Translations under genes and position numbers: made by a program
Origin: Brachybacterium muris
Lineage (GTDB): Bacteria > Actinomycetota > Actinomycetes > Actinomycetales > Dermabacteraceae
Assembly (NCBI RefSeq): GCF_016907455.1
Contig: NZ_JAFBCB010000001.1
Location: 186,001-250,000 of the forward strand
Length of the DNA: 64,000 nucleotides
Direction of reading: 5' to 3'
Notes under the pieces: generated by a model
Database searches by the model: none
What the model was told of the DNA's origin: nothing
What the model saw: only the letters and a program-made list of their open reading frames with translations
Shown here: positions 1 to 64,000 of the stretch, in pieces
How positions within the stretch are numbered: position 1 is the first letter of the stretch
Layout: every line of letters begins with the position of its first letter

Positions 1-735
1 CGGGAGCACCGCCGCCGAGTAATGCGCTGCCATCTCGCGATACGCATCGTTCAGGACGATCTCGCCCTCGCGGGGGTGCTTCACCACACCGGTCTTGAGG
101 TTGTCCGGAACGATCCTCGGGACCGTCCCGCCCAGCGCCTCGAACATCGCTACGTGCGCTCGCAGCCAGGACTCCTGGCGCATATCCAGCGCCGGGAAGC
201 AGAACGCGTAACGAGAAAAAGGCAGGCAGGCAACGAACAAGAACACCTTCGAGACCTCGCCGGTGACCGGATCGGCCAGCTCCATCGTGGGGCCGGACCA
301 GTCGACCTCCACGCTCTGGCCGGCCTTGTGACCGACTCTCGAAGCGGCACCGGTGACCATGACGTGGTGCTGGTAGGTGCGGCAAAACCGGTCATACCCC
401 ATCGCCGGATCCCCAGCCGCCGTGGTCGCGTCGAAGTACTCGCCGTGCAACAGCTTCAGCGTCACGCCGACCCTGGCCATCTCTCGATGGACCTGTTCCC
501 AGTCCGGCTGTGCGAACACGCTCTCGTGCTCGCCCCGGCCCGGGAACAACCGGGCATACACCTGCTCATCGGCGACGTCCGCGATATCGCCCCACCCGAT
601 CCCTGCAGCGTCAGCGGCCTCGAACACCGCCCTCACGGACTTGCGGGACATGCCCTGCGAGGACGAAATCGCTCGCCCCGACAGACCTTCTGCGCGCAGC
701 TGGAGCACCAGCTTCGCCCTGATCTTCCGTACCAT
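1..735 (-). CDS. istA: IS21-family transposase IstA, 3' part missing at window edge
   Basis: This is the N-terminal 245 residues of an IstA transposase, which catalyses IS21-type cut-and-paste together with the IstB ATPase. The visible part has the N-terminal helix-turn-helix (about residues 18-40) and two of the three catalytic acids, D145 (in VDWSG) and D211 (in PDNLK). The third, E258 in the full copy, lies off the window. The start is ATG at 735, preceded by AAGGAG. Sequence is the same as the complete istA at 44442-46004, so this is a recent duplicate and not a decayed relic, at least over what is visible. Confidence 0.92.
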   Translation of the reverse strand, partial: MVRKIRAKLVLQLRAEGLSGRAISSSQGMSRKSVRAVFEAADAAGIGWGDIADVADEQVYARLFPGRGEHESVFAQPDWEQVHREMARVGVTLKLLHGEYFDATTAAGDPAMGYDRFCRTYQHHVMVTGAASRVGHKAGQSVEVDWSGPTMELADPVTGEVSKVFLFVACLPFSRYAFCFPALDMRQESWLRAHVAMFEALGGTVPRIVPDNLKTGVVKHPREGEIVLNDAYREMAAHYSAAVLP

Positions 736-743
736 TCCAGATT

Positions 744-784
744 GCTCCTTCCGCCGCGTGCCCTATACACACGGCGGAAGGAGC
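744..784 (-). promoter_or_regulatory. Hairpin sequestering the istA ribosome binding site
   Basis: Arms 744-756 and 772-784 are perfect 13-bp inverted repeats with a 15-nt loop. In the istA mRNA the distal arm (772-784) comes first and acts as an anti-Shine-Dalgarno for the second arm, which contains the AAGGAG ahead of the ATG at 735. Transcripts entering from outside would fold and mask the site. Transcripts starting inside the loop would not. The same structure lies at 46013-46053 in the second copy. Confidence 0.7.
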
Positions 785-955
785 GTAGACAGAGCGGCCC
801 CAACGACACCACTGGTGGTCCCGAACGACGCCACCGCTACGGCAGCGACGTGGCACCCGAACCCTCGATCAGCGGACCCCAGCGAGGCGAATATTCAGAA
901 AGGACGTTCACGTGTGCGAGCGGGGGCCGGTAGACGGGAGAGCCGGCAAGGGTGC

Positions 956-2137
956 TCAGTAGGCGTAGGCCTCGAATGCGGCCCGCACCCTGTCGCAGAC
1001 AGTGGCGTCCGCGGTTCCCGAGATTCCTGCCGGGCCCGCGGCGCCAGGGGTACTCGCGGGGCCGGAGGTGCCGGCCAGCAGCACCTGCAGCAGCAGCCGG
1101 GCCTTCTGAGGCGGCAGGGCGCCTGCCATCACCGCACCGTTGGCGATCAGGTCGACCTCGGAACCGGGGTAGTCGTAGTGCCGGGTGGAGGTGCCGCCGG
1201 TGGCCACACGGGTCGCCACCACCACGGGCACCCCCGAGCCCACCAGCGCCCGCACCCGCGGCACAGCCGAGGCGGAGACGTGCCCCATGCCTGCCCCGGC
1301 GATCACCAGGCCATCGATCGCGTCCGGCGCCAGGGCATCCAGCATCGCCAGGTCCTCCCCGATGCCGCTCATCACCACGGGCACTCGCGGCAGGTGCTCC
1401 GGCAGCTCGCCGCCGATCAGGGCGGTGCGCTCCAGCGGCTGGTACAACAGGCGCAGGTCCTCCTCGTCCACCAGTGCCATCGGCCCCGACGGCTCGGAGG
1501 CGAAGGCGTCCACCGAGCGGGAGGAGGTCTTGGTGACCCGGTCGGCCAGGTGCACCAGCGCGTCGAACACCCCCAGCACCCCCAGCCCGCGGGCCGACGG
1601 GGCCGCCGCCGTCCGCACCGCGTCTCGCAGGTTCGCCGGACCGTCGGCGCCGGGGGCGTTCGCCGGGCGCATCGCCCCGGTGAGCACCAGTGGCGCCTCC
1701 CGGTCCCAGTAGCGGTTCAGCAAGAAGGCCGACTCCTCCAGGGTGTCGGTGCCGTGGGTGAGCACCACCCCGGCGGCGCCGTCGTCGACCGCACGACGAG
1801 CCAGTTCGAGCACGTCCCGCAGATGGGCGGCGGTCACCGAGGGAGATCCGACGTTGGCCACCTCGGTGTGGGTGACTGCCACCCCGTCGATCAGGGTGCG
1901 CGAGAGGTCGGCGCCGATGGAGGCGTCCGGGGTGGCGCGCAGGCCGGTGAGGTCCTGGGTCATGAAGATGGTCCCACCCAGGGACAGCATCGCCACCCTG
2001 GCGCGGGGCGCTGCCGGGACCGTGATGCCGTCCTGCTCGCCCGCCGCTGATGCCTGACCTGGAGCGGCGGTCCCGGTGGCCGCGAGCTCGCTCGCCGGAT
2101 CGGTCGGGGTGGCCTGGTCCGGCTGCTGGGTGGTCAC
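956..2137 (-). CDS. L-asparaginase family protein
   Basis: A 393-residue enzyme of the asparaginase/glutaminase superfamily, expected to hydrolyse L-asparagine to aspartate and ammonia in the cytoplasm. The catalytic signatures are present: SLGGTI with nucleophile T56, and THGTDTLEE at 127-135 carrying the second Thr-Asp pair. The first 45 residues are Ala/Pro/Thr-rich, look disordered and precede the usual start of the fold; no signal peptide is evident. The ATG at 2137 overlaps the stop of the upstream methyltransferase-SRPBCC gene as ATGA, so the two are co-translated. It is the last gene of this minus-strand operon, and the IS21 copy sits about 60 bp beyond its stop codon. Confidence 0.9.
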   Translation of the reverse strand: MTTQQPDQATPTDPASELAATGTAAPGQASAAGEQDGITVPAAPRARVAMLSLGGTIFMTQDLTGLRATPDASIGADLSRTLIDGVAVTHTEVANVGSPSVTAAHLRDVLELARRAVDDGAAGVVLTHGTDTLEESAFLLNRYWDREAPLVLTGAMRPANAPGADGPANLRDAVRTAAAPSARGLGVLGVFDALVHLADRVTKTSSRSVDAFASEPSGPMALVDEEDLRLLYQPLERTALIGGELPEHLPRVPVVMSGIGEDLAMLDALAPDAIDGLVIAGAGMGHVSASAVPRVRALVGSGVPVVVATRVATGGTSTRHYDYPGSEVDLIANGAVMAGALPPQKARLLLQVLLAGTSGPASTPGAAGPAGISGTADATVCDRVRAAFEAYAY

Positions 2138-4233
2138 TCGCGGCTCCCCTCGGGGCCGGTCGAGATCCTGTCGGTCGAGATCCTGTCGGTCGAGATCCCG
2201 TCGGAGGCCGGCGAGGGGTCGTCGCCTACCGCGGGGGCGCCGGGGTCCTCACCGCGGTAGAACGCAGCGGTGCGGGCAGCGACCTCGTGGGCGTGCTGCG
2301 GATCGGCGCCGGCGGCCAGGTGCGCCTGCTGCCACAGCTCACTGGTGGCGGTGACGAACTCGCGGCCCTCCGTGCTGGTCTCGAACCCGGCCATCTCGGT
2401 GGTCCAGGCGGTCGCGGGCTGCTGCAGGTGGCGGGCCAGACCCAGCAGGGCCCCGTCCCAGCCGCAGCCGGTGGCGGCCGGGCCGAAGGTGTCCCACTGC
2501 TCATCGGCCGGCACCAGGTGGCGCAGCTCGAAACGAGAACCGGTGCCGTCGGCCGACGGTGCGATGCGCAGCTCGAGCCGGCTGGCAGAGCCCTCGCCTC
2601 CCCAGCCCAGGGCGATCAGCTCGGGCTGCACGACGCGGAGCACGGGGCCGGAGGTGCCCATCATCGGGATGCTGTACTCGCCGCCCTCACGGAGCTCACC
2701 GGTGACCTCACCGAAGTACAGGGCGATGCGGGCGGGGTCGGTGAGGGCGGCCCATACATCCTCGGGCGAGGCCGTGACGTCCTGGGCGAGGGAGACGACC
2801 CAGCCGCCGTCGGTCGCGGTGCCGGGCCCGGGGGCGGCGTCGGGGGTGGCGCCGGCCCCGGTGATCCGGTCACTGCGCTCGACTTTGCGAGTGACGTCCG
2901 TGAGCTGCGAATCGGGGGTGGCGAGCATCGGGGCCTCCATCGGGGTCTGCTGCGCAGGGAGCGGGTGGGTGCGGCGCAGGTGCACGATCACCTCAGCATG
3001 CTCGGTGTGCGGGAACATGTCCACGTAACGAGCGGCCACGATCCGCAGTGAGGGCATGGCGGCCAGGTCGGTGGCGAGGGTGGCCGGGTTGCAGCTGGAG
3101 TACACCACCTCCGGTACGGGTGAGGTCTCCAGCCAGTCGGCCAGGTCAGCGCCGATGCCGCGCCGCGGCGGGTTCACGATCGCCACGTCCGGGCTGGTGA
3201 CCACGGGAGCACCGGCGGGTGATCCCGAGACGGATGCCGCGGAGCCGCCGGTGGCCCGGGCGCCCTCGGGCGTGTTCTGCCGGCGGGCCCAGGCGGTGGC
3301 GTCCTCGGCCAGGAAGCGCACGTCCAGGCCCTCGGCCGCGGCGGCTTCTCTAGCTCCCTCGATGGCCTGCGCGGAAGACTCCACCCCGGTGACCTGCGCC
3401 GTGGGCAGTGCCTTGGCCACGTGCAGCGCGAAGCCGCCCAGCCCGCAGTACAGGTCCCACACCGTGGTCGGTGAGCTGCCTGCGATCCAGGCTGCGGCCT
3501 GCCGGTACAGCTGCCCGGCCACCTCGGTGTTGGTCTGCAGGAACGACTGCGCCCGCGCCTGCAACGTCATCTCCCCGGTGCGCACCGCGATCGTGGGGGA
3601 GCCGGCCAGGGGGATCTCCACCTCGCCCTCCACAGCCGTGGTGTGCGCCGGGTGGATGTTCGCGCTCACGCCCACGACCGAGGGGTGGGCCTCCAGCAGG
3701 CGGGGAAGGTGCTCCCGGATCCGGGGGAGCGCCTTCTCACTGCGCAGTACCAGGCGCACCAGGTGGTCGCCGTCCGGGGACGCTGTGATCAGCACGTTCT
3801 TGATCTCTCCGCGGCGGCGGGCCACGTCGTACGGAGGCACCTGCGCCCGACGGATCAGGATGCGCACCCCCTCCAGCACCGCCTCCACCCCCGGCGGGTA
3901 CAGCGGGCAGTCCGAGAGGTCGGCGGTGTTGGGCTGCCCCGGCAGGCCCAGCACGGGAGCGGCGGCAGTGCCGGCCACGGCCATCTTCCCGCGGGAGCGG
4001 AACCCTGCCTCCGGGCCCACGACCGGTTCGAGCCAGACCCCGGAGCCGCCGGATGCGTTCATATCGGCGTGAGCGGCATGCTCGGCCGGCTCATCGGCGG
4101 GATCGACGGTCGTGACGTAGGGCGCCAGCAGTTCCTGCACCCGCGCCTGCCCGTCGGCGAGCTGCTGCTGGCGAGGGATCGCCAGCAGGGTGCACGAACG
4201 GCATTCGCCGGCGTCGAAGTGATGGCACTGCAC
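2134..4233 (-). CDS. RlmC/RumA-type uracil-C5 methyltransferase fused to SRPBCC (AHSA1-like) domain
   Basis: A 699-residue protein. Residues 1-425 look like a 23S rRNA (uracil-5-)-methyltransferase: an iron-sulfur cysteine set C3, C11, C14 and C109, the SAM motif DLYCGLGGFAL at 260-270, NPPRRG at 354-359, catalytic cysteine C381 in SSCNPATL and the base motif HTEHAEVIVHL near 409. This part resembles RlmC, which methylates 23S rRNA. Residues about 445-640 form an SRPBCC/AHSA1-like domain of the type usually encoded alone. There is no stop or frame change between them, so this is a true translational fusion. The tail carries a 15-bp tandem repeat giving a repeated ISTDR. It lies upstream of, and overlaps by ATGA, the asparaginase gene. 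The rRNA target and the role of the second domain are inferred only. Confidence 0.85.
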   Translation of the reverse strand: MQCHHFDAGECRSCTLLAIPRQQQLADGQARVQELLAPYVTTVDPADEPAEHAAHADMNASGGSGVWLEPVVGPEAGFRSRGKMAVAGTAAAPVLGLPGQPNTADLSDCPLYPPGVEAVLEGVRILIRRAQVPPYDVARRRGEIKNVLITASPDGDHLVRLVLRSEKALPRIREHLPRLLEAHPSVVGVSANIHPAHTTAVEGEVEIPLAGSPTIAVRTGEMTLQARAQSFLQTNTEVAGQLYRQAAAWIAGSSPTTVWDLYCGLGGFALHVAKALPTAQVTGVESSAQAIEGAREAAAAEGLDVRFLAEDATAWARRQNTPEGARATGGSAASVSGSPAGAPVVTSPDVAIVNPPRRGIGADLADWLETSPVPEVVYSSCNPATLATDLAAMPSLRIVAARYVDMFPHTEHAEVIVHLRRTHPLPAQQTPMEAPMLATPDSQLTDVTRKVERSDRITGAGATPDAAPGPGTATDGGWVVSLAQDVTASPEDVWAALTDPARIALYFGEVTGELREGGEYSIPMMGTSGPVLRVVQPELIALGWGGEGSASRLELRIAPSADGTGSRFELRHLVPADEQWDTFGPAATGCGWDGALLGLARHLQQPATAWTTEMAGFETSTEGREFVTATSELWQQAHLAAGADPQHAHEVAARTAAFYRGEDPGAPAVGDDPSPASDGISTDRISTDRISTGPEGSRE

Positions 4234-4303
4234 GGCACAGAGTCTACGGAGCCTCTACTTTCGTAGGTCCATGCTGAGCGGTGCCCTGCGGGATGCTTTG
4301 TCC

Positions 4304-4942
4304 ATGAGCACTCCTCTGAGCATCCCCGCCGAGACGTTCCTGCTGCTGACCGGTGACACCGGCCGGCAGAAGCACACCCAGTTCCGCAAGTACGTGATCG
4401 CCGGCGCCGCCCTCATCGAACTGGCGCTGCGCGAGCGGATCACCATGAGCGAGGAGAAGAACCCGCGCATCACCCTCACCGATCCCACCCCCACCGGCGA
4501 CCCGGTCCTGGACCAGGCGCTCACGGCGGTGGACGAGAGGGACGGCAAGAAGCTGGGCGGCACCCTGAGCTCCCGTGCCATGGACCTCACCGAGGCCCTC
4601 GGCGAGCAGCTCGCCGAGGCGGGTGTGCTGGAGCGGAAGAAGGGCCTGCTGGGCACCACCTGGCCGGTCGTGGACCACGGTCCCGAGAACGCCGTGCGCG
4701 ATCGCCTGTCCGACGTCCTCGACGGCAGCGGCAGCCCCAGCCAGCAGGACGTGGTGCTGCTAGCGCTGATCAAGGCTGCCCGCGCCGGCTACGTAGTGAT
4801 CAAGGACGACGTCCCCGAGATGCGGCGCGGCGAGGTGCTCAAGCGGATCGACGAGCTGAGCGAGAACTCCCCGCACTGGCCGGTCACCCGTGCGGTGACC
4901 CGCAAGATCGACTCGATGCACGCCGCGATCGCCGCCGGCTGA
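4304..4942 (+). CDS. GPP34 (GOLPH3-like) family protein
   Basis: A 212-residue protein starting at the ATG at 4304; an in-frame ATG at 4271 would add 11 residues. It matches the GOLPH3/VPS74-like family: an N-terminal pattern of E-x-FLLLT-x-D-x-GR, then an AGAAL-x-ELAL-x-RI segment, and a helical C-terminal half. Eukaryotic members bind phosphatidylinositol 4-phosphate at membranes. Bacterial members are common in Actinomycetota and have no settled function, so none is assigned. It is a single gene, divergent from the methyltransferase-SRPBCC gene and convergent with hrpB, whose stop lies 14 bp away. Confidence 0.82.
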   Translation: MSTPLSIPAETFLLLTGDTGRQKHTQFRKYVIAGAALIELALRERITMSEEKNPRITLTDPTPTGDPVLDQALTAVDERDGKKLGGTLSSRAMDLTEALGEQLAEAGVLERKKGLLGTTWPVVDHGPENAVRDRLSDVLDGSGSPSQQDVVLLALIKAARAGYVVIKDDVPEMRRGEVLKRIDELSENSPHWPVTRAVTRKIDSMHAAIAAG

Positions 4943-4955
4943 GGCTCGCCAGCTC

Positions 4956-7727
4956 TCAGGGGCGCCGCTGCTGCGCCCGGGTGGTGCGGGCCGTGGCCTG
5001 CGCCCTCCACGGGTCCTCCGGCCACGGGTGCTTGGGGTAGCGCCCGCGCATCTCCTTGCGCACCTCCCGGTAGGGGCCGTCCCAGAAGGACCGCAGGTCA
5101 TCAGTGACCGCGAGCGGCCGACGGGCCGGCGACAGCAGGTGGAACAGCACCGGGACGCGGCCACCTGCCAGGCGAGGGGTGTCGGCCAGGCCGAACAGCT
5201 CCTGCAGCTTCACCGCCACCACCGGACGGCCCTGCTCCGCACCCGGTTCGGGATAGTCGATGCGGGCGGTGGAACCGGACGGCACTGCCAGGCGCTCCGG
5301 GGCCAGCTCGTCCAGGCGGGAGGCCTCCGGCCAGGGAAGCAGCGAGCGCAGGGCACTGACCAGGTCGATCCGCTCCAGCTTCCCGTGAGCGGCAGGCAGG
5401 TGCGGGGCCAGCCACTGCTCGAGCCCCTCCAGCAGGGTCGCCTCGTCCATCGCGGGCCACGGTTCACCCAGTTCCCGGTGCAGCAGCCCCAGCCGGTTCC
5501 GCAGCCCGGTCGCGGCAGGGTTCCACGGCAGAACGGCAAGGCCCTGGTCCCGTACATGCTCCAGCAGGGCCGGGGCAGCGTCCTCCGGGCGCGGTTTCAC
5601 GGGAGTGCTGGCCAGGACGATCGCCCCCAGTCGGCGCTCCTCACGCACCCGCACGGCACCGCTCTCCATCCGAGCGTGACGCTCCTTGGCCACCAGTGCC
5701 GCACCGAGCTCCAGGGCAGCGGCCTCGCTGAGCGGGGCGGCTGCGCGGATCACCGCGCCGGTGCCGTCGGCCGCACGTCCCTGCACCCGCTGCACCTCCC
5801 ACACCGCCAGCCACTCGTGGCCCAGCAGGCTGCTGCCCTCGGGCAGGGCCGCGCGGGTCCCGGAAGCCAGGAGGTAGGAGCGGGAGCCACCACCGGAACC
5901 GCCCTGAGCACCAGTGCGCGTGGTGGCGTCGACGCGACGGGCGATCCACTCGGGGCGCCCCAGGGCCAGCACCGCGCCCACGCGATCTGCCTGGTCGACG
6001 CTGGTGGCCGGGAAGCTGGTGGCAGAGGAATTGCTGGTAGGGGAGGAGCCACGGGCCTCCTGAGCGATGCGCGTGAGCCGATCGGCCTCCCGCCGCCACC
6101 TCCGTGCGCCGTCGCCCCTGCCGACAGTGCGCTCCTGGCCTCCGCCACCGCCCCCGCCACCGGAGCGCAGCTCTCGCAACAGTCGTGGGAGGTCGGCGCC
6201 GGTGGGCCGGTGGTCGTCCGAGATCGCCGCCACCACCTCCGCGGCGAACCGGGCAGGATCCGGGGCCGATGATGTGCGCTCGGAGCCCTCACCGCCTGTG
6301 CCGAGCCGGAGACGGGCACCGTCCACCAGGGCGCGCGCCTCCCGCACCCCGATCGGCAGGCGCGACACCCGCTGCCCGGTGGGTGTGGGCCGGCCCTCGG
6401 TATCGACCAGGCCCAGGGACTGCAGGGTGCTCTCCGCCTGGGCGATCTCGCGGGCCGGGGGCGGGGTGAGCAGGGACAGGCCCTCGCCGCGAGGAGTGCC
6501 CCAGCAGGCCAGCAGCAGCGCGGCATCGGTGAGGTCGGTGGCGGTGATCTCGGCGGGGGATTGGGCCGGCATGCGAGCCCAGTCGGCCTCCGCGTAGAGC
6601 CGTACCGCCCGGCCTGGGCCCAGACGCGCGGCCCGCCCGGCCCGCTGCTGGGCCGACGCCTGCGAGGCGCTCACCGTGACCAGGCCCGTCATGTCCCGTT
6701 CGCGGTCCCGGCGCACCTCTCGGGACAGGCCGGCATCGATCACCAGGTGCACCCCGGGCACGGTCAACGAGCTCTCCGCCACCGCCGTCGACACCACGAT
6801 CCGGGCCCGGTCCCCGGGCCTGCGACCTGAGGTGGCGCGGTCCTGCACGCGGGAGGGGAGCCGCCCGTGCAGCGGCAGCACATCCACACCGTCCACCAGG
6901 CCCTGCAGGCGGGCCACCACCTCGTCCACCTCCCGGGCGCCCGGCAGGAACACCAGCGCATCCGTATCGGCCCCGGCCGTGCGCTGCGCTGCCGCCGCCG
7001 TGCGGGCCACGTGATCGAGGAACTCCCCTGTCACGCCCCGCGCATCCAGGCGGGCAGTCGGTGCCGGCGCGTAGTCGATCGCGAGCGGATGCAGGATCCC
7101 GGGCACCTCCACCACCGGTGCCCCACCCAGCAGCGTCGCCACGGCCTGGGCGTCCACCGTGGCCGACATCGCCGCGACCAGCAGGTCCTCCCGCAGCTGT
7201 CGCACCTCGGCCAGCATGCCCAGCAGCAGGTCCGTGTCCAGGGAGCGCTCATGCACCTCGTCCAGCACCACCGCGGAGACCCCGGTCAGCTCCGGATCCG
7301 CCAGCAGCCGCCGCAGCAGCACGCCCGGGGTGAGCATCTCGATGCGGGTATGGTCCGACACCTTCCGCTCCCCGCGCACCGTGAACCCCACCGGCCCGCC
7401 CACGGAGGAGCCGTCCAGGGCCGCGATCCGACGGGCCGCCGCGCGCACCGCGATGCGGCGCGGCTGGGTGACCAGGGCGAGGCCCGGCTGCCTGCTGTCG
7501 GCAGTGGGGCGGGGCCGCGTGTCGCCGGTGGTGGTGCCCAGGGCGTCCGCGGCGGTCGCCTCGGCCACCAGTGGTGGCACCAGGGTCGTCTTGCCGGTGC
7601 CGGGCGGTGCCGTCACCACCATCGCGCCCTGGCGTGCCGCCGCCTGGATCTCCTCGCGGTGCGCGGCGACCGGGAGGCCGGCACCGATGGTGTCGAGGTC
7701 GAAGCGGTGTGCGGCGGGGCGCTGCAC
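4956..7727 (-). CDS. hrpB: ATP-dependent RNA helicase HrpB
   Basis: A 923-residue DExH-box helicase of the HrpB family. It has Walker A PPGTGKTT at 41-48, the DEVH box at 156-159, a SAT motif shortly after, conserved C-terminal helicase motifs (QRAGRAARLGPG), a helicase-associated domain and the HrpB-specific C-terminal region. A run of eight glycines near residue 540 is an unusual low-complexity insertion in an otherwise canonical enzyme. HrpB proteins are predicted RNA helicases whose substrate is not well defined. The start codon lies 2 bp downstream of the stop of the lipoprotein gene at 7730, so the two form an operon. Confidence 0.92.
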   Translation of the reverse strand: MQRPAAHRFDLDTIGAGLPVAAHREEIQAAARQGAMVVTAPPGTGKTTLVPPLVAEATAADALGTTTGDTRPRPTADSRQPGLALVTQPRRIAVRAAARRIAALDGSSVGGPVGFTVRGERKVSDHTRIEMLTPGVLLRRLLADPELTGVSAVVLDEVHERSLDTDLLLGMLAEVRQLREDLLVAAMSATVDAQAVATLLGGAPVVEVPGILHPLAIDYAPAPTARLDARGVTGEFLDHVARTAAAAQRTAGADTDALVFLPGAREVDEVVARLQGLVDGVDVLPLHGRLPSRVQDRATSGRRPGDRARIVVSTAVAESSLTVPGVHLVIDAGLSREVRRDRERDMTGLVTVSASQASAQQRAGRAARLGPGRAVRLYAEADWARMPAQSPAEITATDLTDAALLLACWGTPRGEGLSLLTPPPAREIAQAESTLQSLGLVDTEGRPTPTGQRVSRLPIGVREARALVDGARLRLGTGGEGSERTSSAPDPARFAAEVVAAISDDHRPTGADLPRLLRELRSGGGGGGGGQERTVGRGDGARRWRREADRLTRIAQEARGSSPTSNSSATSFPATSVDQADRVGAVLALGRPEWIARRVDATTRTGAQGGSGGGSRSYLLASGTRAALPEGSSLLGHEWLAVWEVQRVQGRAADGTGAVIRAAAPLSEAAALELGAALVAKERHARMESGAVRVREERRLGAIVLASTPVKPRPEDAAPALLEHVRDQGLAVLPWNPAATGLRNRLGLLHRELGEPWPAMDEATLLEGLEQWLAPHLPAAHGKLERIDLVSALRSLLPWPEASRLDELAPERLAVPSGSTARIDYPEPGAEQGRPVVAVKLQELFGLADTPRLAGGRVPVLFHLLSPARRPLAVTDDLRSFWDGPYREVRKEMRGRYPKHPWPEDPWRAQATARTTRAQQRRP

Positions 7728-7729
7728 GG

Positions 7730-8272
7730 TCAGTCGATCAGGTCGAACTCGACCTGGTCCTGGTCACCGCACACGCTGGTGAGGGAGATGGTCCACTGGT
7801 CCAGGCCGATGGTCTCCCCGATCCCGGCGGCCTCCACAGGGCGCGGTTCGGCGTCCCCCACGGCGACGGTGAGGTGGGCCTTCTCGCCCTCGATGCCGGC
7901 GAGCGCGATGGTGGCGCTCTCGCCGTTGCGCTCGGGCAGCGCAGGGTCAGCAGGGGAATCGGCCGTGACCAGGTGCGCGCCCTCGTTGGTGCAGGATGCT
8001 GGGGGCTCGAAGCCCTCCGGGGCTGGGGTCACGGCGATGGGGTCCATGGGCACCTCGGCAGCGCTCTGGCCGCCGCCGTCGGAGGGCTCCACCGTGTTGT
8101 CCGCGCCGCCGCCGCTGTCGGACGCCTCCGCGGTGGTGCTCGGTGCGGTCCCGGGCGCGGGCTCGTCGGTACCTCCGCAGCCGGCGGCCAGCAGCCCCAC
8201 GGCGAACACGGCGCCGGCCAGGCGCAGCGCGGTGGCGCGGGCGGGTCGCTGGGTGGGGAGGGTACGGGTCAC
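7730..8272 (-). CDS. Putative lipoprotein of unknown function
   Basis: A 180-residue protein starting at GTG 8272, with GGAAGG about 10 nt upstream. It has a lipoprotein signal peptide ending in a lipobox, LLAAGC, with lipidated cysteine C32, then a Gly/Ser/Thr-rich tether of about 50 residues. The rest is a roughly 110-residue extracytoplasmic domain with a Cys pair (in PASCTNEG and SVCGDQ) that could form a disulfide. No recognised family. It sits 2 bp upstream of hrpB and shares its transcript, though no functional link is obvious. Confidence 0.75.
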   Translation of the reverse strand: MTRTLPTQRPARATALRLAGAVFAVGLLAAGCGGTDEPAPGTAPSTTAEASDSGGGADNTVEPSDGGGQSAAEVPMDPIAVTPAPEGFEPPASCTNEGAHLVTADSPADPALPERNGESATIALAGIEGEKAHLTVAVGDAEPRPVEAAGIGETIGLDQWTISLTSVCGDQDQVEFDLID

Positions 8273-8352
8273 GGCGGGCCTTCCGTCGGCGTGGACAGCA
8301 TGCGCGCCTACGCTAGCGGAGTACCCCGTACGACGGACAGCGCCGTCGGCGA

Positions 8353-8431
8353 GATCAGACCCACCGCGCAGCAGACCCACCGCGCAGCAGACCCACCGCG
8401 CAGCAGACCCATCGCGCAGCAGACCCGTCGC
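8353..8431. repeat. 16-bp tandem repeat, five units
   Basis: Five near-identical copies of cagcagacccaccgcg (last units drift to ccatcgcg and ccgtcgcc). The array lies in the divergent intergenic region between the lipoprotein gene and the gene at 8451, ending 20 bp before the start codon of the latter. It is therefore within its probable leader and could vary in copy number. Confidence 0.9.
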
Positions 8432-8450
8432 CCAGGGGAAGGAGGAGCCG

Positions 8451-9278
8451 ATGCCGGATCGCCGTTCCGCCGCGACGCCGGCCGGGGCCGCGCCCACACC
8501 ACGCAAGCCCGTCGCGCAGAAGCCGGCCCCGCCCACCCCACGCGCGCTCGCCGGTCGTCCCACCCCCGCCTCGCGTGTGCGCCCCGTGGACTGGACCGCT
8601 GTCCCCGGCAGGAGGCCTGAGGTCGAGCCCCCGGCGGAGGCCGAGACCCCCTCGGCCCCGCTGCCCGGCCGGCGTACCCGTACCCGCCGCCGCACCATCG
8701 AGGTGCCCCGCCCGCTGCCGGCCCCGCCCCCGGAGGCCGTGCACACCCTGGACGCCGACGACGAACGGCCTCTGCCGCGGCCCCTGCGGATCCGTGAGGA
8801 GAACATCCGCACCGTGGGACCCGGCGCGGTGGACGCCGAACGGGTGGTGCACACCGTCGCCGACCCCGAGGACGCCTGGACGGCCGACGCCGGCACCAGC
8901 GACCACTTCCTGCGCGGGGACCTGGTGGTGCAGGTGCGCCGGGCCGACAACACCGTGATCGGGGTGTTCCCCACCCGGTATGTGCTCGCGGTGCGTCCGT
9001 CGGAGTACGAGCCCGCCCTGGACGTGGCCGAGAGCGCCGCTGGTCCCGGTGCCCGTGGTGGCCGCGGCACCCGCCATCCCACCTCGCGTCGCGAGCTGAT
9101 GGTGCGGATGCGGGCGGCAGGCTTCGTGATCGTCCCGGGCTCCACCCACTACCGAGTCTCCCATCCCGACCATCCGGGCCTGTTCGTGCCGCTGGCCTCC
9201 ACCCCGTCGGACCGCCGCTACACCCGCCATGCGGTCACGCAGATCCGCCGGGTGTTCGGCATCGACCTGCGGCGCTGA
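8451..9278 (+). CDS. Conserved hypothetical protein with HicA-like C-terminal fold
   Basis: A 275-residue protein starting at ATG 8451, preceded by a strong AAGGAGGAG. The first 100 residues are Pro/Ala/Arg-rich and probably disordered. A middle segment (about 120-190) includes VVHTVADPEDAW and HFLRGDLVVQVRRADN and looks like a compact beta-rich domain. The last 65 residues carry a G-x(5)-GS-x-HY-x(3)-HP pattern, reminiscent of the small dsRBD-like fold of HicA-type toxins. No antitoxin is encoded beside it, so a toxin role is not claimed. Confidence 0.65.
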   Translation: MPDRRSAATPAGAAPTPRKPVAQKPAPPTPRALAGRPTPASRVRPVDWTAVPGRRPEVEPPAEAETPSAPLPGRRTRTRRRTIEVPRPLPAPPPEAVHTLDADDERPLPRPLRIREENIRTVGPGAVDAERVVHTVADPEDAWTADAGTSDHFLRGDLVVQVRRADNTVIGVFPTRYVLAVRPSEYEPALDVAESAAGPGARGGRGTRHPTSRRELMVRMRAAGFVIVPGSTHYRVSHPDHPGLFVPLASTPSDRRYTRHAVTQIRRVFGIDLRR

Positions 9279-9627
9279 ACCACGGCCGCCCAGGCTGCTG
9301 GTCACTGGGCCGGTCCCCCTGGCCTCTGACCCCGGCTCCGCGCCTCCGAGCCCCTGGCCTCTGCCCCCCGGACAAAAAGGTGCCCCGGCTCGTCCCCACG
9401 AGCCGGGGCCATCCCTTTCCCCCGCGTCACGGATCAGCGGATCCGCCTCCTCCTCAGTCAGCGGATCGCTCCGGTGACGCGTTGCAGTCAGTAGACCCGC
9501 CCTGCCAGGAAAACCTCTGTGGTGATGCTGTCGATTACCTGAAAGCAGAGGGGCGAGATGGCGGTATGGGGCGGTACCGCTCGACCTGTGAGGACCGAAC
9601 CGCTGGTGGCAGGCGGGTCAGCGCATG
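9279..9627. other. Intergenic region, no gene seen
   Basis: 349 bp between convergent genes. It holds the bidirectional terminator at 9381-9409. I see no convincing gene or RNA in the rest. Confidence 0.6.
9381..9409. terminator. Bidirectional intrinsic terminator
   Basis: Perfect inverted repeat gccccggctcg / cgagccggggc with a short loop, flanked by AAAAA at 9373-9377. That run gives a U-run for minus-strand transcripts; CCCTTT follows on the plus side. It separates the gene ending at 9278 from the convergent MerR gene. Confidence 0.85.
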
Positions 9628-10317
9628 TCAGGGGCGGGGGGAACGATCCTCCAGCACGCTCAGCGAGGTATGCCCCAGCGCGCGCAGCAGCTGGACCAGT
9701 CGGTCGTACGCGACCGTCCCGGCCACGGCCCGCATGACCAGTACGTCGTCCGAGGTGCCGGAGCCGTTGTCGGCCCCCGGGCCGGCCGGTGCGTCCCCGG
9801 GCAGTCGTCGCATCCACGCCATGTCCGCCCGGGCGATCCGCTGCATCGGCTCGGCGTAGCCGATCAGAACCTCGGCCCCGCTGGGGGCGCCCCACGCATC
9901 GAGGGAGTGCAGAAGCGAGTCCAGTGCCTGCCGCGGCGCCGAGGGCACATCGGGCCAGCCCAGGTGCTCCAGCATCGCCGCGATCGACGGGTGCTCGGGT
10001 GCGCGCGTCCCATCGCTCGCACAGGGATCCTCCTCATCGCCCACGCCCAGGGTGATGCGCTGCGCCTCGGCCAGGGCCGGGAGCAGCCCCTGGTCGGGGT
10101 CGTCCAGGATCGCGGCGAGACGGCCGATCCGAGCGATGGGGGCGTCCACCAGCTCCCGCAGCACCTGGATCAGCTGCAGCCGTTCCATGTGCCGTGACCC
10201 GTACTCCTGGCGCGTGGCGGTGACGCGATCCCCAGGCGGCAGCAGACCCTCACGGCGGTAGAACTTGATGGATGCGGTCGAGGTTCCGCTGGCCTCGGCC
10301 AGTTCGGCGAGAAGCAT
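9628..10317 (-). CDS. MerR-family transcriptional regulator
   Basis: A 229-residue regulator starting at ATG 10317, chosen because GGAGG lies 5 nt upstream; a GTG at 10329 would add four residues. The N-terminus is a MerR winged helix (LAEASGTSTASIKFYRREG, then a GSRH-x-ERL-x-LI helix). The C-terminal 150 residues form an uncharacterised effector domain without the clustered cysteines of metal sensors. It is divergent from the DUF2306 gene at 10400, with four GATAGT/ACTATC half-sites between them. The simplest reading is autoregulation plus control of the membrane gene. Confidence 0.88.
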   Translation of the reverse strand: MLLAELAEASGTSTASIKFYRREGLLPPGDRVTATRQEYGSRHMERLQLIQVLRELVDAPIARIGRLAAILDDPDQGLLPALAEAQRITLGVGDEEDPCASDGTRAPEHPSIAAMLEHLGWPDVPSAPRQALDSLLHSLDAWGAPSGAEVLIGYAEPMQRIARADMAWMRRLPGDAPAGPGADNGSGTSDDVLVMRAVAGTVAYDRLVQLLRALGHTSLSVLEDRSPRP

Positions 10318-10333
10318 GAGGGCCTCCACGGTC

Positions 10334-10390
10334 GGATAGTGGGATGACCAGCAACTATCTTGATGGCGAAGATGGGATAGTCACACTATC
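10334..10390. promoter_or_regulatory. Divergent operator/promoter with GATAGT half-sites
   Basis: Half-sites are GATAGT at 10335-10340, ACTATC at 10354-10359, and a perfect palindrome GATAGTcacACTATC at 10376-10390, which ends 9 bp before the ATG of the DUF2306 gene. The symmetric pair 10335-10359 has a 13-bp spacer. These are likely binding sites for the adjacent MerR regulator; this is inference from symmetry and location. Confidence 0.65.
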
Positions 10391-10399
10391 GTCCACGGC

Positions 10400-10900
10400 A
10401 TGGAGACCTTCACACCGATCATCGTCGTCCACGCCCTGGCCGCGCTGTTCGTCCTGCTGCTCGGCCCGTTCCAGATCCTCCGCCGACGCCGCGACCGCGC
10501 CCACCGCGTTCTCGGGGTGGCGTGGGTGTCCGCCATGGTGGTGGTGTGTGCCTCGAGCTTCGGCATCCACGACGGCCGCTTCTCCTGGCTGCACGCCCTG
10601 GCCACCTGGACCCTGCTGTGCATGGTGTTCGCGATTGCCGGGATCCGACGGCGGAACGTCCCCGTCCATCGCGGGTTCATGATCGGCTCCTATATCGGGA
10701 CCCTGGCGGCCTTCGCCTTCGCCGCCCTGATCCCGGCCCGGCTGATCCCCCGGCTGCTCGCCGAGGAGCCGGTGATCGCCATCGGCACCGTGCTGGGGGT
10801 GCTCCTGATCGTGCTCACCTTCCATCTCACCGTGGTGCGGGTGGCGGGCCGGCCCTCCGCGGCGATCCCGTCGCGGTCGGCAGGCGCACCGGCGAGCTGA
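10400..10900 (+). CDS. DUF2306 family membrane protein
   Basis: A 166-residue integral membrane protein with about four to five hydrophobic helices (for example VVHALAALFVLLLG, WVSAMVVVCASS and LGVLLIVLTFHL) and conserved histidines near helix ends, including IVVHALA and RAHRVLG. This pattern matches the DUF2306/YozB-like family of unknown function. It is divergently paired with the MerR gene. The stop codon lies inside the first copy of a 31-bp direct repeat (10874-10904 and 10912-10942). Confidence 0.8.
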   Translation: METFTPIIVVHALAALFVLLLGPFQILRRRRDRAHRVLGVAWVSAMVVVCASSFGIHDGRFSWLHALATWTLLCMVFAIAGIRRRNVPVHRGFMIGSYIGTLAAFAFAALIPARLIPRLLAEEPVIAIGTVLGVLLIVLTFHLTVVRVAGRPSAAIPSRSAGAPAS

Positions 10901-10942
10901 GCTCACCGTCCCGGTCGGCAGGCGCACCGGCGAGCTGAGCTC
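10874..10942. repeat. Direct repeat spanning a stop codon, period 38 bp
   Basis: Two identical 31-bp copies at 10874-10904 and 10912-10942. The first contains the last codons and the TGA of the DUF2306 gene. The second lies wholly downstream. Confidence 0.95.
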
Positions 10943-11017
10943 GCAGGTGAGCTGGATGGGCTCGCAGGTGGGCTGAGCTCTCAGGCGGGCACAGTCCTGG
11001 CCGACGGCCATCTGCGG

Positions 11018-11818
11018 TCACTCGACGGGGATCTCCACCTCGTGGCCCTGGGTCCCCACCTCGTCGGTGTAGGTGACCTTGCCGATCGTGGTGCCCGGCT
11101 CGACATCGACCCACAGCTGCGCCTCGGCGGACTCACCGGCCGGGATCTGCGGACCTGCCGTGGTGAACTCGCCGTAGCGGGGCGACAGCTCCACGCCCTC
11201 GTCGTCGAAGATGCGGAAGTGCCGGCTGGAGATCCCGATCTCCACATCGTTGTCGTTGGTGATCTCCACGTGGGCACTGATGAAGGTGCCGTTGGTCGGC
11301 GTGATCTTCTCGCCGCTGCTGGACTCCAGTTCGGAGGCCTCGTTCGATCCGATCCACCGCACGGAGATGGAGCTGGTGACGGTGGGCTCGTCCGTCGGAT
11401 CGGTCGTGGCGGGATCGGACGGGTCCGTGGTCACAGGATCCGTGGGATCGGTGGTGGCCGGGTCGGTGGGATCCGAGGGCTCCGTCGTCACGGGGCCCGT
11501 GGTGCGGCCACCGTCGGTGTCGTCGTCCCCGCCCAGGAAGACCAGACCGCCCACGACGGCCAGGATCGCCACCAGCAGGCCGGCCAGCAGGCAGCAGCCG
11601 ATACCGATGTACAGGCCCTTGCCCTTGCCCTTCGGCGGAGCGCCGCCGGGTGCCGCGTGTGCCGCCGGGGGCCCGTAGCCGCCTCCCTGCGGTGCACCGT
11701 TCTGCGGCGCTGCACCCTGCTGTGCGCCGTCCTGAGGGAAGCCCGGCGCGGGCGGGGGAGAGGAGTCACGGCCCCCTCCGGTGGCGCCGGGGTAGCCGTT
11801 GAGCGATGAACCGGTCAT
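11018..11818 (-). CDS. DUF4352-like membrane-anchored protein
   Basis: A 266-residue protein starting at ATG 11818 with GGAGG upstream. Order of parts: a Pro/Gly/Gln-rich cytoplasmic N-terminus (1-65), one transmembrane helix (about 69-93, LYIGIGCCLLAGLLVAILAV), an extracytoplasmic stalk built of repeated TDP/SDP-ATT units (about 105-145), and a C-terminal immunoglobulin-like domain of about 110 residues resembling DUF4352 (VHVEITNDNDVEIG-like strand pattern). The promoter carries the same palindrome and spacing as the two WXG100 genes at 21.2 and 23.4 kb, which suggests shared control. Confidence 0.8.
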   Translation of the reverse strand: MTGSSLNGYPGATGGGRDSSPPPAPGFPQDGAQQGAAPQNGAPQGGGYGPPAAHAAPGGAPPKGKGKGLYIGIGCCLLAGLLVAILAVVGGLVFLGGDDDTDGGRTTGPVTTEPSDPTDPATTDPTDPVTTDPSDPATTDPTDEPTVTSSISVRWIGSNEASELESSSGEKITPTNGTFISAHVEITNDNDVEIGISSRHFRIFDDEGVELSPRYGEFTTAGPQIPAGESAEAQLWVDVEPGTTIGKVTYTDEVGTQGHEVEIPVE

Positions 11819-12141
11819 GAGGGGGGCCTCCCGAATCAGCCGAGCGAGTGCCTTCAGCCTACGGACGGATGCGCAGGTGGTCGATGGGGACAACTACCCG
11901 TCGGCCCGCGGTCCGCTCATCACCGATGAACATGGGCCGCGCCACGTCACGGTTGAGGCAGCGCGGTCATCCATGGCACGGTAGGCGGCGCTGTTCGCCT
12001 GACCGGGCTGTTCGCCCGACCGGACCGCGCAGAACCGGTCCTGCATGTTCGATCTCGTCCCGATACCGTCCGACAACGCAGCGCCGCGCCCGCCGAGACC
12101 ACAGGTCCGTGCAGCGCGTCGTCACCGAGGAGCCCTCCCCG
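11819..12141. other. Divergent promoter region, no gene
   Basis: 323 bp between the divergent DUF4352 and BCCT genes. Apart from the operator at 11884-11901 and its -10 box, nothing further was recognised. Confidence 0.6.
11856..11901 (-). promoter_or_regulatory. Palindromic operator plus -10 box, copy 1 of 3
   Basis: The 18-bp palindrome atggggacaactacccgt (11884-11901) is followed on the minus strand, after exactly 22 nt, by TAGGCT (11861-11856), which fits the actinobacterial -10 TANNNT. The same arrangement with the same 22-nt spacing occurs before the genes at 21163 and 23375. The palindrome would be centred near -43, where a class II activator binds. Confidence 0.65.
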
Positions 12142-13920
12142 ATGCTCGAACGACTGCACGATGCGCTGAGACTGCGGACGTCCCCCGCCATCTTCTTCGC
12201 CTCCGCCGCGGTGATCCTGCTGTTCGTGATCGCCACCCTCGCCTTCACCGAGCCCCTGGACAATGCCGTCTCCGCAGCCTCCGACTGGCTGCTGACCAAC
12301 CTCGGCTGGTTCTACATCCTGGGTGTCACGGTGTTCCTGGTGTTCCTGATCTTCATCGCGGCCGGCCGCTTCGGTCGCGTGAAGCTGGGGCCGAACGACG
12401 AGCCGCCGGAGCACTCCGGACTCGCCTGGTTCGCCATGCTGTTCGCGGCAGGCATCGGCTCGATCCTGATGTTCTGGGGTGTGGCCGAGCCGGTCAGCCA
12501 CTTCGGGAAACCGCCCCGCGGGGAGGCCCTCGGTGTCGAGGCCGGCACCTGGGAGGCGGCGCGTGAGGCCATGAACTTCACGTACTACCACTTCACGCTG
12601 CACACCTGGACGATCTTCGCTCTGCCCGCACTGTGCTTCGCCTACTTCATCCACAAGAGGAACCTGCCGCCTCGCGTGAGCTCCATCTTCCAGCCGCTGC
12701 TGGGCAATCGCATCCACGGCCCCATCGGCAAGTTCATCGACGTGGTGGCGATCGTGGGCACCGTGTTCGGCATCGCCGTCTCCATCGGCCTGGGCACCCT
12801 GCAGATCAATGGTGGCCTGAACCAGCTGTGGGGCGTGCCCGAGAGTGCCGGCTGGCAGCTGATCATCATCGGCGTGGTTGTGGGCATCGCGCTGATCTCG
12901 GTGACCCTGGGCCTGGAGAAGGGCATCGAGGTGCTCTCCAACGTCAACATCGTCGCCGCGATCGGCCTGATGCTGTTCGTGCTGTTCGCCGGCGGCGCCA
13001 CCCTGTTCATCCTCAAGGGCACCATCCAGTCCTTCGGCAGCTACCTGATGAACCTGCCGGAGCTTGCCCTGTGGAACGACGCCTTCGCCAACACGGGCTG
13101 GCAGAACACCTGGACCGTCTTCTACTGGGCCTGGACCATCACCTGGTCGCCCTTCGTGGGCATCTTCATCGCCCGCATCTCCAAGGGCCGCACCATCCGC
13201 CAGTTCGTCTCCGGCGTGCTCGCGGTGCCGGCCGGCTTCTCCGTGATCTGGTTCGGCGTGTTCGGCCTGGCCTCCATGGACATCGAGCTGAACGGCGAGG
13301 GCGGCCTGGTGGAGCGCGTGGTCGACGACGGCGACGTGCCCGGTGCCCTGTTCGCGTTCCTGGATCACTTTCCTGCCGCGCCCGTGCTCTCCGTGATCGC
13401 GATCATCCTGGTGGTCATCTTCTTCGTGACCTCGGTGGACTCCGCCGCACTGGTCACCGACACCATGGCCAATGGCCACGAGGACTTCAACCCGCTGGGC
13501 CAGCGCATCTTCTGGGCGCTGGCGATCGGCCTGATCACCGCCACCCTGCTGGTCTTCTCCGGCACCGGCGGCCTGGACGCGCTGGAGTCCACCATCATCC
13601 TGGTGGGCCTGCCGTTCTTCGTGATGGCCTTCTTCCAGATGTTCGCCCTGTACCGGGCCCTGCAGGCCGACGCCGGTGAGCTGCCCGCGATGCGCACCCG
13701 CGAGTGGAAGCAGGTACTGCCGCCCGAGGAGTACGAGCGTCGCCTGACCGAGGACGAGCACGACACCTCCGACCTGGTCGTCGAGCCGGAGGCCGCCACC
13801 GACACCGCCACTCTGCGCGACCCGTACCTCGAGCATGAGGAGCCCAGGAAGGGCACGCTCGCGGCGCGCACCGGGAGCGCCAAGCCCAGGCACCCGGATC
13901 CCGAGTCCGCCGGGCGCTGA
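12142..13920 (+). CDS. BCCT-family transporter (betaine/carnitine/choline)
   Basis: A 592-residue secondary transporter with 12 predicted membrane helices, likely driving uptake of a quaternary ammonium compatible solute with sodium or protons. Family features visible: MFWGVAEPVSHF near residue 114, a Gly-rich substrate-site helix (SIGLGTLQINGG), and the BCCT signature around FYWAWTITWSPFVGIFIARI. Start at ATG 12142 has GAGGAG upstream. The acidic C-terminal tail of about 75 residues is longer than the core requires and could be an osmosensory or regulatory extension, as known for BetP. Single gene, ending in the terminator at 14010. Confidence 0.92.
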   Translation: MLERLHDALRLRTSPAIFFASAAVILLFVIATLAFTEPLDNAVSAASDWLLTNLGWFYILGVTVFLVFLIFIAAGRFGRVKLGPNDEPPEHSGLAWFAMLFAAGIGSILMFWGVAEPVSHFGKPPRGEALGVEAGTWEAAREAMNFTYYHFTLHTWTIFALPALCFAYFIHKRNLPPRVSSIFQPLLGNRIHGPIGKFIDVVAIVGTVFGIAVSIGLGTLQINGGLNQLWGVPESAGWQLIIIGVVVGIALISVTLGLEKGIEVLSNVNIVAAIGLMLFVLFAGGATLFILKGTIQSFGSYLMNLPELALWNDAFANTGWQNTWTVFYWAWTITWSPFVGIFIARISKGRTIRQFVSGVLAVPAGFSVIWFGVFGLASMDIELNGEGGLVERVVDDGDVPGALFAFLDHFPAAPVLSVIAIILVVIFFVTSVDSAALVTDTMANGHEDFNPLGQRIFWALAIGLITATLLVFSGTGGLDALESTIILVGLPFFVMAFFQMFALYRALQADAGELPAMRTREWKQVLPPEEYERRLTEDEHDTSDLVVEPEAATDTATLRDPYLEHEEPRKGTLAARTGSAKPRHPDPESAGR

Positions 13921-14009
13921 GGGGAAGGTCCTCACGGGTTCATCCCGCAGGGACCGACTCCACAGGCGTGGGGCCCGTCGGTCTCATGCTTCCGGGCCGC
14001 ATGACACGA

Positions 14010-14040
14010 GCCTCCCGTTCCTCGAGCAGGAACGGGAGGC
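14010..14040. terminator. Bidirectional terminator between convergent transporter genes
   Basis: Perfect 13-bp arms gcctcccgttcct / aggaacgggaggc with a 5-nt loop, followed by TTCGTCGT on the plus strand. It serves the BCCT gene and the convergent BASS gene ending at 14059. Confidence 0.85.
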
Positions 14041-14058
14041 TTCGTCGTGCTGGCCGGG

Positions 14059-15084
14059 TCAGGCGCCGACGTCGTTCATGTGCTTGTCGGCGCTGCGGCG
14101 GTAGAACATCGCCAGCATCGCGCCGGAGAGGTTGTGCCAGATCGAGAACACCGCGGCCGGCAGTGCGGCGACCGGGCTGAAGTAGGTGGCCGCGAGGGTG
14201 GCTGCCAGGCCGGAGCTCTGCATGCCCACCTCGATGGAGGCGGTACGGGCCGCACGCACCGGCTGGCGCAGGGCACGTGCGAACCAGTAGCCCACCAGGT
14301 AGCCCAGGCCGTTGTGCAGCACCACGGCCAGCAGCACCACGGCGCCGGCCTCCACCACCTTGTCGGCGCTGCCGCTGACCACGGCCAGGACCACCAGGGA
14401 GATACCGGCCACGCTCACCCACGGCAGGGCCGGCAGGATCAGGTCCACGAACCGGGAGAACAGCAGTCGGATCACCAGGCCTGCGATCACCGGGATCAGC
14501 ACCATCTTCACGATGTCCAGCGCCATGGGGCCGGCCTCGATCGGCAGGTAGGTGCCGGCCAGCCACAGCGCGATCAGCGGGGTGAGCAGAGGCGCCAGCA
14601 GGGTGGAGATCGAGGTCATGGTGACCGACAGTGCGGTGTCGGCCTTGGCCAGGTAGGTGATCACGTTGGAGCTGGTGCCGCCGGGGGCGCAGCCCACCAG
14701 GATCAGTCCGGCCGCGAGCTCCGGGGACAGCTGCAGCAGCTTCGCCACACCCAGCGCCAGCAGTGGCATCACCAGGTACTGGGCCACCACACCGATCAGC
14801 ACCGGCAGGGGCCGACGCACCACCAGGGTGAAGTCGGGGATGGTGAGGGTCAGGCCCATCCCGAACATGATCACGCCCAGGAAGATGGGCACGTAGGAGG
14901 CGATGGACTGCCCGGCGGCGGGCACGAAGAAGCCCAGGGCCGCGAAGGCCAGGATCAGCGCCGGGAACACGGTCACGGCGATGCGCGCCGAGCGGTCCTC
15001 GCGCTTCTGTGCGGCGGGGTCCTTCGGGGCCGATGGGCCGTGGCCGGGAGCTGGGGACGAGGAGGGGGTGCGGGAATCGTTCAC
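14059..15084 (-). CDS. Bile acid:sodium symporter family (BASS) transporter
   Basis: A 341-residue membrane protein with about 9-10 helices. The family signature GCAPGGTSSNVITYLAKAD (near residue 131) and the symmetric motif IEVGMQSSGLA near the C-terminus are both present; these contribute to sodium and substrate binding in BASS proteins. Bacterial members carry varied organic anions (for example pantoate-like acids), so the substrate is unknown. The first 35 residues are hydrophilic and Ser/Pro-rich. Single gene, divergent from nothing obvious. Confidence 0.9.
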   Translation of the reverse strand: MNDSRTPSSSPAPGHGPSAPKDPAAQKREDRSARIAVTVFPALILAFAALGFFVPAAGQSIASYVPIFLGVIMFGMGLTLTIPDFTLVVRRPLPVLIGVVAQYLVMPLLALGVAKLLQLSPELAAGLILVGCAPGGTSSNVITYLAKADTALSVTMTSISTLLAPLLTPLIALWLAGTYLPIEAGPMALDIVKMVLIPVIAGLVIRLLFSRFVDLILPALPWVSVAGISLVVLAVVSGSADKVVEAGAVVLLAVVLHNGLGYLVGYWFARALRQPVRAARTASIEVGMQSSGLAATLAATYFSPVAALPAAVFSIWHNLSGAMLAMFYRRSADKHMNDVGA

Positions 15085-15225
15085 GCGCGCAGGCTAAGCC
15101 GCCCATCCGTCATCTGAGACTCCGTCTCATGATGTGGGTGTCATGGGTGCCATGGCTGTCATGGGTGGCGTGGGTGGCGGCCGCGGGGCGAGGCTCCCGG
15201 GTGGGGGACGGGCGGCGCATCCTGT

Positions 15226-15271
15226 GTGCAGTTCCCTGGCATGGTCACGGACCTATGCCAGGGAACTGCAC
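15226..15271. repeat. Perfect 17-bp inverted repeat
   Basis: Arms gtgcagttccctggcat (15226-15242) and atgccagggaactgcac (15255-15271), 12-nt loop. It lies between the glutamate-cysteine ligase stop and the BASS gene start. There is no T-run, so it is a weak terminator candidate; it could be an operator or a palindromic repeat element. Confidence 0.75.
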
Positions 15272-15286
15272 TCAAGTGCGACGATC

Positions 15287-15354
15287 GGCAGGCTCTGGCG
15301 GGCGGCAGACTCTGGCGGGCGGCAGGCTCTGGCGGGCGGCAGGCTCTGAGGCTC
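15287..15354. repeat. 17-bp tandem repeat abutting a stop codon
   Basis: Four units of ggcaggctctggcgggc-type sequence. The last unit ends at 15354, the base next to the stop codon of the glutamate-cysteine ligase gene (15355-15357). Confidence 0.9.
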
Positions 15355-16860
15355 TCAGGCCCCTGCAGCGCGCTGACGTGCCGGCACCGGCCACTCGTGC
15401 ACCGGCGCGCCGGAGTCCACGCCTGCCCGGTACAGCCGGGTCATCTCCGCCAGCGCCTCCGGGCGGTCGGCCCCGCGCAGCTGCAGGGAGGTCACGGTGT
15501 CGATCTGCCAGCGGGCGCCGTTGCGGCCGGTGCGGGCACGGCCCTGCAGCACCTCGCCGTAGCGCTCCACCACGTCGGCGTCGGCCCCCAGGTCCCGCAG
15601 GCCCTCGAGGGCCTGCGGGATCAGCTGCTCCATCAGCAGGTCCGCCACGCGCACGCGGCCCACCCGGGGCCACCGAACCCGGGCCTCCAGGCCCCAGCGG
15701 GCGCACTGCTGGAAGGACTCGTCGGCCTGCTCGAAGCTCATCCGCGACCACAGCGGCCGCCGCTCGTGCACCAGGGAGTGGATCAGGCCGTAGAAGAATG
15801 CGGCATTGGCGGCCATGTCGATCGGCGTCGGCCCCGAGGGGAGCAGACGGTTCTCCAGCCGCAGGTGCGGCAGGTCAGTGCCGGGATCGTAGATGGGGCG
15901 GTTCCAGCGCCACACGGTGCCGTTGTGCAGCATCAGCTCGTGCAGGCGGGGGGAGGCGCCCTCGGTCAGCAGCGGCTCCTCGGCCATGGTGCGGGACTCG
16001 GGGATCAGTGCGGGGAACAGTCGCACGTTCTCCTCGAACAGGTCGAACATCGAGGTGATCCAGCGCTCACCGAACCACACCCGCGGCCGCACCCCCTGGG
16101 TGGCGTACTCCGGGGGCCGGCTGTCCAGGGCCTGCTGGAAGGTGGGCACGCGGGTCTCGTGCCACAGCCGCTTGCCCATCAGGTACGGGGAGTTCGCGGC
16201 CAGTGCGATCTGCGGGCCGGCCATCGCCTGGGCCGCGTTCCAGCCGGCGGCGAACTGCTCCGGCGGCACCTGCAGGTGCAGCTGCAGGGAGGTGCAGGCG
16301 GATTCCGGACCGATCGAGTCGAAGGTCGCGTCCAGCCCCTTGCCCTCCCCATCGATGCGCAGGTGGATCTCCTCGCCCCGCGCCTGCATCACCGAGTTCT
16401 CCAGCGCCTCGTAGCGCGCCCCGGGGGAGCGCCACTGCGAGTCGGAGAACAGCTCCTCGCCGATGGTGGGCAGGTGGCCGATGGGGATCACGCGCGCGCC
16501 GTGCTCCTGGGCGGTGTCGTCGGCGCGCTCCAGCAGGGCGGCGAGCTGGTCCTCCAGCTCGCGCAGCCCGCTGCCGGTGGGGTGGGTGACCGGCAGGTTC
16601 ACCTCGAGGTTGAAGCGGCCGATCTCGTGGACGTACTGCTCATCGTCCAGGTCTGCCAGCACGTCGTCCACCATCAGGGCGGGGCTCATGTCGTCGGTGC
16701 AGGCCAGGTTCATCTCCAGCTCCACGCCCACGGTGCCCTCGTCCACGAACTCCGCGGTGTCCAGGAACGTCTCGAAGATGTCGAGGTTGCGCCGCAGTTC
16801 CCGCCGGTAGCGGGTGCGCTGCGAGCGGGTGTACTCCGACGTGGCTATCTCTCGGCCCAT
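15355..16860 (-). CDS. Glutamate-cysteine ligase family protein (GCS2)
   Basis: A 501-residue protein starting at ATG 16860 with GGAAGGA upstream. It matches the GCS2 family: GVELEMNL near residue 45 (substrate/metal-binding acids), FNLEVNLP, HLQVPPEQF and LPHLRLENRLLPSGPTP. These enzymes join glutamate to cysteine; in actinobacteria members serve as gamma-glutamylcysteine synthases, for example in ergothioneine precursor supply. No other thiol-pathway gene is adjacent, so the exact pathway is open. Single gene. Confidence 0.88.
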   Translation of the reverse strand: MGREIATSEYTRSQRTRYRRELRRNLDIFETFLDTAEFVDEGTVGVELEMNLACTDDMSPALMVDDVLADLDDEQYVHEIGRFNLEVNLPVTHPTGSGLRELEDQLAALLERADDTAQEHGARVIPIGHLPTIGEELFSDSQWRSPGARYEALENSVMQARGEEIHLRIDGEGKGLDATFDSIGPESACTSLQLHLQVPPEQFAAGWNAAQAMAGPQIALAANSPYLMGKRLWHETRVPTFQQALDSRPPEYATQGVRPRVWFGERWITSMFDLFEENVRLFPALIPESRTMAEEPLLTEGASPRLHELMLHNGTVWRWNRPIYDPGTDLPHLRLENRLLPSGPTPIDMAANAAFFYGLIHSLVHERRPLWSRMSFEQADESFQQCARWGLEARVRWPRVGRVRVADLLMEQLIPQALEGLRDLGADADVVERYGEVLQGRARTGRNGARWQIDTVTSLQLRGADRPEALAEMTRLYRAGVDSGAPVHEWPVPARQRAAGA

Positions 16861-17109
16861 GACAGGTCCTTCCGCGGAAGACGGTGCTGGCCCGACGCGG
16901 CGCGCGGTCCCGTGCGGATCGAGTGTAAGTGGCGCAGGAGCTCCCCGAGCGATCCCCGACCGGACGGTGCGGGCACCCCTGCCGTGACGGTGGTCGAGGA
17001 GCTGAGGGTGTCCGGAACGCCCCGGTGCGGGCCTCGGCCACCGTGCGCGGCCGTGCCCGGGACCTGCGAACATGCCCCCGGGCGGGACCGTGCCACGTAT
17101 GCTTTCAGC

Positions 17110-17973
17110 GTGGATACGACGACCCCCGCTGCCGATGCCGCCTCCACGGACCCCTCGTCGAGCACGCCGCCCACCAAGGCGGTCATCCTCGCGCGCGGGC
17201 TCGGGACCAGGATGCGCAAGGCCGACGACAACGCCCAGCTCGACGAGAAGCAGGCACAGGTCGCCGCCAGCGGGGTGAAGGCCCTGATCGACGTCGGTCG
17301 CCCCTTCCTCGACTACGTGATCTCCGTGCTGGCCGACGCCGGCATCACCGAGGTGTGCCTGGTGATCGGCCCCGAGCATCAGGCGCTGCGCGAGTACGCG
17401 GCCTCGGTGGACGGTGGCCGCGTCAGGGTCACCACCGCCGTGCAGGAGCAACCCCGTGGCACCGCCGACGCCGTGGCCGCCGCACGCGAGTTCGCCGGCA
17501 ACGATCGCGTGGTCGTCCTGAACTCCGACAACTACTATCCGCTTGAGTCGCTGCGCGCACTGGTCGCAGCCCCCGGCAACGCCCTGATCGGCTTCGACCG
17601 TGCCGGTCTGGTGGAGCACTCCAACATCCCCGCCGACCGCATCCGCGCCTTCGCCCTGGTCGCCACCGACGATCACGGCCACCTCGCCGACATCGTCGAG
17701 AAGCCCGACGAGGCCACCCTCGCCGCCTACGGGCAGGACGCCCCCGTCTCGATGAACGCATGGTTGTTCACCCCGGCAGTGTTCGATGCCTGCGACCGGG
17801 TGGAGCCCTCGCCCCGCGGGGAGCTGGAGATCATCGACGCCGTGCGACTGCTGGTTGCCGATGGCCATCCCGTCACCGTGGTGCCCGCCGCGGTGGGCGT
17901 GCTGGACATGTCCTCCCGAGGGGACGTGGCCGCGGTGCAGGAGGCACTGTCCGGCATCGAGGTCGCGCTGTGA
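17110..17973 (+). CDS. Sugar nucleotidyltransferase-like protein
   Basis: A 287-residue nucleotidyltransferase (GT-A-like Rossmann fold) starting at GTG 17110. It has the nucleotide-binding signature ARGLGTRMRK near residue 28 followed by a conserved lysine, VLNSDNYYPL (metal-binding Asp) and VEKPDE. Such proteins transfer NMP to a sugar 1-phosphate. The next gene, a GHMP sugar kinase, overlaps it by GTGA, so the pair probably performs kinase then nucleotidyl transfer, a sugar salvage route to an NDP-sugar. The sugar itself cannot be told from the sequence. Confidence 0.85.
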   Translation: MDTTTPAADAASTDPSSSTPPTKAVILARGLGTRMRKADDNAQLDEKQAQVAASGVKALIDVGRPFLDYVISVLADAGITEVCLVIGPEHQALREYAASVDGGRVRVTTAVQEQPRGTADAVAAAREFAGNDRVVVLNSDNYYPLESLRALVAAPGNALIGFDRAGLVEHSNIPADRIRAFALVATDDHGHLADIVEKPDEATLAAYGQDAPVSMNAWLFTPAVFDACDRVEPSPRGELEIIDAVRLLVADGHPVTVVPAAVGVLDMSSRGDVAAVQEALSGIEVAL

Positions 17974-19328
17974 GCGCAGGCCCCGGGGCCGTGGGGATCG
18001 CCCACCACGGACCCGTCGGCGACCCCGAGCCGGCGCGCCCCGAACCCGCGGCGGGGGAGGGCGACCTGTTCGAGCTGCTGTCCGAGGGGGCGCGGCCGCG
18101 CCAGGAGACGGCCTGGTTCGTTCCCGGTCGCATCGAGGTGCTGGGCAAGCACACCGACTACGCCGGTGGCCGCTCCCTGCTGGCCGCCGTTGACCGTGGC
18201 CACACCGTCACCGCCCGCCGCCGCGAGGACCGTCTGATCGTGGTGACCTCCGGTGCGGCGGAGGACGAAGTGGTGCTGGACCTGGCCGCCCCCGGGGCGC
18301 ACGATGACGACGGCTCCGGCCACTGGAGCGGCTACGTGCGCACCGTGGTGGACCGGCTGGATGCCAACTTCCCCGGCCGCCTGGTGGGCGCCGACATCAC
18401 CATCACCTCCACCCTGCCGCTCGCCGCCGGGATGTCCAGCTCCTCCGCCCTGGTGGTGGGGCTGGCCCTGGCGCTGATCGACCTCACCGGCATCGCCGCC
18501 GAACCCGCCTTCCGGGCCGCGATCACCAGCCCCGAGCAACTGGGCGAGTACCTGGGGACCGTGGAGAACGGGCAGACCTACGCCAGCCTCGGCGGGCACC
18601 GCGGGGTGGGCACCTTCGGCGGCAGCGAGGACCACACCTCCATGCTGTGCGGCCGCTCCGACGCCCTGGTGCAGTACTCCTTCTGCCCCGTGCGCCACGA
18701 GCGCACCGTCCCGTTCCCGCAGGACCTCGCCCTGGTGGTGGCGGTCTCCGGCATCGACGCCGCGAAGACCGGTGCCGCCCGCGACGCCTACAACCGGGTG
18801 TCCCTGGCCGCCTGGGAGCTGATCGACCGCTGGCGCGTGGACACCGGCCGCCGCGACGACCGGGTGCTGGCCGACGCCCTCGCCTCCGGCGTGGCCGCCC
18901 GTGGGCGCCTGGTCGAGTACGCGGGCGACGACGAGTACCTGCGCGGTCGCCTCGAGCAGTTCATCGCCGAGTCCGAGCGCCTGGTGCCCGCCGCGGCCCT
19001 GGCCCTGGAGGAGCGGGACCTGGAGGAGCTGGGGCGGCTGGTGGACGAGTCCCAGCGCGGGGCCGAGGAGGGCCTGGGCAACCAGGTGCCCGAGACGGTC
19101 GACCTGCAGCGCATCGCCCGTGAGCTGGGCGCCCATGCCGCCAGCGCGTTCGGGGCCGGCTTCGGCGGCAGCGTGTGGGCCCTGGTGCCCACCGAGAGTG
19201 CGGAGCAGTTCGCCCAGCAGTGGGTGGACCTGTACCGCACCCGGCACCCCCATGCGGCAGGGCGCTCCTCGGTGCTGGTGACGCGCCCCGGGTCCTGTGC
19301 CCACCGGGTGGACGTCCAGCCGGGCTGA
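17970..19328 (+). CDS. GHMP kinase, galactokinase-like
   Basis: A 452-residue sugar kinase starting at GTG 17970, overlapping the preceding stop by four bases. It has the galactokinase-type N-terminal signature GRIEVLGKHTDYAGG, the ATP loop LPLAAGMSSSSAL and the C-terminal GAGFGGSVWAL motif. HTDYAGG replaces the usual HTDYN-x-G, so the sugar could differ from galactose. It would phosphorylate C1 of a hexose or uronic acid, feeding the upstream nucleotidyltransferase. Confidence 0.87.
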   Translation: MSAGPGAVGIAHHGPVGDPEPARPEPAAGEGDLFELLSEGARPRQETAWFVPGRIEVLGKHTDYAGGRSLLAAVDRGHTVTARRREDRLIVVTSGAAEDEVVLDLAAPGAHDDDGSGHWSGYVRTVVDRLDANFPGRLVGADITITSTLPLAAGMSSSSALVVGLALALIDLTGIAAEPAFRAAITSPEQLGEYLGTVENGQTYASLGGHRGVGTFGGSEDHTSMLCGRSDALVQYSFCPVRHERTVPFPQDLALVVAVSGIDAAKTGAARDAYNRVSLAAWELIDRWRVDTGRRDDRVLADALASGVAARGRLVEYAGDDEYLRGRLEQFIAESERLVPAAALALEERDLEELGRLVDESQRGAEEGLGNQVPETVDLQRIARELGAHAASAFGAGFGGSVWALVPTESAEQFAQQWVDLYRTRHPHAAGRSSVLVTRPGSCAHRVDVQPG

Positions 19329-19364
19329 GCTTGTCTCACCTCCGGACTGTGCCAGCATGGCGGC

Positions 19365-20186
19365 ATGAGCACCCCCGTGTCCCCGTCGTCCCTGTCCTGG
19401 CCCACCGGCGCACCCGTGCTGCCCATCGCCCAGGTGCGTCCCGTGCTGGAGCGCCTGGAGTCCCTGGCCCGCACCAACCCGCGCGACCTCACCTGGATCC
19501 CGGGCCTGGCGCAGGAGGACGGAGAGATCTCTGCCGACCCGCCGCCCGTCCTCGAGCAGATCGCCGACGAGTTCGGCGGGATCGCCGTCCACGGCCGACG
19601 CGACCTGGACCTGCTGATCGATGAGCGCGGTGACATCGGCCCGTACACCATGCTGGGTGAGGCGACCAACTACTACCCCCTGTACGAGGGATCGGACGTG
19701 GCGGTGGTGCTGACCCTCGACGAGGACGGCACCCCCGGTGCCGTGTACGGCATCGGCGAGGACCTGGCCCTGCGCCTGGCGGCGCTGGACCTGCCCTCCT
19801 ACCTGCAGCGCTACGCCGACGCCCTGGAAGCAGCGGTGACGGGGATCGACGCGCGGCTGCGGGAACTGTACGACGAGGACGCACAGGAGGACGAGGAACT
19901 GCGGGCCGACGTGGGCGAGCAGCTGCTGGATGCGCAACTGTACGCCGCGATCCTCGGTATGGGCGAGGAGGACGATACGGACGTGGTGCCGCTGCGGTCC
20001 CTCAGCGGCGATCCTGGCTCGTCCGCCGAGCACGCCCCCGCCTGTGCCGTCGCCGTCGCCGATCTGCGCGGCGCGGCCCCCGGCGCCATGGTGGACGTGA
20101 TGGACGCCGACCTGCCCGGGGATCCGCTGGAGCAGCAGTTGGTGTGGCGCGACGGCGGCCTGCTGGTCTACGTCGTCTCCGAGTAG
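19365..20186 (+). CDS. Conserved hypothetical protein, SMI1/KNR4 (SUKH)-like
   Basis: A 273-residue acidic protein. The central part (about 60-140: ADEFGGI, a short strand, LGEATNYYPLYEG, VVLTLDEDG) resembles the SUKH/SMI1-KNR4 fold, often found in immunity or scaffold proteins; this is a weak resemblance. The C-terminal third has a helical segment and a strand ending VWRDGGLLVYVV. The 3' end overlaps the convergent alarmone synthetase gene by 19 bp. Confidence 0.6.
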   Translation: MSTPVSPSSLSWPTGAPVLPIAQVRPVLERLESLARTNPRDLTWIPGLAQEDGEISADPPPVLEQIADEFGGIAVHGRRDLDLLIDERGDIGPYTMLGEATNYYPLYEGSDVAVVLTLDEDGTPGAVYGIGEDLALRLAALDLPSYLQRYADALEAAVTGIDARLRELYDEDAQEDEELRADVGEQLLDAQLYAAILGMGEEDDTDVVPLRSLSGDPGSSAEHAPACAVAVADLRGAAPGAMVDVMDADLPGDPLEQQLVWRDGGLLVYVVSE

Positions 20187-20950
20187 TCCCCGTCGCCCGC
20201 CCGTTCCCACAGGGCTCGCAGCAGCTTCTCGTCCAGGTCGTCGAGACGGGAGCGGTCCTCGAGCTCCGGGTGCGGGCCGTGCACCTCGCGGTGCAGCTGC
20301 TCCATGCGACGGTCCAGCTGATCGGCCACGGCGGCCGCATCGGCCAGGCTCTGGGCCAGATGGTCCGGCACCTGGCCGTCGTACTTGTAGTAGATCTTGT
20401 GCTCGAGGCTGGCCCAGAAGTCCATCGCGATGGTGCGGATCTGCACCTCCACCGTGGTGGGCACCGGCCCGGTGCTCAGGAACACGGGGATCCGGATGAT
20501 CGCGTGCAGCGACTTGTACCCGTTGGGCTTGGGCTGGGCGATGTAGTCCTTGACCGTGACCAGCTCGATGTCCGTCTGGGAGACCAGATGCTCCAGCACC
20601 GTGGAGGTGTCGGCGATGAAGCTGCAGGTGATCCGCACCCCGCCGATGTCGGTGACCCCCTGCCGGATCGCCTCGGGGGTGAGGTCGATTCCGCGGCGCA
20701 TCGCCTTGTCCAGAATGCTGGCCGGGGACTTCACCCGTGAGGTCACGTGCTCGATCGGGTTGTAGCGGTGCAGGTGCAGGAACTCCTGCCGGAGGATCTC
20801 GATCTTGGTGAGCACCTCGTCCACAGCGAACCCGTACTCCATCTGCATCCGAACGAACTGCTCGCGCAGTCGCTGCAAGCGCGCCAGCGTCTCGGGATCC
20901 GGCATGCCGCGGCGCTGGGCGAGGGATGGCGACTGCTGCGGGGTGGACAC
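20168..20950 (-). CDS. Small alarmone synthetase, RelA/SpoT-domain (GTP pyrophosphokinase)
   Basis: A 260-residue (p)ppGpp synthetase without hydrolase, TGS or ACT domains, of the RelQ/YjbM type. Start chosen as GTG 20950 because AGGAG lies 9 nt upstream; a TTG at 20980 would add ten residues. Motifs: RVKSPASILDKA, TDIGGVRITCSF, the substrate loop KPNGYKSLHAII and VEVQIRT-x-AMDFWASLEHKIYYK. It makes the stringent-response alarmone from GTP or GDP and ATP. The toxin gene at 21163 is divergent from it. Confidence 0.9.
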   Translation of the reverse strand: MSTPQQSPSLAQRRGMPDPETLARLQRLREQFVRMQMEYGFAVDEVLTKIEILRQEFLHLHRYNPIEHVTSRVKSPASILDKAMRRGIDLTPEAIRQGVTDIGGVRITCSFIADTSTVLEHLVSQTDIELVTVKDYIAQPKPNGYKSLHAIIRIPVFLSTGPVPTTVEVQIRTIAMDFWASLEHKIYYKYDGQVPDHLAQSLADAAAVADQLDRRMEQLHREVHGPHPELEDRSRLDDLDEKLLRALWERAGDGDYSETT

Positions 20951-21079
20951 GGGACGAACTCCTGGTGACGGCGAGGGCAAGACTTCGCTGACGATGCTCG
21001 GGGAATACCTCAGTCTCCCAGCCCCAACCGTGTGTGAGCAGGGCTTTTCATGTACGCCACCTTAGTGTTCGGGTGCGCC

Positions 21080-21125
21080 ATGGGGAGAACTACCCATGGC
21101 CGGGCCTTCCCCCGATCCTTACGGT
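21080..21125 (+). promoter_or_regulatory. Palindromic operator plus -10 box, copy 2 of 3
   Basis: atggggagaactacccat at 21080-21097, then 22 nt, then TACGGT at 21120-21125. The palindrome extends outward (ccatgg at both ends). The -10 region shares gatcyTACGGTGG with the copy at 23.3 kb. It serves the WXG-nuclease gene at 21163. Confidence 0.7.
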
Positions 21126-21162
21126 GGAGGCGTCGTTGACAGTGGGCTTGAGGGGACGTGCA

Positions 21163-22518
21163 GTGAGCGGATTCCAGGGTGCTGATACCCAGGCTTTGCA
21201 GCGCATGGGCTCGCTGCTCGAGGACCGCTCCTCTTCCCTGGAGGACATGACCGCCCGCCTGGGGGCGCTGATCAACGCGGTGCCGTGGGTGGGCCCGGAT
21301 GCCATGGCCCTGCGTGCCGACTGGGCCTTCCGCATCCGGCCTCGCCTGGTGGACTGCCACCTGCGTCTGCGCGAGGAGGGGCGTTCCCTCCGCGACCATG
21401 CCGAGGAGCAGGACCAGGCGTCGGACCCGGCCGGTGACGTGGCAGACGGAGCCGGCGGGGGAGGGGCCGGGCTGGGAGATGGCCTGGGGGAAGGCCTCGG
21501 GGACCTGCTGCGCGCCGCCACGGAACCGCGCATCGCCCTGGCTGCCCTCAGCGTCCCCGTGGAGGCGGCATCGGACGCAGCCTCCCGCGCCGGGGAGGCC
21601 ATCGGCGATGGCATCGGCGAGGCCATCGGCGAGGGGGCGGACGCCCTGCGTGGCGTCGCCGGGGATGCTGCCCGCGCCGTCGCCCAGCAGGTCAGCGACG
21701 CGATCGGCACCGACTCGCCACTGGAGTTCGACGGCACCGGGTTGGTGCTGGAGCCGCCCAGCACCTCCGACACGGTCACCGTCGATGCCGGGCACGACCT
21801 GGCCCCGAGCAGCGCCGCCAAGCCCTTCGGGATCGACGCCGACGGCAACCCCATCGACCTCGCCCCGAACACGAAGTATGAGGTGGGCGACCACGGCACG
21901 TACTACACCGACGGTGACGGCACCGTGGTGTACATCGAGGCCACCGGCGGCGGTGAGGCGATGAACCCCAACCTGCGCGAGGTGTTCCCGGACGCGAACT
22001 ACCACGTCAACGAGAACGTCTTCTACAGCACCGATGAGCTGGCCCGCCTGGACCACATGTACGTGCCCGAGGTGGAGCTGCACCCGGACACCGCCCGCAG
22101 CGAGTCCATCCAGTCCAAGATCGCCGACCGCTTCGACATGACCGCGAACGGGGAGACCGAGCGCATCGAGTACAACGCCGGTCACGCCCTGGCCCGCCAG
22201 TTCGGTGGGGTTCGCGAGGAGATCAACTACACCCGCCAGTGGGACGACGTGAACCAGGCCCGCAAGGGCGTGGACGACAACATCTACGCCTACGAGAGCC
22301 TGATGGCAGACGGCATCGCCGACCATGGCCACGCCTACACCTACGAGACCCGCTTCAACTGGGGCGATGAGCAGCCGCCCGGTGTGGGCCCCGATCAGGG
22401 CAGTGCACCCTGGGAGTACGTGCCCGGCAGCTACGACGTGCGCATCACGGAGAACGGCGAGGAGATCGCCGATACCTCCATGCCCAACTACCCTGACGGT
22501 GCCACCTTCGACAAGTGA
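21163..22518 (+). CDS. WXG100-headed DNA/RNA nuclease toxin (polymorphic toxin, Endonuclea_NS_2-like)
   Basis: A 451-residue protein starting at GTG 21163 with GAGGGGAC upstream. Residues 1-90 form a WXG100-like helical hairpin with the turn WVG (in AVPWVGPDAM), expected to direct export by a type VII (ESX-like) system. Residues 95-200 are Gly/Ala/Asp-rich linker. Residues about 225-451 match the DNA/RNA non-specific endonuclease family: GTYYTDGDG, then AGHALARQFGG with catalytic His H341, then INYTRQWDDVNQA, and the late PGSYDVRITENG strand. The same catalytic family is found at the C-terminus of Bacillus YeeF. The next gene is the likely immunity gene. No secretion machinery is encoded in the window. 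Confidence 0.87.
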   Translation: MSGFQGADTQALQRMGSLLEDRSSSLEDMTARLGALINAVPWVGPDAMALRADWAFRIRPRLVDCHLRLREEGRSLRDHAEEQDQASDPAGDVADGAGGGGAGLGDGLGEGLGDLLRAATEPRIALAALSVPVEAASDAASRAGEAIGDGIGEAIGEGADALRGVAGDAARAVAQQVSDAIGTDSPLEFDGTGLVLEPPSTSDTVTVDAGHDLAPSSAAKPFGIDADGNPIDLAPNTKYEVGDHGTYYTDGDGTVVYIEATGGGEAMNPNLREVFPDANYHVNENVFYSTDELARLDHMYVPEVELHPDTARSESIQSKIADRFDMTANGETERIEYNAGHALARQFGGVREEINYTRQWDDVNQARKGVDDNIYAYESLMADGIADHGHAYTYETRFNWGDEQPPGVGPDQGSAPWEYVPGSYDVRITENGEEIADTSMPNYPDGATFDK

Positions 22519-22571
22519 CCCCGCGGCCGACATGTGGCTCCATGGCGGCCGAACCCAGCGAGAGGACCCCG

Positions 22572-23093
22572 ATGACCGAGCCCCAGGAGACCCTCTCTGC
22601 CATGGAGAGGCAGGGCCAGCTGCTGCAGGACCTCGCCCGGGTGCTGCTGACCTCGGTGGACCTCACCGAGCAGTGGCAGAAGCTCACCGCCGCGTTCATC
22701 CCCGACGGTGAGGGGTGGGCCGGTCGCATCGTGGTGACCGACCTGGACGGCTCCACCAACGGTGGCGACGCCCGCTTCGCCACGGATTCGCAGGTGACCC
22801 TGCTGCTGGACGCGATGCAGCAGGCGTCGGCCGAGCAGGCGGCGGCCCGGGCCGGTAGCGAGCAGGCATCGCCCCAGGTGGGCGGGCCGTTCGTGTCGCT
22901 GCGTCTGGACGCCGAGCGCACCGGTGAGGACCGCGCTCGCATCGCCCTGTCGTCGGACCTGAACTACGACCGCGACCCTGGCAGCTTCGACGGTGTGGGC
23001 GGGGTGGACGCGCAGGTGGCACAGAGGTTCGTCGACCGCTTCGGCGCCGACGCGGCCCCGGCCTGGATGAGGGACCTCCTGTCCGGGCGCTGA
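22572..23093 (+). CDS. Probable immunity protein, YezG-like
   Basis: A 173-residue acidic protein starting at ATG 22572 with AGAGGA upstream, 53 bp after the toxin stop. The N-terminal half has two helices followed by strands (GRIVVTDLD); the C-terminal half has a paired-strand segment FVSLRLDAERTG and then SSDLNYDRDP. This resembles the YezG family, in which such a strand pair precedes a NFDYDD-type motif. YezG neutralises the nuclease domain of YeeF, so family and gene order agree. The assignment is by position and weak similarity. Confidence 0.65.
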   Translation: MTEPQETLSAMERQGQLLQDLARVLLTSVDLTEQWQKLTAAFIPDGEGWAGRIVVTDLDGSTNGGDARFATDSQVTLLLDAMQQASAEQAAARAGSEQASPQVGGPFVSLRLDAERTGEDRARIALSSDLNYDRDPGSFDGVGGVDAQVAQRFVDRFGADAAPAWMRDLLSGR

Positions 23094-23276
23094 GCGACCG
23101 GGCACGGCCGGCCGTCGGCACCCACCGCGCACAGCGACGCCCGCCTCGCCCGGTGGTGCTCGCCTCGCCCAGCGACGCCCGCCTCGCCCGTCGGCACCCA
23201 CCGCGCCCGGCGGCTCCCGCCTCGCCCGGCGGTGCCCGCCTCGCCCATCGGTCGGACGGGCCACCGGAGCCGTCCA
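23094..23276. repeat. Degenerate GCCCGCCTCGCC-type repeats
   Basis: The region between the immunity gene and the second WXG promoter is made of imperfect copies of a 15-21-bp unit with core cccgcctcgcc. No gene seen. Confidence 0.7.
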
Positions 23277-23277
23277 C

Positions 23278-23323
23278 ATGGGGAGTCCTCCCCATGGCGC
23301 AGGTGACCAGCAGGATCTACGGT
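23278..23323 (+). promoter_or_regulatory. Palindromic operator plus -10 box, copy 3 of 3
   Basis: A perfect 18-bp palindrome atggggagtcctccccat at 23278-23295, then 22 nt, then TACGGT at 23318-23323, 51 bp before the ATG at 23375. Confidence 0.7.
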
Positions 23324-23374
23324 GGGGACATCGTCAGGGGCAGGTGAGCGGAAGCAGAACGAGGGGGCAGGTCG

Positions 23375-24577
23375 ATGGCCGGATTCCAGGGGGCGGATAC
23401 CGAGGCGCTGCGCGCGATGGCGCAGCTGATCGCCCGCCGTGCGAACCTGGTCGACGACCTGCGTGGCCACCTCGCGCTGCTGGTCGAGGACGTCGAGTGG
23501 GTGGGGGAGGACGCCGACCACTTCCGTGCCGAATGGGCCGGTGTGGTGCGCCCCGGCCTGGAGGACTCGTACCTGGACCTGCGCTACAAGGCGCGGGCAC
23601 TGTTGAGCCACGCCGAGGAGCAGGACGGCGCCTCCAGCGTGGATTCCTTCGGCTCCGGCGGAAGTGCCGGTGGGGGTGTCGGAGCTGCGGCTGCGGCTGC
23701 TGCGGCGGCCGCGGCGGCTCTCGGGGCCGGGATCGGCGCTGCCGCAGCGGGGGCGCTCTCAGCACTTGGTCAGGCCGTGCGCGATGCCCTGGTGGGAGAT
23801 GGCTCCACCCCGCAGCAGCGGGCGCTGGCGGCTCTGCTGGACTCCCCGATGGGAAGGTTGGGCCTGCTGGCAGGCCTGGTGCGCGGGATGGTCGGCTCGC
23901 TGGTGGGCGACATGATCGGCCGAGCCGTGATGGGTGCGCTGATGGCAGAGCACCTGAATCAGCTGCTGGGCCGCGCGGGCCAGTTCGGCGAGATGCTCGG
24001 CCTGGAGCCGATGGACGACATGATGGGCCACGCCGGCCTGGGCGCGGGGGCGCTCGCCGGCATCGGCACCGGGGTGGGTGCCGTGGCCGGGGGAGCCGCC
24101 GGCGACGCGATCGGCGGCAGCGGTGGGGAGACCGGGGGAGCAGGCGCATCTGGTGGGTCAGGTGAGTCCGGTGGCGGTGAGAGCTCCGGTGGCTCCGGCG
24201 GTGAGGCCGGAAGCGGCGGAGAGGCCGGAGGTGGCGGCGGATCCGGATCCGGTGGCGGATCGGGCGGTGGCTCCGCGGGCAGCGGAGCCGGCGGAGATGC
24301 CGGTGCCGGTGCAGATGTCGCGGGGGCGGAGGCCGGTGTGGCGGCGGGTGCTGCTGCCGGTGGTCAGGCTGCCGGTGCGCTGAGTTCGGTCGCCGGCCCG
24401 GAGATGTCCGCAGGGGGAATGTTCGGCGGCCGGATCGGGGAAGCCATGGGTGACCTCGGTGAGAGCGGCTCGCTGTGGGACCAGATCGTGACGATGGTGA
24501 CCGGTGCCCTGGACTCGGGCCTGGTCCCGGGCTCGAAGGCCGGCGTCGAGATCGGCAGTGCCCACCTGGACCGGTGA
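23375..24577 (+). CDS. WXG100-headed Gly/Ala-rich secreted protein
   Basis: A 400-residue protein. Residues 1-88 are paralogous to the head of the nuclease toxin (both start FQGADT, carry a WVG turn and end HAEEQD), so it is a probable type VII export substrate. A polyalanine stretch follows (about 102-118), a hydrophobic region (about 120-240) with GRLGLLAGLVRGM, a long Gly/Ser/Ala-rich segment (about 248-350) and a short C-terminal tail. No known toxin domain. It could be a structural or pore-like partner or an effector of unknown type. The stop codon lies in the first copy of a direct repeat. Confidence 0.75.
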   Translation: MAGFQGADTEALRAMAQLIARRANLVDDLRGHLALLVEDVEWVGEDADHFRAEWAGVVRPGLEDSYLDLRYKARALLSHAEEQDGASSVDSFGSGGSAGGGVGAAAAAAAAAAAALGAGIGAAAAGALSALGQAVRDALVGDGSTPQQRALAALLDSPMGRLGLLAGLVRGMVGSLVGDMIGRAVMGALMAEHLNQLLGRAGQFGEMLGLEPMDDMMGHAGLGAGALAGIGTGVGAVAGGAAGDAIGGSGGETGGAGASGGSGESGGGESSGGSGGEAGSGGEAGGGGGSGSGGGSGGGSAGSGAGGDAGAGADVAGAEAGVAAGAAAGGQAAGALSSVAGPEMSAGGMFGGRIGEAMGDLGESGSLWDQIVTMVTGALDSGLVPGSKAGVEIGSAHLDR

Positions 24578-24672
24578 CCCGTCGTACCGTGCGTCGGCCC
24601 GGCGATCGGCTGTGCCGCCCTTGCGGTGACCGGTGTACTGCTGGATCGGTGACCCGTCGTACCGTGCGTCGG
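24572..24672. repeat. Direct repeat spanning a stop codon, period 75 bp
   Basis: A 26-bp sequence starting cggtgacccgtcgtaccg occurs at 24572-24597, including the TGA of the gene ending at 24577, and again at 24647-24672. Confidence 0.93.
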
Positions 24673-24770
24673 GCGGTGGATGCGCCTAGCCTGGTGGCGG
24701 GCCGCTTCTGATCGCGACCCCGCGCCGTGAAACAAGAATCCCGCGGCACGAACCCGATCCGGAGGTCCCC

Positions 24771-25679
24771 ATGACACAGCCCGACTGCACCACCCCCAGC
24801 CCCGTGCTCGTGTGGGTCCCGGGAGTGGCAGGGACCGTGGCAGACGGCTCCGAGCCCTTCCGCATCGCCGACGCCGATGATCCTCAGCTGCTGGTGACGG
24901 ACCTGGTGGCCACCCGTGGGGACGGCGTGTTCGAGACCATCGGCGTGTTCGACGGCGCCCCGGTGAACGTGGGCCCCCACCTGCGACGCCTCGGTCGTAG
25001 CGCGCAGCTGGTGGAGCTGCCTTCACCGGACCTCGACGTGCTCAGCCGGGCGATCGACGCCGCCATCGAGGCACATGCCCCTGTCCCCGAGCTGACCGTG
25101 CGGGTGATGATGACCCGCGGTGTCGAGGGCACCGGCACCCCGACCGCCTGGGTCCACGCCCGCACCGCAGACGACTGGAGCCGCTACCGCGCCGGCATCC
25201 GCGTGGTCACTCTGGACCGCGGGCTGTCCACCGCCGTCGCCGAGACCAGCCCCTGGCTGCTGGCTGGCGCCAAGACCCTCAGCTACGCAGTGAACATGGC
25301 CGCCACCCGCGAGGCGGTGCGCCGCGGCGCGGACGACGTGCTGTTCACCTCCACCGACGGCTACTGCCTCGAGGGCCCCACCTCCACCCTGCTGGTCAAG
25401 CGGGGCGACACCTGGACCACCACCCCGGCCAGTGCCGGAGTGCTGCCCGGGACCAGCATCGCCTCCGTGTTCGCGATGCTGGAGCGCGAGGGGCAGTCGG
25501 TGCGCGAGGAACTGATGACCCCGGCCGACGTGGCCTCGGCCGATGCCGCCTGGCTGCTGTCCTCCAGCCGCCTGGCCGCACCCATCGCCCAGTTGGACGA
25601 CACCTCGCTCACCGTGGACACCGAGCGCACCGCCCAGATCCTGGCCGTGCTGAAGGGCCAGGACCCGCAGTCGGCCTGA
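24771..25679 (+). CDS. Aminotransferase class IV, aminodeoxychorismate lyase-like
   Basis: A 302-residue fold-type IV PLP enzyme. Visible features: GDGVFETI near 50, RVMMTRG near 112, PLP lysine K168 in LLAGAKTLSY, and CLEGPTSTLLV near 200, which binds the PLP phosphate. It is similar to PabC (aminodeoxychorismate lyase, p-aminobenzoate synthesis) and to D-amino acid and branched-chain transaminases; the absence of pabA/B next door leaves the choice open. Single gene. Confidence 0.85.
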   Translation: MTQPDCTTPSPVLVWVPGVAGTVADGSEPFRIADADDPQLLVTDLVATRGDGVFETIGVFDGAPVNVGPHLRRLGRSAQLVELPSPDLDVLSRAIDAAIEAHAPVPELTVRVMMTRGVEGTGTPTAWVHARTADDWSRYRAGIRVVTLDRGLSTAVAETSPWLLAGAKTLSYAVNMAATREAVRRGADDVLFTSTDGYCLEGPTSTLLVKRGDTWTTTPASAGVLPGTSIASVFAMLEREGQSVREELMTPADVASADAAWLLSSSRLAAPIAQLDDTSLTVDTERTAQILAVLKGQDPQSA

Positions 25680-25759
25680 GCGGCCCCGCCGATCCCGAGG
25701 CTCACCCCGCGCGAATCCCGCTCGATCGTGAGCTCCGGCCCGCACAGCTCTCACCCACG

Positions 25760-25806
25760 CACGAATGTTTGTCGGAATGAGGCCATCATTCCGACAAACA
25801 TTCGTG
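25760..25806. repeat. 47-bp intergenic palindrome, copy 1
   Basis: Perfect 21-bp arms (left arm begins cacgaatgtttgtcggaat) around the 5-nt loop ggcca, followed by cctcg. Near copies lie at 26484 and 40542. Confidence 0.95.
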
Positions 25807-25865
25807 CCTCGACGGAGGTGTCGGCCGATGGCAGCGGAGGTGAGGGGAGATCGCGGCGGGCGCGG

Positions 25866-25946
25866 CCTGTCGGAGCGGACGAACGGGCCACAGCTCAGAA
25901 GCTGAGCCTGTCGGAGTGGATGAACGGGCCACAGCTCAGAAGCTGA
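25866..25946. repeat. Direct repeat spanning a stop codon, period 41 bp
   Basis: Two roughly 40-bp copies starting cctgtcggag at 25866 and 25907 (two mismatches). The second contains the end and stop codon of the DsrE gene (25936-25938); the first is downstream of it. Confidence 0.93.
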
Positions 25947-26295
25947 AGGTGACGGTGTGGTCGTCCACCCATTCCCACAGCTGAACGGTGCCGGCCACCT
26001 CGGCGTTGCCGATCAGTGAACCGGGGTACACACCCTTGGACTTCACGCACACGCCGCAGGCGATGTAGCGCCCGTTCGCTGCGGCGTAGCGGTCCATGAG
26101 GTCGAGCAACGGTGGACAGCCGTCGCAGGCCACACCGCGGGCGAAGCAGGCGACGGCCAGTCGCACGGCCTCCTTGGTCAGGAACATCAGGGTCTCGAGG
26201 CCGGACTCGGCGGCGCCGACCGCCATGAGGAAGGCCACTGTCACCTTCTCCGCGTCCTCGAGGCCGGTGGTCAGGGAAATCGCTGCCTTGGGCAT
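25936..26295 (-). CDS. DsrE/DsrF-like family protein
   Basis: A 119-residue protein starting at ATG 26295 with GGAGG 6 nt upstream. The fold resembles DsrE/YchN: a nucleotide-like strand-helix start (ISLTTGLEDAEKVTVAFLMAVGA), LMFLTKEAVRL, then two cysteine pairs CDGC and CGVC, suitable for sulfur transfer or redox. Members of the family move persulfide sulfur or have no known role. Single gene flanked by palindromic repeats. Confidence 0.82.
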   Translation of the reverse strand: MPKAAISLTTGLEDAEKVTVAFLMAVGAAESGLETLMFLTKEAVRLAVACFARGVACDGCPPLLDLMDRYAAANGRYIACGVCVKSKGVYPGSLIGNAEVAGTVQLWEWVDDHTVTFSF

Positions 26296-26677
26296 GATGC
26301 CCTCCAACGCTGGTGGGGCACGTGGTCGCGTCCCTGTCCGCAATGTACGCCCCAGTGTCCTCGACCCGCCAGAATCCCGGTCGACCCCGGGTGGCCGGGC
26401 CGGGCCCGGCCTGAGTTGCGCGTCGACCCCGGGAAACCGGAGGAAACGAATCGGGTCGACCGTCGCAGGCACATGGGGGCACGCACGAAAGTTTGTCGGA
26501 ATGAGGCCATCATTCCGACAAACATTCGTGCCTCGCCGGTGGGGAGCGCAGGGAGGGGTGGTACGGAGCGCGGGGAGGTGCCGGTGGGGAGCGCGGGGAG
26601 GGTGATGGGGCCCAGGCGATGGGGAGCGCGGGGAGGGGCGAGGGCGAGGTGGGGCGAGTGGCTGGTGGGCACGGCCC
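26296..26677. other. Repeat-rich intergenic region, no gene
   Basis: 382 bp between two minus-strand genes. It holds palindrome copy 2 and a degenerate minisatellite of ggtggggagcgcggggagg-type units from about 26540 to 26640. No gene or RNA recognised. Confidence 0.65.
26484..26530. repeat. 47-bp intergenic palindrome, copy 2
   Basis: Left arm cacgaaagtttgtcggaat..., right arm as in copy 1, loop ggcca. There is one mismatch between the arms. Confidence 0.95.
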
Positions 26678-27634
26678 TCAGGTGGAAGCCAGCAGCTCCT
26701 TGGCCAGGTCCACGTCCACCACCAGGCTCGCGATCGCCCCACTGCGCAGCACGCCCGCCACACCGGGGGCCTTCTCGGCACCCGCGGCCACGCCCACCAC
26801 CTCGGGGATCCGCAGCAGCTGGGAGAACGTCACCGCCAGGACCCGCTGATCCGTCGGCGCCCCCAGCGGCACCCCGTGCGCGTCCACGAACCAACCGCAC
26901 ACGTCACCCACGGGCCGCTGGGCCAGGAATGCGGCCTGCTCCTGCTCGCTGAGCGCCATCTGCTCCACGATGTGCGGGGAGGAGTGCATGCCCATCGACC
27001 CGAGCCCCACCACCGCCAGCTCCACCTGCGCGGCCGCCTCCAGCACCGCCGCGATGCTGGACTCACCACGCAGAGTGCTCACCGTGGTGGCGGACTCCAG
27101 CACCGCCGGGGCGTACAGCATCTCGGCCCGGGCACCCAGGCGTGAGGCCAGCACCCGCAGCACCGACTCCCCTGACTCGAACTGGTCCAGCGCAGAATGC
27201 CCTCCCACCAGGGGGAGCACCCGTGGTGCGGGTCGCAGGCGCACCGTCTCCAGCTGCTCGACCACGCGCTGGACCGTCTGGCCCCAGGAGACCCCGATCG
27301 ATCGCACCTGCGCGGCTCGTGCGGCGATCACCACCGCGCCCTGCCGGGCTACCGCCTCCAGTCCGGGGGTGCGCGGGGCGGAGACCACATGCGCCTCCCG
27401 CAGGGAGAACCGCGCCTTCAGCGCCGCCTCGACCGCGGGGTGGTGGCGCGGGGGGCCGTCGGGGTCATGGATGGAGATCTCCACGATGCCGCGGTCGCGG
27501 GCCTGGGTGAGGATCCGTGACACATTGGAGCGCGAGAGCCCGAGCTCCTGGGCGACCTCCGTCTGCGAGCGGCCCTGCTCGTAGTAGAGACGGGCGGCGC
27601 GCACCACCAGGGCGGTGTCGCGGGGTGCGGGCAT
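26678..27634 (-). CDS. SorC-family sugar-binding transcriptional regulator
   Basis: A 318-residue regulator starting at ATG 27634 with AAGGAG upstream. The N-terminal helix-turn-helix is clear (AARLYYEQGRSQTEVAQEL, then LSRSNVSRIL, residues about 12-42). The effector domain has the SorC pattern: IGVSWGQTVQ, LPLVGGHS, VVGLGSMG and the late GVAAGAEKAPGV. SorC proteins bind phosphosugars and often control PTS or polyol genes. It is divergent from the EIIA-Nudix gene with 86 bp between starts, so it probably regulates it. Confidence 0.9.
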   Translation of the reverse strand: MPAPRDTALVVRAARLYYEQGRSQTEVAQELGLSRSNVSRILTQARDRGIVEISIHDPDGPPRHHPAVEAALKARFSLREAHVVSAPRTPGLEAVARQGAVVIAARAAQVRSIGVSWGQTVQRVVEQLETVRLRPAPRVLPLVGGHSALDQFESGESVLRVLASRLGARAEMLYAPAVLESATTVSTLRGESSIAAVLEAAAQVELAVVGLGSMGMHSSPHIVEQMALSEQEQAAFLAQRPVGDVCGWFVDAHGVPLGAPTDQRVLAVTFSQLLRIPEVVGVAAGAEKAPGVAGVLRSGAIASLVVDVDLAKELLAST

Positions 27635-27720
27635 CACGGCTCCTTCGGGCGTCGGGACTCCAGTATCCCCGGCGGGGCCGACGGGGTGCCAGAATCGTGT
27701 CACCGACCGGGGAGGTTCCC

Positions 27721-28959
27721 ATGACCGATGACCATCGCTCCAGTGATCCTGCCGCGAGCAGGGACCCCGTTCCCATCGGGGCTGTGCTGCACGGTGTGCC
27801 CGGCGGGACCGCGGAGGAAGTGCTGGGGGCCATCGCCCGCCACCTGGTCGGGAAGGGCCTGGTGGAGGAGAGCTTCCCTCAGGCGCTGTGGGATCGCGAG
27901 CGGCGGTACCCCACGGGTCTGCCCACGCGGATCCCCACCGCCATCCCCCACGCCGATACCGAGCACGTGCGCACCCGGTGCCTCGCGGTCGCGACATTGG
28001 TCAAGCCGGTCGAGTTCGGGGAGATGGGCGGCGCCGAGGGCGACACTGTGGCGACGCAGCTGCTGGTGCTGCCCCTGGTCACCGATCCCGACGCGATGGT
28101 GCCCGCCCTCCAGCGCATGATCGGTGCCCTCACCGATGAGCAGGTGGTCACGGAGCTGCTCGGTGCGGCCGATGAGGCGGAGCTGATGCGCCTGGCGCAG
28201 CTGCACCTCAGCGGCACCCCTGTGGCCGGCCGTTCGGAAGCGGGGCCGTCCGGTCTCGCCACCTCGTACGTCGATGGTCTGGGAGCATCGCACGCCACGG
28301 GGACGACCCCGGCCTCGACCGTAGCCCCAGCCCCAGCCCCAGCGCCGGGCGCAGCCCCGACCCCAGCTCCAGCGCCGACCGCAGCCCCAGCCCCAGCCCC
28401 AGCGCCGGGCGCAGCCCCGACCCCAGCTCCAGCGCCGACCGCAGCCCCGACCCCAGCTCCAGCGCCGACCGCAGCCCCGGCCGCTGCAGCGCGGCGCGGT
28501 CCCCGCGTGGCCGTGAAGGCGCTGATCGTGCGGGACGGCCACGTGCTGATGAACCGCGTTGTCACCTCCGACGGTGAGGTGCTGTACGGCCCACCCGGCG
28601 GCGGTCAGGACCACGGGGAGGACCAGGTGGCCGCCCTGATCCGGGAGTGCCGCGAGGAGATCGGCGCCGAGGTAGAAGTGCACCAGGTGGCCTGCGTGTA
28701 CGAGGTGATCAGCGACCTGCGGCTGCTGGACAGCAGCCGGATCGACCTGTTCCACCAGGTCAACGTGGCCTACTGGTGCGGGCTGGCCGAGGGACAGGAG
28801 CCCGGTGTAGGCAGTGATCCCGACCCGGGGCAGGAGGGCACCGACTGGTTGCCCATCGGTCGCCTGGACCAGTTCGAGATCCACCCGCCGGGGCTCGCCC
28901 AGTGGTTGGACTCGGACCCGAGCTCCCGGCCCGTCGGCCTCGGTCCGCTGCCGCTCTAG
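27721..28959 (+). CDS. PTS EIIA (galactitol-type)-Nudix hydrolase fusion
   Basis: A 412-residue protein starting at ATG 27721, GGGGAGG upstream. Residues 1-165 match the EIIA domain of galactitol/fructose-type PTS: YPTGLPTRIPTAIPHADTEH with the phosphorylatable His H77. Residues about 200-255 are a repetitive Ala/Pro linker (repeats of 10 residues, APTPAPAPTA-like). Residues 260-405 are a Nudix hydrolase with the Nudix box at 294-316 (G-x5-E-x7-REx2EE-x-G, all acids present). No EIIB or EIIC gene is nearby. The fusion could couple PTS phosphorylation state to hydrolysis of a nucleotide-linked compound; that is inference. A SorC regulator is divergent. Confidence 0.88.
   Translation: MTDDHRSSDPAASRDPVPIGAVLHGVPGGTAEEVLGAIARHLVGKGLVEESFPQALWDRERRYPTGLPTRIPTAIPHADTEHVRTRCLAVATLVKPVEFGEMGGAEGDTVATQLLVLPLVTDPDAMVPALQRMIGALTDEQVVTELLGAADEAELMRLAQLHLSGTPVAGRSEAGPSGLATSYVDGLGASHATGTTPASTVAPAPAPAPGAAPTPAPAPTAAPAPAPAPGAAPTPAPAPTAAPTPAPAPTAAPAAAARRGPRVAVKALIVRDGHVLMNRVVTSDGEVLYGPPGGGQDHGEDQVAALIRECREEIGAEVEVHQVACVYEVISDLRLLDSSRIDLFHQVNVAYWCGLAEGQEPGVGSDPDPGQEGTDWLPIGRLDQFEIHPPGLAQWLDSDPSSRPVGLGPLPL
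28317..28485. repeat. Coding tandem repeat of the Ala-Pro linker
   Basis: 30-bp units (gcagccccgaccccagctcc type) repeated in frame about five times; 60-bp blocks are near-identical, so copy number may vary without breaking the frame. Confidence 0.9.
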
Positions 28960-28978
28960 CGCGGCCGGGCAGGTGCGG

Positions 28979-30796
28979 TCAGTCGCGGATGTCACCGGTG
29001 ATGGCGTCCACCGCGCGGATCAGCCCCAGGTGGCTGAAGGCCTGCGGGAAGTTCCCGGCCATGCGCCCTGCCGTGCCGTCGTACTCCTCGGCCATCAGGT
29101 CCAGGTCGTTCGCGCAGGCCAGGGTGCGGTCCATCATCGTCAGCGCATCCCCGGTGCGGCCGGAGGTGGCGTACTGCTCCACCAGCCAGAAGCAGCACAC
29201 CAGGAACGGGTGCTCGTCGCCCTCCAGTCCGTCCTGGCCGTTGGTGCGGTAGCGCAGCAGCAGCCCGTCATCGGTGAGCAGGTCCTGCTCGATGCGGGCC
29301 ACGGTGGCGAGCATGTGCGGGTCATCGGCCGGCACGAAGCCGGTGTGGGGGATCTGCAGCAGGGAGGCGTCCACCTCGTTGCTGCCGTAGAACTGCACGA
29401 ACGAACCGGACTCGTCCACGCCGCGCTCCAGGATCTCGGCCCGCAGCTTCTCCCGCAGCTGCTTCCAGCGCTCCACGTCCGCCGGCATGCCGTGGTGCTC
29501 CACGGCAGTGACGGCCCGGTCGAAGGTGGCCCACACCATCACCCGGCCGTGGGTGAAGAACGCCGGGTCACCGCGCATCTCCCAGATGCCCTGGTCAGGC
29601 TGGTCGATGCGCTTCTCGGTGTACCTCACCAGCACCTTCTGCAGCGGCCAGGACCACTCCGATTCCTGCACGCCCCTCTCGCGCATCATCCCCAGCGCGA
29701 TCATCACCTCGCCCACCACGTCGGCCTGGTACTGGGCGGCCGCGCCGTTGCCGATCCGCACCGGCAGGGAGCCCTCGTAGCCGGGCAGGTGCTCCAGTTC
29801 GCTCTCGGGCAGGTTCCGGTCGCCGACGATGTTGTACATGATCTGCAGCTGATCGGGGTCCCCGGCGATCGCACGCAGCAGCCAGTCGCGCCACTGCTCG
29901 GCGGCGTTGACGTGGTCGTGGGTGAGCAGCGCCTCCAGGGACAGGGTCGCGTCCCGCAGCCAGCAGTAGCGGTAGTCCCAGTTGCGTTCGCCGCCGAAGT
30001 CCTCCGGCAGGCTGGTGGTGGCCGCGGCGTCGATGCCGCCGCTGCGCCGATGAGTGAGCGCCCGCAGCACCAGCAGGGAACGGGCCACCGGCTGGGCGTA
30101 GCGCTCGTGCACCCGCACCTGGCCCAGCCACTGCGACCACTCCGAGACCGTGTGCTCCAGGGCGTCGCCGAGGTCCGGCGCCGGGGGGATCTGCATCCAC
30201 GACGGGTGCCAGGTGAGGACCCAGGTCAGCGTCTCGTTCGCGGAGGCCGAGTGGCGGCCCACGTGGCAGCGGCCCTGCGGGGTCAGCGCGGGCCCGTGCA
30301 CGGCCAACGCGTCACCCCCGGCGACGGCCGCCAGCACCGGTCGGCCCTCGACGTCGGTGTCCTTGCGCATCCACGGCACCACCGAGCCGTACTCGAAGCG
30401 GATCCGCAGTTCCTGCTCCACCTCGACGGTGCCGCCGGTGCAGCGCACCGAGCGGATCAGGTCGGAGTGGTCGCGGGTGTCGCCCTGCAGACAGGGGGAG
30501 GTCTCGTCCGACGCGGCGATCGGCATGAACTCCGTGATCACCGCACTGCCGGTGGGGGAGCGCCACTCGGTCTCCAGCACCATCGTCTCGGGAAGGTAGC
30601 GGCGCGAGACGACCTCCCCGCCGGCGATGCGCAGGGTCCAGTGGCCGTGCGACTGGTCCCCGAGCAGGGAGCAGAGCATCGCGGCGGAGTCGAAGCGCGG
30701 CATGCACAGCCAGTCGATCACCCCGTCCCGGGTGACCAGGGCGGTGGTGCGCTGATCGGACAGCAGCGCGTGGTCCTCGATGAGTGGGCTCGCCAT
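28979..30796 (-). CDS. Glycoside hydrolase family 15 protein (glucoamylase/trehalase-like)
   Basis: A 605-residue cytoplasmic protein (no signal peptide). It has the N-terminal super-sandwich domain with GVIDWLCMPRFDS near residue 25, then an (alpha/alpha)6 barrel with the hallmark NWDYRYCWLRDA near 268 and the late MAGNFPQAFSHLGLI. Actinobacterial GH15 proteins of this layout include mycobacterial-type trehalases, so a trehalose or maltooligosaccharide substrate is plausible. The S10 peptidase gene ends 24 bp upstream of its start and may be co-transcribed. Confidence 0.9.
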   Translation of the reverse strand: MASPLIEDHALLSDQRTTALVTRDGVIDWLCMPRFDSAAMLCSLLGDQSHGHWTLRIAGGEVVSRRYLPETMVLETEWRSPTGSAVITEFMPIAASDETSPCLQGDTRDHSDLIRSVRCTGGTVEVEQELRIRFEYGSVVPWMRKDTDVEGRPVLAAVAGGDALAVHGPALTPQGRCHVGRHSASANETLTWVLTWHPSWMQIPPAPDLGDALEHTVSEWSQWLGQVRVHERYAQPVARSLLVLRALTHRRSGGIDAAATTSLPEDFGGERNWDYRYCWLRDATLSLEALLTHDHVNAAEQWRDWLLRAIAGDPDQLQIMYNIVGDRNLPESELEHLPGYEGSLPVRIGNGAAAQYQADVVGEVMIALGMMRERGVQESEWSWPLQKVLVRYTEKRIDQPDQGIWEMRGDPAFFTHGRVMVWATFDRAVTAVEHHGMPADVERWKQLREKLRAEILERGVDESGSFVQFYGSNEVDASLLQIPHTGFVPADDPHMLATVARIEQDLLTDDGLLLRYRTNGQDGLEGDEHPFLVCCFWLVEQYATSGRTGDALTMMDRTLACANDLDLMAEEYDGTAGRMAGNFPQAFSHLGLIRAVDAITGDIRD

Positions 30797-30820
30797 GGGG
30801 ACGAGTCCATCACGGGTGGC

Positions 30821-32404
30821 TCAGTGTTCGCTGGTGGCCTCGGCCGGGGCGTCGTCGTCGGTGGTCGGCGCCGGGGCGATGCCGCCCACGAACTCCGCCA
30901 GGTGCTGGGACTGCGCCAGGCGGCTGGGCTCGTGGCAGTACATCATGTGCCCGGCCTCGTAGTACTCCACCCGGATCCGCTCGGCGAAGTCCTCCTGCGG
31001 GATGGGCAGGTGGGCGAGCACGTGCTCGCTGGCATGGAACGGGGTGGCGGCGTCGTGGTAGCCGTGGGCCACGTACACCCGGGTGTGGGGGGACTTGCGC
31101 AGCAGTCGCGCCAGGTCCGATGCCACCTCCACGGAGCGGCCCTCGAAGTCCTTGTAGCTCCAGGGGTGCACCCGGCCGCTCATGATCTCGTACACGATGT
31201 CGCTGGAGTAGCCCAGCTCGGTGCGCAGGTACTGGTTGATGGTGGCGGTGTACGGCGGGGCCAGCTGGTCGATCGACGGGTCGGTCTCCATCGTGGGTGC
31301 GTTGCCCGCGCCCATCGGTGCGGTGAACCGGCCGTCGATGCGACCGGTGATCAGGCCCTGGTCGCGCAGCAGCTCCGCCAGGAACGCCATGTGCTCGATG
31401 CGCAGGTCGGCCCGCGCCACCCAGTCGGGGTCCACGCCGATCAGAGCCCCGATGCGGGCGGCGGCCTCCTGCTTCTGCTCCGGTGAGAGGCGCAGCCCGG
31501 CGGCCAGCAGCGCCGGGTACTCCTGCTCGGCGAAGGCCTCCGCCTCGTCCACCACGTCCTGCAGCAGGCGCCCCTCGTGCTTGCCGTGCGCGTGGGCGAT
31601 CGCCGCATAGGTGGGCAGGTAGTGCAGATAGGGGCGGTCGTTGGCGGGGTCGAAGCGGATGGTGCCGAAGTCCAGCACCGGGGAGATCAGGGAGACCCCG
31701 TCCACGGCCACGTAGTAGCGGTCCATCAGTCGCGCGGCCACGGCGCTGGCGCGGGTGGTGCCGTACGACTCCCCGGCCAGGTGGATGGGGGAGGTCCAGC
31801 GGTCGTTGCGGGTCAGCCAGTCCACGATGAACGAGGCGATCAGGTCGCGGTCCTCGGCCAGTCCGTGGTGCCGATCGGGCTTGGACCCGGGGGCGGGCCG
31901 GGAGTAGCCGGTGGTCATCGCGTCCACCATCACCAGGTCGGCGTGGCGCAGCAGCGTCTCGTGGTTGTCCAGCAGGCGGTACGGGGGTGCCTTGGGCGCT
32001 CCGGCGTCGGCCGTGTCCACGCGGCGCGGACCGAACAGCCCCAGGTGCAGCCACACGGTGGAGGCGCCGGGCCCGCCGTTGAAAGCGAACAGCACCGGGC
32101 GGGCTGGGTCCTGCTCGGTGGCGACGTAGCTGACGGAGAAAAGCTCGGCGTAGGCCTTGCCCCGCCCGTACTCGGTGCCCTCGGGCTCCTCCTTCAGCAC
32201 CACGGTGCCGGTGGTGGCGGTGTAGGTGAGCGGCCCGTCCGGCAGTTCGAGGGAGTGCATGGTGGTGACCAGGCGGTCCTGCGGCTCCTGCTCCGCGGCT
32301 CCTGCGGTAACGGGGCTGCCGGTGGTGCCGGTGGAGGTGAAGGTGCTGCCGTCGGTGGCGTCGCGCTCCTCGGGGGTGCCGGCGATGGTCTGGGCGGTGT
32401 TCAC
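30821..32404 (-). CDS. Peptidase S10 family protein (serine carboxypeptidase-like)
   Basis: A 527-residue alpha/beta hydrolase. It has oxyanion motif FNGGPGAST near 108, nucleophile S213 in GESYGT, and near the C-terminus the Asp region (HGYHDAATPF) and the catalytic His in AGHMMY, so the triad is complete. No signal peptide is seen, so it probably acts in the cytoplasm, as in many bacterial S10 homologues. First of a probable two-gene operon with the GH15 gene, divergent from the ABC sugar locus. Confidence 0.88.
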   Translation of the reverse strand: MNTAQTIAGTPEERDATDGSTFTSTGTTGSPVTAGAAEQEPQDRLVTTMHSLELPDGPLTYTATTGTVVLKEEPEGTEYGRGKAYAELFSVSYVATEQDPARPVLFAFNGGPGASTVWLHLGLFGPRRVDTADAGAPKAPPYRLLDNHETLLRHADLVMVDAMTTGYSRPAPGSKPDRHHGLAEDRDLIASFIVDWLTRNDRWTSPIHLAGESYGTTRASAVAARLMDRYYVAVDGVSLISPVLDFGTIRFDPANDRPYLHYLPTYAAIAHAHGKHEGRLLQDVVDEAEAFAEQEYPALLAAGLRLSPEQKQEAAARIGALIGVDPDWVARADLRIEHMAFLAELLRDQGLITGRIDGRFTAPMGAGNAPTMETDPSIDQLAPPYTATINQYLRTELGYSSDIVYEIMSGRVHPWSYKDFEGRSVEVASDLARLLRKSPHTRVYVAHGYHDAATPFHASEHVLAHLPIPQEDFAERIRVEYYEAGHMMYCHEPSRLAQSQHLAEFVGGIAPAPTTDDDAPAEATSEH

Positions 32405-32650
32405 GCGTGCTCCTTCGCGATCGGGTCGGTGCTCGCCTCGAGCCTACGTGCCTGCGGCAGCAGGGGGCGCGGGGAACCTTCTGTTCACGATCGATGCTGT
32501 TCTGTGTCCTGACAGGGGCCCGATATGCCGAGTCCTCGGCAGCATCGCACTATGCTGTGACTCACACCTCATCGTCGAGGTGCGTGCTGTGCATCGCCCC
32601 CGGGTGATCCACCGGCCTCCTCGGCGACAGGACCGACCAGAGGAGCGACC
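32405..32650. promoter_or_regulatory. Divergent promoter region with TGTGAcTCACA palindrome
   Basis: 246 bp between the S10 gene and the sugar-binding protein gene. It contains tgtgactcaca at 32556-32566, 84 bp before the ATG at 32651, a candidate operator for the sugar operon. No gene in the region. Confidence 0.4.
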
Positions 32651-33985
32651 ATGAGCAGATTCAGCCGGCGCAGCGCGCTGGTCGGATCGGGAGCCGCGCT
32701 GACAGCCGCCTCCCTCGCGGCCTGCGCGCCGCCGAACCCCGGCACCGTCAACGACGAGCCTGCGATCCCCCCGGCCGACGGACCTGTCACCGTCACCTAC
32801 TGGGCCTGGTTGAAGGACCTGCAGAAGGTGGCCGACGTCTTCAACCAGAGCCAGGACCGGATCCGCGTGGAGGCCACCTGGATCCCCGGCGGCAACAACG
32901 GCGGCTACGCCAAGATCCTCTCGGCCGTGGCCGCGGGAGGCGGGCCCGACATCGCCCAGGTGGAGCTGCGCTCCCTGCCCGAGTTCGCGCTCGCCGGAGC
33001 CCTGGTGGACCTCACCCGATACGGCATCGGCGAGAACGAGGACGCCTACGACCCCGGCGCCTACGCGCAGGCCGTGGTGGGCGAGTCCGTGTGGGGCGTC
33101 CCCCAGGACACGGGGCCGATGGCCACCTTCTACAACCGCGAGGTGCTCGAGGGGGAGCTGGGCCTGGCCCCCGCCGGCACCTGGGACGAGTTCCGCGAGC
33201 TGCTGGGCGTCGTCCAGGACGCGGGCAAGACCTTCATGACCCTGGACCCCACCGACGGCTCCTACCTGGTGGGCTGGATGATGCAGTCCGGCGCGAACTG
33301 GTTCCGCCCCGAGGGCGACGGCTGGATCGTGGACATGGTGGGCGAGCCGTCGTTGCGGGTCGCCGAGTACTGGGACGGCATCCTCGCCGACCGGCTCGTC
33401 GGCACCGGCTACGGGGCGTTCTCCACCCCCTGGATGGCCGCCGCCGGCAACGGCGACGTGGTGGGACACATCGGCGGCTCCTGGGGCGATGCCCTCATCG
33501 CCGCCGTGCCCGGCGCGGAGGGGAAATGGGCGGTGGCCCCCATGCCCACCTGGGACGACGGCTACGCCTCCGGTGCCCACGGCGGCTCATCCGCGGCGAT
33601 CCTGTCCACCAGCAAGCACCCCGCCGAGGCTCTGGAGTTCTGCACCTGGATGTGCACCGACCCCGCCGGGATCGACGCCATGATCGAGTTCTCCGGCATC
33701 GGCTGGTCGCCATCAGCCGACTACATCGGCGAGGCCCGCCAGCAGCCCTCCGAGTTCTTCTCCGGACAGAACTACAACCAGGAGGTGATGGTCCCGATGG
33801 CCGAGGGGCAGAACCTCGAATGGACCTGGGCGCCGCTGATGCAGCGCGTGATGGACATGATCGGCAACGGCATGACCGCCGCCATCAACGGCGAGACCCC
33901 CCTGGTGGACCTGCTGGGCCAGGCGCAGACGCAGATCGTCGAGATCATGCAGGGCAGCGGGCTGAACGCGGAGGAGGCACGATGA
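32651..33985 (+). CDS. ABC transporter extracellular sugar-binding lipoprotein
   Basis: A 444-residue family 1 solute-binding protein. It has an RR-containing signal (SRFSRRSAL, Tat-like) and lipobox SLAAC with lipid cysteine C25. The mature part starts with the typical VTVTYWAW strand and has GGGPDIAQVE and TFYNREVLEG motifs of carbohydrate-binding members. First gene of the operon with two permeases; no ATPase gene is present, as usual for sugar systems sharing an MsiK-type ATPase in actinobacteria. The stop overlaps the next start (ATGA). Confidence 0.92.
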   Translation: MSRFSRRSALVGSGAALTAASLAACAPPNPGTVNDEPAIPPADGPVTVTYWAWLKDLQKVADVFNQSQDRIRVEATWIPGGNNGGYAKILSAVAAGGGPDIAQVELRSLPEFALAGALVDLTRYGIGENEDAYDPGAYAQAVVGESVWGVPQDTGPMATFYNREVLEGELGLAPAGTWDEFRELLGVVQDAGKTFMTLDPTDGSYLVGWMMQSGANWFRPEGDGWIVDMVGEPSLRVAEYWDGILADRLVGTGYGAFSTPWMAAAGNGDVVGHIGGSWGDALIAAVPGAEGKWAVAPMPTWDDGYASGAHGGSSAAILSTSKHPAEALEFCTWMCTDPAGIDAMIEFSGIGWSPSADYIGEARQQPSEFFSGQNYNQEVMVPMAEGQNLEWTWAPLMQRVMDMIGNGMTAAINGETPLVDLLGQAQTQIVEIMQGSGLNAEEAR

Positions 33986-34866
33986 GGTCCAAGAGCGCAC
34001 CCTGGCTGCTGATGGCACCGTTCCTGGTGCTGTTCATCGGCACCATGATCGTGCCGATCATCATGGCCGTGGGCTACAGCTTCACGAAGGTGCAGCGCAG
34101 CGGCCTGCTGGGCGAGGGCGGCACCGAGAGCGGCTTCGCCGGCTTCGACAACTACATCGCCGCACTGTCCAACGTGAACTTCATCGAGTCCATCGGCCGC
34201 ATGATCCTGTTCGGACTGGTGCAGGTCACGGTGATGATCGTGGCCGCGACCATCCTGGCGCTGATGCTGGAGACGGCAGCGGCGAAATGGCCGGGCTTCT
34301 TCCGGGCCACGTACTTCCTGCCCTACGGCATCCCCGGCGTGATCGCCACGATCCTGTGGTCGTTCCTGTACATCCCGGGCCTCAGCCCCATCGTGGACGT
34401 GCTGAACTGGATGGGAATCGACATCGACTTCCTGGGACCGAACATGGTGCTGTGGTCGATCGCGAACATCGTGACCTGGACCTACACCGGCTACAACATG
34501 CTGATCATCATCGCGCAGCTGAAGTCCATCCCCGGTGAGCTGTACGAGGCGGCCCGCATCGACGGCGCCTCGACGATGAAGATCGTCACCTCGATCCAGC
34601 TGCCCCTGATCCGCCCGGCACTGCTGCTGACGATCATCTTCTCGATCATCGGCACCCTGCAGCTGTTCGCCGAGCCGCGGCTGCTGCAGTCCATGAGCTC
34701 GGGCATCACCACCGAGTACACCCCGAACATGAGCGCCTACGCGTACGCGTTCCAGTACAACGAGGTCGGGATGGCGGCCGCGCAGGCCGTGATCATCGCG
34801 GTCTCGGCCTTCACCCTCTCGGCGATCGCCCTGGGGATCTCCTCGTGGGCGGAGAGGAAGCGATGA
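33982..34866 (+). CDS. ABC sugar transporter permease (MalF-like)
   Basis: A 294-residue permease with six helices. The EAA loop is visible as YEAARIDGASTMKIVTSIQLP, which contacts the ATPase. It overlaps the binding-protein gene and the second permease by four bases on each side, so the three are one translational unit. Confidence 0.93.
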   Translation: MRSKSAPWLLMAPFLVLFIGTMIVPIIMAVGYSFTKVQRSGLLGEGGTESGFAGFDNYIAALSNVNFIESIGRMILFGLVQVTVMIVAATILALMLETAAAKWPGFFRATYFLPYGIPGVIATILWSFLYIPGLSPIVDVLNWMGIDIDFLGPNMVLWSIANIVTWTYTGYNMLIIIAQLKSIPGELYEAARIDGASTMKIVTSIQLPLIRPALLLTIIFSIIGTLQLFAEPRLLQSMSSGITTEYTPNMSAYAYAFQYNEVGMAAAQAVIIAVSAFTLSAIALGISSWAERKR

Positions 34867-35822
34867 CCGCCACCGACGCATCCAAGAACGCTCTCGCCGC
34901 CGGCAAGTCCAGCGGCGCCCTGCGCACACCGTCCAAGCGCTCCAGGAAAAAGGCGGAGCAGCGCACCGACAGGTCGGCCGGGCGCAGCCCTGCCACCACG
35001 ATCATCGTCACCGCGATCCTCGCGATCGTGGCGATCTACTTCCTGGTCCCGGTGTACTGGGTCGTCGTCAACGCCACCAAGTCCACCGACGACCTGTTCG
35101 GCACCAGCGGCTTCTGGTTCGGCAACGAGTTCCGCCTGGTGGAGAACCTCCAAGCGGTGCTCACCGCGAACGACGGGATCTTCCCGCGCTGGGCGCTGAA
35201 CTCGCTGCTGTACTCCGGGGTGGGCTCGATCCTGGCCACCTACTTTGCGGTGGCCGCCGGCTACGCCCTGGCCAAGTACCAGTTCCCGGGCCGGAAGTTC
35301 GTCTACGCCTTCGTGCTCGGCGGCGTGCTGGTGCCCGGCACCGTGACCGCGCTGCCGCTGTTCTTCCTGTTCTCCAGCGTCGGGCTGACTAACACCTACT
35401 GGTCGGTGCTGATCCCCTCGCTGGTGAGCCCCTTCGGCCTGTTCCTCGCCTCCATCTACGCCAGCGCCGCGGTGCCGGACTCGATGCTGGAGGCCGGGCG
35501 GATCGACGGCGTCAGCGAGATCGGGCTGTTCCACCGCCTGGCGCTGCCGCAGCTCACCCCCGCGATCGTGACGATCCTGCTGTTCCAGTTCGTGGCCATC
35601 TGGAACAACTACTTCCTGCCGCTGGTGATGCTGGCCGACGAGAGGCTGTACCCGATCACGCTGGGCCTGGACAACTGGAGGGCGCAGACGGACCGCCTGC
35701 CGGAGTTCTTCCAGCTCACCACCGGTGGCGCACTGTTGTCGGTGATCCCGCTGGCGATCCTGATCCTGGTGCTGCAGCGCTTCTGGCGCGGCGGCCTCAC
35801 CGAGGGCTCAGTGAAGGGCTGA
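34863..35822 (+). CDS. ABC sugar transporter permease (MalG-like)
   Basis: A 319-residue permease with a basic, hydrophilic N-terminal extension of about 45 residues before the first helix. The EAA loop reads LEAGRIDGVSEIGLFHRLALP, and the late FVAIWNNYFLPLVML helix is typical of MalG-type partners. It pairs with the preceding permease. A small inverted repeat (cgttccg/cggaacg, 35832-35851) lies between it and the serpin gene. Confidence 0.93.
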   Translation: MTATDASKNALAAGKSSGALRTPSKRSRKKAEQRTDRSAGRSPATTIIVTAILAIVAIYFLVPVYWVVVNATKSTDDLFGTSGFWFGNEFRLVENLQAVLTANDGIFPRWALNSLLYSGVGSILATYFAVAAGYALAKYQFPGRKFVYAFVLGGVLVPGTVTALPLFFLFSSVGLTNTYWSVLIPSLVSPFGLFLASIYASAAVPDSMLEAGRIDGVSEIGLFHRLALPQLTPAIVTILLFQFVAIWNNYFLPLVMLADERLYPITLGLDNWRAQTDRLPEFFQLTTGGALLSVIPLAILILVLQRFWRGGLTEGSVKG

Positions 35823-35887
35823 GATCGGGACCGTTCCGCAACCCCGGAACGATGGCGCAGGCCGGACGCCGGGGGTTTGATGGGGCC

Positions 35888-37237
35888 ATGAACCCGAACA
35901 CGGTGGACCTGAGGCGGCGCTCCCTGTTGGCCGGGACCGCCGCCGCACCCCTGCTGGGCCTGGGCCTGGCTTCCTGTGGCCTGGACGGGGGCGGCGACGG
36001 CCCCGGCGAGGTGGGGGAGCCAGACCTGAAGGCCGAGCTGCCCCGCGCCGAACCAGGGACCGCCGAGGGCACCGGCCGCATCGTGGTCCCCTTCACCGCG
36101 AGGATGCTCGGGGCGATCGGCCGGGACGTCAATGCCGTCTGCTCCCCGTTGTCCGCGCAGGTGGTCCTCACCATGGCCGGGCTCGGTGCCGCCGGGGACA
36201 CACGAGCCCAGATGGAGGCGGTGCTGGGCGGCACCATGGACGAGCTCGCCGCCGCCTCCAACACCCTGTCCTCCGTGCTCGCGGCCGTCGGCGACCAGGA
36301 GCGGGAGGCCGACGAGAGAGGGGAGGACGACGCCCCCGAACCCGCCGTCGCCTCCCTGGTCAACGGGGTGTGGACGCAGGAGGGCATCACTGTCCAGGAG
36401 GCCTACCTCGAGGACCTCGCCGAGCATTTCGGCAGCGGCGTGTACGAGGTGGACTACACCGATGACGGTGCCCGCGAGGATGCGCGCGAACGCATCAACG
36501 GCTGGGTCGCCGATGCCACCAACGACCTCATCGAGGAACTGATCAGCGCGGATTTCCTGTCCGCGGACACCCGGATGGTGCTGGTCAATGCCCTGCACCT
36601 GAAGGCTGCCTGGCGCCAGCCGCTCAGCTCCGCCCCCGGCCCCTTCACGCTCGGGGACGGTTCCGAGGTCGAGACGGAGATGCTGACCGGCAGCACCCAG
36701 GGCTGGTACGAGGACGACGTGTGCCGAGCCACCTCACTCGGCACCTACGGCGGGGACCTGTCGCTCGCACTCGTGCAGCCCGTGGCCGACGTGCCCGCGG
36801 TGCTGGATGCCTGGGCAGATGCGGCGGCCGACGGAGCCGAGGGTGCCGGTGGTGGGCTGAGCGCGGTGCTTGACGGGGTGCAGAACAGCGATCCGGTGGA
36901 GCTGATCCTTCCTGCCTTCGACATCGGATGGGGAGGGTCCCTGAAGGAGATCCTCGAGGGCCTGGGTATGGAGCTGGCTTTCGGCGCGGCGGACTTCTCC
37001 GGGATCACCGCGGAGGAGGAGCTGCACATCTCCGACGTCGTGCAGAAGGCCGTGATCACCGTGGACAGCGAGGGGATGGAAGCAGCTGCGGCGACGGCTG
37101 CCGGATTTGCCGCCTCAGCGCCCGCGGAACCGAACGAACTGGTGCTGGACTCCCCGTTCCTGTTCGTCGCCTACGAGACGTCAACGCTGGCGCCGCTGGT
37201 ACTGGGCTGGATCGGAGACCCCTCGCAGACCAGGTGA
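35888..37237 (+). CDS. Serpin-family lipoprotein (serine protease inhibitor)
   Basis: A 449-residue serpin. Start at ATG 35888 gives an RRR-containing signal and lipobox GLASC with C30; an upstream in-frame ATG at 35852 would bury the signal. Serpin features: a strand with NGVWTQEG, the breach/shutter region MVLVNALHLKAAW, and near residue 391-415 a reactive-centre loop whose hinge is rich in small residues (SEGMEAAAATAAG), as in inhibitory serpins, followed by DSPFLFVAYE. It is anchored outside the membrane, so it would inhibit extracellular proteases. It sits between sugar permease and beta-galactosidase genes. Confidence 0.9.
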   Translation: MNPNTVDLRRRSLLAGTAAAPLLGLGLASCGLDGGGDGPGEVGEPDLKAELPRAEPGTAEGTGRIVVPFTARMLGAIGRDVNAVCSPLSAQVVLTMAGLGAAGDTRAQMEAVLGGTMDELAAASNTLSSVLAAVGDQEREADERGEDDAPEPAVASLVNGVWTQEGITVQEAYLEDLAEHFGSGVYEVDYTDDGAREDARERINGWVADATNDLIEELISADFLSADTRMVLVNALHLKAAWRQPLSSAPGPFTLGDGSEVETEMLTGSTQGWYEDDVCRATSLGTYGGDLSLALVQPVADVPAVLDAWADAAADGAEGAGGGLSAVLDGVQNSDPVELILPAFDIGWGGSLKEILEGLGMELAFGAADFSGITAEEELHISDVVQKAVITVDSEGMEAAAATAAGFAASAPAEPNELVLDSPFLFVAYETSTLAPLVLGWIGDPSQTR

Positions 37238-37423
37238 GGGTGGTCCAGGCGAGAGATGGGCTCAGCTCGACGCGGGCCGGTGGGCTGAGGCCGCGGCCCT
37301 GACCCAGGAATGGCCAGCTCGACCAAGGCCTGCCCAGTCCCACCCGGGCTGTGGGCCTACCGATCGGCCGCCTCCACCTGACAGACTGTGCGTGAGTCGA
37401 TTTACAACCGAGGGAGACCACCG

Positions 37424-39313
37424 ATGACCGCCCTGCTCGAACCCACCCCCGACGGCTTCCTGCGCGGAGGCGAGAAGCACCTGGTGATCTCCGGTGCCAT
37501 CCACTACTTCCGCGTGCACCCCGAGCAGTGGCGCGACCGCCTGCGCCGCCTGGTCGCGATGGGCTGCAACACGGTGGAGACCTACGTGGCCTGGAACGTG
37601 CACCAGCCCACCCCGGAGACCACCAGCTTCACCGGCATCGGCGACCTGGGCCGCTTCCTGGACATCGCCGGGGAGGCGGGGCTGGATGCGATTGTGCGGC
37701 CGGGCCCCTACATCTGCGCCGAGTGGGAGAACGGCGGGTTCCCCGGCTGGATCCTGCGCGACCGCAACCTGCGCCTGCGGGTCAGCGATCCCGGCTACCT
37801 GGCGCTTGTCGACGCGTGGTTCGACCTGCTGATCCCCGTGATCGCCTCCCGGCAGGCCTCCCGCGGAGGCAACGTGATCATGGTGCAGGTGGAGAACGAG
37901 TACGGCAGCTACGGCGACGACAAGGCGTACCTGGCCCACCTGCGCGACGGACTGCGTGAGCGCGGGATCGACGAACTGCTGGTCACCTCCGACGGCCCCG
38001 CCCGCATGTGGCTCACCGGCGGTGTGGTGGACGGCGTGCTGGCCACCGTGAACTTCGGCTCCCGCACCCTGCAGGTGCTGGAGATGGCCGAGCGCGAGCT
38101 GCCGGGCCAGCCCCAGATGTGCATGGAGTTCTGGAACGGCTGGTTCGATCACTGGGGCGAGGAGCACCACACCCGCACCGGTGAGACCGCTGCCTCGGAG
38201 CTGGCCGACATGCTGGACAACGGCATGAGCGTGAACGTCTACATGGCCCATGGCGGCACCAACTTCGGGATGTCGGCCGGGGCCAACCACCACGGTACCT
38301 ACGGCCCCACCACCACCAGCTACGACTACGACGCGCCGATCGCTGAGAATGGTCAGCTCACCGACAAGTTCCGCAGCTTCCGCGAGGTCATCGCACGCCA
38401 CCGCGAGCTGCCCGAGCTCGAGGAGCACCTGAAGCAGCTGGGCCTGGACGCCGTGCCGGCACGCCTGCCCGCCGGTGAGGTCGCCATCGAGAAGACGGTG
38501 GCCCTGCGTGACACTGAGCGCTTCACCCGCAGCGCCGAGGTGCACCCCAAGCCCCCGGCCTTCGAGGACATCGGCCTGGAGCGTGGGCTGCTGCGTCTCT
38601 CGCGCGACATCGAGATCACCCGCGAGGACGGCGAGGATGGTCCCCGGATCGCCCCGCTGAAGCTGTACGACCTGCACGATCGTGCGTGGGTGTACGTTGA
38701 CGGGATCTACGCCGGGGCCTGCGGCTCCCACAGTGCCCTGGGTCTGGGGCCCGACGAGCAGGACCCCGCCACCCTGGACTTCTCCCATCTCGCCGAGCGC
38801 CTGCTGCCGGACGGCGGCTACCGCACCGTACGGGTGGAGATCCTCGTGGAGAACCTGGGCCGCACAAACTTCGGTCCCCGACTGGGCGAGCGCAAGGGCA
38901 TCCTGGGCGGCGTGTGGCAGATTGTCCGCTTCCTCAACGACTGGGAGGCCGACGCCTGGCCGCTGGAGGACATGGCTGATGAACTCGTCGCGCAGGCCGC
39001 CGGCGCCCCTGCCGTCGAGCCCGGCGCCGAGGATGACGTGACGCTGCCCGTCCTGGTGCAGGCATCCTTCGAGGCGAGCGAGCAGAAGGACGCCTTCCTG
39101 GACGTCTCCGATGCCGGCCACGGCGTCGCGTACGTCAACGGGTTCTGCGTGGGCCGGTACTGGAACGTGGGCCCGCAGCAGTCGCTGTACGTGCCCGCGC
39201 CCGTGATCCGCGAGGGCCGCAACGAGGTGCTGCTGCTGGACCTTGAGAAGCAGCCCACGCGCTTGGCGCTGGTCGAGGAGCACATCTTCGGCGGCCGCAC
39301 GACGGGAAGGTGA
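37424..39313 (+). CDS. Beta-galactosidase, glycoside hydrolase family 35
   Basis: A 629-residue enzyme starting at ATG 37424 (GAGGGAG upstream). A TIM barrel of GH35 type: VISGAIHYFRVHPEQW at the N-terminus, GPYICAEWENGGFPGWI near 94, acid/base E159 in VENEYGSYG, and nucleophile E235 in CMEFWNGWF. C-terminal beta-sandwich jelly-roll domains follow (about 380-620). No signal peptide, so it hydrolyses galactosides after import, in keeping with the ABC system upstream. Stop overlaps the next gene by GTGA. Confidence 0.93.
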   Translation: MTALLEPTPDGFLRGGEKHLVISGAIHYFRVHPEQWRDRLRRLVAMGCNTVETYVAWNVHQPTPETTSFTGIGDLGRFLDIAGEAGLDAIVRPGPYICAEWENGGFPGWILRDRNLRLRVSDPGYLALVDAWFDLLIPVIASRQASRGGNVIMVQVENEYGSYGDDKAYLAHLRDGLRERGIDELLVTSDGPARMWLTGGVVDGVLATVNFGSRTLQVLEMAERELPGQPQMCMEFWNGWFDHWGEEHHTRTGETAASELADMLDNGMSVNVYMAHGGTNFGMSAGANHHGTYGPTTTSYDYDAPIAENGQLTDKFRSFREVIARHRELPELEEHLKQLGLDAVPARLPAGEVAIEKTVALRDTERFTRSAEVHPKPPAFEDIGLERGLLRLSRDIEITREDGEDGPRIAPLKLYDLHDRAWVYVDGIYAGACGSHSALGLGPDEQDPATLDFSHLAERLLPDGGYRTVRVEILVENLGRTNFGPRLGERKGILGGVWQIVRFLNDWEADAWPLEDMADELVAQAAGAPAVEPGAEDDVTLPVLVQASFEASEQKDAFLDVSDAGHGVAYVNGFCVGRYWNVGPQQSLYVPAPVIREGRNEVLLLDLEKQPTRLALVEEHIFGGRTTGR

Positions 39314-40509
39314 CCACCGTGAACGACACAGAGCACTCGCACGACCTACGCATCGGCGTCATCGGCTACGGAGCGCGTTCCACGCTCGCCACCCACGCCC
39401 ACAAGCCAGGCGAGGGTTCCCGCGTGACCGTCGTCGCCGAGCCCACCCAGCGCGGGAAGGACCTGGCCCGCGAGCGCCACGGCGAGGACGTGGCGCTGGT
39501 GGACGACGTCGATCAGCTGCTGGCCGGCCACGAGGTCGACGCGGTGATGATCCTGGCACCGGACTACGCGCACACCGGGATCGCCCTGAAGACCCTCGGC
39601 GCCGGCATCGCCACGTTCTCCGAGAAGCCGATGGCGATCAAGGTCGAGGACACCGACGCCATGCTGGCGATGGCCAAGGAGAAGCGGGCGCGCCTGTACG
39701 TGGGCCACAACATGCGCCACATGCCGGTGATCCGCCAGATGAAGGCGATCGTGGACTCCGGTCGCATCGGCCGGGTGCGCGCCATCTGGTGCCGCCATTT
39801 CGTGGGCGCCGGCGGCGACTTCTACTTCAAGGACTGGCACGCCGAGCGCGACAAGGCCACCTCCCTGCTGCTGCAGAAGGGTGCGCACGACATCGACGTG
39901 ATCCACTGGCTGGCCGGCGGGTACACCCGCCGGGTCTCCGGCATCGGCGACCTGGCCGTCTACGGCGACATCACCGACCGTCGCGACAACTCCGACCGCC
40001 GCATGTGGGACTGGTACGACGCCGACATCTGGCCGCCCACCGCCCAGAAGGAGATGAACCCCGTCATCGACGTCGAGGACATCTCGATGCTCAACATGAC
40101 GCTGGACAACGGGGTGCTGGCCTCCTACGAGCAGTGCCACTTCACCCCCGACTACTGGCGCAACTACACCGTGATCGGGGACGCCGGCCGCATCGAGAAC
40201 ATGGGCGACGGCGGCGGCGACCAGATCCACATCTGGGAGTCCCGCTACTCCGGCGCCGGCCGGCCGGACGCCGTGGAGGTCATCGACCGCGGTGACGGCG
40301 GCCACGGCGGGGCCGACCCGAACCTGATCGCGGAGTTCCTGCGCTTCGCGCGCGACGGCGGTGTCACCGACGTCTCGGCCATCGCGGCCCGTGAGGCCGT
40401 GGCCACCGGTGTGCTCGGGGCGGAGTCGATCCGCAACGGCGGCATGCCCTACGACGTGCCCCCCGTCCCGCAGGACGTGCGCGCCTACTTCGACGACGGC
40501 CAGGCCTGA
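39310..40509 (+). CDS. Gfo/Idh/MocA-family oxidoreductase
   Basis: A 399-residue NAD(P)-dependent sugar/inositol dehydrogenase-like protein starting at GTG 39310, overlapping the beta-galactosidase stop. It has the Rossmann start IGVIGYGARS, the EKPMAI motif (catalytic Lys) near 107, and the HDIDVIHWLAGG active-site segment. The usual Gly-x-Gly reads GYGARS. It probably oxidises or epimerises a sugar released from a galactoside, so the operon covers import, hydrolysis and further conversion. Confidence 0.9.
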   Translation: MTTVNDTEHSHDLRIGVIGYGARSTLATHAHKPGEGSRVTVVAEPTQRGKDLARERHGEDVALVDDVDQLLAGHEVDAVMILAPDYAHTGIALKTLGAGIATFSEKPMAIKVEDTDAMLAMAKEKRARLYVGHNMRHMPVIRQMKAIVDSGRIGRVRAIWCRHFVGAGGDFYFKDWHAERDKATSLLLQKGAHDIDVIHWLAGGYTRRVSGIGDLAVYGDITDRRDNSDRRMWDWYDADIWPPTAQKEMNPVIDVEDISMLNMTLDNGVLASYEQCHFTPDYWRNYTVIGDAGRIENMGDGGGDQIHIWESRYSGAGRPDAVEVIDRGDGGHGGADPNLIAEFLRFARDGGVTDVSAIAAREAVATGVLGAESIRNGGMPYDVPPVPQDVRAYFDDGQA

Positions 40510-40541
40510 GGGTCGCCCAGGCCCCCTCAGCCCCGCCCACG

Positions 40542-40588
40542 CACGGATATGTGTCGGAATGAGCCCGTCATTCCGACACATCCTCGTG
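40542..40588. repeat. 47-bp intergenic palindrome, copy 3
   Basis: Arms cacggatatgtgtcggaat... and ...attccgacacatcctcgtg, loop gcccg. Three arm mismatches. Same size, loop length and cctcg flank as copies 1 and 2. Confidence 0.92.
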
Positions 40589-40661
40589 CCTCGGCGGATG
40601 AGCGGGTCGTGGTGCCGGTTCCGGTGCCGTTGGCGGCAGGGCGACCCGCGCAGCGGTCCAA

Positions 40662-40737
40662 GGACTCCGGATAACTCTGGAGACTCCGGGCAACTCTGCG
40701 GACTCCGGACAACTCTGCGGACTCCGGACAACACCTG
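40662..40737. repeat. 19-bp tandem repeat, four units
   Basis: Units of ggactccggacaactctgc with drift. The array ends 36 bp before the ATG of the cardiolipin-synthase-like gene, in its probable promoter or leader. Confidence 0.92.
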
Positions 40738-40773
40738 GGAACCCTGCGCCACCGGACGCATAGTATTGTCCCC

Positions 40774-42036
40774 ATGGCGACTCTCAACACCGTACGGGCG
40801 ATCTTCGGCGACCGACCACTCCGTCGCGTCGCCGCCGTCGCCGCGGCCATCACGGCAATCCCCCCGATCACGGCGGCGGCCACGTTGATCGCGGTGGATG
40901 CCGTCAAGAGCCGCTCCCGCAAGGAGCGCGAGGCACCGCGCCCGGGCACCTTCGAGGCGCAGGTGCAGGAGTCCCGGATCACCCTGTACACCTCCGGCTC
41001 CGAGGTGTACGACGACATGATCGAGGCGATCGACAGCGCCCGCGAGACGGTGCTGCTGGAGACCTTCATCTGGAAGGGCGACGAGGTCGGCCAGCGCTTC
41101 ATCGACGCCATGAACCGCGCCGCCGACCGCGGGGTGGACGCGCGCGTGCTGTACGACGGCTTCGGGAACCTGGTGGTGCCGCGGAAGTTCTACAGCGGCT
41201 TCTCGGACAAGGTGCGCGTCAAGCGGCTGCCTGCCTTCGCACGCCCGTACTGGAAGGGCCTGCTGCGCCACACCGGCTTCAACCACTCCAAGATCCTGGT
41301 GGTCGATGACCACACCGGTTTCATCGGCGGCTACAACATCGGTGAGCTGTACGCACGGCAGTGGCGCGACACCCACATCCGTGAGCAGGGGCCGGCCGTG
41401 TGGGGGCTGCGCAACTCCATCAAGCGGGTGTGGAACGAGCACGCCGAGGAGGACGACAAGATCTCCTGGATCCCGCCGGACAGCTGGGACCCCGAGGTGC
41501 GGGTGGCCGCGAACCTGCCCGTGCAGCTGGTGTACCCGATCCGGCAGCTGTACCTGGCGGCCATCGAGCGGGCCCGCAACCACATCTACATCACCACCCC
41601 GTACTTCATCCCCGACCAGCAGATCCTTCACGCCCTCACCCAGGCCGCCCGCCGTGGGGTGGACGTGCGGGTGATGGTGCCCAAGAAGTCCAACCACATC
41701 GTGGCCGACTTCGCCTCGCGCGGCTTCTACGGGCAGCTGCTCGAGGCCGGGGTGACGATCCTGCTGTACGACGCCGCGATGATCCACGCCAAGACCGCCA
41801 CCATCGACGGCATCTGGTCCACCGTGGGCACCGCCAACATCGACCGCTTGTCCCTCTCGTTCAACTACGAGACCAACGTGGAGATCATCGACCGGGACTT
41901 CGCCGCGAACATGGAGACGGTGTTCGAGCGGGACTCCGAGCACTGCGAGGTGCTCACCTCTCCTCGATGGCGCGATCGCCACCGCATGGCGCGCCTGGCC
42001 GAGACCGCGCTGATCCCGCTGCGTCCGTTCCTCTGA
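40774..42036 (+). CDS. Phospholipase D-family protein, cardiolipin synthase-like
   Basis: A 420-residue protein with one N-terminal hydrophobic segment (about 18-40) and two PLD domains. HKD motif one has H171 and K173 in NHSKILVVDD; motif two has H338 and K340 in HAKTATID. That layout matches cardiolipin synthase (Cls), which joins two phosphatidylglycerols at the membrane; it has one hydrophobic segment where E. coli ClsA has two. Single gene. Confidence 0.88.
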   Translation: MATLNTVRAIFGDRPLRRVAAVAAAITAIPPITAAATLIAVDAVKSRSRKEREAPRPGTFEAQVQESRITLYTSGSEVYDDMIEAIDSARETVLLETFIWKGDEVGQRFIDAMNRAADRGVDARVLYDGFGNLVVPRKFYSGFSDKVRVKRLPAFARPYWKGLLRHTGFNHSKILVVDDHTGFIGGYNIGELYARQWRDTHIREQGPAVWGLRNSIKRVWNEHAEEDDKISWIPPDSWDPEVRVAANLPVQLVYPIRQLYLAAIERARNHIYITTPYFIPDQQILHALTQAARRGVDVRVMVPKKSNHIVADFASRGFYGQLLEAGVTILLYDAAMIHAKTATIDGIWSTVGTANIDRLSLSFNYETNVEIIDRDFAANMETVFERDSEHCEVLTSPRWRDRHRMARLAETALIPLRPFL

Positions 42037-42513
42037 CCCGAAGGGGCGGGCAGCGCCTTCCGTTCACTGGTCCATCAGTCATCCGGGGGGCCCATCAGGT
42101 GCCGGCCTGGTTCGTCAGTCATCCGGGGGGCAGCTCATCAGGTGCCGGCCTGGTCCGTCAGTCATCCGGGGGGCCCATCAGGTGCAGGCCTGGCCATCAG
42201 GTGCTGGCCTGGCCATCAGGTGCTGGCCTGGCCATCAGGCGCTGCCCTGGTCCATCGGGCATCCGGGTGATCCACGAGTTCTGTGCCGTCAGCTTCCAGA
42301 TCCTGGAAGGTACTCGCCCGTAACCGGGGACAGACGGGCGCCTCACGTTCCCGCAGGAACGTCAGGTGAGCGCATCCGTCAGAACAGCTCCTGTTGCGTC
42401 GGGTCAGACCGAGGCCGCGCCGCCACCGGCTCGCGTGCCGCCCCGCGCTTGGCAACGCCGTCAGCAGGTCGCGTGCCGCCGAGCGCGAGGCCGCCCCGTG
42501 CATGGCCGCGCCG
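42037..42513. other. Repeat-rich intergenic region with terminator, no gene
   Basis: 477 bp between two convergent genes. From about 42069 to 42262 it is a mosaic of tandem units (longer blocks starting gtcagtcatccgggggg, then 18-19-bp gccatcaggtgctggcct units). At 42341-42366 cctcacgttcc/ggaacgtcagg is a terminator-like hairpin. From 42456 the stop-codon repeat of the pseudogene begins. Confidence 0.75.
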
Positions 42514-42533
42514 TCAGCTGGTCGCGTGCCGCC
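42456..42533. repeat. Direct repeat spanning a stop codon, period 53 bp
   Basis: A 25-bp sequence of type cgccgtcagc-ggtcgcgtgcc at 42456-42480 and 42509-42533 (one mismatch). The second contains the stop codon of the interrupted gene (42514-42516). Confidence 0.9.
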
Positions 42534-42946
42534 CCGTGCGTGCCAGCACCTGCACCTGACGGGACGCATCTGTGCCCACCTCGACCGGTGGGCCGAAGAT
42601 TCCCGGCATGTAGGCGTGCTCACCGAAGCCGTCCACAGCGTCGTCGATCGCAGCGAGCTCCTCGTCGCTGAGGTCGACCCGGAGGCCCTGGGAGGTGCCG
42701 ATGTCCCAGCGGTGCACCAGTAGGTCGAAGCAGTAGAAGCGGGCCCAGGTATCCCCGATGGTGGTGGGGCCGAAGAAGCCGTCGAAGCGCTCGTCGGCGA
42801 TCGATTCGTCGGCCAGCAGCGCATCGACAGCAGCGGCGTGGGCGAACCACCTCTGGGACGGTTCCTGGTCCACGGCGGAGCCGCTGCTGTCGGCGGGTGC
42901 GCCGTCGGGCAGGGGATGGCCGTGATCCCGCAGGAAGTCGCGCTCG
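42514..42946 (-). pseudogene. TIGR03086/DinB-like metal-binding protein, C-terminal fragment
   Basis: Codons 53-194 of a gene split by the IS1380-type element. The fragment carries DTWARFYCFDLLVHRWDIG, where the His belongs to the metal site of the DinB/mycothiol-dependent isomerase-like family. The other part is at 47239-47394. After removal of 42947-47238 and one CTCG copy, the frame runs without break through VIDTE|RDFL into this fragment, giving 194 residues, a normal family length. A GTG or ATG within could start a shorter product, but the metal site would be incomplete. Confidence 0.9.
42943..42946. repeat. Target site duplication CTCG, left copy (IS1380-type)
   Basis: ctcg directly precedes the element end cctcgatg at 42947 and recurs at 47239-47242, right after the opposite end. 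Confidence 0.9.
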
Positions 42947-43119
42947 CCTCGATGTTTCATCGGGCTGGTGGGCGGGGGCGTTCGGCGTCGTTGCCGGTGT
43001 TCAGCTGCTGATTCTGGCATGTGGGTGTGACAGATCGTCGCAGTGTCCGTTGCGGGCGGTCGGGTTCCACTCCCGAGAGGAGGATTCTGCTGGTCGGTGG
43101 GGCGGGTGGAGCCGCCTGG

Positions 43120-43585
43120 TCAGGTCTGTGCGACGGCGGTGCGGAGCCGGTTCATGCCGGTTAGGACGGTTCGGGCTTCGGGGGCGTGTTCGGCGAGATG
43201 GAGGACCTTGTGCCGGCAGCGGCGCACGAGAGTCGCGGGGATCTCGAACAAGCGTGCGCGGAGCCGTTTGGGTTCCCACTTCCTCGCGTCATGGCCGGTC
43301 AGAGCTATGGTCTGCATCCAGGCGACGAGCTCGGAGGCGAGCTGGATGATCTGGCACCAGATCTGGTTCTGCGCGAAGCCCTGCAGCGGGAACTTCATCA
43401 AGCCCAGGTCCTTGGCGTTGCGGATCCGGTCTTCGCATCGTGCGCGGCGGCGGTGACGCAGCTCGAGCACGGGTAGCTGGCCGCGCGGGGTGTTGGTGGC
43501 GAACGCGGTGATGCGCATTCCTTCGTGATCGGTGATCCGTAGTTGCGCTCCGGGGTGGGGGCGTTCCTTCCGCACGATCACCCGC
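43120..43585 (-). pseudogene. IS1380-family transposase, C-terminal part
   Basis: 153 codons continuing the transposase after the inner insertion (43581 down to the stop at 43120; 43582-43585 is the duplicated CCGC). The end includes FPLQGFAQNQIWCQIIQLAS, the conserved C-terminal block of IS1380 transposases. Codons join in frame: GMR from the N-terminal part, then VIVRKE here. Not functional while interrupted. Confidence 0.92.
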
Positions 43586-43698
43586 TGAGTATTCGTAGTC
43601 GTGGGAGCCACCGAATCTTGCTCTTGGGGACCGCCGATCGTGCCGACGGGGGCCAGTAGCCGCCGCGGTGGGGACCACTGGCTCCCGCCGGCATCGGG

Positions 43699-44445
43699 TC
43701 ACTGGGGCAGTGCGGTGTGTTCTCGCATGTTCCTGTCGCCGGTGTCGATCCAGATTGTGTTGTGCACGATGCGGTCCATGATCGCATCGGCGTGGACTGC
43801 TCCACCGAGCCGGGCGTGCCAGTCCTTCTTCGGGTACTGGGTGCAGAACACGGTCGAGCCGGTGTCATAGCGGCGCTCGAGCAGTTCCAGCAGCATCGAA
43901 CGCATTCCCTCGTCAGGATGGTCCAGCAGCCACTCGTCGATCACCAGCAGCGAGAACGTGGAGTACTTCCGCAGGAACTTCGTCTGGCCCTGCGGCTTGT
44001 CCTTTGCCAGGGCCCAGGCCTCTTCGAGGTCGGGCATTCGGATGTAGTGGGCTCGGAGCCGGTGCTGGCAGGCCTGCTTCGCCAGCGCGCAGCCGAGGTA
44101 GGACTTCCCTGAGCCGGTGAAGCCCTGGAAGACCACGTTCTGTTGCCGCTGGATGAAGGAGCAGGTTGCCAGTTGCGCGATCACGTTCCGGTTCAGTCCC
44201 CGTTCCTCGACCAGATCCAGCCGCCGCAGGTCCGCTCCGGGATAACGCAGCCCCGCCCGGCGGATCAGACCCTCGACCTTTCCATGATTGAAGATGGAAT
44301 GCGCCTCGTCCACGATCAGCTGGAGCCGTTCCTGGAACGACATCCCCAGCACGTGAGCCTCATCCTGGGCATCGATCGCGTCCAGCAGCGCGGTCGCGCC
44401 CATCTCGCGCAGCTTCCGCTTCGTGTCGTTATCGATCACGCTCAC
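43699..44445 (-). CDS. istB: IS21-family helper ATPase IstB
   Basis: A 248-residue AAA+ ATPase starting at GTG 44445, which overlaps the istA stop as GTGA. Walker A is GFTGSGKSY near residue 105 and Walker B is LLVIDEW near 165. IstB assembles on target DNA and stimulates the IstA transposase. Intact over its full length, so the element looks capable of moving. Confidence 0.93.
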   Translation of the reverse strand: MSVIDNDTKRKLREMGATALLDAIDAQDEAHVLGMSFQERLQLIVDEAHSIFNHGKVEGLIRRAGLRYPGADLRRLDLVEERGLNRNVIAQLATCSFIQRQQNVVFQGFTGSGKSYLGCALAKQACQHRLRAHYIRMPDLEEAWALAKDKPQGQTKFLRKYSTFSLLVIDEWLLDHPDEGMRSMLLELLERRYDTGSTVFCTQYPKKDWHARLGGAVHADAIMDRIVHNTIWIDTGDRNMREHTALPQ

Positions 44446-46004
44446 CGGACACCTCCGGCGTAGTAGTCGGCGCCACGGACGTATCCGCCGTCTTCCGCGG
44501 GTTCCTCGCGGGGTGGACGCAGGGCGGCGACCTTGTCCTGCCCGGTGGCCAAGATCGGGTGCAGATGCGCATAGCGCGGTGAACGGACCCGTCCCGTCAG
44601 CGCGAGTGCGCAGGCCGCCTCGACCCGATCTACGGAGAAGCGGCGAGAGAGCCGTAGCACCGCCAACGCGGGATCCAGGCCCTGTTCCACGATCGGCACG
44701 GACTCGAAGATCCGCTGGATCACGATCACCGTGGCCGGCCCGACCCGATCTGCCCACGCCCGCACCCTCTGCGCGTCCCAGGCCTGGAAACGCTCGCCCG
44801 CAGGTAGGTCCGCGTCGTTGGTGCGGTACTCATTGCTCGCGGTCTCCGGGAGCAGCAGGTGACTGGTCAGTCGCTGGCTGCCCTGATAGATCTCCAGCGT
44901 CCGGGCCGTGATGCGCAGATCGACCTTCGCGCCGATGTGCGCGAACGGCGCGGAGTAGAAGTTCCGCGCGAACGTGACGTGCCCGTTCCTGCCCACTCGT
45001 CGTCCGTAGTGCCATGTCGAGATCTCGTAGGGCACCGCCGGCAGCGGCGTCAGCAGCGGCCGCTCCTCCGCGTCGAACACGCTGGCGCGGGATCCGGGCC
45101 GCTTCTGGAACGGCTCCGCGTTATAGGCCTCCATCCGCTGCCCGATGGCGGCTGCAAGTTCGGGCAGGGACGTGAATCGCTGATCCCGCAGCCCGGCGAT
45201 GACCCAGGTCGCGACGTGCGCGACGGTGTTCTCCACGCTCGCCTTGTCTTTCGGTTTCCGCACCCTCCCCGGGAGCACCGCCGCCGAGTAATGCGCTGCC
45301 ATCTCGCGATACGCATCGTTCAGGACGATCTCGCCCTCGCGGGGGTGCTTCACCACACCGGTCTTGAGGTTGTCCGGAACGATCCTCGGGACCGTCCCGC
45401 CCAGCGCCTCGAACATCGCTACGTGCGCTCGCAGCCAGGACTCCTGGCGCATATCCAGCGCCGGGAAGCAGAACGCGTAACGAGAAAAAGGCAGGCAGGC
45501 AACGAACAAGAACACCTTCGAGACCTCGCCGGTGACCGGATCGGCCAGCTCCATCGTGGGGCCGGACCAGTCGACCTCCACGCTCTGGCCGGCCTTGTGA
45601 CCGACTCTCGAAGCGGCACCGGTGACCATGACGTGGTGCTGGTAGGTGCGGCAAAACCGGTCATACCCCATCGCCGGATCCCCAGCCGCCGTGGTCGCGT
45701 CGAAGTACTCGCCGTGCAACAGCTTCAGCGTCACGCCGACCCTGGCCATCTCTCGATGGACCTGTTCCCAGTCCGGCTGTGCGAACACGCTCTCGTGCTC
45801 GCCCCGGCCCGGGAACAACCGGGCATACACCTGCTCATCGGCGACGTCCGCGATATCGCCCCACCCGATCCCTGCAGCGTCAGCGGCCTCGAACACCGCC
45901 CTCACGGACTTGCGGGACATGCCCTGCGAGGACGAAATCGCTCGCCCCGACAGACCTTCTGCGCGCAGCTGGAGCACCAGCTTCGCCCTGATCTTCCGTA
46001 CCAT
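44442..46004 (-). CDS. istA: IS21-family transposase IstA
   Basis: A full 520-residue DDE transposase. N-terminal helix-turn-helix (about 18-40), catalytic D145 (VDWSG), D211 (PDNLK) and E258 (KASVEN), then the C-terminal beta-barrel and IstB-contacting tail. ATG 46004 is preceded by AAGGAG lying inside a perfect inverted repeat (46013-46025/46041-46053). It overlaps istB by four bases. Confidence 0.95.
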   Translation of the reverse strand: MVRKIRAKLVLQLRAEGLSGRAISSSQGMSRKSVRAVFEAADAAGIGWGDIADVADEQVYARLFPGRGEHESVFAQPDWEQVHREMARVGVTLKLLHGEYFDATTAAGDPAMGYDRFCRTYQHHVMVTGAASRVGHKAGQSVEVDWSGPTMELADPVTGEVSKVFLFVACLPFSRYAFCFPALDMRQESWLRAHVAMFEALGGTVPRIVPDNLKTGVVKHPREGEIVLNDAYREMAAHYSAAVLPGRVRKPKDKASVENTVAHVATWVIAGLRDQRFTSLPELAAAIGQRMEAYNAEPFQKRPGSRASVFDAEERPLLTPLPAVPYEISTWHYGRRVGRNGHVTFARNFYSAPFAHIGAKVDLRITARTLEIYQGSQRLTSHLLLPETASNEYRTNDADLPAGERFQAWDAQRVRAWADRVGPATVIVIQRIFESVPIVEQGLDPALAVLRLSRRFSVDRVEAACALALTGRVRSPRYAHLHPILATGQDKVAALRPPREEPAEDGGYVRGADYYAGGVR

Positions 46005-46012
46005 TCCAGATT

Positions 46013-46053
46013 GCTCCTTCCGCCGCGTGCCCTATACACACGGCGGAAGGAGC
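46013..46053 (-). promoter_or_regulatory. Hairpin sequestering the istA ribosome binding site
   Basis: Same 13-bp perfect inverted repeat as at 744-784. The anti-Shine-Dalgarno arm is upstream in the mRNA, the arm with AAGGAG downstream. Confidence 0.7.
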
Positions 46054-46166
46054 GTAGACAGAGCGGCCCCAACGACACCACTGGTGGTCCCGAACGACGC
46101 CACCGCTACGGCAGCGACGTGGCACCCGAACCCTCGATCAGCGGACCCCAGCGAGGCGAATATTCA

Positions 46167-46170
46167 CCGC
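46167..46170. repeat. Target site duplication CCGC, right copy (IS21-type)
   Basis: ccgc follows the IS21 end at 46166 and matches 43582-43585 at the other end. Confidence 0.9.
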
Positions 46171-47117
46171 ATCCCGGCAGGCCACCCGGACAGGTCCAGC
46201 AGTCCGGTCAGCTCCGCCACCCACGCCCCCTCGCGGATCCCGTCGGTATCGGTGTCATAGGCCGGAGTCCACGCCTGCGCCTCATCGATATGTTCCAGCA
46301 GGTCAGGAGTGTGCGCGGGGAGAGTGAACCCGACGGAGTAGGCCAGCCGCCGCCTGGTCATCCACTGGAGAAATTCCTTGGTGCCGCCGGCTCCGTCGGT
46401 GCGGATCAGAATCTTCTTCGACCCCCGCCTGCTCCGGGCCAGCAGGGCTGGTGGGAGCTGCGCGAGCGCGGCCTTGGTGACGGTGATGTGATCAGCCGCG
46501 GTGTTCGAGCCGGCGTTGCCGGGGCGGAGATGGATCGCCAGTGGTTCCCCAGTCCCTTCGCTGCCGTGGTCGAGGAACGCGCACAGCGGGTGATAGCCGA
46601 AGCCGCGTTTGAACGTCGGTGCGGCCTGCTCCTTCTCGCTGTGGACGTTGATCAGGGTGGCGTCGAGGTCGATGACCAGCGGGCTCTTCGCACTGGCCCC
46701 CGCGGCGGGGGAGTGCTCCCCGGCCAAGGCCCAGGCCCGTTCCCGCGCGGCGCGACGGGCATTCGAGATCGCCTCGATCACGGCGGGCGCGTCCTCAGCC
46801 AGCGTGGTGAGCATGCGGGAGATCGTGGGGGCCGAGGCGACGTCACCGAACAGGTCCGGTTCGCACCGCAGCAGATCAGCATCCGAAGCGTGCTCGCCGC
46901 CGATCGCGAGAGTGAGTGCGAGATCCAGCAGGACCTTCGAGCCGTGATGCTCTGCCAGCGGTTTCGTCCACGAATCCAGCGCCTCACGCAGCGAAGCAGC
47001 GAGGCCAGTGGCGTGAATCGTGTCGGTCAGCAGCACAGCGCCCGCATGCGCGAGGGCCGGAACCTCGGCGATGTCCACGCGCGGACGGGGGTAGAAGAAC
47101 AAGGTAGGGTGGGACAC
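46167..47117 (-). pseudogene. IS1380-family transposase, N-terminal part
   Basis: 317 codons from GTG 47117 to the point of IS21 insertion; inside the IS21 end a TGA stops the frame at once. It holds the N-terminal DNA-binding region and the acidic motifs VIDLDATL and ILIRTDGAGG, likely catalytic Asp residues. The remaining 153 codons are at 43120-43581. Confidence 0.92.
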
Positions 47118-47119
47118 CT

Positions 47120-47191
47120 GAAAGGTGCTCCTTCCAGCGGATGGGTACGGGTCTCAACACCTCGTATCATCCCAGGCCAGGAGCACCTTTC
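47120..47191 (-). promoter_or_regulatory. Inverted repeat covering the IS1380 transposase ribosome binding site
   Basis: Perfect 13-bp arms gaaaggtgctcct (47120-47132) and aggagcacctttc (47179-47191), loop 46 nt. The proximal arm contains the AGGAG that precedes GTG 47117 by 10 nt; the distal arm would pair with it in a read-through transcript. Analogous to the istA leader although the elements are unrelated. Confidence 0.65.
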
Positions 47192-47238
47192 GCCATTCAT
47201 TCCGCCGGTCGAGACCACACCCCCGTGAAATCTCGAGG

Positions 47239-47394
47239 CTCGGTGTCGATCACATGGGCGAGCACGTCGCGGGCGGCCCATCCCTCGCAGGGGCTGGGCG
47301 CGTCCCAGTCACGCACCTGGGTGATCACGGCCGTGAACGGCTTCTCGTGCTCGCGCCAGGTCTGCTGGATCGAGGTCGGTGGTGCCTGTCCCAT
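47239..47394 (-). pseudogene. TIGR03086/DinB-like metal-binding protein, N-terminal fragment
   Basis: The first 52 codons, from ATG 47394 (GGAGG 7 nt upstream) to the IS1380 insertion point. Includes the family start pattern (WDAPSPCEGWAARDVLAHV) with the first metal-binding His. The reading frame runs into the element and stops shortly after. The remainder is at 42514-42942. Divergent from the AraC gene. Confidence 0.9.
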
Positions 47395-47528
47395 GGTGTC
47401 CTCCGTGGTTGTGCGGTGACCGGAGCGCAGGTGCCCCGGGGCGTTGCCGCGACTGTAGGCGGGGCCGACGGCGGAGGTCTTGAACTTTTCCGACGGCACC
47501 GTCTCGGGGCGGCCTCTATCGTGTGCCC

Positions 47529-48347
47529 ATGGCCAGGCCCGAGGACGACGTGGAGCGGGCGCACCTGCGCGATCCCGCCGATCGCACCTTCGCCATCGCC
47601 CGGTACGCGCCCGCGCCGCAGCTCACGCCGTGGATCCGCCGATACTGGGTGCCGGTGTGGGAGGTGCCGGAGGGCGATGCGGCCGTGCAGAAGGTGCTGC
47701 AGTACCCGATCTGCCTGGCCATCACCACCCCGGCCTACTCCCGCTTCGCCGGGCCCACGCGCGGCCTGTCCGTGACGGAGCTGCGGGGCCGAGGCTGGGG
47801 TTTCGGAGTGATGTTCGCGCCGGCCGCCGGGGCGCGACTGCTCGACGGGCCGGTCTCCGCCCTTACCGACAGCTGGTGCGGTCTCGACGATGTGGAAGCG
47901 CTGCGGGGACTGACCGCCGAGATCACGGCGCTGATGGCAGCGGACCCGTCGGACCCGGAGATCCACGCACGCTGCCAGGAGCAGCTGGAGTCCAGGGTGG
48001 CGTCCCTGGGTGCGCCCGATGAGGAGTCCCTGCTGGTGAACGCCCTGGTGGAGACGGTGGAGAGCGATCCTGCCGTGGTCTCCGTGGGGCAGCTGTGCGA
48101 GAGGTTCGGCATCGGGCAGCGCGCGCTGCAGCGGCTCACCGCACGTCGCCTGGGCCTCAGCCCTGCCTGGCTGATTCGGCGCCGGCGCCTGCACGAGGCG
48201 GCCGGCCGCCTGCGTGAGAGGGAAGGGCGCCTGGCCGATGTCGCAGCGGAGCTGGGGTACGCCGACCAGGCCCATTTCTCCCGCGACTTCCGCACCACCA
48301 CCGGGATGACCCCGGCGCAGTTCGCCGGTCGATTCCGGGATGTGTGA
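47529..48347 (+). CDS. AraC-family transcriptional regulator
   Basis: A 272-residue regulator. Start taken as ATG 47529; GTG 47523 is an alternative. The N-terminal domain has the RYAPAPQLTPWIRRYW pattern of a DUF6597-like sensor, and the C-terminal 100 residues carry two AraC helix-turn-helices (FGIGQRALQRLTARRLGLSP; LADVAAELGYADQAHFSRDF). Divergent from the interrupted TIGR03086 gene, a common pairing, so it probably regulated that gene. Confidence 0.88.
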   Translation: MARPEDDVERAHLRDPADRTFAIARYAPAPQLTPWIRRYWVPVWEVPEGDAAVQKVLQYPICLAITTPAYSRFAGPTRGLSVTELRGRGWGFGVMFAPAAGARLLDGPVSALTDSWCGLDDVEALRGLTAEITALMAADPSDPEIHARCQEQLESRVASLGAPDEESLLVNALVETVESDPAVVSVGQLCERFGIGQRALQRLTARRLGLSPAWLIRRRRLHEAAGRLREREGRLADVAAELGYADQAHFSRDFRTTTGMTPAQFAGRFRDV

Positions 48348-48552
48348 GGCCGGCTCGCCCGGTGGCGACAGCACCGGCCGCTGCGTGGACAGTGCGACGT
48401 CGGCGCACCAGTTCGATCGCCGCGCCGATGCTCAGCGCCAGACCGGCACCGATGGCCACGCCCGCCGGCACGTTAGGGAGCGGCGGGCCGGGCGCGGTAC
48501 GGGGTTGGCCCTGGGATGCACCGGGGGATGTCCGGGGCTCTCAAGCGGGGGA

Positions 48553-50229
48553 TCAGGCCCGGATGGGCAGCACCCGGTCGATGCCGTCGCGATTGAACCC
48601 GGGCACATCAGGACGGGAATCGCTGCCTTCGACAGCGGTGCTGCTGCGGTCCGCGCCGTCCGTGCTGCTGCGGTCCGCCACCTCTGCGCTTGGGCGGTCA
48701 CCTCCGGATCCGCCTGCCGCTCCACCGCCGACGCGCTCCACGTTGGAGGCCAGGGGGATCTGGTGGGAGGCGCTCTCCAGGATGTGCATCAGGTACCCGG
48801 CGGTGTTGGGCAGGGCGATCACATCGCCCACGGCCACACCCTGCGGGAAGGCGAGGCGCCGACGCAGGATCAGCTCGGCCTCGATGCAGTAGGCGCCCAC
48901 CAGGAACCCTTCGAACGGGTCCGAGCGCTTCCGGCTGCCGTCCTCACCGGTGCGCACCAGGATCGGGTCCACCAGGAAGTCGTCGGAGGTGGAGCGGCAC
49001 TGGGTGCGGTTCATCTCCAGCCCCACCAGGGGCACGCCGTCGCTGGCACTGGTGCGCTGGATGACCCTCGCCAGTGTCATGCCGCAGCCGTCCATCATAG
49101 AGCGGCCCGGCTCGCAGCGCAGCTGCACCCCGCGCTCCCGCAGGGCCTGCCCGGCAGCGGTGCCCGGGCGGATCTCGTGGCCCAGGAGCTGCTCCAGCCA
49201 GGGCCCGCGGATCACCTGCTGGTGGTAGGGGTACACCTGCCGCAGCGGCTCCCCGCGCCAGGTCAGCGGGGCGGCTGGGGCGTCCCCGCCGGCGTCGGGG
49301 GCAGCCGCGGGTTGGCCATCGTCGGCCGCGCGATCACCCCCGCCGGGGCCCGACGCCGAGGCCTGCCGGTCGTGGGCGTGCCAGAAGGTGTCCCACTGCT
49401 CAGCATCGTCCAGGTAGCTCATCGGGATGCCGCCGCCGATGTCCACGAACGCGCCGTCCTGGGCCAGGCCGCGCTCGCGCAGCGCGTCGATCAACTCCAG
49501 CGCCTCCCCGAGGGCGGTGGCGCGCGCGATCGGGTCATAGCCGTGCAGGTGGAAGTGCACACCGTCCACCTTCAGCAGGTCACCCAGGCCACCGGAGTCG
49601 ATCAGCTCGAGCCAGGTGCGGGCCGACTCCCCGAAGCGGGTGGGCGGGATCAGGTCGCTGGGCCTGGGCGCGAGGCGCAGCGCCACGGGGAACGGCTCGG
49701 GGGCATCGGAGGCCCAGTCCGCGGGTCGACCTGGTTCCGCGCTCGGGGCGCCGGTGACCTGCTCGGCGACCCTCCGGGAGGCGGCCACCTCGTCGAGGTT
49801 GTCGAGCACCAGCAGTGAGCGGGACTTCAGGGCCAGGCGCAGCACCGGATCGGGCTTGATGGCCGCGGTGACCACCACGTCATGCGGTGGCACACCGGCC
49901 TCGACCACCTGGGCCAGCTCGCGCTCGCTGCCCACGTCGACCCCCAGCCCGGCGCGATGCGCGGCCCGCACCATGCCGAGGGTCTTGTTGGCCTTGCGGG
50001 CCACGAAGATCCGCAGGTCCACCCCGGAGGCCTCGGCCACCTCCGTGAGCTCTGCGGCGTTGCGCGGCAGCGCGGAGAAGTCGTGCACGTTCAGCGGGCT
50101 CCCGTAGCGCTCCAGCAGCGAGCTGCAGGTCGCAGGGTCCGCCAGCAGCTCCTGCATCCACGGCTCCAGACGGGCCGACAGCGGCGGGGTTCCCTGGCAT
50201 GCCTCGCGCAGGGTGGGTTCCTCGGTCAC
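48553..50229 (-). CDS. Y4yA-like PLP-dependent protein, type III decarboxylase fold
   Basis: A 558-residue protein starting at GTG 50229 (AGAGGA upstream). The alanine-racemase-like barrel binds PLP via K79 (FVARKANKT); later motifs are VHFHLHGYD, VDIGGGIPMSY and RCEPGRSMMDGCG, as in diaminopimelate and ornithine decarboxylases. An insertion of about 45 residues rich in Gly/Ala/Asp (near 305-350) and a low-complexity tail are unusual. Third gene of an operon with an FAD-binding protein and a SbnA-like enzyme. The substrate is unknown, and it may act in a diaminopropionate-type specialised pathway. Confidence 0.8.
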   Translation of the reverse strand: MTEEPTLREACQGTPPLSARLEPWMQELLADPATCSSLLERYGSPLNVHDFSALPRNAAELTEVAEASGVDLRIFVARKANKTLGMVRAAHRAGLGVDVGSERELAQVVEAGVPPHDVVVTAAIKPDPVLRLALKSRSLLVLDNLDEVAASRRVAEQVTGAPSAEPGRPADWASDAPEPFPVALRLAPRPSDLIPPTRFGESARTWLELIDSGGLGDLLKVDGVHFHLHGYDPIARATALGEALELIDALRERGLAQDGAFVDIGGGIPMSYLDDAEQWDTFWHAHDRQASASGPGGGDRAADDGQPAAAPDAGGDAPAAPLTWRGEPLRQVYPYHQQVIRGPWLEQLLGHEIRPGTAAGQALRERGVQLRCEPGRSMMDGCGMTLARVIQRTSASDGVPLVGLEMNRTQCRSTSDDFLVDPILVRTGEDGSRKRSDPFEGFLVGAYCIEAELILRRRLAFPQGVAVGDVIALPNTAGYLMHILESASHQIPLASNVERVGGGAAGGSGGDRPSAEVADRSSTDGADRSSTAVEGSDSRPDVPGFNRDGIDRVLPIRA

Positions 50230-50240
50230 GGCAGGTCCTC

Positions 50241-52439
50241 TCACTCGGGGGCGACAGCGGGGGCGGGGGCGGCAGGAGCAGATCCTTCTGCCGGTATGGC
50301 AGGAGCAGATCCTTCTGCCGGTATGGCAGGAGCAGATCCGTCCGCCGGTACGGCTGGGGAGGCCGCTACGGCTGGGGAGGCCGCTACGGCGGGAGCGGCG
50401 TCGTCAGCGCCCGTGATGCGCTCCGCGATCCGCCGGGCCCAGCATCGGCCCTCGTGGTGCAGGTGGCGGTTTAGCGAGTCGTGGCCGATGACATGGTCCT
50501 CTGTGGGCCGCCCGATCAGCGCGAGCCCGGCCACGGTCTGACCGTCGGCGGCGACCAGTGGCGCGTCATCGCGGCCGACGGGGGAGCCGGCCTCGTCGAT
50601 CATCGCCCCCCGCCTGCCGGGCCGCACCTGAACCAGGCCGCGGCGCAGCAGCGACCCCGCCAGCTCGTCGGTGAGGTTCAGCAGACCGGGCGGGGTGAGC
50701 ACCGCGTCGATCACCACGTCGACATCGCCGCCCGACGGTGCGTCGTCGTGCCGGCCAGTGGCAGTGGCGTCGTCGTGCCGGCCAGTGGCAGTGGCGTCAT
50801 CGTGCCGGGTGGTGGCAGTGGCGTCGGAGCTGTCGGCCACCGGCGCCTCATGGATGCCAGCGCCGTCGATGCCAGCCTCACCGTCCATCCAGGACAGGTC
50901 CACCGCGCCGGAGTCGATCATCGCCAGCAGCTTGCGGGCGTTGACCAGCGGAGGGCCGAAGGCGAAGCGCTCCAGCGCCTGGGCGGCCTGCCGGAAGCGC
51001 GCCCACTCCTCCTCGGGGGCGTCGCTGCCGCGCAGGCCGGCGGAGATCTGGGAGTAGAGGGTCTGCCACACGCGGCCCAGCGCCCAGGCCGGACCGGGCG
51101 AGCGGTGGCCCTGGGCCGTCTCGATGCTGCGACGCAGCGCCGCCTCGGCGCGCCCCGGGCCGCGGGGCAGATCGGGTTCCGCACCGGTGCTTAGCGTGTG
51201 CGCGACGGCCGCGCGAGAGTCGACGACGGTGTCGCGCGTATCCCGTCCCGAGGTGCTGGCGTGCTGCTTGGGCGCGGATGTTCCCTCGAGCATGGCGGTG
51301 GCGGCATCGACCACGATCGCCAGCACCGCGTCCGGGCCCATGCCCTGGTCGGAGGTGAATCGGGCGCGGGCCTGCTCGACGGCGCGCTCGCCGGCCGCGG
51401 TCAGAGTTGTTCCAGGGTCCGGCTTCGCGTCCAGCAGCAGGCCCTGCCGGGTGATCGGCCGGATCACGGTCGGCTCGTGCGGCCCGCGGGAGTGCACCAG
51501 GCGTGAAGGGGCATCCGCCTCGGTGCCGCCGGTCGCGTCGACGTCGGTGCTCTCGGTGAAGGTGCCGCCGCGGCCCTCGGTGAGGGTCAGGCAGGCGTCG
51601 ATGAAGGTCAGCGCCCCGCCGCGCACCGCGACCCGGGAACCGGGCGGGACCTGCTCGGCGCTGAGCATCCACTCAGCGGGCAGCACCGCCGGGACCAGGG
51701 GGAGGGGGGAACTCCAGTGGTGCACCAGGGCGCCACGGTGGCCAGCGGCGTGACCGGTGACGATCAGCACCTCGTCCACCGGACCGACGTCCGCGGGAAC
51801 AGTGTCGGTGGTCAGATGCCAAGCGCTGCCCTCGCGCCGCAGGTCCGTCACCCGGGCCCGGGCTTGCTCCACGCGGGCATGGCGGGAGAGACCGTGGATC
51901 ATCTGCTGCCAGCGCTGGGCGAGGTACTCGCCGACCACCGCGCGCGGCGGGTACGGCTCGTCGGCCAGCGGCGGGTACGGGTCCTGCACCCAGCTAGGGT
52001 ACGCGGGGAAGTCGCCGGTGGCGGGCTCATCCAGGATCGCCGCGGTCACGTTCAGCCGCAGGTGGTGCGGCTGGCCGGGGTGGTAGGCGGTGCCGGTGCC
52101 CGGCACGGCGACAGGATCTATCACCGTCACGGTCAGGCCGGATGCTGCGGACGATTCGGAGCGCGCAGCTCCCGCGTCGTCGCCGGTGGCCGTGGCGGAG
52201 CCCGCAGCATCCAGCAGCGCGGTCAGCTCCTCCAGCGCGTACAGCGCCTTCGGGCCGGCACCGACGACGGCGATCCGCAGCGGCGCACCAGCGGCCGGGC
52301 GAAGCGGTGTCTCAGCGGCTGCCAGGGGCAGTGCGGTGCGGTCGTTGCGAATCGGGCGGGCAGCACCGTCGCTGCGGGCCGGATGGGCCGTGCCGGTCGG
52401 ATGGGCGGTGCCGGTCGGGACGTAGGGCTGCTCAGTCAC
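50241..52439 (-). CDS. FAD/NAD(P)-binding protein of unknown substrate
   Basis: A 732-residue flavoprotein starting at GTG 52439, overlapping the SbnA-like gene by 8 bp. The Rossmann motif IAVVGAGPKALYAL near residue 60, GTGTAYHPGQPHHLRLN near 125 and VLIVTGHAAGHRG fit the FAD/NAD(P)-binding (FAD-NAD_binding_9-like) family. In-frame repeats give DDATATGRH units near 600 and APAIPAEGS units at the C-terminus. Probably oxidises an amino-acid derivative handled by its PLP neighbours; inference only. Confidence 0.8.
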   Translation of the reverse strand: MTEQPYVPTGTAHPTGTAHPARSDGAARPIRNDRTALPLAAAETPLRPAAGAPLRIAVVGAGPKALYALEELTALLDAAGSATATGDDAGAARSESSAASGLTVTVIDPVAVPGTGTAYHPGQPHHLRLNVTAAILDEPATGDFPAYPSWVQDPYPPLADEPYPPRAVVGEYLAQRWQQMIHGLSRHARVEQARARVTDLRREGSAWHLTTDTVPADVGPVDEVLIVTGHAAGHRGALVHHWSSPLPLVPAVLPAEWMLSAEQVPPGSRVAVRGGALTFIDACLTLTEGRGGTFTESTDVDATGGTEADAPSRLVHSRGPHEPTVIRPITRQGLLLDAKPDPGTTLTAAGERAVEQARARFTSDQGMGPDAVLAIVVDAATAMLEGTSAPKQHASTSGRDTRDTVVDSRAAVAHTLSTGAEPDLPRGPGRAEAALRRSIETAQGHRSPGPAWALGRVWQTLYSQISAGLRGSDAPEEEWARFRQAAQALERFAFGPPLVNARKLLAMIDSGAVDLSWMDGEAGIDGAGIHEAPVADSSDATATTRHDDATATGRHDDATATGRHDDAPSGGDVDVVIDAVLTPPGLLNLTDELAGSLLRRGLVQVRPGRRGAMIDEAGSPVGRDDAPLVAADGQTVAGLALIGRPTEDHVIGHDSLNRHLHHEGRCWARRIAERITGADDAAPAVAASPAVAASPAVPADGSAPAIPAEGSAPAIPAEGSAPAAPAPAVAPE

Positions 52440-53619
52440 GGCGGGCGGTCCTGCGCAGCTGCTCGATCCCCTCCGCGATCGCGTCCGTGTCGGCGTCGAG
52501 GTTCTCCCGCACCCACTGGTCGTCGTACACGGTCTCCAGGTAGGGCACACCGCCGTCGTGCACCACGAACACCACGCGGGTGCCGGGCTCGAGGCTGGGG
52601 ATCAGCCCGCCCAGCGCGTGCACGATGCCGCCGGTGGAGCCCCCGGCCAGGATGCCCTCGCTGCGGGCCAGGTGCCGGGCGCCCACCACGCAGTCCAGGC
52701 CCTCCACGCGGATCACCTGATCGGGTTCGACCTGGCGGGACAGCTCGGTGACCACGCCCGCACCCATGCCGGGCAGGGGGCGGGGCGCGGCGGTGCCACC
52801 GAACAGCACCGAGCCCACCGCGTCGACCGCGATCGCGCGGGTGGTCATGTCGTGGTCGCGGATGTACGCGGAGCAGCCGCCGATGGTTCCGGTCGTGGAC
52901 ACCGCCGCCATCAGCACGTCCACCTGGTGCCCGGTGGCCTCGGCGATCTCCCGCATGGTGCCGTCGTAGTGGGCACGGGGATTGGCGGGATTGCCGTACT
53001 GGTACAGGTTCACCGCATCGGGGATCTCCTCCAGCAGCTCCTTGACCCGGTTGAAGCGGGCGGTGAGCAGGTCGCCGGTAGCTGGATCGGGCTCGGAGAC
53101 CAGGTCGATCTCTCCGCCGAGCGCCTGGATGGTGCGCACGGTGGTGGCGTTGGTGCGGGCGTCGACCACGCACACGAACCGCACGTCGTGGGCGTTGCAG
53201 GCACGGGCGAGGGCCACGCCCAGGTTCCCGGAGGAGGACTCCACCACGGTGCCGCCGGGGGCCAGTCGCCCGGTCTGCAGGGCGTCGCGCACCATGCCCA
53301 TCGCCGGCCGGTCCTTGGTGGAGCCGCCCGGGTTCACCGACTCCAGCTTCGCCAGGATCTCCACCCCGGAGTCGGGGAACAGGGAGTCCAGACGGATCAG
53401 GGGAGTGTTCCCGATGGCCTCGCTGATCCCGGCCACGATCGCGGGCACGGGGGCCGCGAACCCCGCCGCGGAGACGCCCGGGCCCTCCGGGGCGTTGTCG
53501 AGGCCGACGGGGATGTCGGGTCCGCTGGTGGCCGCCTCGGTGGGGGCGGCGGGCGGCCGGTCATCCTCGGGCGTGCTGCTGGTGTGCTCCCGCTGCGGGG
53601 AGCCGGAGGTGTGGGTCAC
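52432..53619 (-). CDS. PLP-dependent cysteine synthase-family protein, SbnA-like
   Basis: A 395-residue fold-type II PLP enzyme starting at GTG 53619. PLP lysine K102 in NPGGSTKDRPA, phosphate-binding SSSGNLG, and GGSTGGIVHALG. Closest in layout to SbnA, which joins O-phosphoserine and glutamate on the way to 2,3-diaminopropionate, and to cysteine/cystathionine synthases. The N-terminal 60 residues are a disordered extension. First gene of the three-gene operon. Confidence 0.82.
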   Translation of the reverse strand: MTHTSGSPQREHTSSTPEDDRPPAAPTEAATSGPDIPVGLDNAPEGPGVSAAGFAAPVPAIVAGISEAIGNTPLIRLDSLFPDSGVEILAKLESVNPGGSTKDRPAMGMVRDALQTGRLAPGGTVVESSSGNLGVALARACNAHDVRFVCVVDARTNATTVRTIQALGGEIDLVSEPDPATGDLLTARFNRVKELLEEIPDAVNLYQYGNPANPRAHYDGTMREIAEATGHQVDVLMAAVSTTGTIGGCSAYIRDHDMTTRAIAVDAVGSVLFGGTAAPRPLPGMGAGVVTELSRQVEPDQVIRVEGLDCVVGARHLARSEGILAGGSTGGIVHALGGLIPSLEPGTRVVFVVHDGGVPYLETVYDDQWVRENLDADTDAIAEGIEQLRRTARRD

Positions 53620-53931
53620 CTGGCCACGCTACGACATGCAGGCCCCATGAACGGACGGCCTGCTGTGACCGAATGGTCGAGTGAAGAGGCGTGTTCGGGG
53701 CGCACCCAGGGACGGGGTGGGTTCAGGGGCGATGGGTCCCCAGGGGGAAGCGACGCTGCGTGAGGTCCGACGGGACCGGTCGGTCGGGTGCCTGGGTGTC
53801 CGTCGCAGGTGCGGAGCCTACGGTCGACGCATCTCCGGGTGCGGCGCCCGCCGTGGCCGCACCTGCTCATCCAGGTGTGGCCCAATGGCCCGCACCCCGT
53901 TCGACCACCCGCTCGACCCGATGGAGGAACC

Positions 53932-54417
53932 GTGAGCACCGACCAGGACTTCACTCAGCAGGACGTCGTCGAGAAGCTGCGCGGCACCAGCATCGTCATG
54001 CTGACCACCGCCCGCGCCGACGGCAAGCTGCTGTCCCACCCCATGACCGTCCAGGACGTCACCGACGATGCCGATGTGTGGCTGTTCGTGGGCCTGCAGG
54101 GCGATCAGGCCGACGCCCTGCGCCAGGGCCCCGAGGTGAACCTCAACGTCTCCGAGGCCGGATCCTGGCTGTCCGTGGCCGGCAAGGCCCAGTTCGTCGA
54201 GGACCGCGCCAAGATCGCCGAGCTGTGGGACGACTCCGCCAAGAGCTACTTCCCCGGCGGCGTGGACGATCCGAACCTGGCCCTGGTGCTGGTCACCAGT
54301 GAGTCCGCACAGTACTGGGGCCTGCCCGGTGGCAAGGTCGCAGGTGTGGCCCAGATCCTCAAGGCCAAGGTCACCGGCGGCGACACCCCCGGCGGGACGG
54401 GAACCACGGAGCTGTGA
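53932..54417 (+). CDS. Pyridoxamine 5'-phosphate oxidase-family protein (general stress type)
   Basis: A 161-residue split-barrel flavin-binding protein starting at GTG 53932 with GGAGGAACC upstream. It has the SIVMLTTARADGKLLSHPM start, DADVWLFV and WLSVAGKAQFVEDRAK segments, as in general stress protein 26-like members. Flavin or F420 reduction is possible; the substrate is not known. Ends before the terminator at 54454. Confidence 0.85.
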   Translation: MSTDQDFTQQDVVEKLRGTSIVMLTTARADGKLLSHPMTVQDVTDDADVWLFVGLQGDQADALRQGPEVNLNVSEAGSWLSVAGKAQFVEDRAKIAELWDDSAKSYFPGGVDDPNLALVLVTSESAQYWGLPGGKVAGVAQILKAKVTGGDTPGGTGTTEL

Positions 54418-54727
54418 TGCTCGGGTAACCGCACCCCTGCGACGGGGGCACAGAGGCCAGGGCATCTGCGACGTGTTGCAGGCGCCCTGGCCTTCGTGCT
54501 GTCCAGTCACACGAAGGACGATTCCGCTCCACGATCGCGAGGTCCTGGAACGGAATCGTTCTTTGCTGGTGCTGTGCGGCTCGTGCGCGGTCAGGAGCCC
54601 CGGTGAACTCCGGAGCCCCCATGTCACACTATGAACGGCCATTAGCGATTCTTTGGGACCTGTGGTGCACTGAGGCAGTCCGCGGCACGCCGCCCGGACT
54701 GCCCCCTTACTTCCAGGAGCCCCTCCC
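54418..54727. other. Intergenic region with terminator and structured leader, no gene
   Basis: 310 bp. After the terminator at 54454-54492 there is a second inverted repeat (acgattccg at 54517-54525 / cggaatcgt at 54550-54558, then TCTTT) and a strong hairpin ggcagtccg/cggactgcc at about 54674-54703, 25 bp before the ATG at 54728. Confidence 0.6.
54454..54492 (+). terminator. Intrinsic terminator
   Basis: Arms aggccagggc / gccctggcct, followed by TTCGTGCTGT. Downstream of the gene ending at 54417. Closely resembles the hairpin at 62317-62353. Confidence 0.8.
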
Positions 54728-56380
54728 ATGTCCTCCCTCACGCGTCGCTCAGCACTCGCGCTCGGTCTCGGCACCCCGGCCCTGATGGCGCTGGCCGGCT
54801 GCGGTTCCGGCACCGGCGGCGAGAGCGCTGCGGCCGGTGAACCGCAGCAGGGTGGCACCCTGACCTACCTGGAGCCGCAGACCTGGAGCACGCTGTACCC
54901 GCCGGCGGCCGGTTTCTACCCCAACGGCGGCGTGGTCAACAACATCACCGACCGCCTGCTGTACCAGGACCCCGAGACCCTCGAGCTGCACCCGTGGATC
55001 GCCACGGCCCTGCCGGAGGTCAACGAGGACGCCACCGAGTACACCTTCACGCTGCGTGAGGGCGTCACCTACTCCGATGGCACCCCCCTCGACGCCGAGA
55101 ACGTGGTGAAGAACTTCGACCTGTACGGCGCGGGCGACCCCGATCGGGCCCTGACCGTCTCCGAGGCGATCAACAACTACGACCGCGGCGAGGTGGTGGA
55201 CCCCACCACGGTCCGCTTCCACTTCTCCGCACCCTCGCCCGGGTTCGCCCAGGCTGTCTCCACCATCAACTCCGGCCTGCTCTCCAACGCCACCCTGGAC
55301 CGCACCGGCGAGGAGTTCGGCCCTGGCAACGCCACCGACATCATCGGCTCCGGCCCCTTCGTGATCGACACGGAGGAGATCGGCACCCGCCTCACCCTCA
55401 CGGTGCGCGAGGACTACGCCTGGCCACCGGCCACCGCCCAGCGCGAGGGCCGGGCCCTGCTGGACGGCATCGACTACGTGGTCGCCGCCGAGGACAGCGT
55501 GCGGGTGGGCACCGTCACCTCCGGGCAGGCCCACATCGCCCGACAGATCGAGGCGCCCGACGAGCCCCAGTTCGCGGCCGACGGGCTGAGCCTGCACGCC
55601 GCCTCCACCAACGGCGTCAACAACGGCCTGAGCTTCCGCTTCCGCGACCCGGCCCTCGATGACCTGCGCACCCGCCAGGCGCTGATCGCCGCGATCGACC
55701 GCCAGGCCATCGTGGACACCCTGTTCACGAGCAACTATCCCCTGGCCACCGGGGCGCTCGCCGCCACCGCCCTGGGTTATGTGGACACCTCGGAGCGCTA
55801 CGCCTACGACCCCGAGAAGGCGGCCTCGCTGCTGGAGGAGGCGGGTTGGAGCGCCGGGGCCGACGGCACCCGCACCAAGGACGGCAAGCCGCTGACCCTC
55901 ACGTTCAACGAGGCACTCCCGCAGCCCCGCTCCCGGGAGGTGGTCACCCTGATCCAGGAGCAGCTCACCGAGCTCGGCATCGACGTGCAGCTGCTGCCCG
56001 GCGACCAGGCCGCACAGGACGCCGCCCGGGGCGAGCCCGGCACCGTGCAGGTGTACCACTCGATGGTGGGCCGCTCGGACTACGACGTGCTGAAGTCCCA
56101 GTACTCCTCAGACAACCGCAACACCCTGCTCAACGGGTACCCCGACGGCAGTGTCGGCGACCCGGAGCTGGACGAGCTGCTGGCCCGGATCGCCTCCGTG
56201 CCGGAGGCCGAGGGGCGGGCCGAGGCCTCCGCCGCGGCCCAGCGGCACCTGGCCGAGCAGGCGCTGATCCTGCCGCTGTTCGAAGAGCCGCAGGTGTACG
56301 GGCTCACCGCGGCCGTCCAGGGCTTCGCCACCGAGTCCGTGGGTCGACCCCGCTTCTACGACACCTGGCTCACCGACTGA
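54728..56380 (+). CDS. ABC transporter substrate-binding lipoprotein, oligopeptide/nickel family
   Basis: A 550-residue family 5 binding protein. RR-containing signal (LTRRSALAL) and lipobox LAGC with C25; the mature protein has GGTLTYLEPQTW and TEYTFTLREGVTYSDGTPLDAENVV, typical of DppA/OppA-like proteins. First gene of a seven-gene operon with two permeases, a double ATPase and three small enzymes. The stop lies in a 17-bp tandem repeat (56377-56410). Confidence 0.92.
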   Translation: MSSLTRRSALALGLGTPALMALAGCGSGTGGESAAAGEPQQGGTLTYLEPQTWSTLYPPAAGFYPNGGVVNNITDRLLYQDPETLELHPWIATALPEVNEDATEYTFTLREGVTYSDGTPLDAENVVKNFDLYGAGDPDRALTVSEAINNYDRGEVVDPTTVRFHFSAPSPGFAQAVSTINSGLLSNATLDRTGEEFGPGNATDIIGSGPFVIDTEEIGTRLTLTVREDYAWPPATAQREGRALLDGIDYVVAAEDSVRVGTVTSGQAHIARQIEAPDEPQFAADGLSLHAASTNGVNNGLSFRFRDPALDDLRTRQALIAAIDRQAIVDTLFTSNYPLATGALAATALGYVDTSERYAYDPEKAASLLEEAGWSAGADGTRTKDGKPLTLTFNEALPQPRSREVVTLIQEQLTELGIDVQLLPGDQAAQDAARGEPGTVQVYHSMVGRSDYDVLKSQYSSDNRNTLLNGYPDGSVGDPELDELLARIASVPEAEGRAEASAAAQRHLAEQALILPLFEEPQVYGLTAAVQGFATESVGRPRFYDTWLTD

Positions 56381-56410
56381 CCCGGGCCACGCCCTGACCC
56401 GGACCACGCC
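56377..56410. repeat. 17-bp tandem repeat spanning a stop codon
   Basis: ctgacccgggccacgcc (56377-56393, contains the TGA) and ctgacccggaccacgcc (56394-56410), then a partial third ctgacc. Confidence 0.92.
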
Positions 56411-56442
56411 CTGACCTACCTCACGACCTGCGAGATCACACC

Positions 56443-57426
56443 ATGACCTACCTCCTGCGCCGCACCGGCGGCGCCCTGCTGGTGCTGGCCCTGGCCTTCA
56501 CCGCGGCGTACGTGCTGCTCGCCGCCCTGCCCGGGGACGCTGTCCTGGCGCGCTACGGCAACCCCGACCTGGGGCTCACCCCGGATCAGCTCGCCGAGAT
56601 CCGCGCCTCCTACGGGGCCGACCGGCCCGCGATCATCCAGTTCCTCGACACTGCCGCCTCCTTCCTGCGGGGAGACCTGGGCTACTCCGTCCAGAGCGGC
56701 GCGGCGGTCTCGGCGCTGCTGGCCGAGGCGCTGCCCTCCACCCTCACCCTGGCGGCGCTCGGCCTGCTGGTCGCGGTGGTGCTCGCCGTGGCGATCGCCG
56801 CGCTGGCCACCCACCCCGGCCTGCAGTCCCACCGGGTCACCCGGGCATTGCGCAGCACCCTGCGCGGACTGCCGCCGCTGATGGTGTCCCTACCGGTGTT
56901 CTGGATCGGCATCGTGCTGATCCAGGTGTTCTCCTTCCAGCTGGGACTGGTGCCGCTGCTCAACGCGAGCCCCGCCCAGGCGCTGATCCTGCCGGTGGCG
57001 ACCCTGGCGGTGCCCATCGCCGCCCCGCTGGCCCAGGTGCTGATCCGCTCGATCGACGAGGTCATGGCCCAGCCCTTCGTGGCCGTCGCCCGGGCCCGCG
57101 GCGCCTCCTCGACCTGGCTGCTGTGGCACACCGTGGCCCGCAACGCCGTGCTGCCCACCCTGACCATGGCCGGACTGCTGTTCGGGGAGCTCGTCGGCGG
57201 AGCGGTGGTCACCGAGGCCGTGTTCGGCCGGATGGGCATCGGCCAGCTCACCGCCCAGGCCGTCGCCGCCCGGGACACCCCGGTGCTGCTGGCGGTGGTG
57301 GTGATCTCCACCGTCGTCTTCGTCCTGATCAACCTCGTCGTGGACCTGCTGTACCCGGTCCTGGACGCCCGGCTGCGGCGCACAGGCGCAGCCGCCCCGA
57401 CCCGCAGAGTGCAGGTGACCGCCTGA
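56443..57426 (+). CDS. ABC transporter permease, DppB-like
   Basis: A 327-residue permease with six helices; long periplasmic loop after helix one (ALPGDAVLARYGNPDLG, then RADYG-type spacing), and an EAA-like loop VAVARARGASSTWLLWHTVARN. The stop overlaps the next start (TGATG). Confidence 0.92.
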   Translation: MTYLLRRTGGALLVLALAFTAAYVLLAALPGDAVLARYGNPDLGLTPDQLAEIRASYGADRPAIIQFLDTAASFLRGDLGYSVQSGAAVSALLAEALPSTLTLAALGLLVAVVLAVAIAALATHPGLQSHRVTRALRSTLRGLPPLMVSLPVFWIGIVLIQVFSFQLGLVPLLNASPAQALILPVATLAVPIAAPLAQVLIRSIDEVMAQPFVAVARARGASSTWLLWHTVARNAVLPTLTMAGLLFGELVGGAVVTEAVFGRMGIGQLTAQAVAARDTPVLLAVVVISTVVFVLINLVVDLLYPVLDARLRRTGAAAPTRRVQVTA

Positions 57427-58412
57427 TGAGCGCCTCGACCCTCCGCACGGTGGACCCGGTGTCCCCGTCACACGAGCCGTCCCCGGCCTCGGGCGACGCA
57501 TCGCTCGGTGCCACCGCGGCATCGGCGAGCACCGCAGCATCCGGTGGGACCGCAGCGCCCGACGGGGCCTCAGCAGCCGGCGGGGCCGTAGCATCCGCGA
57601 CGCACGCCGGCCGACGCAGGACCCTGCGCCCCGGCGTGGTGCTGTCGGCCCTGGTGCTGCTGCTGGCCCTGGCCTGGGCCCTGCTGCCCCAGCTGTTCGC
57701 CGGCCACAGCCCCACCGCCACGGTGGGCCCCGCCCTGCAGGCACCGAGCCCCGCCCACTGGTTCGGCACCGACTCCACCGGGCGCGACCTGTACACACGC
57801 GTGGTCCACGGCGCCTCCCACTCGATCCTCGCGGCCACGGTCGCGGTCGCGGTGGGTCTGATCGCCGGCACCACCCTCGGGGTGATTGCCGGCAGCCTCG
57901 GCGGCCTGGTCGAGGACGCGATCATGCGCCTGGTGGACGTGCTGCTGGCGATCCCGGGCCTGCTGCTGTCGCTGTCGGTGGTGATCCTGCTGGGCTTCGG
58001 CACCACCAACGCCGCGATCGCCGTGGGCGTCACCTCCATCGCCACCTTCGCCCGGCTCTCCCGCTCGCGGGTGCTCGCCGTGCGCCGCAGCGAGTACGTG
58101 GAGGCGGCGTTCGGCTCCGGCGGCACGCTGCCGGCCATCCTGTGGCGCCACGTGCTGCCCAACTCCGCGGCGCCCGTGGTGGCACTGGCCGCCCTGCAGC
58201 TCGGTTCCGCGATCCTGCAGATCTCCACCCTCGGCTTCCTGGGCTACGGCGCTCCGCCGCCCACCCCGGAGTGGGGGCTGCTGATCGCCGAGGGCCGCGA
58301 CTACGTGGCCACCGCCTGGTGGCTGACCCTGCTGCCGGGCCTGGTGGTGGCCGCGGTGGTGCTGGCCACCAACCGTCTCAGCACCGCGATCGGACAGGAG
58401 GACCAGGCATGA
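57426..58412 (+). CDS. ABC transporter permease, DppC-like
   Basis: A 328-residue permease. The first 60 residues are a hydrophilic Ala/Ser/Gly-rich extension. Family motifs HWFGTDSTGRDLYTRVVHG and the loop YVEAAFGSGGTLPAILWRHVLP are present. It overlaps the ATPase gene by ATGA. Confidence 0.92.
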   Translation: MSASTLRTVDPVSPSHEPSPASGDASLGATAASASTAASGGTAAPDGASAAGGAVASATHAGRRRTLRPGVVLSALVLLLALAWALLPQLFAGHSPTATVGPALQAPSPAHWFGTDSTGRDLYTRVVHGASHSILAATVAVAVGLIAGTTLGVIAGSLGGLVEDAIMRLVDVLLAIPGLLLSLSVVILLGFGTTNAAIAVGVTSIATFARLSRSRVLAVRRSEYVEAAFGSGGTLPAILWRHVLPNSAAPVVALAALQLGSAILQISTLGFLGYGAPPPTPEWGLLIAEGRDYVATAWWLTLLPGLVVAAVVLATNRLSTAIGQEDQA

Positions 58413-60223
58413 GCGCCCCGACCCCGAACCGCGCGGCCCTGGGCGGCACGGCGCAGGTCCCGGACGGCACGGCGCAGGTCCCCGACGGCACGGCCCCGGG
58501 CCCGCTGCTCGAAGTCAGCGGCCTGCAGGTGGGCTACCGCACCCGCCGCGGCCTGGTCGAGGCCGTGCGCGGGGTCGACCTCACCGTCGCCCCCGGCGCC
58601 ATGACCGCCCTGGTCGGCGAGTCCGGCTCCGGCAAGACCACCGTCGCCCAGTCCGTGATCGGGCTGCTGGCCGACAACGGTCGCGTGGGCGCCGGCTCGA
58701 TCACCCTGCGAGGGGCGGGCGGGGCCCCCGAGGAGCTCGTCGGCCTGCCCGCCCGGCGCTGGCGCGAGCTGCGCGGCACCCGGATCGGCCTGATCCCGCA
58801 GGACCCCTCCAGTTCCCTGGACCCGGTGCGGACCATCGGGGCCAGCATCGGCGACCCCCTGCGGATCCACGGCTGGCGGGACCGCGACCGCATCCACACC
58901 CGCGTGCTCGACCTGCTGGAGCGCGTGGGCTTCGACGACCCCGCTGCCCGGGCCCGCCAGTACCCCCACGAGCTCTCCGGCGGGATGCGGCAACGGGCCC
59001 TGATCGCCGCGGCACTCGCCCTGGAACCGGACCTGCTGATCGCCGACGAGCCCACCAGCGCCCTGGACGTCACCGTCCAGGCCACCGTGCTGGACCTGAT
59101 CGACGAACTGCGGGAGTCCACCGGTGCGGGCGTCCTGCTGATCACCCACGACCTGGCGGTGGCGGCGGACCGTGCCGACGCGCTGGTGGTGATGCGCCAC
59201 GGGGCCGTCGAGGAGTCCGGCCCGGCCCGCCAGGTGCTGGCCGCCCCCGAGGCCGAGTACACCCGCGCCCTGCTGGCCGACGCCCCCTCCCTGCGGCAGG
59301 TCGTCCAGCGACGCCCCCCGGCCCCGGACCCGCAGGCTGCGCCGCTGCTACAGGTGCGGGACCTGCGTCAGGAGTTCGCCTCCCGGGGCAGCCGGGTGCC
59401 GTTCCTCGCAGTCGATGGGGTCTCCTTCGACGTCGCCGCCGGCACCACCCACGCCCTGGTGGGGGAGTCCGGGTCCGGCAAGACCACCGTCGGCCGCGCC
59501 ATCTCCGGGTTCCGCCGCCCCACCGCGGGCAGCATCCAGGTGGCCGGAACCGAGGTCACCGCCCTCAGCGCGGGGCGGCCGCTGCGGGAGTTCCGACGCA
59601 GCGTGCAGCTGGTCCACCAGAATCCCTTCGGGTCGCTGGACCCCCGCCAGAGCATCGCCGGGATCCTCGAGGAGCCGCTGCGCAACTACCGGCTTGGCAC
59701 TCGCTCGACGCGGCAGGCTGCGGCGAGGGAGCATCTGGACCTCGTCGGCCTGCCGCAGGACGTCGCCGAGCGCCGACCCCGTGAGCTGTCCGGGGGGCAG
59801 CGGCAGCGGGTGGCGATCGCCCGCGCCCTGATCCTGCAGCCGCAGCTGGTGGTGCTGGACGAGGCCGTCTCCGCCCTGGACGTCACCGTGCAGGCACAGA
59901 TCCTGCGGCTGTTGGCCCGCCTGCAGGAGGACCTGGGCCTGACCTACCTGTTCATCTCCCACGACCTTGCGGTGGTGCGGCAGGTGGCCGACACCGTTTC
60001 GGTGATGCGGCGCGGTCAGCAGGTCGAGCAGGGCCCGGTGGCCCGGGTGCTCGAGGACCCCCACCACGAGTACACCCAGCAGCTGCTGGCCGCCATCCCC
60101 GGAGGCAAGGGCGATCCGGCCACCGCTGGCACCCCGAGAGGCGGGCGCCCTCCGGTCACCGCAGGTAGCCCCGTCACGACCGGCCGCTCCGTACCTCTTC
60201 GCCCGGAAGGATCACGCGCATGA
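58409..60223 (+). CDS. ABC transporter ATP-binding protein, DppD-DppF type fusion
   Basis: A 604-residue protein with two complete ATPase domains. Domain one: Walker A GESGSGKTT (about 70), signature LSGGMRQR, Walker B LLIADEPTSALD. Domain two: Walker A GESGSGKTT (about 352), signature LSGGQRQR, Walker B VVLDEAVSALD. Each is of the oligopeptide transporter type, so the fused gene supplies both ATPases. A 21-bp in-frame repeat near the start gives AQVPDGT twice. Confidence 0.93.
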   Translation: MSAPTPNRAALGGTAQVPDGTAQVPDGTAPGPLLEVSGLQVGYRTRRGLVEAVRGVDLTVAPGAMTALVGESGSGKTTVAQSVIGLLADNGRVGAGSITLRGAGGAPEELVGLPARRWRELRGTRIGLIPQDPSSSLDPVRTIGASIGDPLRIHGWRDRDRIHTRVLDLLERVGFDDPAARARQYPHELSGGMRQRALIAAALALEPDLLIADEPTSALDVTVQATVLDLIDELRESTGAGVLLITHDLAVAADRADALVVMRHGAVEESGPARQVLAAPEAEYTRALLADAPSLRQVVQRRPPAPDPQAAPLLQVRDLRQEFASRGSRVPFLAVDGVSFDVAAGTTHALVGESGSGKTTVGRAISGFRRPTAGSIQVAGTEVTALSAGRPLREFRRSVQLVHQNPFGSLDPRQSIAGILEEPLRNYRLGTRSTRQAAAREHLDLVGLPQDVAERRPRELSGGQRQRVAIARALILQPQLVVLDEAVSALDVTVQAQILRLLARLQEDLGLTYLFISHDLAVVRQVADTVSVMRRGQQVEQGPVARVLEDPHHEYTQQLLAAIPGGKGDPATAGTPRGGRPPVTAGSPVTTGRSVPLRPEGSRA

Positions 60224-60744
60224 CCACAGACTTCGACGTCATCGACCACCTCGCCGGGGAGCACGAGAACGGGGACGGGCACATCGCCCGCCTGCGCTCC
60301 CTGCGCCCCCAGGCGCGCGAGAACGCCCAGCGCAGCTACGAGGCGCTGCTGGAACCTCAGGACGAGCGCAGTGTCCCGATCCGCGAGCGGTACGCGGTGG
60401 CCGCCCACGTGGCCCGCCTGCACGGCCCGGGCCCTGCCGCGGACCTGTACCTCGAGAACCTCCACGACGAGGATCCCGAGCTCGCCGCACGGATCGCTGC
60501 CGGTGAGCGGACCGGGCAGGAGCGATTGGATGCCGCACTCGCCCACGCCGAGCTGCTGGTGCTGCGCCCCCGCGACGCGGAGCCCGCCCACCTGCGCGCC
60601 CTCGAGGCGGCCGGCTGGGATGCCGACGGGATCATCACCCTCTCCCAGCTGGTCTCCTTCGTGACCTTCCAGCTGCGCATCGCCCACGGGCTGCGCGTGC
60701 TGGCCGCCACCCCTGCCACCGAGACGACGGAGGAGCTGCGATGA
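60220..60744 (+). CDS. CMD domain protein (Avi_7170-like)
   Basis: A 174-residue helical protein, carboxymuconolactone decarboxylase/AhpD-like, of the CMD-domain group typically found next to a peroxidase-like partner and a peptide-type ABC transporter. The redox Cys pair of AhpD is absent, so it is not a peroxidase by itself. Overlaps both neighbours by ATGA. Confidence 0.8.
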   Translation: MTTDFDVIDHLAGEHENGDGHIARLRSLRPQARENAQRSYEALLEPQDERSVPIRERYAVAAHVARLHGPGPAADLYLENLHDEDPELAARIAAGERTGQERLDAALAHAELLVLRPRDAEPAHLRALEAAGWDADGIITLSQLVSFVTFQLRIAHGLRVLAATPATETTEELR

Positions 60745-61334
60745 CCCGCCCGGAGACCTTCACCCAGGAGAGCCTCGGCTGGGTGCCGTGGCTCGAACCG
60801 GTGGCCCGCGAGGACCTCACCGCCGAGCAGCACGAGGCGCTGCAGGACGACTTCCGTCGGGCCTCGCCGTACTTCCGCCTGTTGGCCCGTGACCCGCAGG
60901 CCCTGCGCGCCCGCACCCTCACGGACCTGGACATCTTCTTCAACACCGAGGGCGGCGCCGGCCGCGCCGAACGGGAGCTGGCGGCCACCGCCACCTCCCG
61001 CACCAACGGCTGCATCTACTGCGCCTCGGTGCACTCGGCCGCGGCGACCCGCGAGTCCGGCCGGCGCGAGGACGTGCAGCGCCTGCTCGATGAGGGGGTC
61101 GGCGCCGAGCTCGGCTCACCGGCCTGGGACGCGATCGCCCACGCCGCCGACGCCCTCGCCCGTATTCCGCTGGACTTCGGCCCGGCTGACGTCCAGCGAT
61201 TGCGGGAGGCCGGGCTGAGTGACGCGGAGATCGTCGACGTGATCAACAGCGCCGCCTTCTTCAACTGGGCCAACCGCCTCATGCTCACCCTGGGCGAACC
61301 CGAGGTGCCCACCCGGCGGAGCAAGCGGTCATGA
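60741..61334 (+). CDS. Alkylhydroperoxidase domain protein (AhpD-like)
   Basis: A 197-residue AhpD-like protein with the redox motif NGCIYCASVHS (CxxC, then His) near residue 90, needed for thiol peroxidase chemistry. Partner of the CMD protein upstream. It overlaps the glyoxalase-fold gene by ATGA. Confidence 0.85.
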   Translation: MTRPETFTQESLGWVPWLEPVAREDLTAEQHEALQDDFRRASPYFRLLARDPQALRARTLTDLDIFFNTEGGAGRAERELAATATSRTNGCIYCASVHSAAATRESGRREDVQRLLDEGVGAELGSPAWDAIAHAADALARIPLDFGPADVQRLREAGLSDAEIVDVINSAAFFNWANRLMLTLGEPEVPTRRSKRS

Positions 61335-62044
61335 GCGTGCCCGGACTGCTGGACCACGTGGTGATCGCCGGCCCCGACCTCGCCGAGGTGGTGGACTGGT
61401 TCGAGGACCTCACCGGCGTGCGGGCCGCACCGGGCGGAGCCCATCCCACCGGCACCGGGAACGCCCTGGTGGGGCTGACCCTCGACGGCAGGCCTGGTCC
61501 GCAGTACCTCGAGCTGATCGGCCCGGACCCGGCACGGGGCACCGCTCCAGCCGCCTCGGCAGCGACCAGCTCGGGGGCGACCGCCTCGCTGGCATCGCAG
61601 CCGGCCGGATCCCTGCCGACCGCGTTCGGCATCGACCGCCTGGAGCGGCCCACCCTGGTGACCTACGCGGTCCACCCCGCCGACCTCGACGGGACCGTCG
61701 CGCGGGCACGGGCCGAGGGGTATGACCCCGGTGACGTGCGGGACCTCTCCCGCCGCACCCCCGACGGCACCCTGCTGCAGTGGCGGCTCACCCGGGCGGA
61801 TGATCAGGAGCGCTTCGACCTGCCGTTCCTCATCGACTGGGGGAGCACCCCGCATCCCGGGCTGGGCGATCTGCCGCGGCTGGAGTTGCTGGACCTCTAC
61901 CGCCTCGAGGTGGACCCCGAGCCCCTGCACCTGCTCACCGATGCCCTGGGCCTCGGCGACGGCGTGGCCCGGATCGATGAGGGCACGCAGTCGCGGTTCC
62001 TGCTGCGGCTGCGCACGCCCGACGGGCGGGTCGTCGAGCTGTGA
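61331..62044 (+). CDS. VOC-superfamily (glyoxalase-like) protein
   Basis: A 237-residue protein whose N-terminal part LLDHVVIAGPDLAEVVDWFEDLTGVRAAPGG fits a Glyoxalase_3-like VOC domain; the QYLELIGPDP strand provides possible metal ligands (His at start, Glu here). A region of about 25 residues rich in Ala/Ser (near 72-98) interrupts the fold. Last gene of the operon; a hairpin terminator (ggcgggtc/gacccgcc, 62050-62070) follows. Confidence 0.82.
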   Translation: MSVPGLLDHVVIAGPDLAEVVDWFEDLTGVRAAPGGAHPTGTGNALVGLTLDGRPGPQYLELIGPDPARGTAPAASAATSSGATASLASQPAGSLPTAFGIDRLERPTLVTYAVHPADLDGTVARARAEGYDPGDVRDLSRRTPDGTLLQWRLTRADDQERFDLPFLIDWGSTPHPGLGDLPRLELLDLYRLEVDPEPLHLLTDALGLGDGVARIDEGTQSRFLLRLRTPDGRVVEL

Positions 62045-62116
62045 GGTGGGGCGGGTCGCTCAGACCCGCCCGACCAGGAGCCGCTCGGCCCCGGTCGCGA
62101 TCCGGGCGTCCAGTAG

Positions 62117-62230
62117 GTGCGGGAGCACCGCGAGGCCAGCGAGCTGTTCGCCGACCCCCGCGAGGAGTACACCAAGACGCTGCTGGCCGCGATCGCGCCG
62201 GCGGAGCCGCGGGCGGGAACGAGGGTGTGA
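62117..62230 (+). pseudogene. C-terminal remnant of an ABC-transporter ATPase
   Basis: 37 codons ending in TGA that encode ELFADPREEYTKTLLAAIAP, the conserved tail of oligopeptide-type ABC ATPases (compare LEDPHHEYTQQLLAAIP in the operon's own ATPase). An in-frame TAG lies at 62114, so the body of the gene is gone. Evidence that a second ATPase gene was deleted here. Confidence 0.8.
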
Positions 62231-62316
62231 GTGCGCTTCCATCGTTGCTCTGGCGCGCCCCGGGGCGGGACGTGTACAGTCGTGTCCAGCCCCTCCCGCT
62301 GGGATCGGGGAAGTAA

Positions 62317-62353
62317 AGGCCAGGACACCTGCGGTTTTCGTAGGGCCTGGCCT
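62317..62353. terminator. Orphan intrinsic terminator
   Basis: Arms aggccagg / cctggcct, followed by TTCGCGCTTCCT. Same core as the terminator at 54454. Possibly the terminator of the lost gene. Confidence 0.7.
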
Positions 62354-62476
62354 TCGCGCTTCCTAGAGGTCGATGCATACCTCTGTCAGTAGAGGTGCGA
62401 GTTCGGCTGGCACAGGATGGCAGTTCGCTCGCGCATCCCCGACAGCTCCGAGCATCAGGTCCGGAGCCCATAGGAG

Positions 62477-63346
62477 CGGCTCCGAGGCTCCTGGCGCGCC
62501 GCCGTCTCGCACCTGATCAGGACACTGCAGGTGAGCGAGCGGATGGCGTGCCGTCTGGCCGGGCTGAGCAGGTCCGCGTACCGTCGCCCGCTCAAGGGCG
62601 ACACGGTCGCCGACCCTGATCGCGCGTTGCGAGACTGGCTGCGCGCGTGGGCGAAGAAGCATCCCCGCTACGGGTACCGGCGGGCGTATCACGACGCCCG
62701 GGGTCAGGGCTGGGCGGTCAACCACAAGAAGATCCAACGCCTCTGGCGAGCCGAAGGCCTCCGCGTCCCGCAGCGGCGACGCCGCAAGCGTGTCGGATCC
62801 TCGACCGTCGACGCCCCGGCGGCAGTCGCACCGAACCTCGTATGGGCGGTGGACTTCCAGTTCGACGCCGACGAGCGGGGCTGCCCGATCAAGATCTGCT
62901 CCATCGTCGACGAGCACACCCGCCAATGCATCGGCGGGCTCGTGGAGCGGTCGATCACCGCCGACCGGCTCACCGCCCACCTCGAAGAGCTAGTCGCCGT
63001 CCGCGGTGCACCGGGTGTGCTCCGCAGCGACAACGGGCCCGAGTTCATCAGCGACGCGATGGCCGACTGGGCGGGTACCCGCACCGGCCTGTTCTACATT
63101 CCGCCCGGCTCGCCCTGGCACAACGGATACGTCGAATCGTTCAACAGCCGCCTCAGCGACGAGTGCCTCAACATCAACAGCTTCTACTCACTGCTGCACG
63201 CCCAGGTCGTGATCGGCGACTGGAAGACCGAGTACAACCATCAGCGTCGGCACTCATCGCTCGGCTACCTACCCCCGGCCGAGTACGCTCGGCAGTGCAC
63301 CCATCAAATCGAAACCGACGACTCACAGAGCGACCGGACCGAATGA
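62477..63346 (+). CDS. IS3-family transposase OrfB, orfA missing
   Basis: Reading frame open from after a TAG at 62471; GTG 62531 is the first usable start. It encodes an OrfB-like DDE integrase: an HTH_21-like N-terminus (RMACRLAGLSRSAYRR, then HPRYGYRRAY), D in VWAVDFQFD, D in RSDNGPEF, and the end WKTEYNHQRRHSSLGYLPPAEY. IS3 elements need orfA and a frameshift; no orfA or clear terminal repeats could be found upstream, so this is a truncated element. Confidence 0.82.
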   Translation, partial: RLRGSWRAAVSHLIRTLQVSERMACRLAGLSRSAYRRPLKGDTVADPDRALRDWLRAWAKKHPRYGYRRAYHDARGQGWAVNHKKIQRLWRAEGLRVPQRRRRKRVGSSTVDAPAAVAPNLVWAVDFQFDADERGCPIKICSIVDEHTRQCIGGLVERSITADRLTAHLEELVAVRGAPGVLRSDNGPEFISDAMADWAGTRTGLFYIPPGSPWHNGYVESFNSRLSDECLNINSFYSLLHAQVVIGDWKTEYNHQRRHSSLGYLPPAEYARQCTHQIETDDSQSDRTE

Positions 63347-63528
63347 AGGGGGCGGCCCAGGTGACCACCTTGATGTCGCGGGCGCGGATGTTCTCAGCGT
63401 TGGTGGGCACGCTCCATGGTGTCACCAGCGGGCGGAGACCCTGCCGGGTCTCAGTAGGAACGCTCCGTGCAGCTCGAGAGTCCCGCAATGACGGGAGGGG
63501 GCGGGTTGCTCCCGCCCCTCCCGTCATC
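63347..63528. other. Region with terminator-like hairpin, no gene
   Basis: A minus-strand stretch around 63360-63420 encodes SVPTNAENIRARDIKVVTW in an open frame and may be the ruin of a gene cut by the IS3 element. At 63489-63526 tgacgggaggggg.cggg / cccgcccctcccgtca forms a strong hairpin downstream of the small gene at 63529. Confidence 0.4.
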
Positions 63529-63678
63529 TCATCGTCGGTGTCGTCCGCCGCGACCCCGTTGCTCCCGGCTCCGAGTCTGCTCGACCTCACGCAGCCGCAG
63601 TACGGCTGCGCAGAGGTTCAGCAGCGCCGTCGCCAGTGCCGCCACCGCCACCAGCGCCTCTGTGATCTCCCGACTCAC
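63529..63678 (-). CDS. Small single-helix membrane protein (49 aa), hypothetical
   Basis: GTG 63678 with GGAGGGG immediately upstream starts a 49-residue frame. It has one hydrophobic helix (EALVAVAALATALLNLCAAV) and a basic tail (RSREQRGRGGRHRR). A strong hairpin follows the stop. Start, helix and terminator make it a plausible small gene, but the function is unknown and no family was recognised. Confidence 0.5.
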   Translation of the reverse strand: MSREITEALVAVAALATALLNLCAAVLRLREVEQTRSREQRGRGGRHRR

Positions 63679-64000
63679 CCCCTCCCCTCCAGCGGGCGCG
63701 CCACCCTATGGGCCGACCCCGACCCGCGGCGCGCTCGGGCATGCCGCAGCGGCCTGTCCGCGGCGCCGCGGGCTAGCCCGGACCGCCGCGGCCGGCACTA
63801 GCCGATAGCTGGTCTTTCCGGCTAGCGCCCGTTGGGGCCGGGACCTTAATAGCTCAAAAGCGGCTGCCCGGGCCGCGGGCGTGATTTCGGGGGTTCCTGC
63901 TAATGGCGGCGCCGCACGCAACTGCGAGCAGCAGGACGGGCAGGCTCGGCCGTTCTTCGATCGCGGACGAGAGCGTGTCCGACGAGAGCCGCGCAGCCGG
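63679..64000. other. Region without a convincing gene
   Basis: 322 bp to the window edge. A 71-codon minus-strand frame (63706-63921) exists but has no ribosome binding site I could see. The segment has several ctag/gctagc motifs and short inverted repeats (gcggccg, ccggctag), unlike the rest of the window. Confidence 0.4.

Follow-up and report, generated by a model that had tools for sequence, protein, structure and literature searches.

EIIA proteins of the PTS regulate transporters and enzymes by binding to them. Two described systems are relevant to the locus reported here. The incomplete PTS of Brucella, from which the permease is absent, forms a working phosphorelay (PMC2937029). In the RppH–DapF system a Nudix enzyme is regulated by a partner protein, DapF, and EIIA is mentioned once in the main text, among purified proteins (PMC4227774). 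A published description of an EIIA–Nudix fusion was not found in the open-access literature, in agreement with the preliminary description of this DNA, which knew of no enzyme with such an architecture.

The window, i.e. the whole 64,000-nucleotide stretch that was analysed, belongs to a 3.65 Mb, one-contig genome of Brachybacterium muris (G000) that is 99.97% complete. It carries a single open reading frame of 412 aa (27721..28959, plus strand), the ATG of which, at 27721, has the Shine-Dalgarno-like sequence GGGGAGG 5 nt upstream. The fusion that had been proposed for this frame is borne out by profile searches, with both domains exceeding the curated Pfam cut-offs: a PTS_EIIA_2 domain occupies residues 30–158 (27808..28194, plus strand; E 1e-19, 71.4 bits vs. 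a cut-off of 27) and a NUDIX domain residues 261–388 (28501..28884, plus strand; E 9.3e-9, 35.8 bits vs. 21.1). The predicted phosphorylation site, His77 (codon 27949..27951, plus strand), is placed within the PTAIPH motif of the EIIA; it is invariant in 13 of the 13 rows of the EIIA alignment, from which the truncated EIIA of locus L019 was omitted, and a phosphorylatable His occurs in 24/24 Nudix-linked EIIAs, the L019 genome among them. The Nudix box, Gx5Ex7REx2EExGx (28600..28668, plus strand), is complete, and the pattern Gx5Ex7REx2EExG was matched in all 24 EIIA-linked Nudix proteins. Both the histidine and the acidic residues, read as intact in the preliminary description, which had held that their loss from orthologues would undo its proposal, are kept throughout. 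The label "galactitol-type" is a reasonable one for the EIIA, since its best NCBIfam match is PRK09665 (GatA), at 60.4 bits, below the equivalog cut-off of 139; judged from its sequence, the domain is a relative of GatA and not GatA itself.

The AlphaFold models of the two domains had pLDDT values of 89.1 (EIIA, 13-row alignment) and 94.5 (Nudix, 14-row alignment). For the EIIA, the best natural PDB match was 1xiz (TM 0.80), many of the other matches being antibody-epitope scaffolds, some of which bear the 1XIZ name. A second His, in a DARAHL-like context in most relatives, is replaced by DPDAM/DPEAM in the window and in its nearest relative, L007; we considered this as a mark of an altered active site and dropped the idea because 1xiz, the nearest solved relative, is also without it. 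For the Nudix domain, the best fold match was AtNUDX1 (5wy6, TM 0.73), the E. coli ORF135 structure (2rrk) giving a TM of 0.64. Among the 50 solved chains listed, out of 387 fold matches at E <= 0.001, identity to the window Nudix was 15–30% and no specificity stands out, and the AtNUDX1 match is too general for naming a substrate. The nucleotide sugars suggested beforehand as candidate substrates are favoured by none of our results, the nearest folds spanning several Nudix activities.

When 38 genomes of the genus were searched with the Nudix domain, a strong orthologue (E < 1e-42) was detected in 34; three of the four genomes without one (G026, G029, G031 and G032) are less than 90% complete. 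A profile scan found EIIA as a separate frame directly upstream of the Nudix gene in 23 of the 34 and no adjacent EIIA in 10, and the two are fused in one, the window genome, which corresponds to 1/24 of the genomes that bear the EIIA, fused or separate. In 22 of the 23 separate pairs the EIIA stop and the predicted Nudix start overlap in a 4-nt RTGA, G016 being the sole pair with a gap instead. A separate locus search scanned short exact peptides, a procedure that remote fusions could escape, and returned 13 Brachybacterium loci and two strays, an EIIA and a Nudix; the 13 named loci fall among the 23 separate-pair genomes and are not additional evidence. On plasmids, 330 records matched the fused protein, of which 0 covered 80% of the query. 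The conserved unit is an EIIA–Nudix gene pair that was fused once, and the fusion belongs to one genome, not to the whole family. The EIIA is dispensable for retention of the Nudix gene, because 10 orthologous Nudix genes are without an adjacent EIIA.

In a 37-row EIIA tree, from which G014 and four remote EIIAs (G010b, G012b, G018b and G020c) were left out, the Nudix-linked EIIAs were not resolved as a single group distinct from those of the operons (2 changes, weakly supported forks), and a single origin of the Nudix-linked EIIAs is neither shown nor excluded. The branch leading to G000 and G006 is unusually divergent in this tree, with a length of 1.49. The EIIA of G014 (L019:5887-6369) is missing its N-terminal part together with the usual intergenic region to SorC; it is likely damaged, yet the EIIB of the same genome keeps its Cys. 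Two further arrangements were observed: in G003 (L068) the Nudix gene is followed, ~1.1 kb downstream, by a second EIIA in the open reading frame from 4520, and in G017 an acidic low-complexity open frame (L055:3518-4246, minus strand) precedes the Nudix gene in place of the EIIA.

Upstream of the fused gene lies a divergent SorC/DeoR-type regulator with HTH and Sugar-bind domains (26678..27634, minus strand; PF04198, E 5e-50). The divergent SorC of the preliminary description is thus present in the window, but it is no universal companion: it adjoins the pair in 10 of the 13 named loci and was not found next to it in the other 3, whereas PabC lies upstream of the pair in 13/13. Alignment of the 13 upstream regions disclosed a conserved TGCCAGAATC motif that, with the GGGGAGG, spans 27687..27715 (plus strand). 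Its core, CAGAATC, stands ahead of the EIIA start in all of the 13 loci but L013; it also occurs at L010 and L011, where SorC was not found, which favours a promoter element over a binding site for SorC. The TGCCAGAATC motif may correspond to the −10 region of a promoter for EIIA. On the other side, a GH15/trehalase-like gene (28979-30796, minus strand) converges on the fused gene; of the 13 named loci, L019 alone showed a match to it, several kb off.

EI, which matched three Pfam domains, and HPr are both present in the window genome, the one genome in which they were checked. The statement that neither EIIB nor EIIC is present is correct for the window, where whole-genome searches placed none of the three families covered (PF02302, PF03611 and PF02378), but not for the genome, which encodes an orphan EIIB of 98 aa (Pfam PTS_IIB) with the active-site Cys motif, at G000:C1:671573-671866 (L065:4574-4867, minus strand in L065). 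This gene precedes ispF and is divergent from ispD. Linkage to ilvA was seen for its orthologues at 34 of the 35 loci examined, the exception, L081, ending within ispF. The one EIIC found in G000 in the two families searched (PF02378 and PF03611) is part of a 721-aa glucose-type EIIBCA (PF02378), which is self-contained, with its own EIIB and EIIA_1; the galactitol-family EIIC (PF03611) gave no match, and the cognate EIIC that marks a galactitol PTS transporter is accordingly missing from G000. Outside the orphan group, the EIIBs that match next best (39–41% identity) occur in EIIB–EIIC–EIIA operons of G010, G018, G032 and G037, the EIIAs of which are related to the orphan EIIA (39–50%). Because relatives of both orphans share these operons, comparison of the sequences suggests that the orphan EIIA and the orphan EIIB may be a matched pair. 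G006 and G024, drafts of 20–40 contigs, have no PF02378/PF03611 match, yet keep the EIIA–Nudix pair and the EIIB, and represent a permease-less PTS in the sense of EIIA and EIIB retained without an EIIC of these two families. A second GatA-like EIIA_2, which stands alone, was located at G000:C1:3424323-3424715 (L066), beside a transposase gene, presumably of IS21 type, and a gene that we take to be alpha-L-fucosidase-like.

The proximity of the EIIB to ispD and ispF, together with the AtNUDX1 fold of the Nudix domain, raised the possibility of a link to isoprenoid synthesis. This was rejected: the EIIB occurs without ispD/F in L073, L083, L090, L098 and L099, where its neighbours are presumably carD-like and ilvA-like genes, and the position of AtNUDX1 as one of 387 Nudix fold matches counts against the link as well.

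The EIIB Cys motif was found in 24/24 EIIA-bearing genomes, the EIIB of G027 being split by a frameshift, and 8 of the 10 genomes with a Nudix gene but no adjacent EIIA are without the EIIB Cys or without EIIB. Ser replaces the Cys of the ilvA-linked orthologue in G005, G007, G013 and G034, the active site is degenerate in G018 and G022, and EIIB was not found in G011 and G035, both of which belong to these 10; the remaining two, G012 and G017, retain the Cys although no EIIA is linked to their Nudix gene. Where no strong Nudix orthologue was detected, an EIIB with Cys occurs in 3 of the 4 genomes, none being found in G026. The contrast of 24/24 with 2/10 yields a Fisher value of 2.5e-6, uncorrected for the tree; after correction on the Nudix tree the pattern is reduced to 1–2 independent pairs, with which significance is unreachable. 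With so few independent changes, the association of EIIA with the EIIB Cys is suggestive only. An informative genome is G035, nested in the EIIA-bearing clade (support 98/92): it retains the Nudix, side by side with SorC, but in the families covered by the searches neither EIIA nor EIIB nor EIIC was detected.

Comparison of the window with its nearest relative, L007, gave dN/dS values of 0.25 (EIIA), 0.23 (Nudix), 0.10 (SorC) and 0.37 (PabC); for EIIB the value was 0.09, obtained against G006, which is the genome to which L007 belongs. Both fused halves are under purifying selection, at a pace between those of SorC and PabC; some relaxation of the EIIA is possible, given the long G000/G006 branch and the damaged EIIA of G014. 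A distance-correlation (mirror-tree) analysis of EIIA, Nudix and EIIB looked positive in a first run over 20 of the 24 EIIA-bearing genomes. When IlvA, IspD and IspF were added as controls (14/24 genomes), the partial correlations were 0.44 (E-N), 0.46 (E-B) and 0.51 (N-B), vs. 0.46 (E-I) and 0.50 (B-F) for controls; G014, with its truncated EIIA, was omitted from both runs, and the other missing genomes lacked one protein in the loci examined. Since the control values were similar to those of EIIA/Nudix/EIIB, the apparent signal was rejected and is not used here.

Cumulatively, our findings support an old association of EIIA and Nudix, fused once, in a branch of the PTS equipped with EIIA and EIIB but with no permease of its own. 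Our best guess is that EI, HPr, EIIA and EIIB make up a regulatory PTS branch in which the EIIA would belong to a Nudix hydrolase, as its subunit or as one of its domains, and control it. In Brachybacterium a GatA-like EIIA gene lies upstream of the Nudix gene, its stop overlapping the Nudix start, the two being probably translationally coupled; in the window lineage the overlap was lost and an Ala-Pro linker expanded to give one protein. His77 would receive phosphate from EI and HPr in step with PEP supply and PTS flux, the EIIA would hand the phosphate to the orphan EIIB encoded next to ispF/ilvA, its presumed partner, and the phosphorylation state of the EIIA would modulate the attached hydrolase, whereby nucleotide or diphosphate turnover might track carbon status. 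Of these steps we infer the phosphotransfer, the EIIA–EIIB pairing and the control of Nudix activity alike. That Nudix activity could follow PTS phosphorylation, as first proposed for this gene, is plausible, because EI and HPr are present in the genome and the EIIA–Nudix link is conserved in 23 relatives. As an explanation of the whole, the coupling of EIIA to Nudix with phosphorylation of His77 by EI/HPr, relay to EIIB and modulation of the Nudix hydrolase is held with a probability of roughly 0.4. Its stricter version, a permease-free EI–HPr–EIIA–EIIB relay with the EIIA as a built-in regulatory subunit of the Nudix hydrolase (a domain of it in one species), the EIIB supplied from the ispD-ispF/ilvA locus and the turnover of diphosphates or nucleotides set by PEP supply, seems to us rather doubtful.

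Phosphorylation control would be the simplest reason for tying an EIIA to a Nudix enzyme; nearly as good an account of the facts is that the proper role of the EIIA is phosphate donation to the orphan EIIB in a regulatory relay, and that the Nudix gene has no more than a promoter in common with it. The fusion would then be accidental and close to neutral, its long flexible linker leaving the parts independent. The rarity of the fusion among EIIA-bearing genomes, the persistence of Nudix in 10 genomes without the adjacent EIIA, and the constraint on EIIB, stronger than that on either fused domain, all agree with such an accident, as do the EIIA tails of some relatives, which are low-complexity and expanded. 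By contrast, the 4-nt overlap in 22/23 separate pairs exceeds what would be expected from chance adjacency, and SorC, a neighbour too, is not found beside the pair in 3/13 loci. We consider this account a tentative but serious one, somewhat short of an even chance. It is improbable, in our estimate, that the EIIA is a drifting leftover of a gat-type transport system whose EIIC was lost: the lack of a PF03611 EIIC, the EIIB–EIIC–EIIA operons of G010, G018 and G037, which are situated ~8–10 kb away from the Nudix gene, the other EIIA standing alone in the same genome and the damage in G014/L019 would fit such a relic, but not an EIIA dN/dS of 0.25, a His intact in 24/24 or a pair kept in G006 and G024 without an EIIC of the two families searched.

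The junction itself consists, as the preliminary description had it, of an Ala-Pro repeat linker that joins both domains in frame (28316..28479, plus strand). TRF resolved it as a tandem array with a period of 60 bp, 2.7 copies, 94% matches and 0% indels, or alternatively of 30 bp and 5.5 copies, and the reading frame is preserved because the array is free of indels. Over the 60 codons leading up to VKAL, no ATG, GTG or TTG occurs in frame with the Nudix apart from two GTGs within strand 1, so that a frameshift would deprive the Nudix of a normal start there. In one pairwise alignment with L007, the former stop/start CATCGCATGACGGG now reads CATCGCACGCCACGGG, with a stretch added before CATCGCACGCCACGGG and repeat growth after it; the N-terminus of the L007 Nudix is already Ala/Pro-rich. 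The EIIA tail ahead of the Nudix gene is of variable length and low-complexity in several relatives, that of L017 (L017:6420-6528) consisting of NGTES-like repeats. As one genome alone carries the fusion, independent sequence confirmation of it is absent. An assembly or sequencing error within the repeat that merged two genes, an unlikely event that a fusion seen in one genome only and a GC-rich tandem junction nevertheless bring to mind, has the slightest of chances, in view of the indel-free array with its frame open throughout, the lack within 60 codons of a separate Nudix start outside its first strand, and the replacement of the former stop and start in the alignment to the nearest relative.

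If Nudix activity is indeed under EIIA control, carbon flux would be coupled directly to nucleotide or diphosphate turnover. The fused protein is a handy reagent, with a single polypeptide, a single phosphorylation site and a single assay, and the gene-pair pattern offers a natural control set of fused, separate and EIIA-less orthologues in one genus.

Compared with known systems, the window EIIA has in common with the GatA/PTS_EIIA_2 family (PF00359; 1xiz) the fold, the PTAIPH motif and PRK09665 as best NCBIfam match; it differs from that family in being fused or coupled to a Nudix domain, in its sub-equivalog score and in a genome without a PF03611 EIIC. The Nudix domain shares the full Nudix box and the fold with the MutT/NudG/AtNUDX1 group (PF00293), and is set apart from it by its tie to an EIIA and by an identity of 15–30% to the 50 solved chains listed. 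RppH–DapF resembles our proposal in combining a Nudix enzyme with a regulatory partner, the partner there being DapF and not a PTS protein (PMC4227774). PTSNtr and the Brucella PTS (PMC2937029) employ EI, an HPr-like protein and an EIIA for regulation and not for transport, as we propose for the present locus. Set against these systems, the B. muris branch has a GatA-like EIIA, an orphan EIIB, an unrelated EIIBCA permease and an EIIA that is tied to an enzyme.
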